Translations under genes and position numbers: made by a program
Part shown: piece by piece, positions 1 through 64,000 of the stretch
How positions within the stretch are numbered: the stretch's first letter is position 1
How the letters are laid out: every line of letters starts with the position of its first letter
The notes under the pieces: generated by a model
Database searches by the model: none
The model's input: the letters and a program-made list of their open reading frames with translations, nothing else
What the model was told of the DNA's origin: nothing
Source: Falsibacillus albus
GTDB taxonomy: Bacteria > Bacillota > Bacilli > Bacillales > DSM-25281
DNA: 64,000 nucleotides
Assembly: GCF_003668575.1 (NCBI RefSeq)
Contig: NZ_RCVZ01000001.1
Coordinates: 310,001-374,000, forward strand
Direction: 5' to 3'

Positions 1-1544
1 CAGTCGGGTTTGCGATTGGACCAAGAATTAATGCAGTTGGCAGATTGGGAGATGCCGATCCCGCAGTCGAGCTGCTGCTCACGGAATCGATAGAAGCAGC
101 CAAGGAGATGGCGCAGGAAATTGACGCAATCAATAAAGAACGGCAGTCCATCGTCAGTGAAATTACCGCCGAAGCCGTTGAAATGGTCTTGAATGAATAT
201 CCGCCTGAAGAGAATCCGGTGCTTGTCATTGGTAAGGAAGGCTGGAATGCTGGGGTCATCGGCATTGTTGCTTCAAGGTTGGTCGAGCAATTTTACCGTC
301 CTACCATCGTCCTCAGCTATGATCCGGAAAGTGGAAAAGCAAAAGGCTCCGCCCGAAGCATAGCCGGTTTCGACCTGTTCAAAAACCTTTCCACCTGCAG
401 GGAAATCCTGCCGCATTTCGGCGGCCATCCAATGGCTGCAGGGATGACGCTCTCGATCGAAGATGTCCCTCAATTAAGGGAGCGCTTGTGCGAATTGGCA
501 GTGGATCAATTGTCTGAAGAAGATTTTACACCGATTACAGAAGTCGACGGGACCATCGGTATTGAAGATGTACACTTGGATTCAATCAAGGAGCTTGACC
601 TGCTTTCCCCATTCGGAGTCAGCAATCCCAAGCCGAAAATGCTCTTGAAAAACCTTGATCTTGCAGCCATAAAGAAGATAGGTGCAAATCAAACTCATCT
701 AAAGCTTGTTTTATCCAAAGGCCAGCATTCTCTCGATGGAGTCGGATTTGGCCTGGGCGATGCGGCAGATCATATCTCCCCATTATCGAAGGTTTCCTTG
801 ATCGGTGAGCTCTCGATAAATGAATGGAATAATATCCGCAAACCCCAAGTTTTTGTACAGGATATTCATATTGAGGAAGGACAGCTTTTTGATGTGCGAG
901 GGATCAGGCATATCGATAAATGGATGTCAAAGGTTCCAACGAAGCAAAGACGTTTGATCGCCTTCCATCCGGAATCAATGAATCTGCTGAGGAACACGAG
1001 TGAAGATGTCATTATTATTCAGAGTGAAGAAGAAGCAAGCCGATTGGATATTAATGAAGCCAATGTAGTATTATTGGATTTGCCGCCAAATCGCTCCATT
1101 CTTGAAGCCTTGCTATCTGAAAGCATCCCGAGCCGGATTTATGCTTATTTTCATCATATAGAGGATCATTTCTTCAGTACAATGCCTAAAAGGGATCATT
1201 TCAAATGGTATTATGCATTCCTCAAAAGCAAAGGGCAATTTGACCTTAATCGATTTGGCGATCAGTTGGCAAAACATCGCGGCTGGTCAAGGCAAACGAT
1301 TGATTTTATGTCACAGGTGTTTTTTGAGTTAGATTTTGTTACAATAAACAATGGATTTGTTTCTATTAATCCTTCAAATGATAAAAAGGATTTATCTGAA
1401 TCAAAAACATATCAAATGAAGCAATCACAATTTAAATTGGAAAATGAACTACTTTATTCATCATATCAGGAACTGAAGGCTTGGTTTGATGAACGTACCT
1501 TATGGTCTGTTCATAATGAGGAGGAAGCTGAAGCATGGATTTAA
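1..1544 (+). CDS. recJ: Single-stranded-DNA-specific exonuclease RecJ, 3' part
   Basis: C-terminal about 514 residues of RecJ, a 5'-to-3' exonuclease on single-stranded DNA used in recombination and mismatch/base-excision repair. The reading frame is open from base 3, so the start and the catalytic DHH domain lie upstream of the window. Visible are the end of the DHH region ([13 protein letters not shown]), a DHHA1 domain with the [12 protein letters not shown] segment near base 225 and the family motif GGHPMAAG near base 420, then the OB-fold and the Bacillus-type C-terminal extension. The last 10 bases overlap apt, as in B. subtilis recJ-apt, implying translational coupling. Identification is secure; only the truncation limits it. 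Confidence 0.97.
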
Positions 1545-2047
1545 AACAATTTATCACAATTGTTCCAGACTGGCCAAAACCAGGAATAAAATTTAAAGAT
1601 ATCACCACCCTTATGGATAATGGTGATGCTTATAAATATGCGACCGATCAAATCGTTGAATATGCGAAGGAAAAAGAAATCGATCTTGTTGTCGGTCCCG
1701 AAGCGCGCGGATTCATCATCGGCTGCCCTGTAGCCTATTCTTTGGGCGTCGGCTTTGCACCGGTCAGAAAAGAAGGAAAGCTGCCAAGGGAAACCATCAA
1801 GGTCGACTATGGCTTGGAGTATGGCAAGGACGTATTAACCATCCACAAAGATGCCATCAAGCCCGGCCAGCGCGTCCTGATTACAGATGATTTATTGGCG
1901 ACTGGCGGAACGATCGAAGCGACGATCAAATTGGTTGAGGACCTTGGAGGAATCGTAGCTGGAATCGCTTTCCTTATTGAATTGACCTATTTAGATGGAC
2001 GTAATAAATTAGATGATTACGATATTTTGACATTAATGCAATTTTAA
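1535..2047 (+). CDS. apt: Adenine phosphoribosyltransferase
   Basis: Converts adenine plus PRPP to AMP and pyrophosphate in cytoplasmic purine salvage. The product has 170 residues, the normal length, and carries the PRPP-binding loop [13 protein letters not shown] at residues 114-126 and the GPEARGF segment near residue 54. ATG start, preceded by GAGGAGG inside the 3' end of recJ; the two genes overlap by 10 bases. A hairpin terminator follows at once, so apt ends the recJ-apt transcript and relA has its own promoter after the repeat element. Confidence 0.98.
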
Positions 2048-2064
2048 GCAATTGCATATCATTT

Positions 2065-2105
2065 AGAGTGCTCCCCTTTTGGCAGGAGTGCTCTTTATTT
2101 TTATT
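2065..2105 (+). terminator. Rho-independent terminator after apt
   Basis: Arms at 2065-2074 and 2085-2094 form a 10-bp RNA stem including two G-U pairs, followed by a T-rich tract. Confidence 0.85.
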
Positions 2106-2109
2106 TTTG

Positions 2110-2376
2110 CTCTGTTAAACACCGCTGTTGATTTCCGTGCAAGTCTTTGCTGGGGGGGCTCACCTGTCTAGCTCTGGGGCTTAGGGGCTCGAGGTCATAA
2201 GACGAATCTGTCAAAAAGGCAAAGGACGCCTTTCCGTCAGATTCGTTTTATGCTTGTCGCCACAGGCAAAGACCCGCCGCTTTTCGAACTGTCCCGCTAA
2301 TCCCGCCGGATTCTTCGTCTTGCACTCCAATCAACAGCTGGAAACGGGCTAATATCAACCCAAATCTTTAACAGAG
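2110..2376 (+). repeat. Dispersed inverted-repeat element, copy R1 (long form)
   Basis: Ends are CTCTGTTAAA and its inverse TTTAACAGAG; just inside are GCTGTTGATTTCC and its partner CCAATCAACAGC. The middle carries a module (about 2168-2300) shared with the copies at 9509 and 18690, itself containing a stem from GACGAATCTG to CAGATTCGT around 2202-2250. No protein is encoded. It sits between the apt terminator and the relA promoter. Confidence 0.85.
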
Positions 2377-2478
2377 GATATATTTTTTATTTGCGCCTTC
2401 AAGTACTGTTTTGACCGTCGATGTTCAGATATTTTTCGACATATTTAGTCTAATTCTGTAAAAATCCTAGTCTTTGGC

Positions 2479-2507
2479 TTTACATCTTAACTTTTTTTTT
2501 CGATAAT
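2479..2507 (+). promoter_or_regulatory. Candidate sigma-A promoter of relA
   Basis: -35 TTTACA (2479-2484) and -10 GATAAT (2502-2507) with a 17-base spacer in an AT-rich stretch. This leaves a leader of about 50 bases before the relA ribosome binding site. The prediction rests on the motifs only. Confidence 0.55.
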
Positions 2508-2564
2508 AGTAACAATAATCATTAATTTATAAAAAATTTATTTTTCATAAAGGTGAGTTCCCAT

Positions 2565-4760
2565 ATGGCGAAAGACCAAGTATTAACCGCCGAGCAAGTT
2601 ATAGAGCGTACAACTGAATATTTAAATAAAGAGAACGTTGATATGGTAAAAAAGGCATATGAATTTGCGGCTTCTGCACACAAAGAACAGTACCGAAAAT
2701 CTGGTGAGCCTTATATCATCCACCCTATCCAGGTGGCCGGGATATTGGCTGATTTAGAGATGGATCCAGCGACAGTCGCAGCTGGTTTTCTTCATGATGT
2801 CGTCGAAGATACATCCATCACCCTTGAGGAAATAAAGGATGCCTTCAATGAAGAAGTAGCCATGCTGGTTGATGGTGTCACAAAATTAGGGAAGATCAAG
2901 TACAAATCCCAGGAAGAACAGCAAGCTGAAAACCATCGCAAAATGTTCGTTGCCATGGCACAGGACATCCGGGTCATCTTGATCAAGCTTGCCGACCGCC
3001 TTCACAATATGAGGACACTGAAGCATCTTCCTTTGGAAAAGCAAAGGCGGATCGCCAATGAAACATTAGAGATCTTTGCCCCGTTGGCCCATCGCCTGGG
3101 GATTTCAAAAATCAAATGGGAGCTTGAAGATACAGCTCTAAGATATTTAAACCCGCAGCAGTATTACCGCATCGTCAATCTAATGAAAAAGAAGAGGGAC
3201 GAAAGGGAGCAATATTTGGAGGATGTCATCACAGATGTCACTGATCGCCTCGGTGAAGTCACCATTGATGCTGAAATATCAGGCCGCCCAAAACACATTT
3301 ACAGCATTTACAGAAAGATGGCGCTGCAAAATAAACAATTTAATGAGATCTATGACCTTCTCGCGGTAAGGATCATCGTGGACAGCATAAAGGACTGCTA
3401 TGCCGTTTTGGGCATCATCCATACATGCTGGAAGCCGATGCCGGGCCGCTTCAAGGATTATATCGCCATGCCGAAACCGAACATGTATCAATCGCTTCAT
3501 ACGACGGTAATCGGACCTAAAGGCGATCCGCTCGAGGTTCAGATCAGAACGTCGGAGATGCATCAAATTGCTGAGTACGGGGTTGCGGCTCACTGGGCAT
3601 ACAAAGAAGGTAAAGCCGTCGATGACGAGGTAGCCTTCGATAAGAAGCTGACGTGGTTCAGGGAAATCCTCGAGTTTCAAAATGATTCTGCGAACGCGGA
3701 AGAGTTCATGGAATCACTGAAAATCGATTTATTTTCCGATATGGTCTTCGTATTCACGCCAAAAGGAGACGTCATCGAGCTTCCTTCCGGATCTGTACCG
3801 ATCGATTTTGCCTACCGCATACATTCCGAGATCGGGAATAAAACAATCGGGGCAAAAATCAATGGCAAAATGGTCACTCTTGATTACAAATTAAAGACTG
3901 GTGACATCATTGAAATATTAACGTCCAAACATTCTTATGGCCCTAGCCAAGACTGGTTGAAATTAGCACAGACTTCGCAGGCAAAAAATAAAATCCGCCA
4001 ATTTTTCAAAAAGCAGCGGAGAGATGAAAACATTGAAAAAGGCCGAGAATTGGTCGAAAAAGAAATCAAAGCGGCAGACTTTGAATTGAAAGAAATCTTG
4101 ACTCCTGAAAACCTAAAAAGGGTGGCTGAAAAATTCAACTTCTCCCATGAGGATGATATGTATGCAGCTGTTGGCTACAACGGCATCACCGCTGCACAAA
4201 TCGCCACCCGGTTGACAGAAAGGCTCCGTAAAAAGAGGGACATGGAAGAAACGACGATCAAAGAAGCCGTTTCGGAATTAAAATCCTTCCCGACGAACAA
4301 AAAGCGCGACGCTGGAGTGAAGGTAAAGGGAATCGACAATCTGTTAATCCGATTATCCCGCTGCTGCAGTCCTGTGCCAGGGGATGAAATCGTCGGCTTC
4401 ATCACAAAAGGCCGGGGTGTATCCGTACATCGCGCGGACTGCCCGAACGTCCAGACCGAAGAAGGTGCATCCAGCAGGCTCATTCCGGTGGAATGGGAGA
4501 GTGATAGTGCCAAACGGAAGGAATATAACGTTGACATCGAAATTACCGGCTATGACCGCAGGGGCTTGCTCAATGAAGTCCTGCAAGCCGTCAATGAGAC
4601 AAAAACAAACATCACAGCCGTTTCAGGCAGATCGGACCGAAATAAAGTGGCGACGATCATCATGTCCATTTCCATTCATAATGTAAGCCACTTGCATAAG
4701 GTTGTCGAACGCATCAAGCAAATTCCGGATATTTATGCCGTGCGAAGAATCATGAATTAA
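2565..4760 (+). CDS. relA: Bifunctional (p)ppGpp synthetase/hydrolase Rel
   Basis: Makes and degrades the alarmone (p)ppGpp in the stringent response to uncharged tRNA on ribosomes. The product has 731 residues. Order of domains: HD hydrolase with the HD pair at residues 77-78, synthetase domain with RFKD (the basic RxKD type of bifunctional Rel) near residue 300, TGS near 390-450, zinc-finger/helical region (RCCSPVPGD), and a C-terminal ACT domain. I chose ATG 2565 because AAGGTGAG lies 7 bases upstream; the longer in-frame GTG at 2553 overlaps that ribosome binding site. It is followed 14 bases later by dtd, the conserved pair of Bacillaceae. Confidence 0.97.
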
Positions 4761-4774
4761 GGGGCTTCCAAACA

Positions 4775-5227
4775 ATGAAAATAGTTTTACAGCGAACGAA
4801 AAAAGCAAGCGTCACCGTAAACGAGGAAGTGATTGGGGCCATCGATCATGGCTTTGTGCTATTGGTCGGCATCACCCATGGGGATACCATTGATGATGCA
4901 AAATACTTGGCAGAAAAAATCGTGAATTTAAGAGTGTTTGAGGATGACAATGGCAAAATGAATCACTCTTTGAAAGATGTAGAAGGACAAATTTTGTCTA
5001 TCTCCCAATTCACACTATACGGAGATTGCCGCAAGGGCAGGCGTCCGAATTTCATGGAAGCTGCCCCACCGGATACAGCTGAACCTCTGTACGATGCTTT
5101 CAACGAACTTCTGCGCAGCCAAGGCGTTCCTGTTGAAACGGGTTCTTTTGGCGCAATGATGGATGTCCAGCTCGTGAACGATGGGCCAGTAACATTGATT
5201 GTTGAAAGTCAATCGGGGAAGAAATGA
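4775..5227 (+). CDS. dtd: D-aminoacyl-tRNA deacylase
   Basis: Hydrolyses D-Tyr-tRNA and other mischarged D-aminoacyl- or glycyl-tRNAs, protecting translation. The product has 150 residues, typical of DTD, with the two defining motifs SQFTL (residues 76-80) and NDGPVT near residue 135, which form the active site across the homodimer. ATG start 14 bases after relA, so it is probably co-transcribed; a strong terminator follows. Confidence 0.97.
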
Positions 5228-5240
5228 TTCGGATAGAAGA

Positions 5241-5272
5241 AGAGCAAGGCTTTGGCCTTGCTCTTTTTTTGT
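5241..5272 (+). terminator. Terminator after dtd
   Basis: Perfect AGAGCAAGGC / GCCTTGCTCT stem with a T run of seven. Confidence 0.93.
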
Positions 5273-5305
5273 TTGGGGACATGATGATTCAAATAGAGGT
5301 ATGTT

Positions 5306-5877
5306 GCCCAAGTGAGCGTCCAAAAGCAGAACCCGGTCATCAAGCAGGTGGTTTGATGCCCAAGTGAGCGTCCAAAAGCAGAACCCGGTCATCAAACAGG
5401 TGGTTTGAAGCCCGAGAGTTAGTCCAAAAGCAGAAGCTGGTCACCAAGCGGGTGGTTTGATGCCCAAGTGAGCGTCCAAAAGCAGAACCCGGTCATCAAA
5501 CAGGTGGTTTGATGCCTAGGTGAGCGGCAAAAAGCAGAACCCGGTCATCAAGCAGGTGGTTTGATGCCCAAGTGAGCATCCAAAAGCAGAACCCGGTCAT
5601 CAAGCAGGTGGTTTGATGCCCAAGTGAGCGTCCAAAAGCAGAACCCGTTCATCAAGCAGGTGGTTTGATGCCCAAGTGAGCGTCCAAAAGCAGAACCCGG
5701 TCATCAAACAGGCGGTTTGATGACCGAGAGTTAGTCCAGAAGCTCAACCCGGTCATCAAACAGGTGGTTTGATGCCCAAGTGAGCGTCCAAAAGCAGAAC
5801 CCGTTCATCAAGCAGGTGGTTTGATGCCCAAGTGAGCGGCAAAAAGCTGAAATCGGTAATCAAGTAGGATCGGTCAC
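5306..5877 (+). repeat. Tandem array of eleven 52-bp units with internal dyads
   Basis: Units start every 52 bases exactly (5306, 5358, 5410 ... 5826). Most units carry CATCAAAC or CATCAAGC, five bases, then GTTTGATG, an 8-bp hairpin; the C-to-A/G changes in the left arm keep G-U pairing. Three unit types differ at the left: AAGTGAGCGTCC, GAGAGTTAGTCC (units 3 and 9) and GTGAGCGGCAA (units 5 and 11). The order A-A-B-A-C occurs in units 1-5 and again in 7-11, a higher-order repeat of 312 bases. The unit length is not a multiple of three and no frame stays open, so it is non-coding. It lies between the convergent genes dtd and the NERD gene. Confidence 0.95.
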
Positions 5878-5955
5878 CAAAATCCGCTTTAGTTCTAAGA
5901 GATAGGTTCTAAGAGATATCACTAAAAGCTGTATTAAAACTCAGCACTGATGTCA

Positions 5956-6885
5956 TTAATTCTCTACAATATTCTTCCTGGAGATATATTGAGCTTTTCT
6001 AGCATGGCCTATGAGGAGGAAATGCTTTCTTAAAACTTTTCTTATGATCTTTTTCGATGTAATTCCACCACACCATTCATGAATCGCATTGGTGGTGATT
6101 GCTTTTTTCGGGAAAAGCATACGATATTCAAAAATACTTCGAAGAATGGCCTCATTGCTATTTTCCTTTAGGCTGCATTTTTTACAAACTATCATATTTT
6201 CCACTAGATAATTGTTATCAGATCTACAGTTTTCACATAGGATTCCCTTTTGTAAGTCATCGTAATGAAATTTAGGTAAGCGTGAATATGGGGAATCAAC
6301 GATGTGCTGTGAGGCAATTCGTTCAGCAAGCTCAATTTGTTGTTTATTCACGTCCGCCGCCTTCCTCTGTATCTTCTCCCCAAATCGATTGAGCTGTGCG
6401 GGAAACACAATGGGCAGGCTTTGTGGAGCGTTATAAAGATGGAATTCAGGATTGATGAAAATCAGATAAGATTCAATGTGGGTTTTAATGCCGAGTTCCT
6501 GGAGCAGTTTTCGAAGGAGGTATTCATTTTTTCTCAGTTGAAGGAGGGGATTTTTTATTTCTGCATTCGCTGCCGTGTACCATCTATCACTTTCCAAATA
6601 ATAATCGCCTTCATAGTTTTTGATTTCAAAGTTGAATAAAACATTTTGACTGAGGGCCATGGAGTCAATTTGAAAAATAGTATGATTGGTTTCTAGGAGT
6701 AAATCGTTCAGGATCAGCAGGCGTTGTGAGTAGGGTGTGAACCATTGGTCAAAAGCAATTTCCCCCTCATATCCTTTTTCTAAATTCAAATAGTAAATCA
6801 TTTCTCTCTCCGGCATCTTCACACGTGCTGCCAAAATTCGATGAAGCACCAATTCAGCGGGTTCTGTCCTTTTCTTGATCTCCAT
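5956..6885 (-). CDS. NERD (nuclease-related) domain protein with zinc ribbon
   Basis: A 309-residue cytoplasmic protein. Residues about 35-150 match the NERD family (YEGEIAFDQWF, then LLLETNHTIFQID, then FEIKNYEGDYY), a fold related to restriction-type nucleases and found in many Bacillus proteins; the acidic and lysine residues of the EIKNY segment fit a PD-(D/E)xK-like core. Near residue 215 a CENC...CKKC pair suggests a zinc ribbon, followed by a basic C-terminal region that may bind nucleic acid. The biological role of NERD proteins is not settled. It is a single gene on the minus strand, its stop 78 bases from the 52-bp array; dtd and yrvJ are otherwise neighbours in Bacillus, so gene and array are insertions relative to that order. 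Confidence 0.85.
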   Translation of the reverse strand: MEIKKRTEPAELVLHRILAARVKMPEREMIYYLNLEKGYEGEIAFDQWFTPYSQRLLILNDLLLETNHTIFQIDSMALSQNVLFNFEIKNYEGDYYLESDRWYTAANAEIKNPLLQLRKNEYLLRKLLQELGIKTHIESYLIFINPEFHLYNAPQSLPIVFPAQLNRFGEKIQRKAADVNKQQIELAERIASQHIVDSPYSRLPKFHYDDLQKGILCENCRSDNNYLVENMIVCKKCSLKENSNEAILRSIFEYRMLFPKKAITTNAIHEWCGGITSKKIIRKVLRKHFLLIGHARKAQYISRKNIVEN

Positions 6886-7043
6886 ATTTCATCTCCTATC
6901 TGGTTTGATACTACCATTTTAAGGAAAGTGATTTTTGATCTCAACTAAAAAATTCATGGTGGTTGTTTTGTAGGGTCGGGAACCTCGTTGTCTCGGTTCT
7001 TCCGTGAAATTTGGGGCATTTTAGCCAAGGGGTTCCACCGTAG

Positions 7044-7075
7044 AAATCAAAAAAGAAGGAAGCCATTCGCTTCCT
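7044..7075 (-). terminator. Terminator of yrvJ (minus strand)
   Basis: GGAAGC CATTC GCTTCC hairpin at 7058-7074 with an A run on the plus strand, i.e. a T run in the minus-strand transcript. Confidence 0.85.
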
Positions 7076-7088
7076 CCTTTTCGCATCA

Positions 7089-8858
7089 TCAATGGAAATA
7101 GTTCACCAATCCATTATATATCCCCGTTGACACGAGTTCTTTGTACTGTTTTGAGAGGATGGTCGCTTCTTCAGTGGAGTTGCTCAAATATCCAAGCTCC
7201 ATCAAGGTTGCCGGCTGTGAATTTTCACGGATCACGTGGAAGTCGCCGAAACGCACACCTCTGTCCCTCAGACCGATTTGATTGGATACTCCTGCATCCA
7301 ATGCATCAGCAAGGGATTGTTGATAATCATGGTAATAATAAGTCGTATGCCCATTGACGCTGTGATCCGAACTGCTGTCGAAATGTATGCTGATGAATGC
7401 GTCTGCATTTTGACTTTGGGCGACGGATACCCTTGATGGAAGGGAGACATATCTGTCATCACTCCTGGTCAACATGACATTGGCCCCTGCGTTGCTTAAT
7501 TTATCATAAAGCAATTGGGCAGTCTGCAGGGTCATCATTTTTTCGAGCGTTCCCCTGTTTCCGGTTGTACCGTTGTCCCTTCCACCGTGTCCCGGATCGA
7601 TGATAATGGTTTTGCCTTCGATGGAACCATGGTTGGACGGATTTTGCTTACCGGAATGATTTGATTCCACATTGCCGCTCGATACAATCCAACCGGCAAT
7701 GAAAGCGGTCTGTCCATTGGATAAATAGATTTCAAGCCAGTCTCCACGGCTGCTTTTAATTTTAAAGGTATCGCCTGCATTTGCCCTTTGGACGATGGAA
7801 GACTGGACGGAAGGCTGCTGTCTAATGTTTGTGCCATTGTACAAGACGGTCACATTACCCTCTGAGCTCGTTTTTGCTTCGTTGTTCTGGGAGCTGAGGG
7901 ACTTCTCCATGAACCATCCCGCGACCCAGCCGTATTGGCCTGAATTAAGCTTGATTTTGATCCAATCATTTTGTTCTTCAGCCACTTGATAAGATTCACC
8001 GGTATTGACTGTTCCGATGACCTGTCCGTTCAATGAAGGGGTGCTTCTGACATTCAAGCCGCTGACGTTTACTGTTGCGGTCAGGGCAGAATGCGAATCC
8101 CCATCCGAGCTGCTTTTGCTTCCGGTTGAGGAAGTGCTAGCTGTTTCCACATAGCGGTCGCTGATCCAAGCCGTATCACCGCCGTATTGAATTTGATCCC
8201 AGCCTGACTGGGAAGAGATGATTCCCACCTTATCGCCTTTACGCAAAGATCCAACGATTTCACTTTCAGTATCCGGCTTCGAACGGGCATTTAAGTACTC
8301 AGCGGTAATGATGCCTGTTGATGACGCAGATTCAGCGCCGGCCGGGGAACTTTGACTATTTGATGCAGCAGTTTTTTGCACGTAGCTGCTGTATACCCAG
8401 CCATTCTGGCCATTCGCCTTGATTTTCAGCCAATTTCCTGAAGCTTGTATAATTTCCACGGTATCATTCTTAGAAAGAATAGAAAGAATGGAATCACTTG
8501 TGCTTGGTCCGCTTCTTAAGCGCAGGCTGTCGACCGTGATTTTACCTGTATTCCCGGAACTGGAAGCTGCAGTTGAATCCCCGACCTTTGAAACGAGCCA
8601 TGAAGCGACCCATCCCTTTTTGAAAGGAGAGAGCTCGATCTGGATCCAATCTCCTTGCTTTCCAACCATTGAATAAGTTTCACCCTTATGTATTTGACTG
8701 ATTACGGAATATGTCAGTCCCGGACCTTCACGTACATTCAAAGGGCTGACGCCGATTTTCACCTTTTCACCGCCTGCCGCTGCAACGGAGGCATTGGCCA
8801 TAAATGATGAAAAGGCCAGTAATATAATCAGCAATGTAGAAAATCCTTTTTTACCCAT
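7089..8858 (-). CDS. yrvJ: SH3-domain N-acetylmuramoyl-L-alanine amidase
   Basis: Exported peptidoglycan hydrolase that cuts the amide bond between N-acetylmuramic acid and the stem peptide. The product has 589 residues. There is a signal peptide at 1-28 (basic start, hydrophobic core, ASVAAA), then five bacterial SH3 domains (each with an L/N-V/A-R-x-x-P segment and a GWV/WISD-like end) separated by Ser/Thr-rich linkers, then a C-terminal Amidase_3 domain from residue 418 with zinc ligands in IIDPGHGG, SIHFDSS and the catalytic glutamate of LMELGYLSN. ATG start with AAGGTGGTG upstream. The position next to dtd and hisS matches B. subtilis yrvJ. Confidence 0.93.
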   Translation of the reverse strand: MGKKGFSTLLIILLAFSSFMANASVAAAGGEKVKIGVSPLNVREGPGLTYSVISQIHKGETYSMVGKQGDWIQIELSPFKKGWVASWLVSKVGDSTAASSSGNTGKITVDSLRLRSGPSTSDSILSILSKNDTVEIIQASGNWLKIKANGQNGWVYSSYVQKTAASNSQSSPAGAESASSTGIITAEYLNARSKPDTESEIVGSLRKGDKVGIISSQSGWDQIQYGGDTAWISDRYVETASTSSTGSKSSSDGDSHSALTATVNVSGLNVRSTPSLNGQVIGTVNTGESYQVAEEQNDWIKIKLNSGQYGWVAGWFMEKSLSSQNNEAKTSSEGNVTVLYNGTNIRQQPSVQSSIVQRANAGDTFKIKSSRGDWLEIYLSNGQTAFIAGWIVSSGNVESNHSGKQNPSNHGSIEGKTIIIDPGHGGRDNGTTGNRGTLEKMMTLQTAQLLYDKLSNAGANVMLTRSDDRYVSLPSRVSVAQSQNADAFISIHFDSSSDHSVNGHTTYYYHDYQQSLADALDAGVSNQIGLRDRGVRFGDFHVIRENSQPATLMELGYLSNSTEEATILSKQYKELVSTGIYNGLVNYFH

Positions 8859-8998
8859 TTATGCACCACCTTTTATGATTTTGGGTGAACTTTCCCGTAT
8901 TATATATTCTCGATAAAATCCGAATCTCCTTTTTGCGGGTAAGAAAATATGAAAATGGAGAAGATAGAACTAGACACTCGGAAAGGGGAAATGGTCAT

Positions 8999-9172
8999 AT
9001 GAGATTCGGTGATAAACAATCGATGAACATTCACGGCGATCGGTTGTACGGAATGGATTTCCATCAATTTATTGAGAGGGAAAGTGAAGCGACAACAATT
9101 GAACTTGCATCGGAATTCGGTTTGACCTTGCGCGATGTGCAAAATTTAAAAAGAAAATTGGAAAGATCTTAA
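8999..9172 (+). CDS. Small HTH-like protein between yrvJ and hisS
   Basis: A 57-residue protein. The start is ATG 8999, with GGAAAGGGG about 10 bases upstream. The C-terminal half (TIELASEFGLTLRDVQNLKRKLER) reads as a helix-turn-helix similar to sigma-70 region 4, and homologues in this position are often labelled sigma-70-like; B. subtilis has the small gene yrzK here. No other sigma region is present, so it is unlikely to act as a sigma factor alone. Function unknown; it may bind DNA. Confidence 0.7.
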   Translation: MRFGDKQSMNIHGDRLYGMDFHQFIERESEATTIELASEFGLTLRDVQNLKRKLERS

Positions 9173-9189
9173 AAAAAAGCAAAATCGCC

Positions 9190-9219
9190 TTGACAATTGA
9201 AGGAAGGCGCTCGTATTAT
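9190..9219 (+). promoter_or_regulatory. Sigma-A promoter of the hisS-aspS T-box leader
   Basis: -35 TTGACA (9190-9195), -10 TATTAT (9214-9219), 18-base spacer, just upstream of the T-box structure. Confidence 0.75.
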
Positions 9220-9227
9220 ATAGTAAC

Positions 9228-9505
9228 AAAATCAAAAATGATCCGGTGAGGAAGAGAAGTAATTAAGAACCATATGACTAGAGAGGAAATGCCTTGGCTG
9301 AAAGCATTTCTGCATGTTGGCTTAATGAATGACACTTCTTAGGATTTTCCCTGAAAAGCTGGTCTCAGTAAGGGAAGTACGTATTCAGGCGTTAACTGTC
9401 AAAGAGGAAGCTTATTTTATGCTTCAATTAGGGTGGCACCACGGGAATCAAACTCTCGTCCCTTGTAAAATGCAATTTTTACAAGGGACCGGGAGTTTTT
9501 TTATT
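9228..9505 (+). promoter_or_regulatory. T-box riboswitch of hisS-aspS
   Basis: tRNA-sensing leader. The T-box sequence AGGGTGGCACCACGGG is at 9430-9445. The specifier region of stem I reads GAATGACAC at 9327-9335: aligned with the alaS leader of this window (GAA-N-specifier-A) the codon is GAC (Asp, 9331-9333), while the overlapping CAC (His) is at 9333-9335. The antiterminator competes with a terminator made by CTCTCGTCCCTTGTAAAA (9453-9470) and its partner ending in GGGAG plus seven T. When uncharged tRNA binds, read-through into hisS-aspS is expected. Confidence 0.93.
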
Positions 9506-9508
9506 TTT

Positions 9509-9887
9509 AGGCTTTGTTAAACACCGCTGTTGATTTCCGTGCAAGACTTCGCTTTCCGCGGGGTCTCACACGAAGTGAGGTCGTTCGATGTTGGCACAGG
9601 AAGTGCCGAACTTAATCGAACATCCGACCAAGCTCTCCTCGCTTCGCTGCGGGGTCTCACCTATCTAGCTCTGGGGCTTAGGGGCTCGAGGTCATAAGCC
9701 GATTCTGTCAAAAAGGCAAAGGACGTCTTTCCGTCAGATTCGTTTTATGCTTGTCGCCCCTAGGCAAAGCCCCGCCGCTTTTCTAACTGTCCCGCTAATC
9801 CCGCCGGAGTCTTCGTCTTGCACTCCAATCAACAGTTGGAAACAGGATACTATCAACACCATGCTTTATCTGAGCCTTATTATTAAA
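9509..9887 (+). repeat. Dispersed inverted-repeat element, copy R2 (longest)
   Basis: Starts AGGCTTTGTTAAAC, then CACCGCTGTTGATTTCC, and ends near TGAGCCT. Contains the same nested module as R1 (about 9660-9790) plus an extra inner part (9570-9655) with an inverted repeat around GTTCGATGTTGGC / CTTAATCGAAC shared with the copies at 24327 and 52695. It lies between the T-box terminator and the hisS ribosome binding site, so it is transcribed as part of the leader. Confidence 0.85.
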
Positions 9888-9920
9888 ATAAAAATCAAAT
9901 GATGGAGGAGTATAGGAGAT

Positions 9921-11192
9921 ATGTCGATACAAATTCCTCGAGGAACACAGGATATACTGCCGGGTGAAGTTGAAAAATGGCAGTACGTAGAAGAAATTGC
10001 CAAAGAATTGTGCAAAAAGTTCAATTATAAAGAAATCCGCACACCAATTTTTGAACACACTGAGTTATTTTTGCGTGGAGTGGGCGACACGACAGATATC
10101 GTGCAAAAAGAAATGTATTCTTTTGAAGACCGAGGCGGCAGAGATATCACCCTTCGTCCTGAAGGAACTGCTTCAGTAGCAAGATCTTATATAGAAAATA
10201 AGATGTTCGGAAATCCGAACCAGCCTGTCAAACTTTACTACAATGGTCCGATGTTCCGCTATGAACGTCCACAGGCCGGAAGGTTCAGGCAGTTTGTCCA
10301 GTTCGGGATCGAGGCCTTGGGCAGTCAGGATCCAGCCATTGATGCAGAAGTCATTTCATTGGCAATGTCCCTATATCGGGAAGTCGGACTCAAGAGCTTG
10401 AAGCTTGTGATCAATAGCCTGGGGGATAAAGAAAGCAGGACGGCTCATCGTGAAGCCTTGATCCAACATTTCAAACCAAGGATTGGGGAGTTTTGCGGGG
10501 ATTGTCAAAACAGGCTTGAAAAAAATCCATTAAGGATTTTAGATTGCAAAAAAGATAGGGACCATGAACTGATGGGGACGGCTCCATCCATTCTTGAATA
10601 CTTAAATGAAGATTCCAAGGATTACTTCAATAAAGTACAAAGTTACTTAAGCGCTTTGGGAATCGATTTTGAAGTCGATCCCACCCTTGTACGCGGGCTT
10701 GACTACTATAATCATACTGCGTTCGAAATCATGAGCAACGCGGAAGGATTCGGTTCCATTACCACACTTTGCGGCGGCGGTCGCTATAATGGGTTGATCC
10801 AGGAAATCGGCGGACCAGAAACACCGGGAATCGGTTTTGGATTGAGCATTGAGCGGTTATTGGCGGCAATCGAAGCAGAAGGGGTTGAATTGCCTTTCCA
10901 ATCACAAGTCGATTGTTACTTTGTTGCATTGGGTGAAGAAGCAAAGGATGCAGCAGTAGAATTGCTGTTTAATGTAAGGAAAGCAGGCTTCTCTGCGGAA
11001 AAAGATTACCAGGACCGAAAAATCAAGGCTCAATTCAAGGCAGCAGACAGAATCAACTCCCGATTCGTCGCTGTCCTCGGGGAAGATGAGCTGAAACAAA
11101 ATAAAATCAATGTGAAAAATATGGAGACAGGCGACCAGGTGGAGCTTCCCCTTCAGGATTTCGTTTCAGCATTTAAAGAGTTGGCACAATAA
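9921..11192 (+). CDS. hisS: Histidyl-tRNA synthetase
   Basis: Class II synthetase charging tRNA-His. The product has 423 residues. Motif 2 region [15 protein letters not shown] at about residues 110-125, the histidine-specific [15 protein letters not shown] near residue 255, motif 3 [12 protein letters not shown] near 305, then the anticodon-binding domain. ATG start with GGAGGAG upstream. First gene of the T-box-controlled hisS-aspS operon; 14 bases separate it from the aspS start. Confidence 0.98.
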
Positions 11193-11206
11193 AGGAGGAA
11201 ATGCAA

Positions 11207-12985
11207 ATGTACGGCAGAACATACTATTGTGGAGAAGTAACGGAACAAAATATTGGCGAAACGGTTACACTGAAAGGCTGGGTACAAAAACGCAGGGACT
11301 TGGGCGGCTTGATTTTCATCGATTTGCGCGACCGCACGGGAATCGTACAGGTCGTGTTCAATCCAGATGGCTCAAAGGAAGCGCTTGAAACAGCGGAAAA
11401 GGTCCGAAACGAATATGTACTTGATATCAAAGGCAAGGTTGTTGCGCGTGAAGAGGGAACGGTGAACCCGAATCTGAACACGGGCAAAATCGAAATCCAA
11501 GTGAACGAAATCAACATTTTAAACGAAGCGAAAACTCCTCCTTTCGTTATTTCCGACGCAGCTGATGTTTCGGAAGAATTAAGACTGAAATATCGCTACT
11601 TGGATTTAAGAAGACCTGTCATGTATGAAACACTCAAGATGAGACATGATGTCACAAAATCCTTCCGAAATTTCCTGGACAATGAAGGATTTTTGGATAT
11701 TGAAACACCGATCTTGACGAAAAGCACTCCAGAAGGCGCGCGAGACTATCTAGTCCCTAGCCGTGTACACCCTGGAGAGTTTTATGCATTGCCGCAGTCG
11801 CCGCAGATTTTTAAGCAGATGCTGATGGTTTCCGGCTTTGAAAAATATTATCAAATTGCACGCTGCTTCCGGGATGAAGATTTGAGGGCGGACAGACAGC
11901 CTGAATTCACTCAAATCGATATCGAGACCAGCTTCATGTCCCAGGAAGATATCATTGAAATGGTTGAACGAATGATGTCCAAGCTGATGAAAGAGTTGAA
12001 AGGATTTGAAGTGCCTTCCTCTTTCCCGAGGATGACTTACGATGAAGCGATGAGCCGCTATGGATCGGATAAACCTGACACCCGTTTTGAAATGGAATTA
12101 GTGGATGTTTCGGAGCTCGTAAAAGATTCTGGCTTTAAAGTATTTGCCGGAACGGTTGCTAGCGGTGGACAAGTAAAGGCCATTAATGTAAAAGGGGCTG
12201 CAGACAAATATTCACGTAAAGACATTGACGCATTGACAGAATTTGTTTCAAGATATGGTGCAAAAGGTCTAGCATGGTTAAAAGTCGAAGCTGAAGGATT
12301 GAAAGGACCGATTTCAAAATTCTTCCCTGAACAAGAGCAGCAGGCGCTATCCTCCACGTTATCTGCTGAAGCTGGAGACCTCCTGTTATTTGTAGCAGAT
12401 AAGAAATCTGTCGTTGCAGATGCCCTCGGTGCGTTGCGCATGAAACTTGGAAAAGAATTAAACCTAATCGATGAAAGCAAATATAATTTCCTTTGGGTAA
12501 CAGATTGGCCGCTGCTGGAATACGACGAAGAAGAAGGGCGCTACTATGCTGCTCATCATCCTTTCACAATGCCGGTGAGGGAAGATCTTTCCCTTCTCGA
12601 TTCAAATCCTGAAGAAGTAAGAGCGGAAGCATATGACCTTGTTTTGAACGGTTATGAATTAGGCGGTGGATCGCTCCGTATCTTTGAAAGGGATATTCAG
12701 GAAAAGATGTTTGCTGTCCTAGGATTTACGCCTGAACAGGCAAGAGAGCAATTTGGATTCCTGCTGGATGCGTTTGATTACGGCACCCCTCCGCACGGCG
12801 GGATTGCGCTGGGCTTGGACAGACTTGTCATGCTGTTGGCCGGCCGCACGAACTTAAGGGATACGATCGCCTTCCCTAAAACAGCAAGTGCCAGCTGCTT
12901 ACTTACAAATGCTCCTGGTGAAGTCAGCGAAGCGCAGCTTGAGGATCTGAACTTGGCATTGAATATTCCAAAAGTTGAATCCTAA
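11207..12985 (+). CDS. aspS: Aspartyl-tRNA synthetase
   Basis: Class II synthetase, 592 residues, bacterial type: N-terminal OB-fold anticodon-binding domain, catalytic core with motif 2 [18 protein letters not shown] near residue 217, the large bacterial GAD insertion (about 285-420), and motif 3 [13 protein letters not shown] near 530. I chose ATG 11207, eight bases after GGAGG; the ATG at 11201 is too close to that site. Second gene of the operon. Whether it is discriminating (Asp only) or also charges tRNA-Asn cannot be decided by eye. Confidence 0.97.
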
Positions 12986-13021
12986 ACTGCCATTTGTAAT
13001 ATTTTGGAGAATGCTTTAGAA

Positions 13022-13050
13022 TTGAAAATCGTTCTTTCTTGTGGTACTAT
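13022..13050 (+). promoter_or_regulatory. Promoter of the 6S RNA gene
   Basis: -35 TTGAAA (13022-13027), -10 TACTAT (13045-13050), 17-base spacer. Confidence 0.75.
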
Positions 13051-13056
13051 TTTTAC

Positions 13057-13262
13057 AACGACGACGAGTCCTGATGTGTGCGTTGTTCTACCTAACAGTT
13101 TTGACCGAACACTTTGAACAACGGGAGTTTGAGTTTCCAGACGGCGTACATGCCTCCATGAGGACTTACAAAGCCTGGAGCAGAACACCCACCTGCCGAG
13201 AGCGGGTTCAAAACGAAGGATTTTATCCGACGGCACAATTGGGACCTCGTCAACCTTATATG
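13057..13262 (+). ncRNA. ssrS: 6S RNA (6S-1/BsrA type)
   Basis: About 200-base RNA that binds the housekeeping RNA polymerase holoenzyme by mimicking an open promoter. The ends pair as a closing stem (GACGAGTCC near 13061 with GGGACCTCGTC at 13241-13251). The central part contains blocks shared with the B. subtilis bsrA RNA as I remember it: AACAACGGGAGT, TTTCCAGACGGC, AGCCTGGAG and CCACCTGCCGA-GAGCGGGTTC. Its place directly downstream of aspS and upstream of tcdA (yrvM) is that of bsrA. Recognition is by recalled sequence and synteny, not by a covariance search. Confidence 0.88.
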
Positions 13263-13269
13263 AGTATAA

Positions 13270-13298
13270 AACCTCTCTATTTTTAGAGAGGTTTTTTT
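13270..13298 (+). terminator. Terminator downstream of 6S RNA
   Basis: AACCTCTCTA / TAGAGAGGTT stem with a run of seven T. Confidence 0.92.
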
Positions 13299-13466
13299 GT
13301 TTTATGCATTTTCAGATGGGTAGATATAAGATTAATCCATATTTGTCATTATCACGGGGAGCAAAGGTGCTTTTAATCCTATCGGAAAGGTTGCTTTAAT
13401 GGCTTGAATCGTTTATTCTAATTCAGGAATCATATTAAATGAAATATAATTTGGAGTTGATTTTCG

Positions 13467-14234
13467 ATGCTTCATCAGTTTTCGCGAAATGAATTGGCCA
13501 TGGGAAAAGATGGCCTGGACATACTGAAAAATAGTACCGTTGCCGTGCTCGGAATCGGGGGTGTAGGTTCTTTTGCAGCTGAGGCGCTGGCAAGGTCGGG
13601 AGTCGGTCGTTTGATCCTCGTCGATAAAGACGATGTGGATATCACCAATATCAATCGTCAAATACATGCTCTGCTTTCGACGGTTGGAAAACCAAAAGCA
13701 GATTTAATGAAAGAGCGGATCAAGGATATCAACCCGGAATGTGAAGTAATTTCCTTGAAAATGTTCTATACGGAAGAGACATACGAACAATTCTTCAGCT
13801 ATGATCTCGATTTTGTCGTGGATGCTTCCGATACGATTTCCTACAAAATTCATTTAATGAAGGAATGCTTGAAGCGGGATATCGCGATCATTTCAAGTAT
13901 GGGGGCTGCCAATAAATCCGATCCGACACGCTTCAAAGTCGAGGATATTTCTAAAACGCATACAGATCCGATTGCAAAGGTCATTCGTCTGCGACTTCGC
14001 AAAGAAGGAATCCGCAAAGGCATTCCTGTTGTGTTCTCGGATGAAAGTCCGATTGTTATCCGTGAAGAAATCCGCAAAGAAGTCGGCAATGATGAAGCGG
14101 AAATCCGGAAGGCAAAAATGCCGCCATCTTCAAATGCATTTGTTCCATCCGTTTCCGGGTTGATCATGGCTGGATACGTCATTGACAAACTTCTGACCGA
14201 AAACGGCATTAAAATGAAGAGAGTCAACGACTAA
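13467..14234 (+). CDS. tcdA: tRNA threonylcarbamoyladenosine dehydratase
   Basis: E1-like ATP-dependent enzyme that cyclises t6A at position 37 of ANN-decoding tRNAs to ct6A. The product has 255 residues with a ThiF/MoeB-type Rossmann core: nucleotide loop VLGIGGVGSFAAEALARSG at residues 28-46 and the adenylation segment DITNINRQIHAL near 62. ATG start; B. subtilis yrvM occupies the same place after aspS. A terminator follows. Confidence 0.95.
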   Translation: MLHQFSRNELAMGKDGLDILKNSTVAVLGIGGVGSFAAEALARSGVGRLILVDKDDVDITNINRQIHALLSTVGKPKADLMKERIKDINPECEVISLKMFYTEETYEQFFSYDLDFVVDASDTISYKIHLMKECLKRDIAIISSMGAANKSDPTRFKVEDISKTHTDPIAKVIRLRLRKEGIRKGIPVVFSDESPIVIREEIRKEVGNDEAEIRKAKMPPSSNAFVPSVSGLIMAGYVIDKLLTENGIKMKRVND

Positions 14235-14253
14235 GCTGAATAGGCCGATTTAG

Positions 14254-14288
14254 AAAAAGCTCATTTCATTTAATGTAATGAGCTTTTT
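14254..14288. terminator. Bidirectional terminator between tcdA and the RsfA-like gene
   Basis: AAAAAGCTCATT / AATGAGCTTTTT stem. It ends tcdA on the plus strand and overlaps the last codons of the minus-strand gene. Confidence 0.88.
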
Positions 14289-14713
14289 GGCATTTGGGAT
14301 GCAGCGTCTTCAAATGCGGAAAGAAGCACTTGATACTCTTTTTGTTGAAGAATATAGCGATGAAGGCTCTTTTCGTATTCTTTGTTCAGTTCTCCATGCT
14401 TTTCAAACAGTTTCTGTCTTTCTTCTTTCAGTTTTTGGTTTGCTGTTTGAAGCTTTTCTCCTTCATGACATTGTATGAGGAATTCAATACACTCTTCCAA
14501 GCTGACGGTTGAGGAGTCGGTGCTGGTGGGCATACTCTTCTTTTTTAAGATTGACATCCACCTATGTTTACAAGCACCGGGCGAACGATTCAGCTTTTTC
14601 CCTGCTTCCTCAAATGCTTCTTTTTGCATTAATCCCCGTCTTTTGAACGAATGAACAAGTTCCTTTAAAATTTCTTCTTCTTTAGGGGTCCACGGATCTT
14701 TTCTTTTATTCAC
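14270..14713 (-). CDS. RsfA/Myb-like DNA-binding protein
   Basis: A 147-residue protein. Residues 5-55 form a Myb/SANT-like domain (KDPWTPKEEEILKEL ... GACKHRWMSILKKK), the arrangement seen in RsfA, the prespore-specific regulator of Bacillus. The C-terminal half is charged and heptad-rich, consistent with a coiled coil for dimerisation. The start is taken as GTG 14713, 6-7 bases after AGAGGTG; in-frame ATG codons upstream overlap the ribosome binding site. It differs from B. subtilis RsfA in sequence, so the call is family level only. No operon partner. Confidence 0.75.
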   Translation of the reverse strand: MNKRKDPWTPKEEEILKELVHSFKRRGLMQKEAFEEAGKKLNRSPGACKHRWMSILKKKSMPTSTDSSTVSLEECIEFLIQCHEGEKLQTANQKLKEERQKLFEKHGELNKEYEKSLHRYILQQKEYQVLLSAFEDAASQMPKSSLH

Positions 14714-14805
14714 GATCATCACCTCTTCCATCCTACTTTTTCCTGCAGAAAACATATTATTCAAGGAACACTTTTAAGTTTTTGTACATTTTTACCAAAT
14801 ATGTA

Positions 14806-14835
14806 TTGACTCCTTTATTTGTTCTAGTGTACTAT
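14806..14835 (+). promoter_or_regulatory. Promoter of the GntR/ABC operon
   Basis: -35 TTGACT (14806-14811) and -10 TACTAT (14830-14835), 18-base spacer; the operator below overlaps the -10. Confidence 0.7.
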
Positions 14836-14850
14836 TCAACTAGAACACTA
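14825..14850 (+). promoter_or_regulatory. Probable GntR (YtrA-type) operator
   Basis: A 26-bp palindrome TAGTGT-a-CTA-ttcaac-TAG-a-ACACTA covering the -10 box. An overlapping inverted repeat GTTCTAGT / ACTAGAAC is at 14821-14846. Position and symmetry fit repression by the GntR protein encoded second in this operon. Confidence 0.75.
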
Positions 14851-14883
14851 AAACATCTATGATGAAAAAAAAAGGGAGGGCAA

Positions 14884-15672
14884 TTGGTGGATTCTTTTAG
14901 TGGTTTGTTAAGAAAGGATTATCACTTATCAAAGTCCTGGATGCTTACATGGTTTATTTTCATGCTGCTGATTCTATTTCTTGCTTTTGGCGTATCAGAG
15001 TATACAGATCAGCGTCTTGTGGTTTTTGCAGCACTAATGATATTGGGCTTCACCCATTTATGGTTCATTCCAGGCATCATGATGTCTTATTTAAGGGTAG
15101 AAGCCAAGACGCAGCTTTGGCTTCATAACCCACAATCAACAAAGGTTCTGATACTCTCAAAAGTTGCGATAGCATTGATGTACCAAATTATCTCTCAATT
15201 ATTTTTGACAGTTGCTGGTTTGCTCATCCTCAATTATTATTTGACGCCTGACATGATCAATGGCATTTCCGGTATGGGGCATTTGGCGAAGCCGATTTTC
15301 TTATTGAATATCTTTCTCATCGCATTTAGTTTGTACGTCACTTGCTGGATTCTTTTTTATTGGACGGTCTATCATGCACTTGGCAAGTATCCACGGATCA
15401 AGAGGATGCGCTGGCTGGTTCTTCTGTTGTTTTTCATTGTTTGGAATTCATTGGAGTCGCTGTTTTTGAGGATTTCCCTTTTCAAGCAATGGTTGTATAC
15501 ATGGAAGATTCAAGCGCTTGGCGGAGGCAGCTTCCATTACGAAAATAATCAATGGACAACAGAGGTATCAACGACGATGATTCCGATCATTCCATTTATT
15601 CTATATACAGTACTGGGCATTTGCTTGTTTTATTTGTCCAGCTGGCTCCTGGATAAAAAGGTTGAGGTGTAA
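14884..15672 (+). CDS. Membrane protein, probable ABC transporter permease subunit
   Basis: A 262-residue protein with about six transmembrane segments (strong ones near residues 19-36, 44-65, 100-125, 145-170, 180-195, 235-255) and no enzymatic motif. TTG start at 14884, 5 bases after GGGAGGG, with a GTG as second codon. First gene of a five-gene operon with a GntR regulator, two ATPases and a second permease, so it most likely forms the membrane part for the first ATPase. The substrate is unknown; related Ytr operons in Bacillus respond to cell-wall antibiotics. Confidence 0.75.
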   Translation: MVDSFSGLLRKDYHLSKSWMLTWFIFMLLILFLAFGVSEYTDQRLVVFAALMILGFTHLWFIPGIMMSYLRVEAKTQLWLHNPQSTKVLILSKVAIALMYQIISQLFLTVAGLLILNYYLTPDMINGISGMGHLAKPIFLLNIFLIAFSLYVTCWILFYWTVYHALGKYPRIKRMRWLVLLLFFIVWNSLESLFLRISLFKQWLYTWKIQALGGGSFHYENNQWTTEVSTTMIPIIPFILYTVLGICLFYLSSWLLDKKVEV

Positions 15673-15677
15673 ATAGT

Positions 15678-16070
15678 ATGTCAGAAGAATTTCAAGCATC
15701 GAAACCAATATATATTCAAATCGCAGACAGACTTATTAATCGAATCGTCCGCAGGGAATTGCTTCCTGGTGACAAGCTTCCTTCGGTACGGGAGCTTGCC
15801 CTTCAATCCGGGGTAAATCCAAACACCGTACAAAGGACTTATAGTGAAATGGAAAGGATGGGGATTGTGGAGACGAGAAGAGGGCAAGGGACGTTTGTCA
15901 CTGAAAAAGATGACATTTTAATGGGGATAAAAGTCCGGATGAAAAATGATATCATTGATGCCTTTGTGAAGAATATGATGGACCTTGGATTGACCAAAGG
16001 TGAAATCATCGATGGTTTAAACAATTTTTTGGTGGAGGATGGAGGTGAGAGGAATGAAAATCGTCCTTGA
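15678..16070 (+). CDS. GntR family regulator, YtrA subfamily
   Basis: A 130-residue repressor. N-terminal winged helix-turn-helix at residues 10-78 ([43 protein letters not shown]) and a short C-terminal dimerisation region of about 50 residues, the size that defines the YtrA subfamily. It starts 5 bases after the permease gene and its end overlaps the next ATPase gene by 17 bases. It is inferred to bind the palindrome at 14825-14850 and to control its own operon. Confidence 0.92.
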
Positions 16071-16746
16071 GAACGTCACAAAAAGGTACGGAAATGATTT
16101 TGCCCTGAAAAATGTCTCCCTTTCCTTGGAGCCAGGAAAGATCTATGGACTGCTCGGACCGAATGGGAGCGGTAAATCGACTGTGTTAAAAATGATTGCA
16201 GGTCTTGTATATCCCAGTGAAGGCAATCTGTATGTAGATCAAGAATCGGTGACGCGAAAAATAAGCAGAAAGGTAGCTTATTTAACGGAGCTTGATATGT
16301 TTTATGAAAATTTCACAGTGAAACAAATGGTGGATTTTCATGCATCGCAATTCAGTGATTTTGATGCTGTTAAAGCATCGGAGCTCTTGAAACTGATGAA
16401 GTTGGATCCGGCAAAAAAAATAAAGCATTTTTCAAAGGGGAATAGGGGGAGGCTCAAACTTGTCTTGGTGATGGCACGGGATGCAGAAGTTCTTCTCTTG
16501 GATGAACCTTTTTCCGGCTTGGACATCATGGTCAGGGAGGAAATCGTGAAGAGCCTTATATCCTTCATCGACTTTGAAAAACAGACTGTTTTGATTGCCA
16601 CGCATGAGATTGATGAAATTGAACCGTTGCTCGATGAAGTCATTTCAATATTTAATGGGAACCTTTTGGGCAGAGAAAACGTAGAAGAATTGCGAGAAGA
16701 AAAAGGGCTTTCTGTTTCAAGCTGGCTTAAACAACAATTTATTTAA
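16054..16746 (+). CDS. ABC transporter ATP-binding protein (YtrB-like)
   Basis: A 230-residue cytoplasmic ATPase. Walker [10 protein letters not shown] near residue 37, a degenerate signature FSKGNRGRL in place of LSGGQ, Walker [13 protein letters not shown] and the switch histidine in IATHEID. The start is ATG 16054, 6 bases after GGAGGTGAG. The variant signature is common in YtrB-type ATPases that pair with GntR/YtrA regulators. Confidence 0.92.
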
Positions 16747-16756
16747 AGGAAGGAAC

Positions 16757-17665
16757 ATGAATATGTCGACCATAGTGGAACTGAAAAATGTGACGAAAGT
16801 GATTAAGGGCAAAAAAATCATTGATGATTTGTCCTTTAACATCCAGGAAGGGGAAGTATTTGGCTTTTTAGGGCCGAATGGTGCAGGGAAGACGACGACT
16901 ATCCGGATGATTGTCGGATTGATGAGAATTACTTCCGGGGATGTCGTCATCAATGGTAGCAGCATTCAAAAGGATTTTGAAAAAGCCATTCAGCATGTTG
17001 GAGCCATCGTTGAAAATCCAGAGCTTTATAAATTTCTGACAGGACGCCAAAACCTAATGCAATACGCAAGAATGATCAAAGGCATTACGCAGGAGAGAAT
17101 TGCAGAAGTGGTCGAGCTTGTAGGATTGACAGACCGAATCAACGAAAAGGTCAAAACGTATTCATTGGGAATGAGACAGCGTCTTGGCCTTGCCCAATGC
17201 TTGCTTCATCGGCCGAAAGTGCTGATCTTGGATGAACCGACCAATGGCCTGGATCCTGCAGGGATTCGTGAAATAAGGGATTATATCCGGAGACTGGCAC
17301 GGGAGGAAAGTATGGCTGTCATTGTTTCAAGTCACCTATTGGCTGAAATGGAAATGATGTGTGACAGGATTGCCATCATCCAGAAAGGAAAACTGACGGA
17401 TGTTCAAACAGTCCGTGATTTCGTAAGCGGCAGCGAGCAGGTTTATATGATTGAGACATCTAATATCGATGCAGCACTGCCTTTGCTGGAAAATAAGTTT
17501 GGCGTGACATGCAAGCGTACGGAGGCAGGCATCGAACTTCCTCTTTTAAAAGAAGATGTTCCCGGCGTGATCCGTTTATTGGTAGAAAATGAGATTGATA
17601 TATTTGGCGTTAAAGCAGTGGCAAAATCTTTGGAAGACCGCTTCTTGGAAGTTACCAATTTGTAG
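16757..17665 (+). CDS. ABC transporter ATP-binding protein (BcrA type)
   Basis: A 302-residue ATPase. Walker A GPNGAGKTT near residue 40, signature YSLGMRQRLGLAQ, Walker B LILDEPTNGLDP, switch histidine in SSHLL, then an 80-residue C-terminal extension typical of bacitracin-exporter (BcrA-like) subunits. ATG start, with GGAAGGAA upstream, 10 bases after the previous gene. It pairs with the permease that follows. Confidence 0.93.
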   Translation: MNMSTIVELKNVTKVIKGKKIIDDLSFNIQEGEVFGFLGPNGAGKTTTIRMIVGLMRITSGDVVINGSSIQKDFEKAIQHVGAIVENPELYKFLTGRQNLMQYARMIKGITQERIAEVVELVGLTDRINEKVKTYSLGMRQRLGLAQCLLHRPKVLILDEPTNGLDPAGIREIRDYIRRLAREESMAVIVSSHLLAEMEMMCDRIAIIQKGKLTDVQTVRDFVSGSEQVYMIETSNIDAALPLLENKFGVTCKRTEAGIELPLLKEDVPGVIRLLVENEIDIFGVKAVAKSLEDRFLEVTNL

Positions 17666-17681
17666 GGGGAGAAACGAAGAT

Positions 17682-18632
17682 ATGTTTAAATTAATTCAAA
17701 ACGAATGGATAAAAATCTTTAAGCGTCCGGGAACTTATGTCATGATCGGTTTAATCGTGCTGATCATTGGCATCATGGGGGCATTTACGAAATATAACGA
17801 CCTTCACAGCGCGTCGCAAAAAGGCGACTGGAAACAGGCATTAACCGTGCAAAATGAACAAACTAAAAAGAATATGGAAAACGGGCACATGCCAGCTGCT
17901 GCAAAGGATCAATTGAAAAAGCAAATCGCCATTAATGACTATCGCATCCAGCATGACATTGCCCCGGCAAAAGGAGAAACGGTTTGGACGTTCATTGCTG
18001 GAGCATCTGATTTAATTTCTTTTATTGGCCTTTTCACCATCATCGTCGCTGCAAGCATTGTCGCGAGTGAGTTTAATTGGGGGACGATCAAACTATTATT
18101 GATTCGTCCGATCAGCAGGTGGCGAATTCTTCTCTCGAAATATATTACGACCATCCTGTTCGGACTCTCATTACTTTTCATTTTATTTGTTGTTACTGGA
18201 TTACTGGGGTTGATTCTCTTTGGAACTGGTGAAGGCAGTCATGCATACTTGGCCTATGCATCCGGTAAAGTCGTCGAACAAAGCATGCTCCTGCATTTAG
18301 TGAAGACTTATTTGTTTGGTTCCATCGACCTGCTCATGCTGGCGACCATGGCGTTTATGATTTCTGCAGTGTTCAGGAATAGTTCGCTCGCAATAGGCAT
18401 CTCCATTTTCCTGCTTTTCTCAGGAAGTATATTTACAACCCTTGTAGCGAGCAAATTCGATTGGGCAAAATATATTCTTTTTGCCAATACGGATTTAACG
18501 GTGTATTCAGATGGGGTTCCTTTAGTGAAAGGGATGACCCTAGGATTCTCAGTCACGGTGCTGATCATTTACTTCATCGTATTTTTGGCTCTCGCATTCG
18601 GGGTTTTCTCCAAACGGGATGTAGCTGCGTAA
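17682..18632 (+). CDS. ABC-2 type permease
   Basis: A 316-residue integral membrane protein. One N-terminal transmembrane segment (about 18-37) is followed by a long extracytoplasmic loop of roughly 80 residues, then five more segments from residue 105 on; this is the layout of BcrB-like ABC-2 permeases. Start ATG 17682 after GGGGGAG. Last gene of the operon; the dispersed repeat R3 follows. Export of a peptide or lipid-linked antibiotic is plausible but not shown. Confidence 0.85.
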   Translation: MFKLIQNEWIKIFKRPGTYVMIGLIVLIIGIMGAFTKYNDLHSASQKGDWKQALTVQNEQTKKNMENGHMPAAAKDQLKKQIAINDYRIQHDIAPAKGETVWTFIAGASDLISFIGLFTIIVAASIVASEFNWGTIKLLLIRPISRWRILLSKYITTILFGLSLLFILFVVTGLLGLILFGTGEGSHAYLAYASGKVVEQSMLLHLVKTYLFGSIDLLMLATMAFMISAVFRNSSLAIGISIFLLFSGSIFTTLVASKFDWAKYILFANTDLTVYSDGVPLVKGMTLGFSVTVLIIYFIVFLALAFGVFSKRDVAA

Positions 18633-18689
18633 GAATGAGACGGCTACTTATGCAAACGGCATTTTAGGATATAGAGGTGTTGTTAGTTT

Positions 18690-18960
18690 CTATTACACCG
18701 CTGTTGATTTCCGCGCAAGACTTCGCTTTCCGCGGGCGGCCGGTGAGCCTCCTAGTCGCTGCGCTCCTGCGGGGACTCACTGTCTAGCTCTGGGGCTTAG
18801 GGGCTCGAGGTCATAAGCCGATCCTGTCAAAAAGGGAAAGGACACCTTTCCGTGAGATTCGTCTTATGCTTGTCGCCACTAGGCAAGGCACCTCCGCTTT
18901 TCCCGCCGGAGTCTTCGTCTTGCACTACAATCAACAGCTAGAATCTGCTAAAAACAACAA
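18690..18960 (+). repeat. Dispersed inverted-repeat element, copy R3 (long form)
   Basis: CACCGCTGTTGATTTCCGC at one end and CAATCAACAGCT at the other, with TTCGCTTTCCGCGG and the nested module (about 18780-18900) also found in R1 and R2. Between the ABC operon and the next terminator. Confidence 0.85.
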
Positions 18961-18975
18961 ACACTTAATAACATG

Positions 18976-19033
18976 AAAAATCCGAACGAATCCGAAGTCT
19001 TAAAAGATTTCGCAATATAGTTCGGGTTTTTCT
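18976..19033 (+). terminator. Two-level hairpin terminator
   Basis: Outer stem AAAAATCCGAAC / GTTCGGGTTTTT with an inner hairpin CGAAGTCT-TAAA-AGATTTCG. T-rich tract follows on the plus strand. It probably ends the ABC operon after the inserted repeat. Confidence 0.75.
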
Positions 19034-19230
19034 TCTTCTAAAACACTTTTGTCCCAGGCTCTATATTCATTTCATGTTGTATGGGACCAGATCGAGCCGA
19101 ATTTTGTTTGTGTCATGTCTCAAACAAGGCGTAATGGGACCTGGTCTCGAATTCCACGCAAATGTTTGCTAATACGCTGGGGAGGGATTGGTAGAGGCTG
19201 TTCTCTCCACTCTCTTTGTCTACAAAAAAA
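19034..19230. other. Gene-free intergenic stretch of unknown role
   Basis: No convincing reading frame with a ribosome binding site. Two blocks of the form TGGGACC...CGAATT lie 53-54 bases apart (near 19082 and 19135), and TTTGTTTG...CAAACAA could form a small hairpin near 19105-19130. It could be a small RNA ending at the terminator at 19230; I cannot name a family. Confidence 0.35.
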
Positions 19231-19266
19231 AGATGCCCATCGGACTTGCGATTAGGCACCTTTTTT
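19228..19266. terminator. Bidirectional terminator at the end of rarA
   Basis: GATGCCC / GGTGCC stem with ATCGG/CGAT inner pairing, A run on the left and T run on the right, so it can stop rarA (minus) and any plus-strand transcript. Confidence 0.82.
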
Positions 19267-20537
19267 TATTTGGACTTATTGATTTTGTCATAAATGCCTG
19301 CAATGGCCTGTTCGAATTTTCCCGTTTTCTTAGGCTGGTAATACGTTTTATTTTTCAAGGTATTCGGCAAGTATTGCTGCTTGACCCAGCCGCTTTCGAA
19401 ATTATGGGGATATTGATATTCAATGCCTCTTCCCAGTTCCTTTGCTCCTTTATAATGAGCGTCTTTTAAGTGGTCTGGAACTTCTCCGCTGCTACCGGCC
19501 CGAATATCTTTGAGTGCCTCATCAATGGCCATGATGGCAGAGTTGGATTTTGGCGACAGGCAAAGCTCGATCACGATTGCCGAAAGGGGGATCCGGGCTT
19601 CCGGAAATCCGATTTTTTCCGCTGTTTGAATCGCAGCCAGTGTCCTTGGCCCCGCTTGCGGACTTGCCAGGCCGATATCTTCATAAGCAATGACAAGAAG
19701 GCGGCGAGAGATGCTCGGGAGATCGCCTGCTTCAATCAATCGTCCTAAATAATGAAGAGCAGCGTTCACATCGCTTCCACGGATTGATTTCTGAAACCCG
19801 CTAAGTACATCATAATGGGCGTCCCCGTCCTTATCATGTGCAAGGCTTTTCTTTTGGAGGCATTCCTCTGCAATGCCAGTTCCAATCGAAATGATGCCAT
19901 TTTCATCAGGTTCTGATGAAAGGACAGCTAATTCAAGGGCATTCAAGGCGCTTCTCAAGTCTCCATTGCTTGCTCTTGCGAAATGTTCAAGTGCAGCTGG
20001 CTCAACTGCCGCCTCTTTTTTGCCCAGCCCCCTTTCTTCATCGGCTAGAGCTTTCGTTAAAGCCGACTTCATTTCTTCTGGTGTAAGCGGCTTTAATTCA
20101 AAAATTTGGCATCTGCTCCGGATGGCGGGATTGATCGCGTGATAGGGGTTGCTGGTGGTGGCTCCAATCAGGACGATCATGCCGTTTTCCAAATAAGGCA
20201 AAAGGAAGTCCTGTTTTGCCTTATCAAGCCGGTGTACTTCATCCAGAAGTAAAATGACCTTACCGGACATTTTTGCTTCTTGAGCAACAATTTCCATATC
20301 CTTTTTATTATTTGTGACGGCATTCAATGTACGGAAGGCATACTTGGTGCTCCCGGCAATGGCGCTTGCGATCGAAGTTTTTCCGATTCCTGGCGGTCCA
20401 TATAAAATCATGGAGGAAAGCATTTTTGCTTTTACCATCCGATCAATTATTTTACCCTTACCGACCAGGTGCTGCTGACCGACAATTTCCTCGATGCTCC
20501 TTGGCCTCATCCTGAATGCAAGTGGTTTCTCATTCAT
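19266..20537 (-). CDS. rarA: Replication-associated recombination protein A (AAA+ ATPase)
   Basis: Clamp-loader-like ATPase (MgsA/RarA, human WRNIP1 family) acting at stalled replication forks. The product has 423 residues: Walker A GPPGIGKTS near residue 48, Walker B ILLLDEVHR near 98, sensor 1 GATTSNP, arginine finger region RSRCQIFE, then the tetramerisation C-terminal domain. The start is taken as ATG 20537, which has GGAGAG at the right distance; the ATG two codons upstream is too near it. Same place as B. subtilis yrvN, next to cymR. Confidence 0.96.
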   Translation of the reverse strand: MNEKPLAFRMRPRSIEEIVGQQHLVGKGKIIDRMVKAKMLSSMILYGPPGIGKTSIASAIAGSTKYAFRTLNAVTNNKKDMEIVAQEAKMSGKVILLLDEVHRLDKAKQDFLLPYLENGMIVLIGATTSNPYHAINPAIRSRCQIFELKPLTPEEMKSALTKALADEERGLGKKEAAVEPAALEHFARASNGDLRSALNALELAVLSSEPDENGIISIGTGIAEECLQKKSLAHDKDGDAHYDVLSGFQKSIRGSDVNAALHYLGRLIEAGDLPSISRRLLVIAYEDIGLASPQAGPRTLAAIQTAEKIGFPEARIPLSAIVIELCLSPKSNSAIMAIDEALKDIRAGSSGEVPDHLKDAHYKGAKELGRGIEYQYPHNFESGWVKQQYLPNTLKNKTYYQPKKTGKFEQAIAGIYDKINKSK

Positions 20538-20616
20538 GCGCATCTCTCCAAACTGACGTTCTCTTAATCGTTATTGTAACAAACGTTTTGTTCAAATGCA
20601 TTTGAAAGAGTTTCTG

Positions 20617-20625
20617 TGCTATAAT
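20617..20625 (+). promoter_or_regulatory. Extended -10 promoter for the YczE-like gene and cymR
   Basis: TGCTATAAT, an extended -10 (TGnTATAAT) with no good -35. It lies 137 bases before the first gene. Confidence 0.5.
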
Positions 20626-20761
20626 GTCAAAAGTTAAGGCTCTTTTTCAGAAACATTGTTCTTAGGTTGGCTTGTTTCAAATTTCAGCTCCTTAGGAACA
20701 ATATTACTGAAAAAACCAACGGAGATAAAATCATTCAAATCCGGTGGAGCGGGGAAACGAT

Positions 20762-21442
20762 ATGGACACAAAAAAAGAGATAAGTGCGAGACTTGGTATT
20801 TTTGTTTTGGGGCTTTGGATAATGGCCTTGGGAATTGTCTTTTTAATATTGGCCGATATCGGTGCCACTCCATGGGATGTGCTTCATGTAGGCCTCGCTC
20901 ACAAATTTGGCCTGACAATAGGTACGTGGTCCATCCTTATCGGCTTTATCGTGCTCGGGTCATCCTCCTTGCTGACGAAGACATTTCCGCAGTTCGGAGC
21001 TTATTTAAATATGATATTAGTCGGTGTTTTCATCGATTTGTATATGCTGCTGCCCTTTATGGAGACCCCAAAAGGACTTGCAGGAAAAATCACCATGTTC
21101 CTATGCGGCATGATCATTATGGCCTATGGGATGGGGCTGTATATATCTGCAAGGATCGGTGCTGGCCCACGGGATAGCTTTATGCTGGCCGTCCATGAAA
21201 AAACCGGCTGGAAAATTCCACGTGTCCGACGAGGAATGGAGTTGATCGTTCTATTGTTTGGGTGGATATTAGGCGGCCCGGTATCGTATGGAACCATCAT
21301 ATTCAGTGCAGCAATTGGAACATTGGTCGGATTTTCATTGCCGCAATGTCAGAAATTAACCGATTATCTTATTAATAAATTTACTAAAAAATTATCAAAA
21401 AAAATGATCGAAAAAGAAATTAATCGAGGTGCAAAACTATGA
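20762..21442 (+). CDS. YczE/YyaS/YitT family membrane protein
   Basis: A 226-residue protein with five to six transmembrane segments and the family motifs ADIGATPWDVLHVGL near residue 36 and ARIGAGPRDSF near residue 135. Function unknown for the family. Start ATG 20762. Its last four bases overlap the first codon of cymR, so the two are translated from one transcript. Confidence 0.88.
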   Translation: MDTKKEISARLGIFVLGLWIMALGIVFLILADIGATPWDVLHVGLAHKFGLTIGTWSILIGFIVLGSSSLLTKTFPQFGAYLNMILVGVFIDLYMLLPFMETPKGLAGKITMFLCGMIIMAYGMGLYISARIGAGPRDSFMLAVHEKTGWKIPRVRRGMELIVLLFGWILGGPVSYGTIIFSAAIGTLVGFSLPQCQKLTDYLINKFTKKLSKKMIEKEINRGAKL

Positions 21443-21858
21443 AAATTTCAACGAAAGGCCGCTACGGTCTCACCATTATGATCGAATTGGCCAAGCGTCA
21501 TGGAGATGGGCCGACTTCATTAAAAACGATTGCTTCTGCCCACGATTTGTCTGAGCATTATTTGGAGCAATTAATTGCTCCATTAAGAAATGCAGGCTTG
21601 GTCAAAAGTATCAGAGGAGCGTACGGAGGGTATATTTTATCAAAGGAACCATCTGAAATTTCATCAGGGGATATTATCCGTGTCCTTGAGGGACCGATCA
21701 GCCCTGTCGAGGGAATCGAGGATGAAGAACCTGCCAAGAGGGAGTTGTGGATTCGAATCCGCGATGCAGTAAAAGATGTCTTGGACAATACAACCATTGA
21801 AGATTTAGCCAGCCATACGAGCGATGGCGAATCGGATGCGTATATGTTTTATATCTAG
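21439..21858 (+). CDS. cymR: Rrf2 family cysteine-metabolism repressor CymR
   Basis: Master repressor of sulfur and cysteine uptake genes in Bacillaceae; in B. subtilis it works in a complex with CysK that senses O-acetylserine. The product has 139 residues with an N-terminal winged HTH (MKISTKGRYGLTIMIELA, then LSEHYLEQLIAPLRNAGLV, then GAYGGYIL). It has none of the three cysteines that bind Fe-S in IscR, as expected for CymR. It lies directly before iscS-mnmA as in B. subtilis. A likely target site is present at 48818. Confidence 0.95.
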   Translation: MKISTKGRYGLTIMIELAKRHGDGPTSLKTIASAHDLSEHYLEQLIAPLRNAGLVKSIRGAYGGYILSKEPSEISSGDIIRVLEGPISPVEGIEDEEPAKRELWIRIRDAVKDVLDNTTIEDLASHTSDGESDAYMFYI

Positions 21859-21895
21859 ACTGTTATTTTAAAATGGTTGTTTTTCACTGTTCATT

Positions 21896-21950
21896 TGGAT
21901 TGTAGAGGAAAGTGCGAGCATCCTGCACCGGAAATCAACCTTACACAATA
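21896..21950 (+). repeat. Minimal remnant of the dispersed repeat, R5
   Basis: GATTGTAGAGGAAAGTGCGAG joined directly to CATCCTGCACCGGAAATCAACCTTA: the two ends of the reverse-oriented element with the middle deleted. Between cymR and iscS. Confidence 0.65.
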
Positions 21951-21991
21951 TTTTTGAAAAAAGTCTATATTTAAGCTTATTGGAGTGAAAA

Positions 21992-24271
<2,280 letters not shown>

Positions 24272-24272
<1 letters not shown>

Positions 24273-24322
24273 CAGAAAAGGTCTCATCATGGAATTGTTT
24301 CCATGATGGGCCTTTTCTTTCT
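24272..24322 (+). terminator. Long-stem terminator after mnmA
   Basis: About 20-bp stem from AGAAAAGGTCTCATCATGGAA to its partner, loop ATTG, then a T-rich tract. Confidence 0.85.
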
Positions 24323-24326
24323 GTAA

Positions 24327-24572
24327 GGCTATTTTCGTGAAGATCGTTTTTAAAAGTTTTTTTAAAAAATAACTCATCATATGAAGTTGATTGGAGCGGA
24401 AGGTGCGAGACCCTGCAGCGAAGCGAGGAGATGTGAGGCGGATGTTCGATTAAGTTCGGCACGTCGTGTGCCAACATCATCCTGTGAGTCCCCTCGGAAA
24501 GCGAGCATCCTGAAGCGGAAATCAACCTTACACAACCTTTGTTCAATAGCAACAAACTTCACGAAAAGAGCC
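24327..24572 (-). repeat. Dispersed inverted-repeat element, copy R4
   Basis: Reverse orientation. Outer ends GGCTATTTTCGTGAAGATCG and CTTCACGAAAAGAGCC are inverted copies; inner ends are GATTGGAGCGGAAGGTGCGAG and GCGGAAATCAACC. The middle has GTTCGATTAAGTTCGGCAC...GTGCCAACATCATC, also seen in R2 and R9. It lacks the nested module of R1-R3. Confidence 0.85.
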
Positions 24573-24743
24573 ATCTGTGGAGTGATTGAACAGGTCCTTG
24601 ACATAAGTTGACAAAGGTTATATGCGACCTGACTGACCAGCACTCATTTATGGTATACTTCGTATTAGAATATGAATGGTAAAGGCCATTTGAAAAGAGC
24701 CTTTTTATAAACGCAGAGATAATAAATTTTGAGGTGTAGTGAA

Positions 24744-25412
24744 TTGGATAAAAATAAAGCAGGAATCGAACTTTTACAGGATGGAAAATTTGAAGAGGCG
24801 ATCAAACTTTTTAATGAAGTCATCAATGAAAATCCGAAAGATCCGGTTGGGTATATTAATTTTGGCCATGTGCTGTCAACTGTCGGTGAACTGGAGCGTG
24901 CTGAAAAATTTTATCTGAGAGCAATCGAGCTTGATGAACATGCGGGAGCTGCTTACTACAGCCTGGGCAATCATTATTTTAAGGTTGAACGGCTCGAAGA
25001 AGCGACGGAAATGTTCGAAAAAGCTGTGCAAAATGGCATTGACTCCAGTGATGCCTATTTTATGCTTGGCTTATGCCTGATGCAAGCCGAGCAATTCCGC
25101 CTGGCACTTCCATATCTTCAAAGAAGCGTCGAGCTTGATGAATATGACGTCGAGGCGGGATTCCAGTATGGATTGTGTCTTTGCCAAGCGGCCCTCTACG
25201 ATGAAGCCATCAAACAGTTGAAAAAAGTATTGGAGCTGGACCCTGAACATCCGGATGCTTTATACAATTTAGGAGTGGCAGTGGCAGGACACATGGATGA
25301 TCCTGAAATGGCCTTGTCCTATTTTAACCAAGCACTAGAGATTCAGCCAGACCATATGCTTGCGGGCTATGGGAAGAAAATGATGGAAAAGGCAATGGAA
25401 AATCAGCAATAA
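24744..25412 (+). CDS. yrrB: TPR repeat protein YrrB
   Basis: A 222-residue protein made almost wholly of about six tetratricopeptide repeats (for example residues 2-35, 36-69, 70-103, and repeated endings such as A-x-Y-x-L-G and P-x-x-A). B. subtilis YrrB has the same build; the gene lies between mnmA and recD2 in both. It acts presumably as a protein-protein scaffold; partner unknown. TTG start at 24744, 7 bases after GAGGTG. Confidence 0.92.
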   Translation: MDKNKAGIELLQDGKFEEAIKLFNEVINENPKDPVGYINFGHVLSTVGELERAEKFYLRAIELDEHAGAAYYSLGNHYFKVERLEEATEMFEKAVQNGIDSSDAYFMLGLCLMQAEQFRLALPYLQRSVELDEYDVEAGFQYGLCLCQAALYDEAIKQLKKVLELDPEHPDALYNLGVAVAGHMDDPEMALSYFNQALEIQPDHMLAGYGKKMMEKAMENQQ

Positions 25413-25428
25413 TAGGGGGGATATGCGG

Positions 25429-27825
25429 ATGGATAAGCAGCATAATTTGGATTTGTTTTCCGAAGAGGAAGAGTATGTAAAAGGAAGGCATATTGTAACG
25501 ATTTTCCATAATGAACAAAATCTATATTCAGTCATCCGCATCCGGGTCGATGAGTCGAATGTCCCTAACCAGGATAAGGAAGCGGTCATTACCGGCTACT
25601 TCCCCAAGATACATGAACAGGAAACTTACATGTTTTATGGCCAAATGAAAGAACATCCAAAATTTGGCCCGCAATTTCATGTCACCCATTATCAAAAGGA
25701 ATTGCCTCAGACGAAAGAAGGAATCGTCAATTATCTTTCCAGTGAATTATTTAAAGGAATCGGAGTCAAAACGGCAGAAAAGATCGTTGCTGAATTAGGC
25801 GAGAATGCCATAAGCAAAATCTTGGATAACCCGTCCATCCTTGATTCAATCCCCAAGCTGCCATCGGACAAAGCCAAGGATCTATACGATGCATTGATGG
25901 AGCATCAGGGGCTGGAACAAATAATGGTGGGGTTGAACCAATTCGGATTCGGCCCCCAGCTTTCCATGAAAATATATCAGGCTTACAAAGAAAATACACT
26001 TAAAATCTTACAGGAAAATCCTTACCAGCTCGTGGAAGCTGTAGAAGGAATCGGTTTTGGCCGGGCGGATGAGTTAGGGAGTAAACTCGGTATAAAAGGA
26101 AACCACCCTGATCGCATCAAAGCAGCCATCCTGTATGTCGTCGAGCAGCAATGTATGCAGGATGGCCACGTCTATGTGGAGGCTCGTGAAGTGTTGGAGA
26201 AAGTGAAAGCTTTGTTGGAAGACAACCAGCCTGTCAAGATTGAATTTCAAGACATCTCGAATGAAGTGGTCAAATTGAATGAAGAGAGCAAGCTTATGGT
26301 CGAAGAACAGCGGCTATATCTCCCTTCCCTTTATTTTTCTGAAAAAGGACTTGTGACCAATATTCAGAGGCTCCTTGCACAGGAAGAATATGAGGACCAG
26401 TTTCCAGAGTCGGAATTCCTGCTTGCTCTGGGTGACTTGGAAGAGCGTCTTGGCGTCCAGTATGCCCCCTCGCAAAAAGAAGCCATCCAGCGTGCACTTA
26501 TGTCGCCGATGCTGCTTTTAACCGGTGGCCCGGGTACAGGAAAAACGACAGTAATCAAGGGGATCGTCGAGCTTTTTGCCGAACTTCATGGATGTTCATT
26601 GGACCCTTCGCAATACAAGAAAGAAGAACCATTTCCGGTGCTTTTGGCCGCTCCAACCGGAAGGGCTGCCAAAAGAATGACAGAATCAACTGGTCTGCCA
26701 GCGGTGACCATCCATCGCTTATTGGGCTGGAATGGACAAGAAGGGTTTAATTCGGATGAAGATCATGTAATTGAAGGTAAGCTCTTGATCATCGATGAAA
26801 TGTCAATGGTGGACACTTGGCTCGCACATCAACTTTTTAAGGCATTGCCGGAGCATATCCAAGTAATCATGGTGGGAGATGAGGACCAGCTTCCTTCAGT
26901 TGGGCCAGGGCAGGTATTAAAGGATCTATTGCAATCATCTGTCGTCCCGACAGTCCGGCTGGTCGATATTTACAGACAGGCTGAAGGGTCCTCGATCATC
27001 GAATTGGCGCATGAAATAAAGAAAGGATATCTTCCTCCCAGCATAGGGAAACAGCAGCCTGACCGCTCCTTCATTAAATGTCGAACTGCCCAGATTGGAG
27101 AAGTAGTTGAAAAAGTAGTTGAAAATGCCAGGAAAAAAGGATTTTCGGCGAAGGATATTCAAGTGCTTGCTCCGATGTACAGGGGGCCGGCAGGGATCGA
27201 CCGTTTGAATGAATTGCTTCAACAAATTTTCAATCCCAATGAGGATTCTTCACGCAAAGAAATTTCATTTGGAAATGTAAAATATCGAATCGGGGATAAA
27301 GTCCTGCAGCTTGTCAATCAACCTGAGAGCAATGTGTTCAATGGAGATATCGGTGAGGTCATTTCGATTTTTTACGCGAAAGAAAATACCGAAAAAAAAG
27401 AAATGGTCATCGTTTCCTTCGATGGAATTGAAGTCACCTATACAAAGCAGGATTTAAATCAGATCACTCATGCTTATTGCTGCTCCATCCATAAATCCCA
27501 GGGGAGCGAGTTTCCAATCGTGATATTGCCTGTCGTGAAAAGCTATTATCGAATGCTAAGGCGGAACTTGCTATATACTGCGATTACGAGAAGCAAACAA
27601 TTCCTTATATTATGCGGAGAAGAGGAAGCATTGAAAATGGGTGTCGAGCGGGAAGATGACCAAAAAAGAAGGACGACTCTTTGCAGCAGATTGCAAGCAA
27701 TCGGGGCTGTACAAGATTTGAAAGAACATGAAGAGGACGGCATCGAATATCTGACGGAAGAGGCCATCCATTCAATTAATCCAATGATCGGCATGGATCA
27801 TGTGACGCCATACGATTTTATGTGA
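25429..27825 (+). CDS. recD2: ATP-dependent DNA helicase RecD2
   Basis: SF1B 5'-to-3' helicase of the RecBC-independent type, linked to replication fork progress and mismatch repair. The product has 798 residues: the long N-terminal extension of RecD2 with two helix-hairpin-helix-like regions (about 90-220), Walker A TGGPGTGKTT near residue 366, Walker B LLIIDEMSMVD near 450, motif III GDEDQLPSVGPG, and the C-terminal HAYCCSIHKSQGSEF and YTAITRSKQ motifs. The start is ATG 25429, eight bases after GGGGGG; the ATG six bases earlier is too close. A terminator follows. Confidence 0.97.
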   Translation: MDKQHNLDLFSEEEEYVKGRHIVTIFHNEQNLYSVIRIRVDESNVPNQDKEAVITGYFPKIHEQETYMFYGQMKEHPKFGPQFHVTHYQKELPQTKEGIVNYLSSELFKGIGVKTAEKIVAELGENAISKILDNPSILDSIPKLPSDKAKDLYDALMEHQGLEQIMVGLNQFGFGPQLSMKIYQAYKENTLKILQENPYQLVEAVEGIGFGRADELGSKLGIKGNHPDRIKAAILYVVEQQCMQDGHVYVEAREVLEKVKALLEDNQPVKIEFQDISNEVVKLNEESKLMVEEQRLYLPSLYFSEKGLVTNIQRLLAQEEYEDQFPESEFLLALGDLEERLGVQYAPSQKEAIQRALMSPMLLLTGGPGTGKTTVIKGIVELFAELHGCSLDPSQYKKEEPFPVLLAAPTGRAAKRMTESTGLPAVTIHRLLGWNGQEGFNSDEDHVIEGKLLIIDEMSMVDTWLAHQLFKALPEHIQVIMVGDEDQLPSVGPGQVLKDLLQSSVVPTVRLVDIYRQAEGSSIIELAHEIKKGYLPPSIGKQQPDRSFIKCRTAQIGEVVEKVVENARKKGFSAKDIQVLAPMYRGPAGIDRLNELLQQIFNPNEDSSRKEISFGNVKYRIGDKVLQLVNQPESNVFNGDIGEVISIFYAKENTEKKEMVIVSFDGIEVTYTKQDLNQITHAYCCSIHKSQGSEFPIVILPVVKSYYRMLRRNLLYTAITRSKQFLILCGEEEALKMGVEREDDQKRRTTLCSRLQAIGAVQDLKEHEEDGIEYLTEEAIHSINPMIGMDHVTPYDFM

Positions 27826-27839
27826 ATGATAAGCAGACA

Positions 27840-27876
27840 AAAAGGGATCAGAGAATTTACTCTGATCCCTTTTGTC
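27840..27876 (+). terminator. Terminator after recD2
   Basis: AAAGGGATCAGAG / CTCTGATCCCTTT stem, T tract. Confidence 0.92.
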
Positions 27877-27910
27877 ATTTGTCTGGATGTGAATTTTAAA
27901 TTATTGTAAA

Positions 27911-28020
27911 GGCTGTTTTCTCAAAGATTGCTGTTTAACGGTTAATTGATTGGAGTGGAAGGTGCGAGACTCTCACCACCTGCCCCTAGGAAGACGAGTG
28001 GAAATCAACCTTATCCATCC
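27911..28020 (-). repeat. Dispersed repeat, short degenerate copy R6
   Basis: GGCTGTTTTCTCAAAGATTG outer end, GATTGGAGTGGAAGGTGCGAG inner end, and GTGGAAATCAACCTTA at the far end, with most of the centre missing. Confidence 0.7.
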
Positions 28021-28046
28021 TAACGCCAAAAAATGAACCATTTTTA

Positions 28047-28077
28047 TTGTTAACTAAACATTTTAACCTGTTGACAT
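28047..28077 (+). promoter_or_regulatory. Candidate biotin repressor (BirA) operator of bioB
   Basis: TTGTTAAC (28047-28054), 15 bases, GTTGACAT (28070-28077): an inverted repeat with 6 of 8 pairs matching, the general form of Gram-positive BirA sites (GTTAAC half-sites about 15 bases apart). It overlaps the -35 box. Confidence 0.55.
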
Positions 28078-28100
28078 AAATCATAAATTCAAGCTATCCT
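28071..28100 (+). promoter_or_regulatory. Promoter of bioB
   Basis: -35 TTGACA (28071-28076) and -10 TATCCT (28095-28100), 18-base spacer. The predicted leader then runs through the repeat R7 before reaching bioB. Confidence 0.55.
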
Positions 28101-28120
28101 TATTTTGTAAGGGTTACCTT

Positions 28121-28308
28121 TTAAATTTAGGCTATGTTAAAGCTTATTGTTGACAACGGCTCTATCTGGGTGTTGATTGGAGTTCTAGTCGAAGACTCCG
28201 GCGGGATACGCAGAGTTAGGGAGACCGCGGAGGCTCCCGACCCGCCTGGGGAAAGCCACAAACTGCACGGAAATCAACCGGTGTGTTTAACAGAGCCTAA
28301 ATTTAAAG
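28121..28308 (+). repeat. Dispersed inverted-repeat element, copy R7
   Basis: The ends TTAAATTTAGGCT...GTTAAA and TTTAAC...AGCCTAAATTTAA are inverted over about 20 bases. Inside is GTGTTGATTGGAGTTC and CACGGAAATCAACCGG. It lies in the predicted 5' untranslated region of bioB. Confidence 0.8.
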
Positions 28309-28342
28309 TTTGAACACCAAAAGGCAGAGGGAGGAAATGAAA

Positions 28343-29338
28343 ATGGGTAAATGGAAGATGCTTGCTAAAGAGGTACTGAAAGGAAAAGAATTGAGTAATG
28401 ATGAGGCTCTATCCATTTTAGAGTGCGGTAAAGAAGAAATCCTCGAATTATTGGATGGCGCCTATCAAATCCGAAGAAAATTTTACGGAAATAAAGTTAA
28501 ACTCAATATGATCATTAATACAAAATCAGGATTATGCCCGGAAAACTGCGGGTATTGTTCACAGTCTATCGTATCGACCGCACCGATTGAAAAATACCGC
28601 ATGATTGACAAAGAAAGCATTCTTAAAGGTGCAAAGCAAGCCGATCATTTAAATGTCGGTACATATTGCATTGTTGCGAGCGGCAGGGGACCAAGCAACA
28701 GAGAAGTGGATCATGTCGTGTCGGCAGTAAAAGAGATTAAGGAAAAATATAACCTCAAGGTTTGTGCATGCCTTGGTCTGTTGAAACCTGATCAGGCCAA
28801 GCAGTTAAAGGAAGCCGGTGTGGATCGGTATAACCATAATATTAATACATCTGAATCTCATCATGAGCAAATAACAACTTCGCATACATATCAAGACCGT
28901 GTCAATACAGTTGAAATTGCAAAGGAACATGGAATTTCACCTTGCTCTGGCATCATTGTAGGTATGAAAGAAACGCTGCAGGATGTTGTAGATATGGCAA
29001 ATAGTTTGAAAGTACTCGATGCAGATTCAATACCTGTCAATTTCCTTCACGCAATCGATGGTACTCCGCTTGAAGGTGTAAATGAACTTGATCCCATTTA
29101 TTGTTTGAAAGTGCTTTGTCTGATGCGTTATATAAACCCTTCGAAAGAAATAAGAATATCAGGCGGAAGGGAAATCAATTTGAGAAGCTTGCAGCCGCTT
29201 GGATTATATGCAGCAAATTCAATTTTTGTAGGGGATTATTTAACGACAGCGGGACAGGGAAGCACAAAGGACCATCAAATGCTGGAGGATATGGGATTTG
29301 AAATTGATTATGTACGAAATGAAGAGCCTGCTCTCTAG
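28343..29338 (+). CDS. bioB: Biotin synthase
   Basis: Radical-SAM enzyme inserting sulfur into dethiobiotin. The product has 331 residues: radical-SAM cluster cysteines in GLCPENCGYCSQS (CxxxCxxC) near residue 65, and the RISGGREINLR segment near 270 that supplies the arginine ligand of the [2Fe-2S] cluster. The start is ATG 28343, eight bases after GGGAGG. No other bio gene is near, and the B. subtilis order runs recD2 straight to yrrD, so bioB is an insertion here. The BirA-like site upstream fits biotin control. It uses dethiobiotin made or imported elsewhere. Confidence 0.95.
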   Translation: MGKWKMLAKEVLKGKELSNDEALSILECGKEEILELLDGAYQIRRKFYGNKVKLNMIINTKSGLCPENCGYCSQSIVSTAPIEKYRMIDKESILKGAKQADHLNVGTYCIVASGRGPSNREVDHVVSAVKEIKEKYNLKVCACLGLLKPDQAKQLKEAGVDRYNHNINTSESHHEQITTSHTYQDRVNTVEIAKEHGISPCSGIIVGMKETLQDVVDMANSLKVLDADSIPVNFLHAIDGTPLEGVNELDPIYCLKVLCLMRYINPSKEIRISGGREINLRSLQPLGLYAANSIFVGDYLTTAGQGSTKDHQMLEDMGFEIDYVRNEEPAL

Positions 29339-29423
29339 AGTGAAATGGTGTTGGAAAAGGTTACACCTAATTTTTTAAGGAATATGGCAGACAATATAAA
29401 TGTTCGGAAGGTGGGGAAAATCT

Positions 29424-29966
29424 TTGCGAACATTTTCACTTTTGAATGGTCTGTCCGTGTTCGAGCAAACGGGGGGGATTGTCGGAACTGTATGTGATGT
29501 CATCATTACAGGTGAAGGCAATGTAACCGCTATGTTTGTAAAGGGAAGAGGCCTCATTGCGAAGAAATATCGGCTGCCGATTGATTGCATACTTGCTTTT
29601 GGTCCAGATGGATTGATGATTGAAAGTCCAGATGATTTGCAAAAACTTGATTTTCGTCTGAATGAATATACATTGTCACATCATCAAGCCCTTATTGGAA
29701 AGAGGACTTTGACCACTGAAGGTGAATGCCTTGGCGATTTGGAGGATGTATACTTTCAGGAGGCATTGGGCACAATCGTAGGGTACGAGTTGACGGATGG
29801 CTTCTTTGCGGATATCACCAAAGGAAAAAGAGTTGTCTCAACGACATGCCCTCCAATGATTGGAAAGGATGCCATCATCGTATCGTTAGATCAAATGCGA
29901 GGTGGCTTACCATATGATGAAATGCCCAAATTGCCAGAGCAAGGATATCGGAAAGATCGGCATTAA
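29424..29966 (+). CDS. yrrD: PRC-barrel domain protein YrrD
   Basis: A 180-residue protein with two PRC-barrel modules (about residues 4-75 and 88-160; GLSVFEQTGGIVGTVCDVII and LTTEGECLGDLEDVYF). PRC barrels occur in RimM and photosynthetic proteins; the role of YrrD is unknown. TTG start at 29424 with GGTGGGG seven bases upstream, fitting the LRTFSLLNGL start of homologues. The 3' end overlaps yrzR by about 50 bases in another frame. Confidence 0.88.
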   Translation: MRTFSLLNGLSVFEQTGGIVGTVCDVIITGEGNVTAMFVKGRGLIAKKYRLPIDCILAFGPDGLMIESPDDLQKLDFRLNEYTLSHHQALIGKRTLTTEGECLGDLEDVYFQEALGTIVGYELTDGFFADITKGKRVVSTTCPPMIGKDAIIVSLDQMRGGLPYDEMPKLPEQGYRKDRH

Positions 29967-30102
29967 CCAATATTATTGCTGGGGCTGTTTTATTGAATTA
30001 TCAATTGCAAAAGGTGTCATCCATACTCATCAAGTGGAAGAGGATGGGACACTCAGTTCATTGGATGATTTATTTGATGAAGATGAACGACAACTAAGCT
30101 AG
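29914..30102 (+). CDS. yrzR: Small zinc-ribbon protein YrzR
   Basis: A 62-residue protein with CPNC at residues 4-7 and CWGC at 20-23, a four-cysteine zinc ribbon, followed by an acidic tail. Two adjacent ATG codons (29914, 29917) follow GAGGTGG. It begins inside the end of yrrD, which suggests translational coupling. Function unknown; the same gene follows yrrD in other bacilli. Confidence 0.82.
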   Translation: MMKCPNCQSKDIGKIGINQYYCWGCFIELSIAKGVIHTHQVEEDGTLSSLDDLFDEDERQLS

Positions 30103-30119
30103 AGGAAGAGGTGCTTGTT

Positions 30120-30254
30120 TTGAACAAAACGATTGCCTCACTAATTGGATTTGGGGCTGGCATTGCCGCAACCGTCTATTCGCAGCGTCAAGATTACATG
30201 GACGGGAAACAATGGAAACGGATGCGCAGAAAAATGAAAAGAGCATTTAGATAA
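30120..30254 (+). CDS. yrzQ: Small basic protein YrzQ
   Basis: A 44-residue protein: MNKTIASLIGFGAGIAAT is a short hydrophobic, glycine-rich stretch, and the C-terminal half is strongly basic (KQWKRMRRKMKR). TTG start, 6-7 bases after GAGGAAGAGG. Matches the DUF3918/YrzQ family found at this locus in bacilli. Followed by a terminator. Function unknown; may be a membrane-associated peptide. Confidence 0.78.
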   Translation: MNKTIASLIGFGAGIAATVYSQRQDYMDGKQWKRMRRKMKRAFR

Positions 30255-30274
30255 ATAGGGTGAACACACTTACA

Positions 30275-30308
30275 GGCTGTCGATAAATTGTCGACAGCCA
30301 TTTTTATT
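30275..30308 (+). terminator. Terminator after yrzQ
   Basis: GGCTGTCGA / TCGACAGCC stem with ATTTTTATT. Confidence 0.9.
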
Positions 30309-30412
30309 AGCGCTTATTGAAGTTTAGAGGGAATATTCTCAGAGTACACCCTGGTTCCTGCTCAGCGAAAAGCTTCTTAGAGTGATCTTATCGTTTTCAA
30401 TCCTGCTGATTA

Positions 30413-31084
30413 TTATGACTCTGCCATTTTGCTGAGAATGTGGTCCGCTATTTCCTTAATGCGTCCGTTTTCGTGGTCATAATTTAATCCAGACTTGACG
30501 ATTTGAGTGCTTTTTGCCTCATAATAGTCGATTAAAGCATTCTCCAATGTTAATCCTTCACGAGCCAAATAGGCGGTGTTAAGCATTTTTTCCAACACTA
30601 CTTCATCCTGCATGATCAGTATGGAAGGATTAAGTCGATGGAAAGCGCCTGCATCCATTCCCTTTAAATAAAATTCTTGAACGACATCCAGCCTTTTTTT
30701 TCTTGAATGAAGCTTTTCATTATAAAGGGACATACAGTTTCTCTTCAAGTCGTCCATATAAATAGATGATGTATAGAAAGCTGAAATTACAGCTTGTTCA
30801 AACACTTTTTGAAGACGGATTGGATAGGGAATCTCCTCATTCAGAATGGTCTCTCCGGCCTCCTCAATATAAGAAAGGCAGTAGTAGGTCAGTTCCATTA
30901 CCACATCTTCCTTGGATGAAAAATAATTGTATAGGGAAGCCCTGCTGATGTTCATCAGAGTTGATAGATCTTGAATGGTCAAGGGAGTAAATCCTTTAGT
31001 GCGGACAGCATTCAAGACTTTTCCTGCGTAGATTCTTCTCATTTTCTGTTTATCCTCTGGTTCGAGCTTGCGCACATATCCCAC
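30413..31084 (-). CDS. TetR/AcrR family regulator
   Basis: A 223-residue repressor. N-terminal HTH at residues 20-65 (TPLTIQDLSTLMNISRASLYNYFSSKEDV); the ligand-binding helical domain follows. GTG start at 31084, or GTG 31075 with better spacing to AAAGGA. A minus-strand TATAAT lies just upstream (about 31105). It is divergent from the aldehyde dehydrogenase-nitroreductase-monooxygenase genes and is the likely regulator of them. The ligand is unknown. Confidence 0.9.
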   Translation of the reverse strand: MGYVRKLEPEDKQKMRRIYAGKVLNAVRTKGFTPLTIQDLSTLMNISRASLYNYFSSKEDVVMELTYYCLSYIEEAGETILNEEIPYPIRLQKVFEQAVISAFYTSSIYMDDLKRNCMSLYNEKLHSRKKRLDVVQEFYLKGMDAGAFHRLNPSILIMQDEVVLEKMLNTAYLAREGLTLENALIDYYEAKSTQIVKSGLNYDHENGRIKEIADHILSKMAES

Positions 31085-31326
31085 ATCCTTTCCAAGAAGG
31101 ATTATATCATAATCCCGATGTGCTTATTCTGGCTGCTACAAGTTTTATTAGTTTACATATGGATAAGAGAAGAGTATGGTGAAAAACATAAACATTCTAT
31201 ACTAATTATATCAAAAATGTATAAAGTGTTTAGTGATCCAGCACAAATAACCGTACATTACATTGGACAAAATGAAAGACGTCATACTTAAGCTTTTGCA
31301 TCCTAAATGAAAAGGAGAGGAAAGAG

Positions 31327-32796
31327 ATGAATACAGATTTTTCAAGGATATTTATAAATGGAGAGTGGAAAAAAGGAAGCAGTTCGACTTCCATGAAAAA
31401 TACGAATCCTTTTAATGGTGAGGAGCTCGTTTCCATACAAGCAGCATCCAAGGAAGACTTGGATGAAGCTTATAAAGCAGCAACGAGGGCTCAAAAACAG
31501 TGGGCAAAAGAACTTCCCCAGAATAAAAGGGCTGTACTTGAAAAAGCTGCTAATGTGATGGAAGAAAATAAAGAGGACATTCTTGCATGGTTGATGAAAG
31601 AATCAGGCAGCACCTACATGAAAGCAAGCAGTGAATTTCAGGCTTCCATGAATATCCTGAAGGAATCAACTACTTTTTCGTATCGAATGGAAGGCAAGAT
31701 TCTTCCTTCCCAAACACCCGGAAAGGAAAATCGTGTTTATCGCAATCCGCTTGGGGTCATCGGGATCATCAGTCCGTGGAATTTCCCTTTCCACCTGGCC
31801 ATCCGCTCCATCGCACCAGCAATCGCAACTGGAAATGCAGTTGTGCTGAAACCGGCAACGGATACACCTGTGACAGGAGGATTGATCTTCGCGAGCATTT
31901 TCGAAGCGGCCGGTCTGCCTAAAGGCCTGTTAAATGTAGTGGTAGGAAAAGGTTCTGAAATTGGCGATGATATTGTAACGCATCCAATCCCGCGTCTCAT
32001 TTCATTTACAGGTTCCACTGAAGTGGGAAGGCATATCGGAGAATTGGCAGGCAAACATCTTAAGAAAACTGCATTGGAACTTGGAGGAAACAATGCGTTC
32101 ATTGTCCTGGATGACGCAGATATCGATCAAGCCGTAGATTCCGCTTTATTCGGTAAATTCTACCACCAAGGCCAAATCTGTATGTCAGTGAACAGGCTTT
32201 TCATTCATAAAGATATATATGATGAATTTTCACAGAAGTTCATTGAAAAAGCTAAGAAGTTGAAGTTCGGGGATCCAACTGAAAAAGACGCCAATGTCGG
32301 TCCGTTGATCAATCGTGGACAAGTGAATCGCATATTGAAGGATATCGAGAAAAGTGTGAAGCAAGGGGCGAAAGTGATGGTCGGAGGCAAAGTAGATGGA
32401 AATGTCATCGAGCCTACCGTATTGACGGATGTCAAAAATGATATGCCGATTGCTGAAAACGAAATCTTTGGACCGATTGCTGCCCTAATTTCATTCAACA
32501 GCGACGAAGAAGCGATCGAAATGGCCAATGCCTCTCCATATGGATTAAGTGGAGCCGTCCATTCCTCGAATATTGAACACGGTACGAATGTCGCGCACCA
32601 GATCTATACAGGAATGATCCATGTGAACGACCAATCAGTAAATGATGAGCCGCATATGCCATTTGGGGGAGAAAAAGATTCCGGTCTTGGGCGTTTCAAT
32701 GGAGAGTGGGTACTGGAAGAATTTACGACGCTGAAATGGGTATCTGTTCAACACACCCCCCGCAACTATGGACCGTTTATCAATAATCTGAAATAA
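31327..32796 (+). CDS. NAD(P)-dependent aldehyde dehydrogenase
   Basis: A 489-residue enzyme oxidising an aldehyde to the acid. Cofactor motifs SPWNFPFHLA near residue 148 and FTGSTEVGR near 228, catalytic glutamate in ALELGGNN near 250, and catalytic cysteine in GQICMSVNR near 284. It resembles benzaldehyde/vanillin-type dehydrogenases more than betaine or methylmalonate types, though the substrate cannot be fixed. ATG start after AAAAGGAGAGG. First gene of a three-gene unit opposite a TetR gene. Confidence 0.93.
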   Translation: MNTDFSRIFINGEWKKGSSSTSMKNTNPFNGEELVSIQAASKEDLDEAYKAATRAQKQWAKELPQNKRAVLEKAANVMEENKEDILAWLMKESGSTYMKASSEFQASMNILKESTTFSYRMEGKILPSQTPGKENRVYRNPLGVIGIISPWNFPFHLAIRSIAPAIATGNAVVLKPATDTPVTGGLIFASIFEAAGLPKGLLNVVVGKGSEIGDDIVTHPIPRLISFTGSTEVGRHIGELAGKHLKKTALELGGNNAFIVLDDADIDQAVDSALFGKFYHQGQICMSVNRLFIHKDIYDEFSQKFIEKAKKLKFGDPTEKDANVGPLINRGQVNRILKDIEKSVKQGAKVMVGGKVDGNVIEPTVLTDVKNDMPIAENEIFGPIAALISFNSDEEAIEMANASPYGLSGAVHSSNIEHGTNVAHQIYTGMIHVNDQSVNDEPHMPFGGEKDSGLGRFNGEWVLEEFTTLKWVSVQHTPRNYGPFINNLK

Positions 32797-32831
32797 AACA
32801 CATATATATAACCTCAAGGGAGACGAGCAAC

Positions 32832-33467
32832 ATGACATATCAAAAAGTAAATGACTTTAATGAAATAGTAAGAAAACGCAGATCGATTAAAAATTACGAT
32901 CCATCCGTGAAAATCAGCCATGAGGAAATGGAAGAAATCCTCGCTTTAGCAACGACCGCACCATCTTCTGTCAATATGCAGCCATGGCGCTTCCTGATAA
33001 TCGAAAGCCCTGAAGGGAAAGCAACCTTGGCACCATTGGCTAAATTTAATCAAAATCAGGTGGAAACCTCTGCAGCCGTCATCGCTGTATTCGGGGATCT
33101 AAATAACTTTGAAAATGCAGAAGAGATTTACAGCAGTGCAGTGGAAAAAGGATTCATGCCCCAAGATGTCAAAGAAAATATCTTAGCGACTTTTTCCGGC
33201 TATTTTAATACCATTTCAAGAGAAGACATGAAAGACGTCGTCTTAATCGACGGCGGGCTTGTTTCCATGCAGATTATGCAGTCAGCACGTGCTCATGGCT
33301 ATGATACTAATCCGATCGGCGGCTTTGAAAAAGATAAAATAGCGGAAGCTTTCGGACTGGATAAAGACCGCTACGTTCCAGTAATGCTCATTTCCATCGG
33401 AAAAGCAGGAGACAGCGGTCATCCATCTGTCCGACTGCCAATCAATAAAGTAGCACAATGGAAATAA
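32832..33467 (+). CDS. Nitroreductase family FMN-dependent oxidoreductase
   Basis: A 211-residue flavoprotein. FMN-binding RKRRSIKNYDPS at residues 14-25, APSSVNMQPWRFLI near 50, and the C-terminal GGFEKDKIAEAFGL and ISIGKAG. This family reduces quinones, nitro compounds or other oxidised substrates with NAD(P)H. It starts 35 bases after the aldehyde dehydrogenase gene, so it is probably part of the same transcript. Confidence 0.9.
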   Translation: MTYQKVNDFNEIVRKRRSIKNYDPSVKISHEEMEEILALATTAPSSVNMQPWRFLIIESPEGKATLAPLAKFNQNQVETSAAVIAVFGDLNNFENAEEIYSSAVEKGFMPQDVKENILATFSGYFNTISREDMKDVVLIDGGLVSMQIMQSARAHGYDTNPIGGFEKDKIAEAFGLDKDRYVPVMLISIGKAGDSGHPSVRLPINKVAQWK

Positions 33468-33494
33468 AGAATTATAGAAGAGAGATTAATCATT

Positions 33495-33755
33495 ATGATT
33501 ATCATTCATGCCGGCTTAATAGTTTCTCCTGACGAAAAAGAGTTATTTTTAAATGAAATCCAATCCTTGATTGAAGCTTCAAGGGAGGAGAGCCGGAATA
33601 TTTGGTATCAGCTCTTTCAAGATACTGAAAAGGAAAATTCCTATACAATGGTAGAACTTTGGAAAGATGGACAAGCCGTGGCTGCCCACAACGCCAGTGA
33701 ACATTTCACAGCCTTCACAGGGAAAGCACAGGAATACCTTGAAGCACCGCTTTGA
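33495..33755 (+). CDS. Antibiotic biosynthesis monooxygenase (ABM) domain protein
   Basis: An 86-residue single-domain dimeric alpha+beta barrel protein. It has the usual pattern: N-terminal strand, SREESRNIWYQLFQ, VELWKDGQAVAAHNASEHF and a C-terminal helix. Members act as cofactor-free oxygenases on quinols or in quinone handling (YgiN-like), which fits the nitroreductase and aldehyde dehydrogenase next to it. ATG start; a terminator follows. Confidence 0.87.
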   Translation: MIIIHAGLIVSPDEKELFLNEIQSLIEASREESRNIWYQLFQDTEKENSYTMVELWKDGQAVAAHNASEHFTAFTGKAQEYLEAPL

Positions 33756-33829
33756 CGTGAAAGTCTTTAACGGCGAGCAAATAGAAAGATAAATTAAGAT
33801 TTCAAAACACGATTTAAGATTAGGTATTC

Positions 33830-33873
33830 AGCTTGTAGGGAAACGGGTATTCTGTTCCCCGCAAGCTTTTTTT
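33830..33873 (+). terminator. Terminator after the ABM gene
   Basis: AGCTTG...GGGAA and TTCCCC-GCAAGCT arms with a T run of seven. Confidence 0.88.
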
Positions 33874-34021
33874 CCTTGCCGAGCCTCTGATTGGATATAC
33901 TGTCCGGCGATTTGGCAGACCATGACTTTGGTGAAATGAAGGAAGTCCACTGTTTTTATACAGTCATTAAAAGAAAACTTTATACTGTATATTTCTTTCT
34001 TGATAGATGAACGTTAGGAAC

Positions 34022-34062
34022 GGTTCACCCATAACTTTCTCCATTTGGGTGACTCCTTTTTG
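34022..34062 (+). terminator. Hairpin with T tract upstream of yrrI
   Basis: GGTTCACCCA / TGGGTGACTCC arms, then CTTTTTG. It could end a short transcript from the 33880-34020 stretch or act in the yrrI leader. No gene is visible between 33880 and 34115. Confidence 0.5.
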
Positions 34063-34115
34063 TTTGCATGAAATACACCATCAAAAGGGAAACATAAGGG
34101 AAAGGAGGGAGCGGT

Positions 34116-35186
34116 ATGCCCAATAAAAATGCAAAATGGCTATATCGAATTTTGTTTGTTCTCATGATTTTTTTATTGCTGTATGTTTTTTATTTATTGA
34201 AGGCATTATGGCTCCCGCTCCTTCACTTTGCATTTTTAGTTTTTCTCCCCTTTTTCATTGGTGGATTTATTGCTTATTTGCTTCATCCCCTCATAGAAAA
34301 GATCCACGAATCAGGGCTTCATCGTGGTGTTGCGATCCTGATCATTTATAGTCTCTTTTTTGGTGGAATCGCATATGGGGTATATCGTGGATTACCATTG
34401 ATCATCCATCAAATAAAGGATCTTTCCAATAACCTGCCGATGCTGGCGGAAGAGTATAAACGCTGGAATGATGCGTTGGAACATTCGACTAAAAGGTGGC
34501 CGGATGGACTTCAGACGCAAATAGATGAACAGATTCAAAATTTTGAGTTATGGGTCAAGAAGTTTTTGGGCTATGTCGTTGATGTCTTGATGAAGGTCAT
34601 CAACATGATCTTCATTATTGCAGTCATCCCGTTCATATCTTTCTATTTATTAAAGGATATTACGAAAGTGAAAAAAGCCTTCTGGTACATCACCCCAAGA
34701 AAGTGGAGGAAGCAGGGAATCCGCTTTTTAAGGGATGTAGATGATTCATTGGGTGGGTATATCCGCGGCCAATTCCTTGTTTGTTTGGTGATTGGAGCCA
34801 TTTCGACCACTGTTCTCTGGGTCTTGGGGATCAAATATCCTGTCTTGCTGGGAATCATAATCGGCCTCACAAACGTCATTCCTTATTTTGGGCCGGTCAT
34901 TGGGGCGGTTCCTGCTGTCATCATTGCAGCGTCAATTTCCGCCAAATCAATTATCTACGTATTGGTTTTGATTGTTGTGCTTCAATTCATCGAGGGTAAC
35001 ATCCTTTCACCCTTTATTGTGGGCAAAAGCTTGCATATGCATCCTTTATTCATCATTGGGGCATTAGTAATAGGGGGGGAAGCAGCGGGGGTAGTGGGGT
35101 TGTTGTTGGCTGTCCCGTTATTGGCTGTCTTGAAGGTCGCTCTCATCCATGCAAAAACACATTTTATGAGAACTTCTTCCCGATAG
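34116..35186 (+). CDS. yrrI: AI-2E family membrane protein YrrI
   Basis: A 356-residue integral membrane protein of the AI-2E/PerM family with seven to eight transmembrane segments (hydrophobic blocks near 12-60, 70-90, 155-180, 220-345). The loop at 95-150 is soluble and helical. Members include Na+/H+ antiporters and putative exporters; substrate unknown. ATG start after GGAAAGGAGGGAG. The same gene precedes alaS in B. subtilis. Confidence 0.92.
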   Translation: MPNKNAKWLYRILFVLMIFLLLYVFYLLKALWLPLLHFAFLVFLPFFIGGFIAYLLHPLIEKIHESGLHRGVAILIIYSLFFGGIAYGVYRGLPLIIHQIKDLSNNLPMLAEEYKRWNDALEHSTKRWPDGLQTQIDEQIQNFELWVKKFLGYVVDVLMKVINMIFIIAVIPFISFYLLKDITKVKKAFWYITPRKWRKQGIRFLRDVDDSLGGYIRGQFLVCLVIGAISTTVLWVLGIKYPVLLGIIIGLTNVIPYFGPVIGAVPAVIIAASISAKSIIYVLVLIVVLQFIEGNILSPFIVGKSLHMHPLFIIGALVIGGEAAGVVGLLLAVPLLAVLKVALIHAKTHFMRTSSR

Positions 35187-35188
35187 AA

Positions 35189-35217
35189 TTGACAAATGCC
35201 CATTAACTTTCTATAAT
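35189..35217 (+). promoter_or_regulatory. Consensus sigma-A promoter of the alaS leader
   Basis: TTGACA (35189-35194), 17 bases, TATAAT (35212-35217): a perfect match to the sigma-A consensus. Confidence 0.88.
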
Positions 35218-35239
35218 TCGACATAGATACATATCATTC

Positions 35240-35475
35240 AAATCAAAGAAGGATCGAGTATGTTATAGACCGCTTTCAAGAGAGGGATTTCCATGGCTGT
35301 GAGGAATTCCAGGCGAAGGATAACAGAAAGCTAATCCGGAGTACAGCTAATCACTGTCGTTTCGCCGCGTTAAGGTGTGAAAGAGATGAACGAACAATTG
35401 CAAGATGTTCGTTCATAATCAGGGTGGTACCGCGAGTGCTCTCGTCCCTGCCATGGGGATGGGGGCTTTTTGTGT
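35240..35475 (+). promoter_or_regulatory. T-box riboswitch of alaS
   Basis: Stem I base GGAT (35251) / ATCC with specifier loop AGAAAGCTA: the Ala codon GCT is at 35330-35332. T-box AGGGTGGTACCGCG at 35421-35434. The terminator is formed by GCTCTCGTCCC (35438-35448) and GGG-GAT-GGGGGC followed by five T. Uncharged tRNA-Ala should favour read-through into alaS. Confidence 0.95.
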
Positions 35476-35521
35476 TCCCAAAAATAGCTGAAAAATGAAA
35501 TGCCATAAGGAGGTAATACAC

Positions 35522-38155
35522 TTGAAACAGTTAACTGGAGCTCAAATCAGACAAATGTTTTTGGATTTCTTCAAAGAAAAGGATCATCGCGTTGAACCTA
35601 GTGCATCGCTTGTTCCACATGAAGACCCTTCCCTATTGTGGATCAATTCTGGGGTCGCAACTTTAAAGAAATACTTTGATGGCAGGGTCATTCCTGAGAA
35701 TCCCAGAATCGTGAATGCACAAAAATCAATCAGGACAAACGACATCGAGAATGTAGGAAAAACAGCCCGTCATCATACTTTTTTTGAGATGCTCGGTAAT
35801 TTTTCCATCGGAGAATATTTCAAGGAAGAGGCAATTGAATGGGCTTGGGAATTTTTGACCAGTCCTGACTGGATTGGTTTTGAAGCAGAAAAACTTTCAG
35901 TGACGATTCATCCCGAGGACAACGAGGCTTTTGACCTTTGGAAAGAAAAGATCGGCGTGCCGGAAGAAAGAATCATTCGATTGGAAGGGAATTTCTGGGA
36001 TATCGGAGAAGGGCCAAGCGGACCGAATACGGAAATCTTCTATGATCGCGGACCTGAATACGGCAATGATCCAAGCGATCCTGAGATGTATCCAGGCGGA
36101 GAGAATGATCGTTACCTGGAAATATGGAACCTTGTATTTTCTCAATTCAATCATAATCCTGATGGGTCCTATACGCCACTGCCAAAGAAAAACATTGATA
36201 CAGGAATGGGATTGGAACGAATGGCATGCGTCGTTCAAAATGTTCCAACGAACTTTGATACGGATTTATTCATGCCGATCATCAAAGAAACAGAAAAACT
36301 ATCAGGTGATAAATATGGGCAATCCATTGAAAAAGATATTGCTTTCAAGGTCATTGCCGATCATATAAGAACGGTTTCCTTTGCTGTAAGCGACGGTGCC
36401 TTGCCTTCAAATGAGGGACGGGGTTATGTTTTAAGGAGGCTTTTGAGAAGGGCGGTCCGTTTTGCGAAACAAATCGGCATCAACCGGCCGTTCATGTATA
36501 GCCTAGTGCCAACAGTTTCAGAAATCATGGTCGATTTCTACCCGCAGGTGAAGGAGAAAATCGATTTCATCCAAAAAGTTGTCAAAAATGAAGAAGACCG
36601 ATTCCATGAAACATTGAATGAAGGGCTGGCAATCCTATCTTCTGTCATGAAGCAGGCAAAAGCTGAAGGAAAGCAGATCATCGATGGTGCAGATGTTTTC
36701 AGACTGTATGATACTTATGGATTTCCTGTGGAGCTGACGGAGGAATACGCAGAAGAAGAAGGCATGAAGGTCGATCATGAGGGCTTTGAAAATGAAATGG
36801 AAAAGCAGAGAAGCCGTGCAAGGTCAGCAAGGCAGGATGTCGACTCCATGCAAATTCAAGGCGGAGTCATCGGCGATGTAAAAGTTGAAAGCAAATTCGT
36901 TGGATATGATGTCTTGGAAACTTCTTCAATTATCGAAGTGTTATTAAAGGATGGAGAATTTGCAGAATCTGCTGCTGAAGGTGAAGATATTCAATTTATC
37001 CTTGATCGGACTCCATTCTATGCTGAAAGCGGCGGACAAATTGCCGATAAGGGGAAACTCGTCGCTGAGGGTGTGGAAGTTCAAATAAAGGATGTAAAGA
37101 AAGCACCGAATGGACAGAATCTCCATAGTGCAAAAGTGGTTTCAGGCACTCTGCAAAAAGGCCAATCGGTCAAAGCCATTGTCGATGAATCCAATCGCGG
37201 TCAAATCATCAAGAACCATACGGCGACACATTTACTCCACCAAGCATTGAAAGACGTTCTTGGCGGTCATGTCAACCAAGCTGGTTCATTGGTCGAACCG
37301 ACACGGCTGCGTTTTGATTTCTCTCATTTTGGACAAATTAACGAAGATGAGCTCACTGAAATCGAAAGAATCGTCAACGAAAAAATTTGGGCAAGCATCC
37401 CTGTCAAGATTGATTTGAAGAATATTGATGAAGCTAAGGCTATGGGTGCAATGGCTTTGTTTGGTGAAAAATACGGCGATATCGTCAGGGTTGTCTCGGT
37501 CGATGACTACAGCATCGAGTTATGTGGGGGCTGCCACGTCTCAAATACATCTGTCATCGGATTGTTTAAAATCGTCTCCGAAAGTGGAATAGGTGCAGGT
37601 ACCAGAAGGATTGAAGCTGTAACAGGAGAATGGGCTTATAAACAAATGAACAGTCAGCTTCAGCTTTTATCGGAAGTGGCGAACAAATTGAAAACCACTC
37701 CGAAAGATGCATCTTCAAGGATTGACAGTCTCATGGCTGAACTCAAGGAAGTACAGCGCGAGAATGAATCCTTGTCTGCAAAGCTTTCCAACATTGAAGC
37801 CGGAAGTCTGTTGGATAAAACTCAAGATGTCGAGGGAGTCAAATTCCTGGCAAGCAAAGTCCAGGCGACAGATATGAACAACTTGAGGAATATGGCAGAT
37901 GAGTTAAAGCAAAAACTTGGATCAGGCATCATCTTGTTGGGAGCTGTCAATGAAGGGAAAGTCAATTTTATTGCAGGGGTTACTGATGACCTTGTCAAGA
38001 AAGGGTACCATGCCGGAAAGCTCGTCAAGGAAGTGGCTTCCATCTGTGGAGGTGGCGGCGGCGGCCGTCCAGACATGGCCCAAGCCGGTGGTAAAGATCC
38101 TCAAAAATTGGACGCAGCCATACAGTATGTGGGAGAATGGATTAAATCCGTTTAA
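35522..38155 (+). CDS. alaS: Alanyl-tRNA synthetase
   Basis: Class II synthetase with editing, 877 residues. Catalytic domain at the N terminus ([17 protein letters not shown] is motif 2 region, near residue 80), editing domain with the zinc motif [11 protein letters not shown] near residue 565 and CGGCHV near 668, and the C-Ala domain ending in [18 protein letters not shown] start at 35522, seven bases after AAGGAGGT. Controlled by the T-box just upstream. Confidence 0.98.
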
Positions 38156-38240
38156 TTCCTATCCAAAGTGGTGTACAATGTAGGTAACGATTGACAATTA
38201 TGACTTGGCTAAGGACAAGCATAAAGCGAGGTGCTGAAGA

Positions 38241-38507
38241 TTGAGCTCTTTTGATAAAACAATGCGTTTTAATTTTCCGGAAGAACCTATCGAGCATGAT
38301 GTCAAGGAAGTACTCATGCAAGTATATGGTGCATTGCAAGAAAAAGGGTATAACCCCATCAACCAAATCGTTGGCTATCTACTATCAGGAGATCCTGCCT
38401 ATATTCCTCGGCACAAGGATGCAAGGAACATCATCCGGCGTCTTGAGCGTGACGAAATGATCGAGGAATTGGTAAAGTCGTATTTACAACATCATAAAGA
38501 GGGGTAA
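38241..38507 (+). CDS. yrzL: IreB family regulatory phosphoprotein (YrzL/UPF0297)
   Basis: An 88-residue protein, normal length. DKTMRFNF at the start holds the conserved threonine(s); in Enterococcus the homologue IreB is phosphorylated by the Ser/Thr kinase IreK and controls cephalosporin resistance. First of the conserved trio yrzL-ruvX-yrzB; only 3 bases separate it from ruvX. TTG start after GAGGTG. Confidence 0.94.
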
Positions 38508-38510
38508 TAA

Positions 38511-38927
38511 ATGAGAGTAATGGGGCTTGACGTAGGCTCTAAAACAGTTGGTGTGGCAATCAGTGATGCTTTGGGTTGGACTGCCCAAGGCATCGAGACA
38601 ATTGCCATTGATGAAGAAAAACAAATGTTTGGCATAGAGCGCGTGAAAGAATTAATAAGTGAATATGAAGTCGAGAAAATCGTCGTCGGGCTTCCTAAAA
38701 ATATGAATAACACAATCGGTCCGCGTGGAGAAGCATCAAAGGCATATGCCCGCATGTTGGAAGAGGAATGCAGTCTGCCTGTCGTTTTATGGGATGAACG
38801 ATTATCTACCATGGCGGCGGAACGCGTCCTACTTGAGGCAGATGTAAGCAGGAAAAAAAGAAAAAAAGTGATTGATAAAATGGCTGCAAGCATGATCCTG
38901 CAAGGGTTCTTGGACAGCCAAAAATAA
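38511..38927 (+). CDS. ruvX: YqgF/RuvX family nuclease
   Basis: RNase H-fold protein of 138 residues (B. subtilis YrrK). N-terminal [16 protein letters not shown] with the first catalytic aspartate, [15 protein letters not shown] in the middle and [14 protein letters not shown] near residue 85. Family members resolve Holliday junctions or process 16S rRNA ends. ATG start after GAGGGG, three bases after the previous stop. Confidence 0.95.
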
Positions 38928-38940
38928 TGAGGTGACTGAA

Positions 38941-39231
38941 ATGGAACATGGAGAAAAAAACATTACAGTAATTGACGAAGACGGCAACGAACAGCTTTGT
39001 GAAGTATTATTTACATTTGATTCTGATGAATTTCAAAAATCTTATGTCCTTTATTACCCAATGGGTGCGGAAGAGGACGATGAAGATGAAATTGAAATTC
39101 ATGCTTCTGCTTTTGTCCCTGGCGACGAAGGTGAAGACGGTGAATTAAAGCCGATTGAAACAGAAGAAGAATGGGAAATGATCGAAGAAATGTTGAATAC
39201 ATTCTTAGATGAAGAAGAGGGACAGGAATAA
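38941..39231 (+). CDS. yrzB: DUF1292 protein YrzB
   Basis: A 96-residue very acidic protein (long runs of Asp/Glu, such as [11 protein letters not shown] and FLDEEEGQE). Conserved partner of yrzL and ruvX across Firmicutes; function unknown. Start ATG 38941 after GAGGTGA. A terminator ends the alaS-region operon. Confidence 0.93.
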
Positions 39232-39249
39232 TCAATTTCCTTTTTCCTT

Positions 39250-39292
39250 AAAGCCTGCCAAGAGGATTTGTCCTTTTGGCAGGCTTTTTTTG
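39250..39292 (+). terminator. Terminator after yrzB
   Basis: AAGCCTGCCAA / TTGGCAGGCTT stem, T run of seven. Confidence 0.93.
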
Positions 39293-39316
39293 TTGTTTTA
39301 CTTTTTAAAGGAAAAT

Positions 39317-39462
39317 GAATTGATTAGTGCGGGAGATGCGAGACTCAAAGGGGGGATCTGGTCAAGTGAGAACCCGAAGCAGAACTAGTATGCTCAACGT
39401 TAGCCCCCCCTCCCCGGAAAATGAAAACCCTGCAGCGGAAATCAACCTTTATGAAAAGAGCC
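39317..39462 (-). repeat. Dispersed repeat, divergent copy R8
   Basis: Ends GATTAGTGCGGGAGATGCGAG and GCAGCGGAAATCAACC, outer end GAAAAGAGCC. The centre (39345-39415) is unlike the other copies and contains a G-run and C-run pair (AAGGGGGGATC / CCCCCCTCC). Confidence 0.7.
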
Positions 39463-39635
39463 TTACTGAAACAGCCTATTCTTAAAAATCAACAAAAAAG
39501 CCAACAATTCTTTGGCTAAAAAAGGAAAAATATTCATTTCGTTGAATAATACTGGACGATTGATGCGAAAAATGTAGTATAATGTACAACGTGCAAAGTT
39601 TTTGTCGATAATGTCCCGCTTAAGGGGGAGTTTAA

Positions 39636-40772
39636 ATGGATCAGAATAAATTTAATTCAAAAGATAACGTACGGAAAAAACTGCTTGAACGTCAAGGTGA
39701 AGCAAGGACGGTCCGAAGAATTGTACTAATCGTGTGCCTAGTCCTAATACTAATCATCGGAGGGGTAGGGCTCGGAGGTTTCCTATATGTCAACTCTGCA
39801 ATGAAGCCCGTCGATCCACATGATAAAACACCTAAAACCGTTAAAATTCCAATCGGTTCAAGTGTATCATCGATCGGCCACATTTTAGAAAAGAATGACA
39901 TCATAAAAAGTGCGCTCGTTTTTAAATATTACGTGAAGTTCAACAATGAATCCGGATTCCAGGCAGGTGACTATGATTTGACATCTTCCATGTCCTTGAA
40001 AGACATCGTAACAAGCCTGAAAAAAGGTAAAGTGATGAAACAAGCGACATTGAAGCTTACCATTCCGGAAGGACTACAAATAGATCAGATTGCTGACATT
40101 ATCGCCAAAAAGACAGGAATGAAACAAGAAGATATCCTTAAAAAACTCGATGAAAAAACGTACACAGACAAATTGATGAAAGAGCATCCGCAGCTCTTGA
40201 CGAAAGAAATATATGGGAAGGACATCAAACATCCATTAGAAGGATATTTGTATCCAGCAACCTACTCTTTTTATGAGAAGAAAACAACCTTAAATGAGAT
40301 CGTCGAGAAAATGCTGGATAAAACAGAGGAAACCATTACTCCTTATAAGGATGAAATGAAAGAGAAAAATGTCTCACCTCATAAATTATTGACAATGGCT
40401 TCCCTCATAGAAGAAGAAGCGACACAGAAAGCGGATCGCCACAAGATATCAAGTGTATTTTATAATCGAATAAAAGAAAAGATGCCGTTACAGACAGATC
40501 CTACAGTCCTATATGCACTTGGTAAGCATAAATCCCGTGTGCTTTACGAGGACTTGAAGAAAGACTCGCCTTATAATACGTATGTATATCCTGGGTTACC
40601 ACCGGGGCCGATCGCAAGTCCCGGGGAAAGTTCGGTCGAAGCTGCTATCCATCCAGCCAAAACCGATGATCTTTACTTTCTGACAGATCCTAAAACAGGC
40701 AAGTTCTATTATTCGAAAACACTTCAAGAGCATAACAAAAATAAGGCAAAATACATTACCAACAAAAACTGA
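39636..40772 (+). CDS. mltG: Endolytic murein transglycosylase MltG
   Basis: Membrane-anchored enzyme that cuts nascent glycan strands inside the cell wall and sets strand length. The product has 378 residues: one transmembrane segment at 28-52, an extracellular LysM-like region (about 70-130), and the YceG catalytic domain with the essential glutamate in MASLIEEEAT near 260 and GLPPGPIASPG near 330. ATG start after AGGGGGAG. B. subtilis yrrL holds the same position. Confidence 0.95.
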   Translation: MDQNKFNSKDNVRKKLLERQGEARTVRRIVLIVCLVLILIIGGVGLGGFLYVNSAMKPVDPHDKTPKTVKIPIGSSVSSIGHILEKNDIIKSALVFKYYVKFNNESGFQAGDYDLTSSMSLKDIVTSLKKGKVMKQATLKLTIPEGLQIDQIADIIAKKTGMKQEDILKKLDEKTYTDKLMKEHPQLLTKEIYGKDIKHPLEGYLYPATYSFYEKKTTLNEIVEKMLDKTEETITPYKDEMKEKNVSPHKLLTMASLIEEEATQKADRHKISSVFYNRIKEKMPLQTDPTVLYALGKHKSRVLYEDLKKDSPYNTYVYPGLPPGPIASPGESSVEAAIHPAKTDDLYFLTDPKTGKFYYSKTLQEHNKNKAKYITNKN

Positions 40773-40810
40773 TGTCCTCTTTTGTGGAAATAGATTCTAA
40801 ATGGTAATGA

Positions 40811-40848
40811 AAAAGGAGGAAAGAAATATTCGCTTTCCTCCTTTTTTT
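40811..40848 (+). terminator. Terminator after mltG
   Basis: AAAGGAGGAAAG / CTTTCCTCCTTT stem, T run. A weaker hairpin (AGAAAGCA / TGCTTTCT, 40956-40978) with TCTTTTC follows in the trmR leader; otherwise 40850-41060 holds nothing recognisable. Confidence 0.9.
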
Positions 40849-41070
40849 ATGCTAAAATAATACAAGTTATTTTTGATTATTAAGTCGAATTCAAACGTTC
40901 ATGTTAAACGATTATCGAGCGGCAATTGATACAGAATAGAGGGTCATCTCAATGTAGAAAGCAGTCATAGTGCTTTCTTCTTTTCATGTACCTATCTTTC
41001 TGCAGGCGCTCTTTTTTCATGTAAATAAAGATTGAATCGTTTCCCTTTGTTGAAAGGAGAGAAAGATTAA

Positions 41071-41718
41071 TTGAACAAAACCGTTGAAGCATATATCGAA
41101 TCCCTCGTTCCAGCCAGACCATCGCTGCTGCTGGAAATGGAGCAATTCGCCAAAGCGAATGATATTCCCATCATGGAGCTTGTTGGAATTGAGGCCTTAA
41201 TCCAAATCATGAGGGTTCAGCAGCCAAAGAAAATACTTGAAATCGGCACAGCAATCGGCTATTCGGCATTAAGGATGGCCCATGCGCTACCAGAGGCAAA
41301 CATCGTTTCTATTGAAAGGGACGAGGAGCGTTTTGAAATGGCCAAAGAGTACATCAAACGGATGGGTTATACGGACAGGATCGTGGTTTTGAAAGGAGAC
41401 GCCTTGGAGCAGGCTGAAAACACAGGAGCCATGGGACCCTTTGATGCCATTTTTATTGACGCGGCAAAAGGGCAATATACAAAATTCTTTGAAATATACT
41501 CAAAACAGCTGGCGGATACAGGGTGCATATATTCTGATAATGTCCTCTTCAAAGGCCTGGTCGCAGAAGCGGAAATAGAGCATAAACGAACTAGGAGTCT
41601 CGTGGCAAAGATAAAAGGGTATAATGAATGGCTAATGAATCATAGGGAATACCATACTTCCATCTTGCCTGTCGGCGATGGATTGGCAGTAAGCAAAAAA
41701 AGAGGTGAAAATCAGTGA
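41071..41718 (+). CDS. trmR: tRNA 5-hydroxyuridine methyltransferase TrmR
   Basis: SAM-dependent O-methyltransferase of 215 residues that converts ho5U34 to mo5U34 in tRNAs (B. subtilis YrrM). SAM-binding LEIGTAIGYSALRMA at about residues 55-69, acidic motif SIERDEER near 90, metal-binding DAIFIDAAKGQY near 130 as in catechol-type methyltransferases. TTG start after AAAGGAGAG. The stop overlaps the GTG start of trhP1, tying it to the enzymes that make its substrate. Confidence 0.93.
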   Translation: MNKTVEAYIESLVPARPSLLLEMEQFAKANDIPIMELVGIEALIQIMRVQQPKKILEIGTAIGYSALRMAHALPEANIVSIERDEERFEMAKEYIKRMGYTDRIVVLKGDALEQAENTGAMGPFDAIFIDAAKGQYTKFFEIYSKQLADTGCIYSDNVLFKGLVAEAEIEHKRTRSLVAKIKGYNEWLMNHREYHTSILPVGDGLAVSKKRGENQ

Positions 41719-42644
41719 AGAAGCCTGAATTACTTGTGACGCCTGTAAACCTGGACAACATGAAAGAATTGATTGCCGCGGGAGCGGATGCATTTGTCAT
41801 AGGTGAACAAAGATATGGGCTGCGCCTGGCCGGTGAATTCAGTCGACCAGAGCTGAAAGATGCGATCGAATTGGCACATGCAAATGGAAAAAAAATATAT
41901 GTCGCAATGAACGCGATATTCCATAATGAGAAAGTTGATGAACTGGCTGACTATCTTACTTTCCTAAATGGAGTTGGCGCCGATGCTGTCATCTTTGGAG
42001 ATCCGGCTGTCTTGATGGCTGCACGAGAAGCAGCGCCGGAGATGCCTTTGCACTGGAATACGGAGACAACAGCAACCAATTGGTATACTTGCAACTACTG
42101 GGGGAGAAAAGGAGCGAAACGAGCTGTACTTGCCCGTGAATTAAGCATGGATGCGATCATTGAAATCAAGGAGCATGCTGAAGTGGAAATCGAAGTGCAA
42201 GTCCATGGAATGACTTGCATGTTCCAATCCAAGCGCTCATTAATTGGAAATTATTTCGAATATCAAGGGAAAGTGCTGGAAATCCAAAATCGCAAACTTG
42301 AAAAAAACATGCTCCTTCACGATAAAGAAAGAAATAATAAATATCCTATTTTTGAAGATGAGAACGGTACACACATCATGAGCCCGAATGATATGTGCAT
42401 CATTGACGAGCTGCAGGACATGTTGGAAGCAGGCATTGATTCATTCAAAATTGATGGTGTACTCCAGGAGCCTTCATACATCGTAAAAGTGACTCAACTG
42501 TACCGAAAAGCCATCGATCTTTGTTCAAAAAACCTGGCCGAATATGAAAACACGAAGGACGACCTTCTCGAACAAATCGAACAAATCCAGCCAAAACACC
42601 GACCAATCGACACAGGATTCTTCTACAAAGAAACTGTGTATTAA
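41715..42644 (+). CDS. trhP1: Peptidase U32-like tRNA hydroxylation protein TrhP1
   Basis: A 309-residue protein, YrrN of B. subtilis, which together with YrrO is needed for prephenate-dependent 5-hydroxylation of U34. U32 domain with GADAFVIGEQRYGLR at residues 20-34 and FKIDGVLQEPSYI near 250. It lacks the cysteine cluster present in trhP2, so it is probably the non-cluster partner. GTG start overlapping trmR by 4 bases. Confidence 0.9.
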   Translation: MKKPELLVTPVNLDNMKELIAAGADAFVIGEQRYGLRLAGEFSRPELKDAIELAHANGKKIYVAMNAIFHNEKVDELADYLTFLNGVGADAVIFGDPAVLMAAREAAPEMPLHWNTETTATNWYTCNYWGRKGAKRAVLARELSMDAIIEIKEHAEVEIEVQVHGMTCMFQSKRSLIGNYFEYQGKVLEIQNRKLEKNMLLHDKERNNKYPIFEDENGTHIMSPNDMCIIDELQDMLEAGIDSFKIDGVLQEPSYIVKVTQLYRKAIDLCSKNLAEYENTKDDLLEQIEQIQPKHRPIDTGFFYKETVY

Positions 42645-43165
42645 AAGAAAAGCGCAGGCGCCTTGAACATCGACGTACAGACTGGAAGAATACTGACTGA
42701 GATAAAGGAATCTCGAAGAGCGGAGCGATTCGATGATGACTTATCGTAGGGAAGTATTCTGAAGTCTGCTAGTCGATAGGCGCCGGAGCTGGACAAAAAG
42801 AAAAGCGCAGGCGCCTTGAACATCGACGTACAGACTGGAAGAATACTGACTGAGATAAAGGAATCTCGAAGAGCGGAGCGATTCGATGATGACTTATCGT
42901 AGGGAAGTATTCTGAAGTCTGCTAGTCGATAGGCGCCGGAGCTGGACAAAAAGAAAAGCGCAGGCGCCTTGAACAGAGGCGAAGAGATTGGACTGATCTA
43001 TAAGGATCAAAGGCTAAGGGCGCCAAGTCCTGTGGCAAGGCCTTTGCTAGTACATCCTGTACGTCGGAGATAAAGGAAACACAAAAGGCGAAAGCCTTTT
43101 GATGTTGACTTATCGTAAGCGTGCTGAGGGAAATCTCACAGCCTCTAGCCGCCGGAGCTGGCTTT
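42644..43165 (+). repeat. Three tandem copies of a hairpin-type element between trhP1 and trhP2
   Basis: Each copy begins AAAAGCGCAGGCGCC and ends GCCGGAGCTGG. Copies 1 and 2 (from 42652 and 42805) have a period of 153 bases and appear identical; copy 3 (42958-43165) keeps the ends but has a longer, different centre with its own hairpins (CAAAAGGC / GCCTTTTG near 43082). No protein is encoded. The insertion splits what is normally a tight operon. Confidence 0.9.
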
Positions 43166-43210
43166 TTCAAAGAAATCATCAATACAACTCTCTTGAAGGA
43201 GGAGTAGACA

Positions 43211-44488
43211 ATGACTGCTCTCAAGCAGGATAAAATATCAAAATTGGTTGACGGCAGGCGGGTAATCGTAAAAAAGCCTGAACTGCTAGCGCCTGCAGGG
43301 AACTTGGAAAAATTAAAAATTGCGGTCCATTATGGAGCTGATGCAGTCTACATTGGCGGGCAAGAGTTCGGACTGCGTTCAAATGCTGGTAACTTTACAC
43401 TTGAACAAATGAAAGAAGGTGTAGAGTTTGCTGAAATGTATGGGGCTAAAATCTATGTAACCACAAATATTTATGCCCATAATGAAAACATGGAAGGCCT
43501 TGAAGAATATTTGCGAGGCCTCCAGGATGCCGGGGTAGCGGGCATAATCGTCGCAGATCCTCTGATCATTGAAACATGCAAAAAAGTAGCCCCAAAAGTA
43601 GAAATTCATTTAAGCACCCAACAATCCTTATCCAATTGGAAGGCGGTTCAATTTTGGAAGGAAGAAGGGCTTGACCGCGTCGTCTTGGCAAGGGAAACTA
43701 GTGGTGAAGAAATTCAGGAAATGAAAGAAAAAGTGAATATTGAAATCGAAACCTTTATTCACGGAGCCATGTGCATAGCCTATTCCGGCCGCTGTACCTT
43801 GAGCAATCACATGACAGCACGAGATTCAAACCGTGGGGGCTGCTGCCAATCCTGCCGTTGGGACTACGATCTGTATAAAACATCAGGTGATGCAGAGAAA
43901 GCTCTGTTTTCTGGAGAAGATGCTCCTTTTGCCATGAGCCCGAAAGATTTGAAACTTGTTGAATCGATTCCGAAAATGATCGATCTCGGGATTGATAGTT
44001 TAAAAATCGAAGGCCGCATGAAATCGATCCATTATGTGGCCACAGTGGTCAGTGTGTATCGGAAAGTCATTGACGCCTATTGCGCAGATCCCGATAACTT
44101 CGTAATAAAGAAAGAATGGCTGGAAGAATTGGACAAGTGTGCAAACCGTGAAACGGCATCAGCCTTTTTTGAAGGTGTTCCTGGATTCCAAGAGCAGATG
44201 TTCGGAGTCCATGAAAAAAAACAAGCGAAAGCAGAGTTTGCTGGATTAGTGCTGTCGTATGACAATGAAAATCAAATGGTGACACTTCAGCAAAGGAATT
44301 TTTTCAAACCGGGTGATGAAGTGGAATTCTTCGGTCCTGATATTGAAAATTTCAAGCAAATCGTCGATGTGATTTGGGATGAAACAGACAATGAGCTGGA
44401 TGCCGCACGTCATCCGCTGCAAATTGTAAAGTTCAAGGTTGAACGCCCGTTAAATCCTAATAACATGATGCGAAAGGAGAACTATTAG
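43211..44488 (+). CDS. trhP2: Peptidase U32 family tRNA hydroxylation protein TrhP2
   Basis: A 425-residue protein (B. subtilis YrrO, E. coli YegQ/TrhP family) for ho5U34 formation. U32 domain with [15 protein letters not shown] near residue 40, and a cysteine cluster CIAYSGRC ... [12 protein letters not shown] near residues 192-220 consistent with an iron-sulfur site; the C-terminal 90 residues form a beta-barrel. ATG start after GAAGGAGGAG, well separated from trhP1 by inserted repeats. Confidence 0.93.
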
Positions 44489-44492
44489 AACC

Positions 44493-45131
44493 ATGGAGCC
44501 GCGAAAACCGATAGTTATTGGAGTGGCTGGTGGATCCGGATCCGGAAAGACCAGTGTAACAAAAGCGATTTACGATCATTTTAAAGGTCATTCCATCATG
44601 ATGATTGAACAGGACTACTACTATAAGGATCAGTCCCACCTTCCATTCGAGGAAAGGCTGAAAACGAATTATGACCATCCGCTTGCATTTGATAATGATT
44701 TATTAATCGAGCATTTAAAGAGTTTATTGGAATATAAAGCGGTCGATAAGCCGGTGTATGATTATACGATTCACACAAGATCTGATGAAGTTATACATGT
44801 CGAGCCAAAAGATGTTATCATTTTAGAAGGAATCTTAGTATTAGAAGATGAAAGATTGCGCAACTTAATGGATATTAAGCTTTATGTCGATACCGATGCG
44901 GATTTGCGGATCATCAGGAGGCTCCTCCGTGATATGAAAGAAAGGGGCAGAACGATTGACTCAGTCATCGAACAATATATCAATGTCGTAAGGCCTATGC
45001 ACAATCAGTTTATCGAGCCTACGAAACGGTACGCGGATATCATCATTCCAGAGGGCGGGCATAATCATGTCGCAGTCGATTTAATGGTAACAAAAATTCA
45101 AACAATTCTTGAATTAAAGTCATTTTTGTAA
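44493..45131 (+). CDS. udk: Uridine/cytidine kinase
   Basis: Phosphorylates uridine and cytidine in pyrimidine salvage. The product has 212 residues: Walker [13 protein letters not shown] at residues 10-21, EQDYYYKD near 40, [11 protein letters not shown] near 150. ATG start after AAAGGAG, 4 bases behind trhP2, hence in that operon as in B. subtilis. Confidence 0.97.
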
Positions 45132-45284
45132 TACGATAACATAGATAAAAATATAGTAGTGATTATCATTATTTGCTCATTCATGCGCGCCCTGATAAAG
45201 GACGCGCTCTGATTTATCCCAATGACATGATGCAAGACTACATAGTGGACCTGTTGGTTCTGAATTAAGAAGGAGTGAAGGGTT

Positions 45285-45761
45285 TTGAGTACAGAAAAAG
45301 TATATCCAATGACCAAAGAAGGAAAAGCAAAGCTGGAAAATGAATTAGAACAATTGAAATCCGTAAAGCGAAAAGAAGTTGTCGAGAGAATAAAAATCGC
45401 TCGAAGCTTTGGGGATCTTTCCGAAAACTCTGAGTATGATTCAGCGAAAGAAGAACAAGCTTTCGTTGAAGGCAGAATCACAACTTTGGAAAACATGATC
45501 CGTAATGCCAAAATCATCCAAGAAGATGAAATGAACTCTGATACGGTTTCCCTTGGTAAATCAGTTACATTTATCGAGCTCCCTGACGGAGAGGAAGAAA
45601 CGTATACAATTGTGGGTAGTGCAGAAGCTGATCCATTTGAAGGGAAGATTTCCAATGATTCCCCGATCGCAAAAAGCCTGCTTGGCCATAAAATCAATGA
45701 CAAAGTAACGGTTCAAACTCCAGGCGGAGAAATGTCCGTTAAAATAACAAACGTACAGTAA
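45285..45761 (+). CDS. greA: Transcription elongation factor GreA
   Basis: Binds the RNA polymerase secondary channel and restarts backtracked complexes by stimulating transcript cleavage. The product has 158 residues: N-terminal coiled coil with acidic tip ([20 protein letters not shown] near 42) and C-terminal FKBP-like domain ([15 protein letters not shown]). TTG start after AGGAGTG. The 150-base leader holds a stable hairpin (GCGCG...CGCGC, about 45186-45209) without a T run; its role is unclear. Confidence 0.97.
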
Positions 45762-45769
45762 TTGAACTA

Positions 45770-45803
45770 AAAGAGACTGGGACATTTCCCGGTCTCTTTT
45801 TTC
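45770..45803 (+). terminator. Terminator after greA
   Basis: AGAGACTGGGA / TCCCGGTCTCT stem with TTTTTT. Confidence 0.93.
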
Positions 45804-45868
45804 GTGCCATCTTCGAATTGACTAATATTCACCAAATTCGTCAAAAATGATGATGAGGTGTTTTTTAT

Positions 45869-47641
45869 ATGCGGACAAAAAGGTATTATGCACTGGGCAT
45901 CGGCATCGTTTTTGGCATTAGTGTACTGATCTGGAGGCTGAGCTCAATTCAACTGCTCAACACAGAAAACTATTCCAAGCATCATATTAATCTAATTGAA
46001 GAATCTGTAGCGCAGCGGACACAGGAATTGGTGCTGAATAATGGGAGGGGACAGTTTTTGGATTCCACCGGAAAGCCATTATCTTATGAAGATAAGAATG
46101 TACTTGTCCTGTTTCCCTTTTTAAAGAATACAACTTGGAAAGTCGATGAAGTCGCAAGGATTTTAAATATTTCACAAGCAGAATTGGAAGGGTCCATCCA
46201 TTCAGCAACAAAACCATTTATCTATGGGGGGAAACACCCTATAGAATTAAATTCAACACAGGTGAACTCAATTAATGACTTGAAAATCCCGGGGTTATTT
46301 GCGGTGAAAAAATCTTTCGCCAGTAAAGAAAATTTAGCAGAGGACTTGATCGGATTCACCTCAAAAAATAAAAAAGTGTATAAAGAGTTATATCCCGATC
46401 GAAAAGATATTGATATTCCACCTATTGGTGCAACGGGTCTCCAAAAGACTTTCGATGAATTCCTGCTTCCGGATGGTGAGGCAAAGCTCATCTATCATGT
46501 CGATGGGGAAGGCAAACCGTTATTTGGAAATCAAGTGAAATATATCGAGCCTGCCAATCCATATTACCCGGTCAATATTCGGACAACCATCCATTCAAGT
46601 CTTCAAAAAGGAATGGAAGAAGTTCTCCGAAAGGATAATGTCCAAAAAGGAGGGGCGGTATTGCTGGATATTGAAACAGGGGATGTGTTGGCGATGGCTT
46701 CCATGCCTGATCGAAATCCGAGTGATCCTTATAAAAATCATGGGTCTGTCAATTATATGCTGACTCAGGAAACGCCTGGATCAGTGTTTAAAACGGTCGT
46801 TGCAGCTGCTGCCATCGAGAAAGGGCTGGTAACATCTGAAGAAACATTTCCTTGTGATTTAGATTTGTATGGGAAGCCTGCTAAGCGTAATCTGGGAACC
46901 TTGAATTTTGAGGAAAGCTTTTCGCAAAGCTGCAATCGCACTTTTGGAGGATTGGCCAACAGGGTGATGGACAATGATCAGGGGGCTATCGAGAGTTTTG
47001 CAGAAAAGCTCGGTCTAATCGGTGATATCGGCTGGCATGGCGATATCTATCATTTGTCTGACTTTCATCAGCTTGCAATGGATAATGGAAGGATATTTAT
47101 TTCGGAGTCCAATAAAAAGGACCATAATTTTGTGGCACAAACCGGGATAGGCCAAAAAGACGTAAGCGTGACTCCGCTAGGTGTGGCAAATATGATGGCG
47201 ACGATTGCGAGAGGCGGGGAGAAGAAAATGGCCAAAGTGGTTTCTGCCATAGAGTATCAAAACGGCACCAATATGATAGACTTTCCATCAAAGCAAGCAG
47301 AGGGTGAAGTGATTTCACCTTTTACAGCCATGAAGCTGCAGCAGCTTCTTCGTAAAGTCGTAACGGGCAATAAGGGGACAGGAAAGAGCTTTCAGACGCT
47401 TCCAGTGCAGGTTTCCGGAAAATCCGGTACAGCACAAACAGGCAATGGCGATTCATACAACAAATGGTTTGCAGGCTATTTTCCATATGACAAGCCTAAG
47501 TACTCACTAGTCGTTGTTAATTTAGGGGTAAAAGAGAATGAGGGGGGCATAAATCCAATTTTCTCTGATTTAGTACAAATGATATATGATCAATCCAGTA
47601 AAGGAGTGCTTGAGGCGCTTTCCAATGAGAAGAAAATGTGA
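45869..47641 (+). CDS. pbpI: Class B penicillin-binding protein PbpI
   Basis: Transpeptidase of 590 residues (B. subtilis YrrR). One transmembrane anchor at 6-26, an N-terminal dimerisation domain, then the transpeptidase domain with SVFK (acyl-ester serine) near residue 307, SCN near 355, and KSGTAQ near 520. Cross-links peptidoglycan outside the membrane; the B. subtilis gene is associated with sporulating or stressed cells. ATG start after GATGAGGTG. Followed by yrrS, its usual partner. Confidence 0.94.
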   Translation: MRTKRYYALGIGIVFGISVLIWRLSSIQLLNTENYSKHHINLIEESVAQRTQELVLNNGRGQFLDSTGKPLSYEDKNVLVLFPFLKNTTWKVDEVARILNISQAELEGSIHSATKPFIYGGKHPIELNSTQVNSINDLKIPGLFAVKKSFASKENLAEDLIGFTSKNKKVYKELYPDRKDIDIPPIGATGLQKTFDEFLLPDGEAKLIYHVDGEGKPLFGNQVKYIEPANPYYPVNIRTTIHSSLQKGMEEVLRKDNVQKGGAVLLDIETGDVLAMASMPDRNPSDPYKNHGSVNYMLTQETPGSVFKTVVAAAAIEKGLVTSEETFPCDLDLYGKPAKRNLGTLNFEESFSQSCNRTFGGLANRVMDNDQGAIESFAEKLGLIGDIGWHGDIYHLSDFHQLAMDNGRIFISESNKKDHNFVAQTGIGQKDVSVTPLGVANMMATIARGGEKKMAKVVSAIEYQNGTNMIDFPSKQAEGEVISPFTAMKLQQLLRKVVTGNKGTGKSFQTLPVQVSGKSGTAQTGNGDSYNKWFAGYFPYDKPKYSLVVVNLGVKENEGGINPIFSDLVQMIYDQSSKGVLEALSNEKKM

Positions 47642-47704
47642 TAAATTCCTTCATGTAAATATAATATCATGGTATGATATTGACAATGAAATGGAGGGAA
47701 AGGC

Positions 47705-48400
47705 ATGCCAAATGATTATAATTCATACGGCTCCCGCTCTTCAAACAGAGCGAAGCGCCGCAAAACGAATATAATATTAAATACATTGATAATTATAGTG
47801 ATCATTTTGATTTTAATTGTAGGAGGCAAAATTTTTCTTGGCGGCAAAAAGGACGAGCCCCAGGAAAAAACGGCAAGTACTCACCAGAAACAAAGCGAAC
47901 CCCAAGGGAAAAACAATGATAAAAGCAGCCAGGACAGCAGCAAGGATAGTGCTGATAAAGATAAAAAAGACTCAGAATCTCAAGGTGATTCCGATAAACA
48001 ATCAAAAGAGGATGATCAAAAGGATCAATCTTCAGCAGATTTAGGAAAAGCGAATGAAGTACAAGATGACAGCGGTGACCCAAATGTCGAAAAGACGTAC
48101 GAAAACCCTGATTGGAGCGCGGTGGGAACCGAGCAGTCAGGCGCTCACGAATCTTCATGGGACAAGGGGACCGTTGATTGGAATGAGAAAATCAAGGCCG
48201 TTTCTTACGCAACGGGACTTCCGCAAGGTGATATGACGGTTTGGTACGTTGAACACGGCAGTGATCCAGCCAAAGATGCCATCGCGACCGTAACCTCAAA
48301 GGATCAAAGCAAAATTTACCGTGTCTTCATTACATGGGAAGATGGAGCCGGCTGGAAACCGACGAAAGTTCAGCAACTGAAGCAAAATGATAAAGGATGA
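47705..48400 (+). CDS. yrrS: YrrS family (DUF1510) membrane protein
   Basis: A 231-residue protein. A basic start (SSNRAKRRKTN), one transmembrane segment at 24-45, a low-complexity Lys/Asp/Ser/Gln-rich extracellular linker (about 50-120), and a folded C-terminal DUF1510 domain with YENPDWSAVGTEQSG and FITWEDGAGWKPTKVQ. It follows pbpI and probably helps in wall assembly; precise role unknown. ATG start after GGAGGGAAA. Confidence 0.93.
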   Translation: MPNDYNSYGSRSSNRAKRRKTNIILNTLIIIVIILILIVGGKIFLGGKKDEPQEKTASTHQKQSEPQGKNNDKSSQDSSKDSADKDKKDSESQGDSDKQSKEDDQKDQSSADLGKANEVQDDSGDPNVEKTYENPDWSAVGTEQSGAHESSWDKGTVDWNEKIKAVSYATGLPQGDMTVWYVEHGSDPAKDAIATVTSKDQSKIYRVFITWEDGAGWKPTKVQQLKQNDKG

Positions 48401-48426
48401 TCCTGCCTGGATCATAGGATAAACAA

Positions 48427-48460
48427 AGGATGGCCCCTTGATTGGGGCCATCCTTTACTC
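48427..48460 (+). terminator. Terminator after yrrS
   Basis: AAGGATGGCCCC / GGGGCCATCCTT perfect stem. Confidence 0.92.
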
Positions 48461-48491
48461 TTATATTTGGAATTGTGAAGGCTGGTCCGGT

Positions 48492-48701
48492 TCAGCCTTT
48501 TTTTAGCTTAAAGTGCACCACTGCCGAATAAAATTTCCTGCCATCTGCATCCACATGCATTTGATGGCCGACATGATGCACTTGGAGCATAATGGCTTTA
48601 TTATGCTCGATCTGTTCATTGATTTTCTTTTCTAGGCCAGTAAGATCTTGAGCCTCAAAAAATTCAACTTTATCTTCGATCATATCAAAATGAAAGTTCA
48701 T
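48492..48701 (-). CDS. yrzA: DUF2536 protein YrzA
   Basis: A 69-residue cytoplasmic protein on the minus strand. The sequence (NEQIEHNKAIMLQVHHVGHQ, FYSAVVHFKLKK) matches the DUF2536 family of bacilli; the B. subtilis counterpart also sits opposite yrrT. ATG start after GGAAGGATT. Function unknown. Confidence 0.88.
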   Translation of the reverse strand: MNFHFDMIEDKVEFFEAQDLTGLEKKINEQIEHNKAIMLQVHHVGHQMHVDADGRKFYSAVVHFKLKKG

Positions 48702-48800
48702 AATCCTTCCTCCTTCTACCTATGGCTATATTTTAATGGCCCTAAGCAGTACACATCAAGAACTATTTTATTGATTGATTCCAAGAGTTATGTTAGAGTA

Positions 48801-48829
48801 TTAACAGTTTTTAAATTAATTCATACTAT
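48801..48829 (+). promoter_or_regulatory. Promoter of the yrrT-mccB operon
   Basis: -35 TTAACA (48801-48806), -10 TACTAT (48824-48829), 17-base spacer. Confidence 0.65.
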
Positions 48830-48845
48830 ACTGATAGGAATTATA
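48818..48845 (+). promoter_or_regulatory. CymR operator
   Basis: AATTCATA-CTATACTGA-TAGGAATT, an imperfect palindrome containing the ATAGGAATTAT half typical of CymR sites. It covers the -10 region, so binding would block transcription when cysteine is plentiful. In B. subtilis this operon is a known CymR target. Confidence 0.8.
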
Positions 48846-48868
48846 TAAATTAGTGGGGGAGAACATTC

Positions 48869-49507
48869 ATGGGACGTGAATTTTTAGATTTATTCCAAGA
48901 TTGGGCGGAGTCTTACGATGATTCAGTCACTGGTCATGATGCTGAATATAAAAAGGTCTTTGAATATTATGAGCAAATATTGAATACCGTTGCTGAAAAA
49001 TCCTTCGGTACAGTGTTGGAATTCGGGATGGGGACAGGAAACTTGACGTTGAAGCTTATTCAAAAAGGTTTAAACGTCATTGGAGTTGAACCATCCAAGG
49101 AAATGCGGGCCATCGGTGAGAAAAAAGTAGCGGATGCTGCTGTCGTCATTGATGGGGACTTCCTTCAATTTGATATCCCTGAAAACGTTGATACAATTGT
49201 AAGCACGTATGCCTTTCATCATTTAACAGATGAAGAGAAAGAAGAGGCGTTTGCAATCTATGGCTCTTTGCTCCAAAAAGGTGGTAAAATAGTTTTTGCA
49301 GATACGATGTATGAAACGAAAGATGCGCATGATGCAGCCATTCAAAAGGCACTCGATAACCAATTTAATAATTTGGCGGAAGATCTGCAGCGAGAGTATT
49401 ATACGACGATTCCAGCATTGACAGAAATTGGAGAAAAGAATGGTTTTTCCATTTCTTTCAGTCGATGCAACGAATTTGTTTGGGTGATGGAAGCAATCAA
49501 AAAATAG
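48869..49507 (+). CDS. yrrT: SAM-dependent methyltransferase YrrT
   Basis: A 212-residue class I methyltransferase: motif I VLEFGMGTGNLTLKL at about residues 50-64, GVEPSKEMRA near 73, DTIVSTYAFHH near 108. Substrate unknown. As first gene of the methionine-to-cysteine operon it would produce S-adenosylhomocysteine, the substrate of the next enzyme. ATG start after GTGGGGGAG. Confidence 0.92.
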   Translation: MGREFLDLFQDWAESYDDSVTGHDAEYKKVFEYYEQILNTVAEKSFGTVLEFGMGTGNLTLKLIQKGLNVIGVEPSKEMRAIGEKKVADAAVVIDGDFLQFDIPENVDTIVSTYAFHHLTDEEKEEAFAIYGSLLQKGGKIVFADTMYETKDAHDAAIQKALDNQFNNLAEDLQREYYTTIPALTEIGEKNGFSISFSRCNEFVWVMEAIKK

Positions 49508-49522
49508 AAAGAGGTATCATCA

Positions 49523-50218
49523 ATGAAGGTAGCAATTATAGGAGCAATGGAAGAAGAAGTAGCTTTATTAAGAAATGAAATAACGGATCCTGCTGTTGAA
49601 ACGGCAGCAGGCTGTGAATATACGACAGGAAAAATGAACGGAGTGGATGTTGTTCTCCTTCGCTCGGGCATTGGGAAAGTGAATGCTGCGATGTCAACGG
49701 CTGTATTGTTGGAAAGGTTCAAACCTGATGCTGTGATCAATACAGGATCAGCAGGCGGCCTCAATCCTGACCTGAATGTAGGCGACGTCGTGATTTCAAC
49801 TGAGGTGCGCCACCATGACGTCGATGTAACAGCCTTCGGCTATGAATATGGGCAAGTGCCGCAATTGCCTGCAGGATTTACAGCAGATGCCAAGCTTATG
49901 CAGGTTGCTGAAGATGCAGCTAAGGAAACTACGGAAGCAAAGGTTGTAAAAGGGCTGATTGCAACAGGTGACTCTTTCATGAATGATCCAGTCCGTGTCG
50001 AGTATATAAAAGGGAAATTTGTCGAATTGCAAGCAGTTGAAATGGAGGCTGCTGCGATTGCCCAAGTGGCTTATCAATTCGGTGTCCCATTTGTCGTGAT
50101 TCGTTCCCTCTCGGATATCGCCGGGAAAGAATCAGATGTTTCCTTTGAGCAATTTTTAGAAAAAGCCGCATTGCATTCTGCAAACTTAGTCATGAAGATT
50201 GTATCTTCTCTGAAATAA
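49523..50218 (+). CDS. mtnN: Methylthioadenosine/S-adenosylhomocysteine nucleosidase
   Basis: Cleaves adenine from SAH and MTA. The product has 231 residues: IIGAMEEEV at the start, NTGSAGGL near residue 74, [12 protein letters not shown] near 172 and the catalytic aspartate in SLSDIAGK near 196. Fifteen bases after yrrT. Confidence 0.97.
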
Positions 50219-50246
50219 TAGGTCATATAACTAAGGGGGATGTGGA

Positions 50247-51170
50247 ATGGATGTTTACAAAAATGTACATGAGTTGATCGGTCGCACGCCGATGATGGAA
50301 ATCACTCATTTTAACATGCCGGAAGGGGTCCGGCTATTTGCGAAGCTGGAGTTTTTAAACCCTGGTGGAAGCATAAAGGATCGACTTGGGGTCGAGCTAT
50401 TGCAAGAAGCGCTGAAATCAGGCAAAATTTCTCACGGTGGGACGATCATTGAGCCCACAGCAGGGAACACAGGGATCGGATTGGCGCTGGCGGCAGTCAA
50501 TAGCGGTGTCAACGTGATGTTCTGTGTTCCGGAGAAATTCAGCATGGAAAAGCAAGAGCTGATGAAAGCGCTCGGGGCAGAGGTTGTTCAAACCCCCACT
50601 CATCTAGGAATGAAGGGGGCAATTGAAAGGGCTAAGCAGCTGTTGAGTGAAATCCCGAATGCTTATTGTCCACAGCAGTTTGGCAACCCGGCTAATCCCG
50701 AAACTTATTATAAGACGCTGGGGCCGGAAATCTGGAGACAGCTGGATGGACAAGTCCATATGTTCGTTGCCGGAGCTGGAACAGGCGGAACCTTCATGGG
50801 AACTGCCAATTTCCTGAAGGAGAAGGATTCCGGGATTAAGACGGTGATCGTAGAACCAGAAGGATCCATCCTTAATGGAGGAAAGTCTGGTCCTCATAAA
50901 ACGGAGGGGATCGGTATGGAATTTCTTCCTGGCTATATGAATACGGATTATTTCGATGCCATCCACACAATTTCCGATGAGGATGCTTTCGAAAGAGTGA
51001 AGCAATTAGCTTCTAAGGAAGGACTGCTTGTAGGCAGTTCATCAGGGGCGGCGCTGCATGCCGCACTGCTTGAAGCAGGAAAAGCAAAAGCGGGCACAAA
51101 TATAGTGACGATTTTCCCTGATTCAAGTGAACGCTATTTAAGTAAAAAAATTTATGAAGGCGGGATATAG
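50247..51170 (+). CDS. mccA: Cystathionine beta-synthase (O-acetylserine-dependent) MccA
   Basis: PLP enzyme joining homocysteine and O-acetylserine into cystathionine. The product has 307 residues of the cysteine-synthase fold: PLP lysine in NPGGSIKDRLG near residue 42, substrate loop PTAGNTGIGLA near 70, phosphate loop GAGTGGTF near 175, and SSGAALHAAL near 265. It differs from CysK in the loops, and its pairing with mccB supports the MccA role over plain cysteine synthase. Confidence 0.93.
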   Translation: MDVYKNVHELIGRTPMMEITHFNMPEGVRLFAKLEFLNPGGSIKDRLGVELLQEALKSGKISHGGTIIEPTAGNTGIGLALAAVNSGVNVMFCVPEKFSMEKQELMKALGAEVVQTPTHLGMKGAIERAKQLLSEIPNAYCPQQFGNPANPETYYKTLGPEIWRQLDGQVHMFVAGAGTGGTFMGTANFLKEKDSGIKTVIVEPEGSILNGGKSGPHKTEGIGMEFLPGYMNTDYFDAIHTISDEDAFERVKQLASKEGLLVGSSSGAALHAALLEAGKAKAGTNIVTIFPDSSERYLSKKIYEGGI

Positions 51171-52307
<1,137 letters not shown>

Positions 52308-52318
52308 TATCTTAACTA

Positions 52319-52347
52319 AGAGGATGTTCTGATGAGCATCCTCTTTA
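52319..52347 (+). terminator. Hairpin after mccB
   Basis: AGAGGATG / CATCCTCT stem, then TTTACTATTTT. It may separate yrhC from the operon or only reduce its expression. Confidence 0.75.
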
Positions 52348-52447
52348 CTATTTTCTTCATGTCTTCCCTTTAATTACATCCTGAAAATACACATATCTAT
52401 GTTACAGTATATTTATAGGTCAATAGTCACGGAAGAGGTGTAATGAC

Positions 52448-52696
52448 ATGAAGAAAATTTACGAGAAAATGATGGATTATAAGCGTTTTGCTTTTATTCT
52501 TTTAGCACTCAGTGCTTTTTTATATGCTGGCGTCGTGATCCCGGCAGCCGGCAAAACAATGGTTAAAGAATATTTATTGATGGGAAGCACTGCCGCTGTG
52601 ATTATATTCGCAGGCGTATTCTTCTTCCAGTCCACCAAATTAAAGAAAATATTGGCGGAGTCAGAGGAAGGCCAGCAATTTTTATTTAAGAAATAG
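52448..52696 (+). CDS. yrhC: YrhC family membrane protein
   Basis: An 82-residue protein with two transmembrane segments (about 13-31 and 41-60) and basic ends. Found after mccB in bacilli; function unknown, although co-regulation with cysteine genes is suggested by place. ATG start after GAAGAGGTG. The repeat R9 begins at its stop codon. Confidence 0.9.
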   Translation: MKKIYEKMMDYKRFAFILLALSAFLYAGVVIPAAGKTMVKEYLLMGSTAAVIIFAGVFFFQSTKLKKILAESEEGQQFLFKK

Positions 52697-52924
52697 GCTC
52701 TGTTAAACAGCGCTGTTGATTTCCACGCAAGTCTTCGCTTTCCGCGGGCCACACAGGAAGTGAGGTCGTTCGATGTTGGCCGAACTTAATCGAACATCCG
52801 CCTATTTCCTCCTCGCTTCGCTGCGGGGTCTACCTGACTCCGCTTTTCCCGCCGGAGTCTAAGGACTTGCGCTCCAATCAACAGCTTGAAACAGGCTAAA
52901 ATCAACAATAAGCTTAAACATAGC
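52695..52924 (+). repeat. Dispersed inverted-repeat element, copy R9
   Basis: Outer ends AGGCTCTGTTAAAC and GCTTAAACATAGCC; inner ends GCTGTTGATTTCCACGC and GCTCCAATCAACAGCT. Contains GAAGTGAGGTCGTTCGATG and ATCGAACATCC, an inner inverted repeat also in R2 and R4. Lacks the nested module. Confidence 0.85.
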
Positions 52925-52949
52925 CAACAAATAAAAATATCAATTTTTA

Positions 52950-52988
52950 GAGAAAAGGAATCGAGAGGAATTCTCGATTCCTTTTGTC
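52950..52988 (+). terminator. Terminator-like palindrome
   Basis: AAAAGGAATCGAGA / TCTCGATTCCTTTT, then TGTCATTTTC; probably ends transcripts from yrhC through R9. Confidence 0.85.
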
Positions 52989-53019
52989 ATTTTCTTTACT
53001 TATAGATTTTGTTAATTGT

Positions 53020-53125
53020 TGTTGCTATTGAACAAAGGTTGAGTAAGGTTGATTTCTGCTACGGGATGCTCGCTTTCCGAGGAGACTCCCATCTTACCGC
53101 TCCAATCAACATATGAGGAAATTTT
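53020..53125 (+). repeat. Dispersed repeat, short copy R10
   Basis: GTTGCTATTGAACAAAGGTTG outer end and GGTTGATTTCTGCTACGGGATG with TCGCTTTCCGAGG; far end CGCTCCAATCAACATATG. Forward orientation relative to R9, truncated centre. Confidence 0.7.
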
Positions 53126-53255
53126 AAAAAATAAACAAAGAAAGAATTTAAGCATTCTAACACTGTAATGTTTTTTTGTCCGATTACCACATTCAAAACA
53201 TGATTGTGTTTTTGCTAGTGAAAAGCTTTTATTTTAAAAAAATTCCAAAAAAGGG

Positions 53256-53284
53256 TTTACAACGAATGAATAATTGGATATACT
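53256..53284 (+). promoter_or_regulatory. Sigma-A promoter of the yrzI micro-ORF operon
   Basis: TTTACA (53256-53261), 17 bases, TATACT (53279-53284). Good consensus; drives the small reading frames that follow. Confidence 0.78.
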
Positions 53285-53321
53285 TACCATTGTGAATAAA
53301 ATCAAAAGGAGGCTGGAGAAA

Positions 53322-53399
53322 ATGTTTGAAAGCAAATTGACACAAATACAATTTCATACTAAGTTATATTCGGCCTACCCCAAGGTATTGTTCGCATAA
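53322..53399 (+). CDS. 25-residue micro-ORF, first of the yrzI operon
   Basis: ATG with a strong ribosome binding site AAAGGAGG about 10 bases upstream. The peptide is amphipathic, with MFESKLTQIQFHTKLYS at the start. It lies directly under the promoter and is followed by two terminator-like hairpins, so most transcripts may end after it. In B. subtilis unnamed tiny frames accompany yrzI, and this is likely one of them. No database check was possible. Confidence 0.55.
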   Translation: MFESKLTQIQFHTKLYSAYPKVLFA

Positions 53400-53428
53400 T
53401 AATTGATCAAACATTATCATGCATATCC

Positions 53429-53466
53429 GACCGCAGGACGAATGTAGTTTTCTGCGGTCTTTTTGA
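53429..53466 (+). terminator. Hairpin with T tract inside the yrzI operon (first)
   Basis: GACCGCAG / CTGCGGTC stem, loop of about 15 bases, then TTTTTG. Confidence 0.85.
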
Positions 53467-53475
53467 TGTTTAAAA

Positions 53476-53510
53476 CACAAGAGGCCTGGGTCTTCTTGTG
53501 TTTTTTTGTG
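53476..53510 (+). terminator. Hairpin with T tract inside the yrzI operon (second)
   Basis: AACACAAGA / TCTTGTGTT stem followed by TTTTTTT. Two terminators in series before yrzI suggest attenuation or a separate entry for yrzI. Confidence 0.82.
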
Positions 53511-53543
53511 GATATGAATTTAGACCAATAGGAGGTGATATAA

Positions 53544-53687
53544 ATGACATTGAATATTTTATTTATGACGGTAACGATTAAAAAACGTCAAAGATCATTC
53601 GAAGAGTTGGAGCATCAAAAATCAGTGAAGAAGTTTTACGAACAAAATCGTGATAAACATCATGAAATCTTTAGCCGTATGCTGTAA
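53544..53687 (+). CDS. yrzI: YrzI family small protein
   Basis: A 47-residue protein: hydrophobic N terminus MTLNILFMTVTIKKRQ and a charged C-terminal half (ELEHQKSVKKFYEQ, HHEIFSRML). ATG start with AGGAGGTGAT 7 bases upstream. In B. subtilis yrzI is downstream of yrhC in a polycistronic mRNA of several tiny frames; that mRNA is a target of the ribosome-bound nuclease Rae1 (YacP), and YrzI has been treated as toxic when over-expressed. That link is recalled knowledge. Confidence 0.85.
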   Translation: MTLNILFMTVTIKKRQRSFEELEHQKSVKKFYEQNRDKHHEIFSRML

Positions 53688-53724
53688 TAGTATGCTTTCT
53701 AAAAATAGGAGAGGAGAATGGTAC

Positions 53725-53784
53725 ATGGCAATCATACAAGTGAAACGTCTGAATGCAATTTGGATGGAGAAAGATACAGCATAA
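53725..53784 (+). CDS. 19-residue micro-ORF ending in MEKDTA (S1025-like)
   Basis: ATG start with AGGAGAGGAG about 9 bases upstream. The peptide is MAIIQVKRLNAIWMEKDTA. The MEKD stretch at its end matches, as I recall, the codons at which Rae1 cuts the S1025 frame in the B. subtilis yrzI operon during translation. Another frame starting at 53719 (50 codons) overlaps but its ATG is too close to the ribosome binding site. Confidence 0.65.
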   Translation: MAIIQVKRLNAIWMEKDTA

Positions 53785-53810
53785 CGACCCTGGAAAAGGC
53801 GGGTGGAATT

Positions 53811-53870
53811 ATGTCTTTGTATGTTTTACTGCTCACTGCTTATCTGAGAGTATTTGTGAAACGGTCATGA
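53811..53870 (+). CDS. 19-residue YrzI-like micro-ORF
   Basis: ATG preceded by AAGGCGGGTGG. The peptide MSLYVLLLTAYLRVFVKRS follows the YrzI N terminus (MTLNILFMTVTIKKR) position by position: M-S/T-L-x-V/I-L-L/F-L/M-T-A/V-Y/T-L/I-R/K. It is hydrophobic with a basic end and could be a shortened paralogue or a membrane-active peptide. Confidence 0.5.
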   Translation: MSLYVLLLTAYLRVFVKRS

Positions 53871-53918
53871 TAGGCTGGGGTAGCGAAGATCTGATATTGT
53901 GTCATCATTGTTGAACAA

Positions 53919-53972
53919 TAAAGGGTGATGTCAATAAGCCTTCATTCGATGGCTTTTGGCATCACCCTTTCT
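53919..53972. terminator. Terminator between the yrzI operon and sigK
   Basis: AAAGGGTGATG...AAGCC and GGCTT...CATCACCCTTT form a long stem; it can act for both converging transcripts. Confidence 0.85.
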
Positions 53973-53986
53973 ATTATCGCACAAGC

Positions 53987-54712
53987 TTAATCTTTTTGAA
54001 GTTTATTTCTTTTTTCTTTTTCTGCACGGTAAAATTCATGGAACATTTTCATCAGGGCCCTTTTTTCGATCCGGGATACGTAACTCCTTGAAATCCCTAA
54101 TTCCTTGGCTATTTCACGCTGGGTCTTTTCTTTTTTTAAATCCAGACCGAATCGGCCGATGATTACTTCTTTTTCCCTGTCGTCAAGCACGCTGATGTAT
54201 TCTTTGACTTTTTCAAGCTCCATGCTCAGCTGGATCGTGTCGATTACATCCTCTGACTCTGATTTTAGGACATCGATCAATGAAATCTCATTTCCTTCCT
54301 TATCCTGACCGATGGGATCGTGCAAGGAAACATCCTTTTTTGTCTTCTTCAAGGCGCGAAGATGCATCAGGATTTCATTTTCAATGCATCTGGCGGCATA
54401 GGTTGCCAGTTTGGTTCCTTTTCCTTCTGAGTAGCTTTCGATTGCCTTGATCAATCCAATGGTCCCGATTGAAATAAGGTCTTCGACATCTTCACCTGTG
54501 TTCTCAAATTTTTTGACGATGTGTGCGACCAATCTTAAATTATGCTCGATCAACAGATTTCTTGCCTCTTCGTTTCCTTCTGCCATCAAGCGCAAATACT
54601 TGCGTTCTTCACTGGCTGTCAGCGGCTGGGGGAAGGCGTTATTTTTCACATAGGATACTAAAAAGACGAGTTCTTTAAGAAAATACCCTAAAGCAGTAAA
54701 GATTCCGGACAT
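53987..54712 (-). CDS. sigK: Sporulation sigma factor sigma-K (pro-form)
   Basis: Mother-cell sigma factor of late sporulation, 241 residues, the same length as the rearranged B. subtilis gene. A hydrophobic N-terminal pro-sequence ([19 protein letters not shown]) would be removed by SpoIVFB; then region 2 ([20 protein letters not shown]) and region 4 ([21 protein letters not shown]). The start is ATG 54712 after GGGGTGAG. The frame is continuous: there is no skin-type element splitting the gene, unlike in B. subtilis 168. Confidence 0.97.
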
Positions 54713-54861
54713 TTCACTCACCCCTAATTAGGACTATTGCCTATAAATAATGCTTATGATTGGATGAGTTAGTTCGTGCAGGTCCATAAGAATCTACTTG
54801 AAATTATTTCCGGAAAAGAGGTTTGGGTAGAGGGGGGGAAAAGAAGGCATAAAAAAAGAAA

Positions 54862-55017
54862 TTAAGGGAAATTAATAGGACGGTCCTGTTTCATTTCACT
54901 TAATTTCAAACTGGTTTTCCCTTTGCCTTCACAAGCAGGGCACGTTTTCTTTAAAAATCCCATTCTTGAAATGGTTCCTTGACCATTGCATTTCCTGCAT
55001 ATACCGACAACCTTCAA
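54862..55017 (-). CDS. Small CxxCxGxG zinc-finger protein
   Basis: A 51-residue protein upstream of sigK on the same strand. It has CRKCNGQG at residues 7-14 and CPACEGKG near 27-34, the DnaJ-type zinc-binding repeat, and resembles the short YuiA-like proteins of bacilli. TTG start at 55017 with AAAGGCGG about 10 bases upstream. It may act as a redox or chaperone accessory; function unknown. The 145 bases between it and sigK hold no other frame. Confidence 0.65.
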   Translation of the reverse strand: MKVVGICRKCNGQGTISRMGFLKKTCPACEGKGKTSLKLSEMKQDRPINFP

Positions 55018-55185
55018 CTATTCGACCGCCTTTCTTTTATTTATAGTTATTATTATAACATATTCTAAATTCCCAATATTGTTCAGAAATTTGATATATA
55101 TATTTTATCCTATGTTACATTGGCCTATACATATTTGTCTATTTGTCATAATTTATAGTACGGAAATAGAAAGGGAGGAATATGT

Positions 55186-55320
55186 GTGTACGGATATCCA
55201 GGATTTTGTGGACCGGGCTATCCATTTGCCTATGGCGGAGCCCTATTTGCTCTTGGGATTGTATTGCTTGTACTGCTGCTGATTTTTGGCGGCTGGTGGT
55301 TTTTTTCAGGTTGTTTTTAA
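55186..55320 (+). CDS. Tiny transmembrane protein (YjcZ-like)
   Basis: A 44-residue protein: YGYPGFCGPGYPFAYGG at the start, then one transmembrane helix (ALFALGIVLLVLLLIFGGWW). This glycine/tyrosine-rich head plus single helix is the pattern of the tiny Bacillus YjcZ/sporulation membrane proteins. GTG start, 7 bases after AGGGAGG. Function unknown; expression in sporulation would fit the next gene sigK but is not shown. Confidence 0.68.
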   Translation: MYGYPGFCGPGYPFAYGGALFALGIVLLVLLLIFGGWWFFSGCF

Positions 55321-55550
55321 ATGGTCGGGAGACGCTGGTCGTTTCCCTTTTTTGCTTGGTCGCCTTTGCGATTGACGGATCAATCATCCAGTATGAGACC
55401 CGAAACCAGCCGGAGAAGAACGGATCAGGTCTCAACCCTTACTTCCATAATTTTTGCCTCTAAGCAAGTCCCCCACTCTTCGTTCAAATTATTAGAATGT
55501 TTTTACAACTGGAGATATAATGGAAATATCATGATAAAGGGGGAATTAGA

Positions 55551-57332
55551 TTGACAACAGATACATATTCTTTGAAATGGGATTTGGATGTTTTTTTTAC
55601 GGGAGGAAGCAGCTCTCCACAGTTTTATGAGCATATGGACTCATTGGAGAAGAACCTTTCTGATTTTGAAAGGAAGATCGAAGGTTGGGATATCCCCAAG
55701 AGTGAATATGAGGTTGAACCCTTCCTGGAAATCATACATAATTTCCAATTGGTCGGAATAAAAATGAGGCAGGCGGGGGCGTTCGTAAGCTGCTTGCAGG
55801 CACAGGATACTTCTGATAAAAAGGCAGTTGAATTAAGAGGAAAGGTATCAGTGCTAAGCTCAAAATTCCAAACGGCCTTGACAAACCTCGATGACAAATT
55901 GAAGAAAATCAATGACCAAACATGGAAGGCGCTGCTTGAACAGGAGCAGCTTGAAGAATTGAGTTTTATTTTAAATGAGAGAAGAGAGGAAGCAGCCAAA
56001 AAGCTCCCTCGAGAACAAGAAGCGCTGATCAATGCATTAAGTGTTGATGGATACCATGGCTGGGGAGAAATGTATGACACCATTGTCAGTAAAATCCGCA
56101 TTCCTTTCGATGGCAAGGAGTTGTCAGTCGGCCAGTCAGCAAACAAGTTTTCTGACCGTGAAAGACATGTAAGAAAAGAGGTATTCGAGAACTGGGAAAC
56201 CGCTTGGGGGGAACAAGCAGAGTACCTTGCCAATACGTTGAACCACTTGGCTGGATTCCGTTTAAGCGTGTATAAGCAGCGCGGGTGGGATGAGGTATTA
56301 CAAGAGCCATTGAGCTATAACCGTATGAAGAAAGAAACCCTTGATGCAATGTGGGGGGCCATTGCGGATCTTAAAGAACCGTTTGTTCAGTTTCTGGAGC
56401 GAAAAGCAAAGCTCCTTGGGGTCGATAAGCTGAGCTGGTTTGATCTTGATGCACCTGTTGGTGAAGCAGATTCGTCATACAGCTATCAAGAGGGTGCAGA
56501 GTTTATCACAAATCAATTCAGTCAATTTGGGGAAAATCTCGCAGAATTCACGAAAAATGCATTTGAGCAGCGCTGGATCGAAGCGGAAGACCGCCCTGGA
56601 AAGCGTCCAGGAGGGTTTTGCACATACTTTCCTGAGTCCAAGCAGTCAAGGATATTCATGACTTATTCGGGTACACCATCCAACGTGTCGACCCTGGCTC
56701 ACGAACTTGGTCATGCTTTCCACTCTTACGCGTTAAAAGACACCCATCCATTGAATCGGAATTATGCAATGAATGTTGCCGAAACAGCTTCAACTTTTGC
56801 AGAAATGATCGTCTCCGATGCTTCGGTGAAGGAGGCAAAATCGAAGGATGAAAGGATTTCTCTGCTGGAGGACAAAATTCAAAGAAGCATTGCCTTGTTG
56901 ATGAATATCCATGCACGCTTCCTTTTTGAAACCCGTTTTTATGAAGAAAGGAAAGAAGGCCTTGTCAGCCTGCAAAGGTTGAATGAGCTGATGGAAGAAG
57001 CCCAGAAGCAGGCTTATGGAAACTCACTTGAGCAATACCACCCATTATTTTGGGCATCCAAACTGCATTTCTTCATTACAGGGGTTCCATTTTATAATTT
57101 CCCATATACGTTTGGATTTTTGTTTTCACTTGGAATCTATGCAAAAGCGCTTGAAGAAGGGAAAGGCTATGAAGGGAAATACATGGCGCTGCTTCGTGAC
57201 ACCGGCTCAATGTCGGTCGAAGATCTTGCTGAGAAACATTTGAACGTTGATTTAACAAAAAGGGAGTTCTGGGAAAATGGGTTGAAACTATGTGTTGAGG
57301 ATGTCAATGAGTTCTTAAGGTTGACGGAATGA
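55551..57332 (+). CDS. pepF: M3 family oligoendopeptidase (PepF-like)
   Basis: Cytoplasmic zinc metallopeptidase of 593 residues that degrades short peptides. Zinc motif HELGHAFHS near residue 384 with the downstream glutamate in NVAETASTFAEM near 411, and an N-terminal helical domain. TTG start at 55551 after AAAGGGGGAA. No close operon partner. Confidence 0.94.
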   Translation: MTTDTYSLKWDLDVFFTGGSSSPQFYEHMDSLEKNLSDFERKIEGWDIPKSEYEVEPFLEIIHNFQLVGIKMRQAGAFVSCLQAQDTSDKKAVELRGKVSVLSSKFQTALTNLDDKLKKINDQTWKALLEQEQLEELSFILNERREEAAKKLPREQEALINALSVDGYHGWGEMYDTIVSKIRIPFDGKELSVGQSANKFSDRERHVRKEVFENWETAWGEQAEYLANTLNHLAGFRLSVYKQRGWDEVLQEPLSYNRMKKETLDAMWGAIADLKEPFVQFLERKAKLLGVDKLSWFDLDAPVGEADSSYSYQEGAEFITNQFSQFGENLAEFTKNAFEQRWIEAEDRPGKRPGGFCTYFPESKQSRIFMTYSGTPSNVSTLAHELGHAFHSYALKDTHPLNRNYAMNVAETASTFAEMIVSDASVKEAKSKDERISLLEDKIQRSIALLMNIHARFLFETRFYEERKEGLVSLQRLNELMEEAQKQAYGNSLEQYHPLFWASKLHFFITGVPFYNFPYTFGFLFSLGIYAKALEEGKGYEGKYMALLRDTGSMSVEDLAEKHLNVDLTKREFWENGLKLCVEDVNEFLRLTE

Positions 57333-57334
57333 TC

Positions 57335-57486
57335 CGCGGATCAGTTGAGACCCCGCAGCGAAGTGAGGAGACTTACCGCCCCCCTCGAAAAGTGAAGACT
57401 TGCACGGAAATCAACAGCGGTAATTAACAAAGCCTACAATTAAAATCGGCATTAGGATTTTAATAACAATATTTGCGGAAACAGCT
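57335..57486 (-). repeat. Dispersed repeat, truncated copy R11
   Basis: Left end missing at the pepF stop; GACCCCGCAGCGAAGTGAGGAG, then CTTGCACGGAAATCAACAGCGG and AACAAAGCC. A 47-base tail (57440-57486) recurs in the same direction at 59141-59187. Confidence 0.7.
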
Positions 57487-57506
57487 TTACAAATGAGCCA
57501 AAAACA

Positions 57507-57537
57507 AAAGACTCGTCGATTTTGACGAGTCTTTTAT
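57507..57537. terminator. Terminator downstream of pssA (minus)
   Basis: AAAGACTCGTC / GACGAGTCTTT stem, A and T runs on the two sides. Confidence 0.88.
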
Positions 57538-58086
57538 TTATATCTTTTTCAATGTAAAGGATGAAATCATTAGAAACGACAACGCAATAATAATGAACAA
57601 ATATAAGTGCGAAGGCAGAACAGCATTAAATAGATATCCCAATGTTGCAAGACAGCCAGCTGCTGTAATAGGCAAACCTGTGAAATAGCCGTTGCTTTCC
57701 GTAATGTTGAACCTTGCTAAGCGAAAAGCACCGCAAGCGATATAGAGAACTGTGAAAAATATTCCTGGAAAACCAAAATCCTTTAAGATTCCTTGATATA
57801 ATAATAGTGCCGGTGCTACACCAAAAGAAATGACATCACTCATAGAATCCAGCTGTTTGCCGAGTTCCGATTCTATGTTCAATTTTCGGGCGACCATTCC
57901 ATCAAAACGATCGGTAAGCGCAGCGACGAAAATAAGTATGACACTTAAACTCAGCTGCCCCTGTGTGGCAGCAATGATGGCAAATCCACCTAGACTGAGG
58001 TTGGTCAAGGTCAAAAGGTTGGCAGTTTGTGATTTTAATTTCTTTATGGTCTGGTCAACTACATCGGATAAAAACAAATAACTCAC
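57538..58086 (-). CDS. pssA: CDP-diacylglycerol-serine O-phosphatidyltransferase
   Basis: Membrane enzyme making phosphatidylserine. The product has 182 residues with five to six transmembrane segments and the complete CDP-alcohol phosphotransferase motif: DG-x2-AR-x8-G-x3-D-x3-D, seen as DGMVARK...G...D...D at about residues 62-85. ATG start after GGAGTGAG. Divergent from psd, which uses its product. Confidence 0.95.
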   Translation of the reverse strand: MSYLFLSDVVDQTIKKLKSQTANLLTLTNLSLGGFAIIAATQGQLSLSVILIFVAALTDRFDGMVARKLNIESELGKQLDSMSDVISFGVAPALLLYQGILKDFGFPGIFFTVLYIACGAFRLARFNITESNGYFTGLPITAAGCLATLGYLFNAVLPSHLYLFIIIALSFLMISSFTLKKI

Positions 58087-58200
58087 TCCTTAATTTAAAC
58101 AAAGGAACCATCTTATGATATTTATTGTATAATAATATTTTATTATAAGCCTATTATTCATAAAAGTTAAGGGGTATCAGATAATTTTGGAGGGAATATT

Positions 58201-58980
58201 TTGAAGTCGTTCATATATAAACGCTTGATTGAACTGACGAATGGAAGAATCACTTCCAGTCTCATAAAAAAATTTGCAGGATCAAAGTCCAGCAAATGGA
58301 TCATACCATCATTTGTTGATTGGTACAAAATCAATCAAGATGAAATGCTGCTTCCATTGACTGAATACAACACCTTGCATGATTTATTCATTAGAAAACT
58401 TCAAGCCGAGGCTCGACCGATCGATCAGAATGATAAGTCTGTCGTCAGCCCTGTAGATGCAGTAGTCGAGGATATGGGGGAAATTAGTGAAGAAGCGGAA
58501 ATCATCGTGAAAAATAAAAAATATTCAATCACTGATATGTTGGGCAAGGAGGAAATCAAAGGGAAGTATATTGGCGGGACGTTTCTTGTTTTATATTTAA
58601 GCCCTTCCCATTATCACCGGATACATAGCCCGGTTGACGGAATGGCGGTCCGCCAATATTCTCTTGGTCAGAAGTCGTATCCAGTCAATAAGTATGGGTT
58701 AAAATACGGTAAGGAGCCTCTATCGAAGAATTTCCGCAAAGTGACGGAAATTCGTACACAAGCCGGCCATGTCGCTGTTGTTAAAGTGGGGGCGATGTTT
58801 ATAAATTCGATCGAAATGGTAAAGGATGATAATGATTGGAAAAAAGGAGAAGAAGTTGCATATTTCTCTTTTGGTTCAACGATTGTACTTTTATTTGAAA
58901 AAGGGATATTTATTCCGGAAGAGAACATTCGCATCCCTTATGATGTAAGAGTGGGGGAAAGAATCGGGAAGCTGAAATAA
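58201..58980 (+). CDS. psd: Phosphatidylserine decarboxylase
   Basis: Pyruvoyl-dependent enzyme converting phosphatidylserine to phosphatidylethanolamine. The product has 259 residues; the self-cleavage site is FGST near residue 222 (cut between Gly and Ser), and the catalytic histidines lie in SPSHYHRIHSPVDG near 135-148. TTG start after TTGGAGGG. With pssA it gives the complete PE branch. Confidence 0.95.
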   Translation: MKSFIYKRLIELTNGRITSSLIKKFAGSKSSKWIIPSFVDWYKINQDEMLLPLTEYNTLHDLFIRKLQAEARPIDQNDKSVVSPVDAVVEDMGEISEEAEIIVKNKKYSITDMLGKEEIKGKYIGGTFLVLYLSPSHYHRIHSPVDGMAVRQYSLGQKSYPVNKYGLKYGKEPLSKNFRKVTEIRTQAGHVAVVKVGAMFINSIEMVKDDNDWKKGEEVAYFSFGSTIVLLFEKGIFIPEENIRIPYDVRVGERIGKLK

Positions 58981-59140
58981 AGGTTCTTTTCGAAACAAAA
59001 TCTTTGGGAAAAGCTCTTTTCTCAAACTTTGTTGCTTTTGCCATTAAAATAGGGTTATATATGCAATGTTGCACCTATAAAATGGCGTGATTAACGAGAA
59101 AAGAGATCCTATATTTAATGCGCTAATCATTTATTTTGGG

Positions 59141-59187
59141 TTAAAATCGGCAATAAGATTTTAACAACAATCTTTACGAAAACAGCT
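59141..59187 (+). repeat. 47-base repeat end fragment
   Basis: Matches 57440-57486 in 41 of 47 bases and in the same direction. It looks like the end of a reverse-oriented dispersed element whose body is lost; 58985-59060 also contains eroded pieces of it. No gene lies between psd and sda (58981-59323). Confidence 0.65.
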
Positions 59188-59196
59188 AAAATAAAA

Positions 59197-59222
59197 GAGT
59201 CTCTGCAATGACAGAGACTCAT
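59197..59222 (-). terminator. Terminator of sda (minus)
   Basis: GAGTCTCTG / CAGAGACTC stem; A run on the left is the T run of the minus-strand transcript. Confidence 0.88.
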
Positions 59223-59323
59223 ATATGGATAAAACGCATTTATTTACAATATATCGATTGATTGCGCTTTGAGTATTATGTTTATCTGTTAATCCTTTCA
59301 GCTGGTTCCGATCTGCAGCAGCT

Positions 59324-59464
59324 TTAGGATGAGACCTTAATTTTGTGAAGCAATGCACGTCTTTGAATTTCCGATTCAATGAGGCGAATAAAGTCCAGGC
59401 TTAAATTTAATTCTTTAGCTTTATAGTACGATTCGAGCAGCAATTCATCAGATAACTTTCTCAT
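59324..59464 (-). CDS. sda: Sporulation inhibitor Sda
   Basis: A 46-residue helical hairpin protein that binds KinA and blocks its autokinase, stopping sporulation when DNA replication is disturbed. The sequence from [16 protein letters not shown] to the Ser-Ser end is close to that of B. subtilis Sda, which has the same length. ATG start after GGAGGTG. Several DnaA boxes lie upstream, fitting DnaA control of sda. Confidence 0.95.
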
Positions 59465-59582
59465 GAACGTTCACCTCCAAAAAATATAACCGTTCTTTTT
59501 TATACACCGTTGCATAAATTTAGTAAGTTACTCTTGGTATACCCTACTCTATCAGACTTAAACTATTGGAACAAGCGTTCTG

Positions 59583-59681
59583 TTATCCACAGGAAAAAGT
59601 GGATAAACTGTGATTAACTTGTTCATAAATATTGGAAATGTTAGTGGGACAATGTGTAAAATGTGAATAAGATTATCCACA
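59583..59681. promoter_or_regulatory. Cluster of DnaA boxes upstream of sda
   Basis: Perfect TTATCCACA at 59583-59591 and 59673-59681. Near matches on the other strand: AGTGGATAA (59599-59607), TGTGATTAA (59609-59617), TGTTCATAA (59620-59628), TGTGAATAA (59662-59670). Six sites in 99 bases between sda and yqeG. Confidence 0.88.
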
Positions 59682-59756
59682 ATCATGAGATATTGTAAAA
59701 TAATGTCGAAAAATATTTGGGTAATTTTTGAAATGCCCAAAAAATGAAGAATCATT

Positions 59757-59785
59757 TTGAAACTGGCTTAAAAATTAGTTATGAT
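59757..59785 (+). promoter_or_regulatory. Promoter of yqeG operon
   Basis: -35 TTGAAA (59757-59762), -10 TATGAT (59780-59785), 17-base spacer. Confidence 0.65.
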
Positions 59786-59817
59786 GTAAAAGTTATTATG
59801 GATAAGAGGTGTATCAC

Positions 59818-60339
59818 TTGTTAAAAAAATTTTTGCCGAACGAGCAAGTTAAGAGTGTTTTTGATGTTCATCCAGAAGATTTGAAAAGACGCGGTATTAA
59901 AGGGATTATTACCGATTTAGATAATACGCTGGTAGAATGGGACAGACCGAATGCAACACCTAAGCTGATCGAGTGGTTTAAGAAAATGGAAGATCAAGGG
60001 ATTTTGGTTACTGTCGTCTCGAACAATAATCAAAAGAGAGTGGCAGCATTTGCTGAACCTTTGAAAATCCCTTTTATTTTTCAGGCGAGAAAGCCGATGG
60101 GCAAGGCATTCAAACGTGCATTGGATGTCATGAAAATTAAGAAGGATGAAACCGTTGTGATTGGGGACCAGCTGCTGACGGATGTTCTTGGCGGCAACCG
60201 TGCCGGTTTTTATACTATTTTGGTTGTCCCGGTTGCGAAATCCGACGGTTTCTTTACAAAATTCAATCGTCAGGTAGAGCGCAGGATCATGAATTGGTTC
60301 AAAAGAAGAGGCATGATAGATTGGGAGGATGAAGCTTGA
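59818..60339 (+). CDS. yqeG: YqeG family HAD IIIA phosphatase
   Basis: A 173-residue haloacid dehalogenase-type phosphatase: catalytic DLDNTLVEWD near residue 30, SNNNQKR near 65, and GDQLLTDVLGGNRAG near 118. Substrate unknown; some family members act on phosphatidylglycerophosphate. TTG start at 59818, 7 bases after AAGAGGTG. First gene of the seven-gene yqeG-rsfS operon. Confidence 0.93.
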   Translation: MLKKFLPNEQVKSVFDVHPEDLKRRGIKGIITDLDNTLVEWDRPNATPKLIEWFKKMEDQGILVTVVSNNNQKRVAAFAEPLKIPFIFQARKPMGKAFKRALDVMKIKKDETVVIGDQLLTDVLGGNRAGFYTILVVPVAKSDGFFTKFNRQVERRIMNWFKRRGMIDWEDEA

Positions 60340-61442
60340 GCAATGATGTTATTCAATGTGTCGGCTGCGGCGTGGAAATTCAAACGGAAAACCCCGCTGA
60401 GTTAGGGTACGCACCGAAGTCGGCGCTGGAAAAAGAGAAAGTAATTTGTCAAAGGTGTTTTAAATTAAAGCATTATAATGAAGTGCAGGATGTTTCCTTG
60501 ACAGATGATGACTTTTTAAAGATTTTGAATGAGCTGGGAAACACGGATAGTTTAATCGTGAAAGTCGTTGATATTTTTGATTTTAACGGAAGCTGGCTGC
60601 CGGGTCTTCACCGGTTCGTCGGAAAAAATCCGATTCTATTGATCGGCAATAAAGTCGATTTATTGCCGAAATCGGTGAAAAGCAATAAACTTATCCAATG
60701 GATGAAACATGAAGCAAAAGAGCTTGGGTTAAAGCCAATCGATGTGAAACTGGTCAGCGCCTCAAAAGGAATAGCGATCCAGGAAGCAGTAGATGCCATT
60801 GAAACGTATCGGAATGGCAAGGATGTATTCGTCGTTGGATGTACGAATGTCGGAAAATCGACCTTTATCAACCGAATCATCAAAGAGGTTGCAGGAGAAG
60901 AAGATATTATCACAACCTCCCATTTTCCAGGAACTACTTTGGATATGATTGAAATACCGTTGGATGATGGCCAAGCATTGATTGACACTCCAGGAATCAT
61001 CAATCATCATCAAATGGCCCATTTCGTGGATAAAACAGACTTAAAGGTGATTACCCCCAAAAAGGAAATCAAACCTAGGATATTTCAGCTGAACGAGGAG
61101 CAGACATTGTTTTTTGGCGGCCTCGGAAGGTTTGATTTCCTCTCGGGAGGAAGAAAGTCATTCACATGCTATTTGGCAAATGAGTTGAACATTCACAGGA
61201 CAAAACTAGAGAATGCAGACGAGCTATACAGAAAGCATGCGGGTGAAATGCTTCAACCCCCTAAAAAGGATGAGATGGAAGGATTTCCTGAGCTCGTTAG
61301 ACATGAGTTTTCCATCAAAGAGGAGAAAATGGACATTGTATTTTCTGGCTTGGGCTGGGTGACGATCAATGAACCCGGAGTCAGAGTCGCTGCCCATGTA
61401 CCGAAAGGTGTACAAGTTCTGTTGAGGAAGTCATTAATTTAA
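60336..61442 (+). CDS. yqeH: Ribosome biogenesis GTPase YqeH
   Basis: Circularly permuted GTPase needed for 30S subunit assembly, 368 residues. Zinc finger CVGCGVEIQ...CQRCFKL at residues 5-45. G motifs come in permuted order: NKVD near 105, then GCTNVGKST near 168, then DTPG near 213. C-terminal RNA-binding domain. TTG start overlapping yqeG by 4 bases. Confidence 0.97.
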   Translation: MSNDVIQCVGCGVEIQTENPAELGYAPKSALEKEKVICQRCFKLKHYNEVQDVSLTDDDFLKILNELGNTDSLIVKVVDIFDFNGSWLPGLHRFVGKNPILLIGNKVDLLPKSVKSNKLIQWMKHEAKELGLKPIDVKLVSASKGIAIQEAVDAIETYRNGKDVFVVGCTNVGKSTFINRIIKEVAGEEDIITTSHFPGTTLDMIEIPLDDGQALIDTPGIINHHQMAHFVDKTDLKVITPKKEIKPRIFQLNEEQTLFFGGLGRFDFLSGGRKSFTCYLANELNIHRTKLENADELYRKHAGEMLQPPKKDEMEGFPELVRHEFSIKEEKMDIVFSGLGWVTINEPGVRVAAHVPKGVQVLLRKSLI

Positions 61443-61586
61443 ATTATTTCTATAGAGGCTTGCCCCGAAAGTTAAGTGCGTGCGCCTCCCGTTTTCATTG
61501 AACACTTTTTGGGAGATGCCGGGCATATCGGGGCAGCCTTTGCTTATTTCGTAAGTAGGAGGCCATTTCGAAGTCCGAGGAGGGTT

Positions 61587-62438
61587 ATGGTGGAAAAGAT
61601 TTATGGTGTAATAGGAGATCCGATACAACATTCGATGTCGCCGATTATGCATAATACAGCCTTTAGGGAATTGGGTTTGGAGGCGCATTATCACGCGTTC
61701 CATATTCGGAAAGAGTCTATAAGACGTTATATCGATGCAGTCAGGCTATTGAATATTTCAGGCTTTAACGTGACTGTTCCCCATAAAACGGAAATCATGG
61801 AGCATTTGGATCATATTGACCCGCTCGCCAACGCCATCGGAGCTGTGAATACCGTATTGAACGATAATGGAAGGTTAATAGGGTATAATACAGATGGGAT
61901 GGGCTTTGTGGAAGCCATGCAGCAAGAATGGAAGCAAGACATCGTCCAAGAAAACATTTTGATTGTCGGAGCTGGTGGTGCCTCCAGGGCCATCTTCTAC
62001 ACATTGGCATCCATGGGTGTCCAACATATTGATATCGCAAATCGTACGAAAGAAAAAGCGCAGTCACTGATTGAAAACTGTCCTTTTACAATCCAGTCGT
62101 CTGCGTTATCAATTGAGGAAGCTGCCGGGCAATTGGAGAAATATTCAGCAGTCATTCAAACGACTTCCATCGGAATGCATCCCAATACTGAAGAAGTGCC
62201 GTTAAAGCTGGACCGGTTAAAGGCAGGCACCTTCGTATCCGATATCATATACAACCCCCTGGAAACTCTGTTTCTTTCACAGGCTAAAAAGAAAGGCGCC
62301 ATCATTCAAAATGGGGTTGGAATGTTCGTAAACCAAGGCGCCGTAGCATTTAATTTATGGACAAAGAAAAATCCGAACATACAATCAATGAAAAATATTG
62401 TATTAGATAAATTAGGAGGTACACATGTTAACAGGTAA
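61587..62438 (+). CDS. aroE: Shikimate dehydrogenase
   Basis: NADPH-dependent step of the shikimate pathway, 283 residues. Substrate site GDPIQHSMSPIMHN at residues 9-22, catalytic lysine in NVTVPHKTEIM, NADP loop GAGGASRAI near 134. ATG 61587 with GGAGGG upstream is chosen. The 144 bases after yqeH have no frame of their own. The end overlaps yhbY by 14 bases. Confidence 0.97.
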   Translation: MVEKIYGVIGDPIQHSMSPIMHNTAFRELGLEAHYHAFHIRKESIRRYIDAVRLLNISGFNVTVPHKTEIMEHLDHIDPLANAIGAVNTVLNDNGRLIGYNTDGMGFVEAMQQEWKQDIVQENILIVGAGGASRAIFYTLASMGVQHIDIANRTKEKAQSLIENCPFTIQSSALSIEEAAGQLEKYSAVIQTTSIGMHPNTEEVPLKLDRLKAGTFVSDIIYNPLETLFLSQAKKKGAIIQNGVGMFVNQGAVAFNLWTKKNPNIQSMKNIVLDKLGGTHVNR

Positions 62439-62715
62439 GCAAAAGAGATTTCTACGTTCAAAAGCACATCATTTAAACCCGATCTTCCAAGTAGGAAAGG
62501 GCGGGGTAAATGAAAATATGGTAAAACAAATTTCAGAAGCGCTGGAAGCTAGAGAGTTGATTAAAGTCAGCGTCCTTCAAAATTGCGAAGAAGACCGCGA
62601 CACTGTCGGCGAATCTTTGAAAAAAGGCGCTGGCGCAGAACTGGTTCAAATCATCGGGAACACCATTGTCCTGTACAAGGAATCCAAAGAAAATAAACAA
62701 ATACAACTTCCATAA
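62425..62715 (+). CDS. yhbY: Ribosome-associated RNA-binding protein YhbY (CRS1-YhbY)
   Basis: A 96-residue CRM-domain protein (YqeI in B. subtilis) that binds the 50S precursor. KQKRFLRSKAHHLNP and the GKGGVNENMVKQI loop are typical. ATG start inside the aroE end. Confidence 0.95.
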   Translation: MLTGKQKRFLRSKAHHLNPIFQVGKGGVNENMVKQISEALEARELIKVSVLQNCEEDRDTVGESLKKGAGAELVQIIGNTIVLYKESKENKQIQLP

Positions 62716-62727
62716 GGATGTTTTAAA

Positions 62728-63297
62728 ATGAAAAAGAGAGTGGGAATATTGGGAGGGACATTCAATCCTCCTCATTTGGGCCATTTAATCATTGCGAATG
62801 AAGTGTATCAGGAGTTGGAGCTGGATGAGGTAAGATTCATGCCTAATCATGAACCCCCTCATAAAAAGGAATCGGGTGTTATCTCCGGTAAACATCGCAT
62901 TGAAATGCTTAGGATTGCCATTAAGGACCACCCGGCATTTTCAATCGAACCTATCGAGCTGGAACGGAAAGGGAAGTCGTTTTCGTTCGATACGATTCAG
63001 CTGCTGAAGTCCAGGGAGCCGGAAACGGAATTCTTCTTCATCATCGGTGCGGATATGATCGAATATTTACCGAAATGGCATAAAATTGAGGAGCTTATCG
63101 AGATGGTGCAGTTTGTCGGTGTGGGTCGTCCTGAATATTCCCAAGTAACCGAATACCCTGTACTGCTGATTGATATACCGGAAATCGACATATCTTCGAC
63201 CGTGATACGCGGAAGGATTCAAGAGAGAAAAAGCGTTCAATATTTAGTCCCGGAACAAGTGATTTCGTATATTGAGGAGAAGAGCTTATATGAATAA
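62728..63297 (+). CDS. nadD: Nicotinate-nucleotide adenylyltransferase
   Basis: Makes deamido-NAD from NaMN and ATP. The product has 189 residues: nucleotidyltransferase motif GGTFNPPHLGHL at residues 8-19 and the C-terminal ISSTVIRGRI near 160. ATG start, 12 bases after yhbY; last 8 bases overlap yqeK. Confidence 0.97.
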   Translation: MKKRVGILGGTFNPPHLGHLIIANEVYQELELDEVRFMPNHEPPHKKESGVISGKHRIEMLRIAIKDHPAFSIEPIELERKGKSFSFDTIQLLKSREPETEFFFIIGADMIEYLPKWHKIEELIEMVQFVGVGRPEYSQVTEYPVLLIDIPEIDISSTVIRGRIQERKSVQYLVPEQVISYIEEKSLYE

Positions 63298-63862
63298 GGA
63301 ACGTGCCTTGCGAATTGTTAAAGAACAGATAACGGAACATAGATATCAGCATACACTCGGTGTCGTTCAAGCAGCGATAAAGCTTGCAGAGAGGTTCGGA
63401 GCCGATGTGGAAAAAGCAGAGCAGGCGGCCATTTTCCATGATTATGCCAAGTTCAGGTCAAAGGAAGAAATGCGGGATATCATTCGATCACAAAAAATGG
63501 ATCCCAAGCTTTTGGATCATAATGAAGAACTCTGGCATGCACCAGTGGGGGCTTACCTGGTGAAACATGAAGCCGGAGTCGAGGATGAAGAGGTTCTTGA
63601 TGCCATTCGCTTCCATACCTCAGGCAGGGTGGGAATGACACTTCTAGAAAAGGTTGTGTACCTGGCCGATTATATTGAACCTGGGCGGCATTTTCCAGGT
63701 GTGGAGGAAGTAAGGGAGATAGCAGAAAAAGATCTGGATGCCGCGCTGATTGCTTCCATTCGGAATACGATGTTATTTTTATTAAAGAAAAATCAGGCAA
63801 TCTTTCCTGACACAGTCGAAACATATAATGATCTGATTTTCAATAAAGGTGGGAATATTTAA
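63290..63862 (+). CDS. yqeK: HD-domain Ap4A hydrolase YqeK
   Basis: A 190-residue HD protein that splits diadenosine tetraphosphate symmetrically to ADP. Metal-binding HTLGV (His near residue 19), HDYAK near 50, HAPVGAYL near 83, HTSGR and YLADYIEPGR. Start ATG 63290, overlapping nadD. The stop overlaps the rsfS start by one base. Confidence 0.95.
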   Translation: MNKERALRIVKEQITEHRYQHTLGVVQAAIKLAERFGADVEKAEQAAIFHDYAKFRSKEEMRDIIRSQKMDPKLLDHNEELWHAPVGAYLVKHEAGVEDEEVLDAIRFHTSGRVGMTLLEKVVYLADYIEPGRHFPGVEEVREIAEKDLDAALIASIRNTMLFLLKKNQAIFPDTVETYNDLIFNKGGNI

Positions 63863-64000
63863 TGAGCAAAGAACTTTTATATGCAGCTGTAAAAGCGGCA
63901 GATGATAAGCGGGCAGAAGACCTTGTAGTCCTAAATATGAAAGGGATATCGTTAATCGCCGATTATTTCTTGATCTGTCACGGAAACTCGGACAAACAGG
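63862..64000 (+). CDS. rsfS: Ribosomal silencing factor RsfS, 5' part
   Basis: First 46 codons only, cut by the window end. MSKELLYAAVKAADDKRAEDL followed by DYFLICHGNSDKQ is the N terminus of RsfS (YqeL), which binds L14 and stops subunit joining in starvation. ATG overlaps the yqeK stop (ATGA-type junction after GGTGGGAAT). Confidence 0.95.
   Translation, partial: MSKELLYAAVKAADDKRAEDLVVLNMKGISLIADYFLICHGNSDKQ

Follow-up and report, generated by a model that had tools for sequence, protein, structure and literature searches.

A repeat array between dtd and a NERD-domain gene

The window, the whole 64,000-nucleotide stretch that was analysed, carries a tandem array of 52-bp units between two convergent genes (Table 1). 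One is dtd, encoding a D-Tyr-tRNA deacylase (PF02580), followed by an intrinsic terminator that a simple terminator scan missed; other genomes share this arrangement at their dtd locus. The other encodes a NERD-domain (nuclease-related, PF08378) protein and is neighboured by an N-acetylmuramoyl-L-alanine amidase gene. Rfam matches in this region (locus L007) correspond to a T-box leader and a Bacillaceae-1 RNA. A tandem repeat of 153/154 bp (GAGATAAAGGAA...GATGATGACTTATCGTAG) occurs at two places in the genome, and its second copy directly adjoins a 52-bp array.

Table 1. Coordinates of the features at the window locus and of arrays and genes at other fetched loci
Feature	Location	Strand	Remarks
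dtd, D-Tyr-tRNA deacylase	window 4775..5227	+	stop 71 bp upstream of array
Intrinsic terminator of dtd, GAGCAAGGC-TTTG-GCCTTGCTC-TTTTTTT	window 5242..5270	+	precedes array; read from sequence
52-bp tandem array	window 5298..5868	+	11 units, last decayed; 27-bp dyad + 25-bp linker; TRF and unit list
First 27-bp dyad, GGTCATCAAG-CAGGTGG-TTTGATGCCC	window 5335..5361	+
Nine further dyads	window, starts 5387, 5439, 5491, 5543, 5595, 5647, 5699, 5751, 5803
NERD-domain gene	window 5956..6885	-	convergent; 3' end 88 bp past array
N-acetylmuramoyl-L-alanine amidase gene	window 7089..8858	-	directly after dtd in sister species G001, where array and NERD gene are absent
T-box leader	window about 9237-9466	+	Rfam match
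Bacillaceae-1 RNA	window 9565-9631	-	Rfam match
153/154-bp tandem repeat	window 42643-42975; L006 3401-4288
NERD-domain gene	L105 294-1109	-
NERD-domain gene	L184 2633-3535	+
Array of about 70 units	L192 10163-13782		3.6 kb
Arrays of ~20.5-bp class	L255 10944-11412; L244 7367-7604; L225 5262-5445; L216 8939-9042
41-bp tandem array	L085 2379-3007		15.7 copies
51-bp repeat	L163 11036-11833		no dyad

TRF reports the array with a period of 52, 11.0 copies, 86% matches, 0% indels and a score of 862; the whole window shuffled five times yielded zero tandem repeats at score 50. The unit list agrees, and the earlier note was right that the 52-base spacing is exact for every unit. It had also described an 8-bp inverted repeat in ten units. 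The ten dyads are indeed there (CAYCAARC-RGGYG-GTTTGAWG), but the complete symmetric element is longer, an imperfect dyad (GGTCATCAAA-N7-TTTGATGCCC) that spans 27 bp and leads into a 25-bp linker. The arms pair with 8/8 Watson-Crick matches in three units and with seven plus one G-T in five, and units 2 and 3 carry a genuine mismatch. Arm changes that keep G-U pairing had been taken as a hint of selection on structure; they are recurrent yet represent one single change, and other arm changes lose pairing. The variant order A-A-B-A-C repeats as described: units 3 and 9 bear the B marker GAGAGTTAGTCC, and units 5 and 11 the C marker GCGGCAAAAAGC. The duplication behind it, thought to comprise five units, is better described as a six-unit duplication with an offset of 312 bp because mean unit-to-unit identity is highest at lag 6 (0.892 versus 0.78-0.88 at other lags). 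A coding repeat was rejected, as 52 is not divisible by 3 and the TGA of TTTGATG hits each frame across three units.

The geometry is fixed and the sequence is free

Across arrays, two inverted half-sites span 27 bp (10-7-10) and are followed by a 25-bp linker. The unit length over 65 arrays (507 adjacent units) is 52 bp in 476 cases, 51 in 16 and 53 in 12, and neighbouring units have accumulated 3869 substitutions, yet no more than 31 units deviate from 52 bp. Core-to-core spacing in 29 arrays of two genomes is 52 in 263 of 284 intervals and 51 or 53 in 18, and the inner loop measures 7 in 314 of their 319 dyads. Tandem TGTC..GACA arrays have an outer width of 27 in 186 cases and of 26 in two, a value that was not assumed beforehand. 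The dyad symmetry is pronounced: in 35 of the 65 arrays, 9-10 bases of the best 10-bp arm are complementary, compared with 15 of 1300 shuffles.

One genus (g185, genome G487) has two arrays with 62-bp units, in which the same 27-bp dyad is joined to a linker 10 bp longer. This amounts to one extra helical turn, given the about 10.4 bp per turn on which the helical-phase argument rests. Irregular spacings are mostly near whole turns (42, 43, 63, 72, 72 and 82), a suggestive pattern in few cases; spacings of 66 (G550) and of 98 and 107 (G397) fall off whole turns. The data argue for selection at the DNA level, on helical phase and on half-site pairs. The earlier note had considered a phased protein-binding array on one DNA face, which gains indirect support from the fixed 27-bp dyads, the 52-bp spacing and the genus that is one turn longer; the binding itself is what we infer.

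Arrays also persist over species. In ten species of one genus, an array or its relic lies behind the same gene, in about 2 to 18 copies. This locus conserves the half-sites GCTGTCNGAA / TTCNGACAGC, the loop and linker vary, and N differs between the arms, so the half-sites fit reading by a protein better than a base-paired stem. Dyads outside arrays are nearly absent (about 460 kb of the window's own genome yielded a single decayed one). Single dyads were thus rejected as operator sites, and no single-site operator betrays the protein.

Arrays are scattered across Bacilli

The window's genome holds a second array of 24 units with the same core and a different linker (G000:C2), found by DNA search, and further arrays on contigs C6, C10, C13, C15 and C28, found with a two-unit covariance model (A1/R1). 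Nearly every one of these arrays is spaced at 52 bp, and all of them have dyads. A full-unit DNA search of 397 genomes of the order matched only this genome, as did a strict core pattern, and two-unit covariance models were therefore required. A pattern scan of 84,980 genomes turned up genuine arrays in a single organism, Ammoniphilus sp. YIM 78166, whose array loci number about 20. Pattern matches in IMG/VR and on other genome contigs had no 52-bp array by TRF and were taken as chance.

Model R1 detected arrays in 5 of 146 genera across 399 Bacilli genomes, and a second model built from unrelated-looking arrays (A2/R2) detected them in six. Their union places related arrays in 9 of the 146 sampled genera, from 8 families; these counts are lower bounds since the models cover some sequence families only. 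Plasmid and phage collections had no array match. Like the earlier note, which knew of no named family, we found none in the open-licence literature or Rfam.

In the complete genome G114, unbiased TRF was run on 800 kb, made up of one contiguous 400-kb stretch and 20 segments of 20 kb distributed along the chromosome. Of the noncoding arrays returned, 22 have periods of 51-53 and another has 104; the remaining noncoding periods were 20-21 and 40-41 bp only, apart from a 30-bp repeat, probably coding. Scaling up this sample suggests that the genome contains well over a hundred arrays. They fall in several half-site families (GGTCACCAAT, TGTCCGAA, TGTCCGWTAG, TGTCACAATA, TGTCAAGAAA and TGTCCATAAA). 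Draft genomes undercount arrays because many lie at contig ends (L082, L091, L098, L100, L102, L103 and L105).

Some related repeats deserve mention. The longest row of units in Table 1 (L192) comes from a complete genome and has a 104-bp (2 x 52) higher-order pattern. The same genomes carry another class of array at gene ends, whose period is about 20.5 bp (20/21, 41, 62, 81, equal to 2, 4, 6 and 8 turns); none of these was seen between divergent genes either. A 41-bp tandem array (TTATGCGCGATTATCTTCGTTTATGCGCCAAACATGGGGAT, L085) occurs near a 52-bp array. The 51-bp repeat of L163 is readable as a 17-residue protein repeat (NNGNQNGDQMPVRVGKQ) and is probably coding and outside this array class, since it has no dyad.

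Arrays lie at gene ends

Where both neighbours are known, 20 arrays are located between convergent, 35 between codirectional and one between divergent genes, compared with 58, 292 and 123 background gaps of the same loci (Fisher p=2.6e-5 and 3.4e-6). Arrays are thus overrepresented in convergent gaps and almost never lie in divergent ones. Eleven more arrays from the even sample divide into 3, 7 and 1; gene calls came from a simple ORF caller, and single placements may be wrong. Arrays in codirectional gaps follow the upstream stop at a median distance of 95 bp and precede the downstream start by a median of 209 bp. Of 75 flanks, 33 have a strict terminator-like hairpin between the array and the gene end, where 2.4 would be expected.

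The dtd locus varies among relatives. A sister species of the window's own genus (G001) has dtd, terminator and amidase at this locus without the array, and no such array within the 400 kb examined, so the array is not essential. In G084 and G114, the dtd locus carries a 53-bp array of different sequence, flanked by two terminators.

These observations bear on an alternative that we regard as unlikely, namely that the arrays are neutral or selfish minisatellites. Slippage, unequal crossing-over or some unknown copying process favouring about 52 bp would amplify dyad sequences, which would survive only where they are harmless, and the period would reflect the mechanism or one ancestor rather than a function. 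The patchy distribution with an empty site in a sister species, the range of about 2 to 18 copies at a single locus, the higher-order repeats and homogenisation within arrays and the many unrelated array sequences in one genome all fit this account. The arrays indeed resemble VNTR minisatellites in being tandem, in varying in copy number between species and in their internal higher-order repeats. Gene ends are also where harmless insertions are best tolerated, which counts against a functional reading. However, the same period recurs in unrelated arrays and genomes, the exact length persists through thousands of substitutions, and the 27-bp width and 7-bp loop are constant over unrelated sequences. 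Ten species keep the half-sites and lose the linkers, one genus jumps by one whole turn, and ordinary satellites of the same genomes (e.g. the 153-bp repeat) differ in length. The earlier note would have accepted a neutral minisatellite if arrays sat at random sites with freely varying unit lengths; the outcome speaks against such a free minisatellite, since array sites favour gene 3' ends and unit length is not free to vary.

Comparison with known repeats and binding sites

The closest parallel in position is the REP/BIME family. These palindromes alternate in orientation, are separated by short and long spacers, and occur behind 3' ends in convergent or codirectional gaps and in many copies per genome (PMC3733652). 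In E. coli, BIMEs have been proposed to absorb supercoils or stop stray readthrough, and binding of DNA gyrase is a further mark of the family. The arrays are likewise extragenic and between convergent or codirectional genes in 55 of 56 cases. Unlike REPs, only 1 of 65 array consensuses has a GTAG/CGTC tag within 6 bp of the dyad edge, and the arrays keep a strict 52-bp tandem period with constant geometry and changing sequence. A REP-type Y1 transposase (RAYT, PF01797) had no match in the array-rich G084 and G081 and two in G001, where 400 kb showed no array; its occurrence does not follow the arrays, and it was rejected as their cause. Given the tags and RAYT results, membership in the REP/BIME family is not claimable. 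A CRISPR array, which shares the partly palindromic 27-bp repeat and fixed-length spacer, was also rejected, as the linkers repeat with the unit (about 86% alike) and store nothing unique. The array's neighbours in the window are the dtd, NERD and amidase genes.

The dyads might instead be bound by a serine (resolvase-like) or tyrosine recombinase, with the arrays as its targets or products, which appears improbable. Half-sites TGTCCGATA, TGTCCAATA, TGTCCAGTA and TGTCTAATA fit TGTCYNNTA, presumably the gamma-delta half-site consensus and a lead only, but the GGGCATCAAA and GGTCACCAAT families do not. The 10-7-10 dyad is the layout of a tyrosine recombinase core as well. In Tn3-family res, adjacent subsite centres are 5 turns apart with 4-7 allowed and helical phase important; for sites I and II the distance is generally 5 turns, and the dyad of box I measures 28 bp (PMC12217951). 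The ~28-bp dyads of res thus resemble the array dyads, whose centres are also whole turns apart (52 bp; 62 bp in one genus). However, arrays reach about 70 units rather than three subsites and lie at gene ends rather than upstream of a resolvase gene. Among the fetched loci, a motif scan identified only two serine recombinase genes, neither beside an array (one in G001, where no array was found, and one, apparently prophage, in an array-free stretch of G114). With no resolvase linked in the fetched loci and no match in plasmid and phage records, membership in the res family cannot be claimed.

Very improbable is a structured RNA, which the earlier note offered as an option and which would consist of transcribed hairpin arrays in 3' UTRs that protect mRNA or are bound by an RNA-binding protein: three of four two-unit strands fold more stably than shuffles (z -2.5 to -3.9) and REPs elsewhere at the same gene-end position have been read as RNA (PMC3733652), but terminators precede many arrays, the dtd locus included, exact 52-nt spacing is unexpected given free linkers, and the arrays in L007, L006, L032 and L040 had no Rfam match. 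On the sense strand of codirectional arrays, there are 112 G-T versus 128 A-C mismatches (8 versus 15 counted by array); G-U is not preferred over A-C, so RNA structure is not supported. Between families both arms co-change (47 double changes versus 19 in shuffles, with few G-U intermediates), which counts for the DNA reading, although the rows were chosen partly for strong dyads and hence lean towards pairing. A purine polarity of the arrays on the sense strand (25 versus 10) is weak and was not used as evidence.

A candidate partner

The approximately 3 Mb of fetched DNA contain two relatives of the window's NERD protein, one in Ammoniphilus and one in G114. All three NERD-domain genes have a 52-bp array 71-105 bp behind their 3' end, in three genera and with unrelated array sequences, with the qualification that one of the three loci was fetched on account of its array. 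The NERD protein may be a partner of the arrays and is a lead only. No NERD relatives were found in plasmids and viral contigs, and an AlphaFold model from three sequences (pLDDT 66) is too weak for use.

A putative phased DNA element at gene ends

The window repeat is one of many arrays that point to an undescribed chromosome element, putatively bound by a protein on one DNA face. We give roughly even odds (about 0.5) to the reading that the arrays are DNA rather than RNA elements, made of dimer sites phased on one helix face and serving as boundary elements at gene ends; the protein, its cooperativity and the boundary function are the conditional parts. The 27-bp dyad would consist of two inverted ~10-bp half-sites, 7 bp apart, both contacted by a single dimer of a DNA-binding protein. 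The 25-bp linker may act as a spacer for which length counts but base sequence is immaterial. It would set successive dimers five helical turns apart on the same DNA face, allowing cooperative binding, bending or wrapping; a dimer bound every five turns is what the geometry suggests. Behind gene 3' ends and mostly outside transcripts, the arrays could act as boundaries that absorb transcription-driven supercoils or stop stray readthrough, a role suggested by their position and the parallel with BIMEs. Arrays would grow and shrink through unequal recombination between units. The patchy spread (9 of 146 genera), the empty dtd locus of the sister species, the near-absence of dyads outside arrays and the spacings that are not whole turns speak against this reading.

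We tentatively, and with less than even confidence, extend the reading to a class defined by geometry. Gene-end 27-bp dyads at five-turn (rarely six-turn) spacing, with half-sites drifting along with the binding protein in each genus, would assemble into phased nucleoprotein filaments and thereby mark the boundaries of transcription units in Bacillota, with NERD as a possible partner.

Sequence-based repeat searches miss such arrays because the geometry alone is shared. The system allows a direct test of whether DNA phase, rather than sequence, is selected. If the arrays are bound as proposed, this would also account for their frequent location at the contig ends of these draft genomes, and some Bacilli would mark many of their gene ends with phased protein arrays, a counterpart of the BIMEs.
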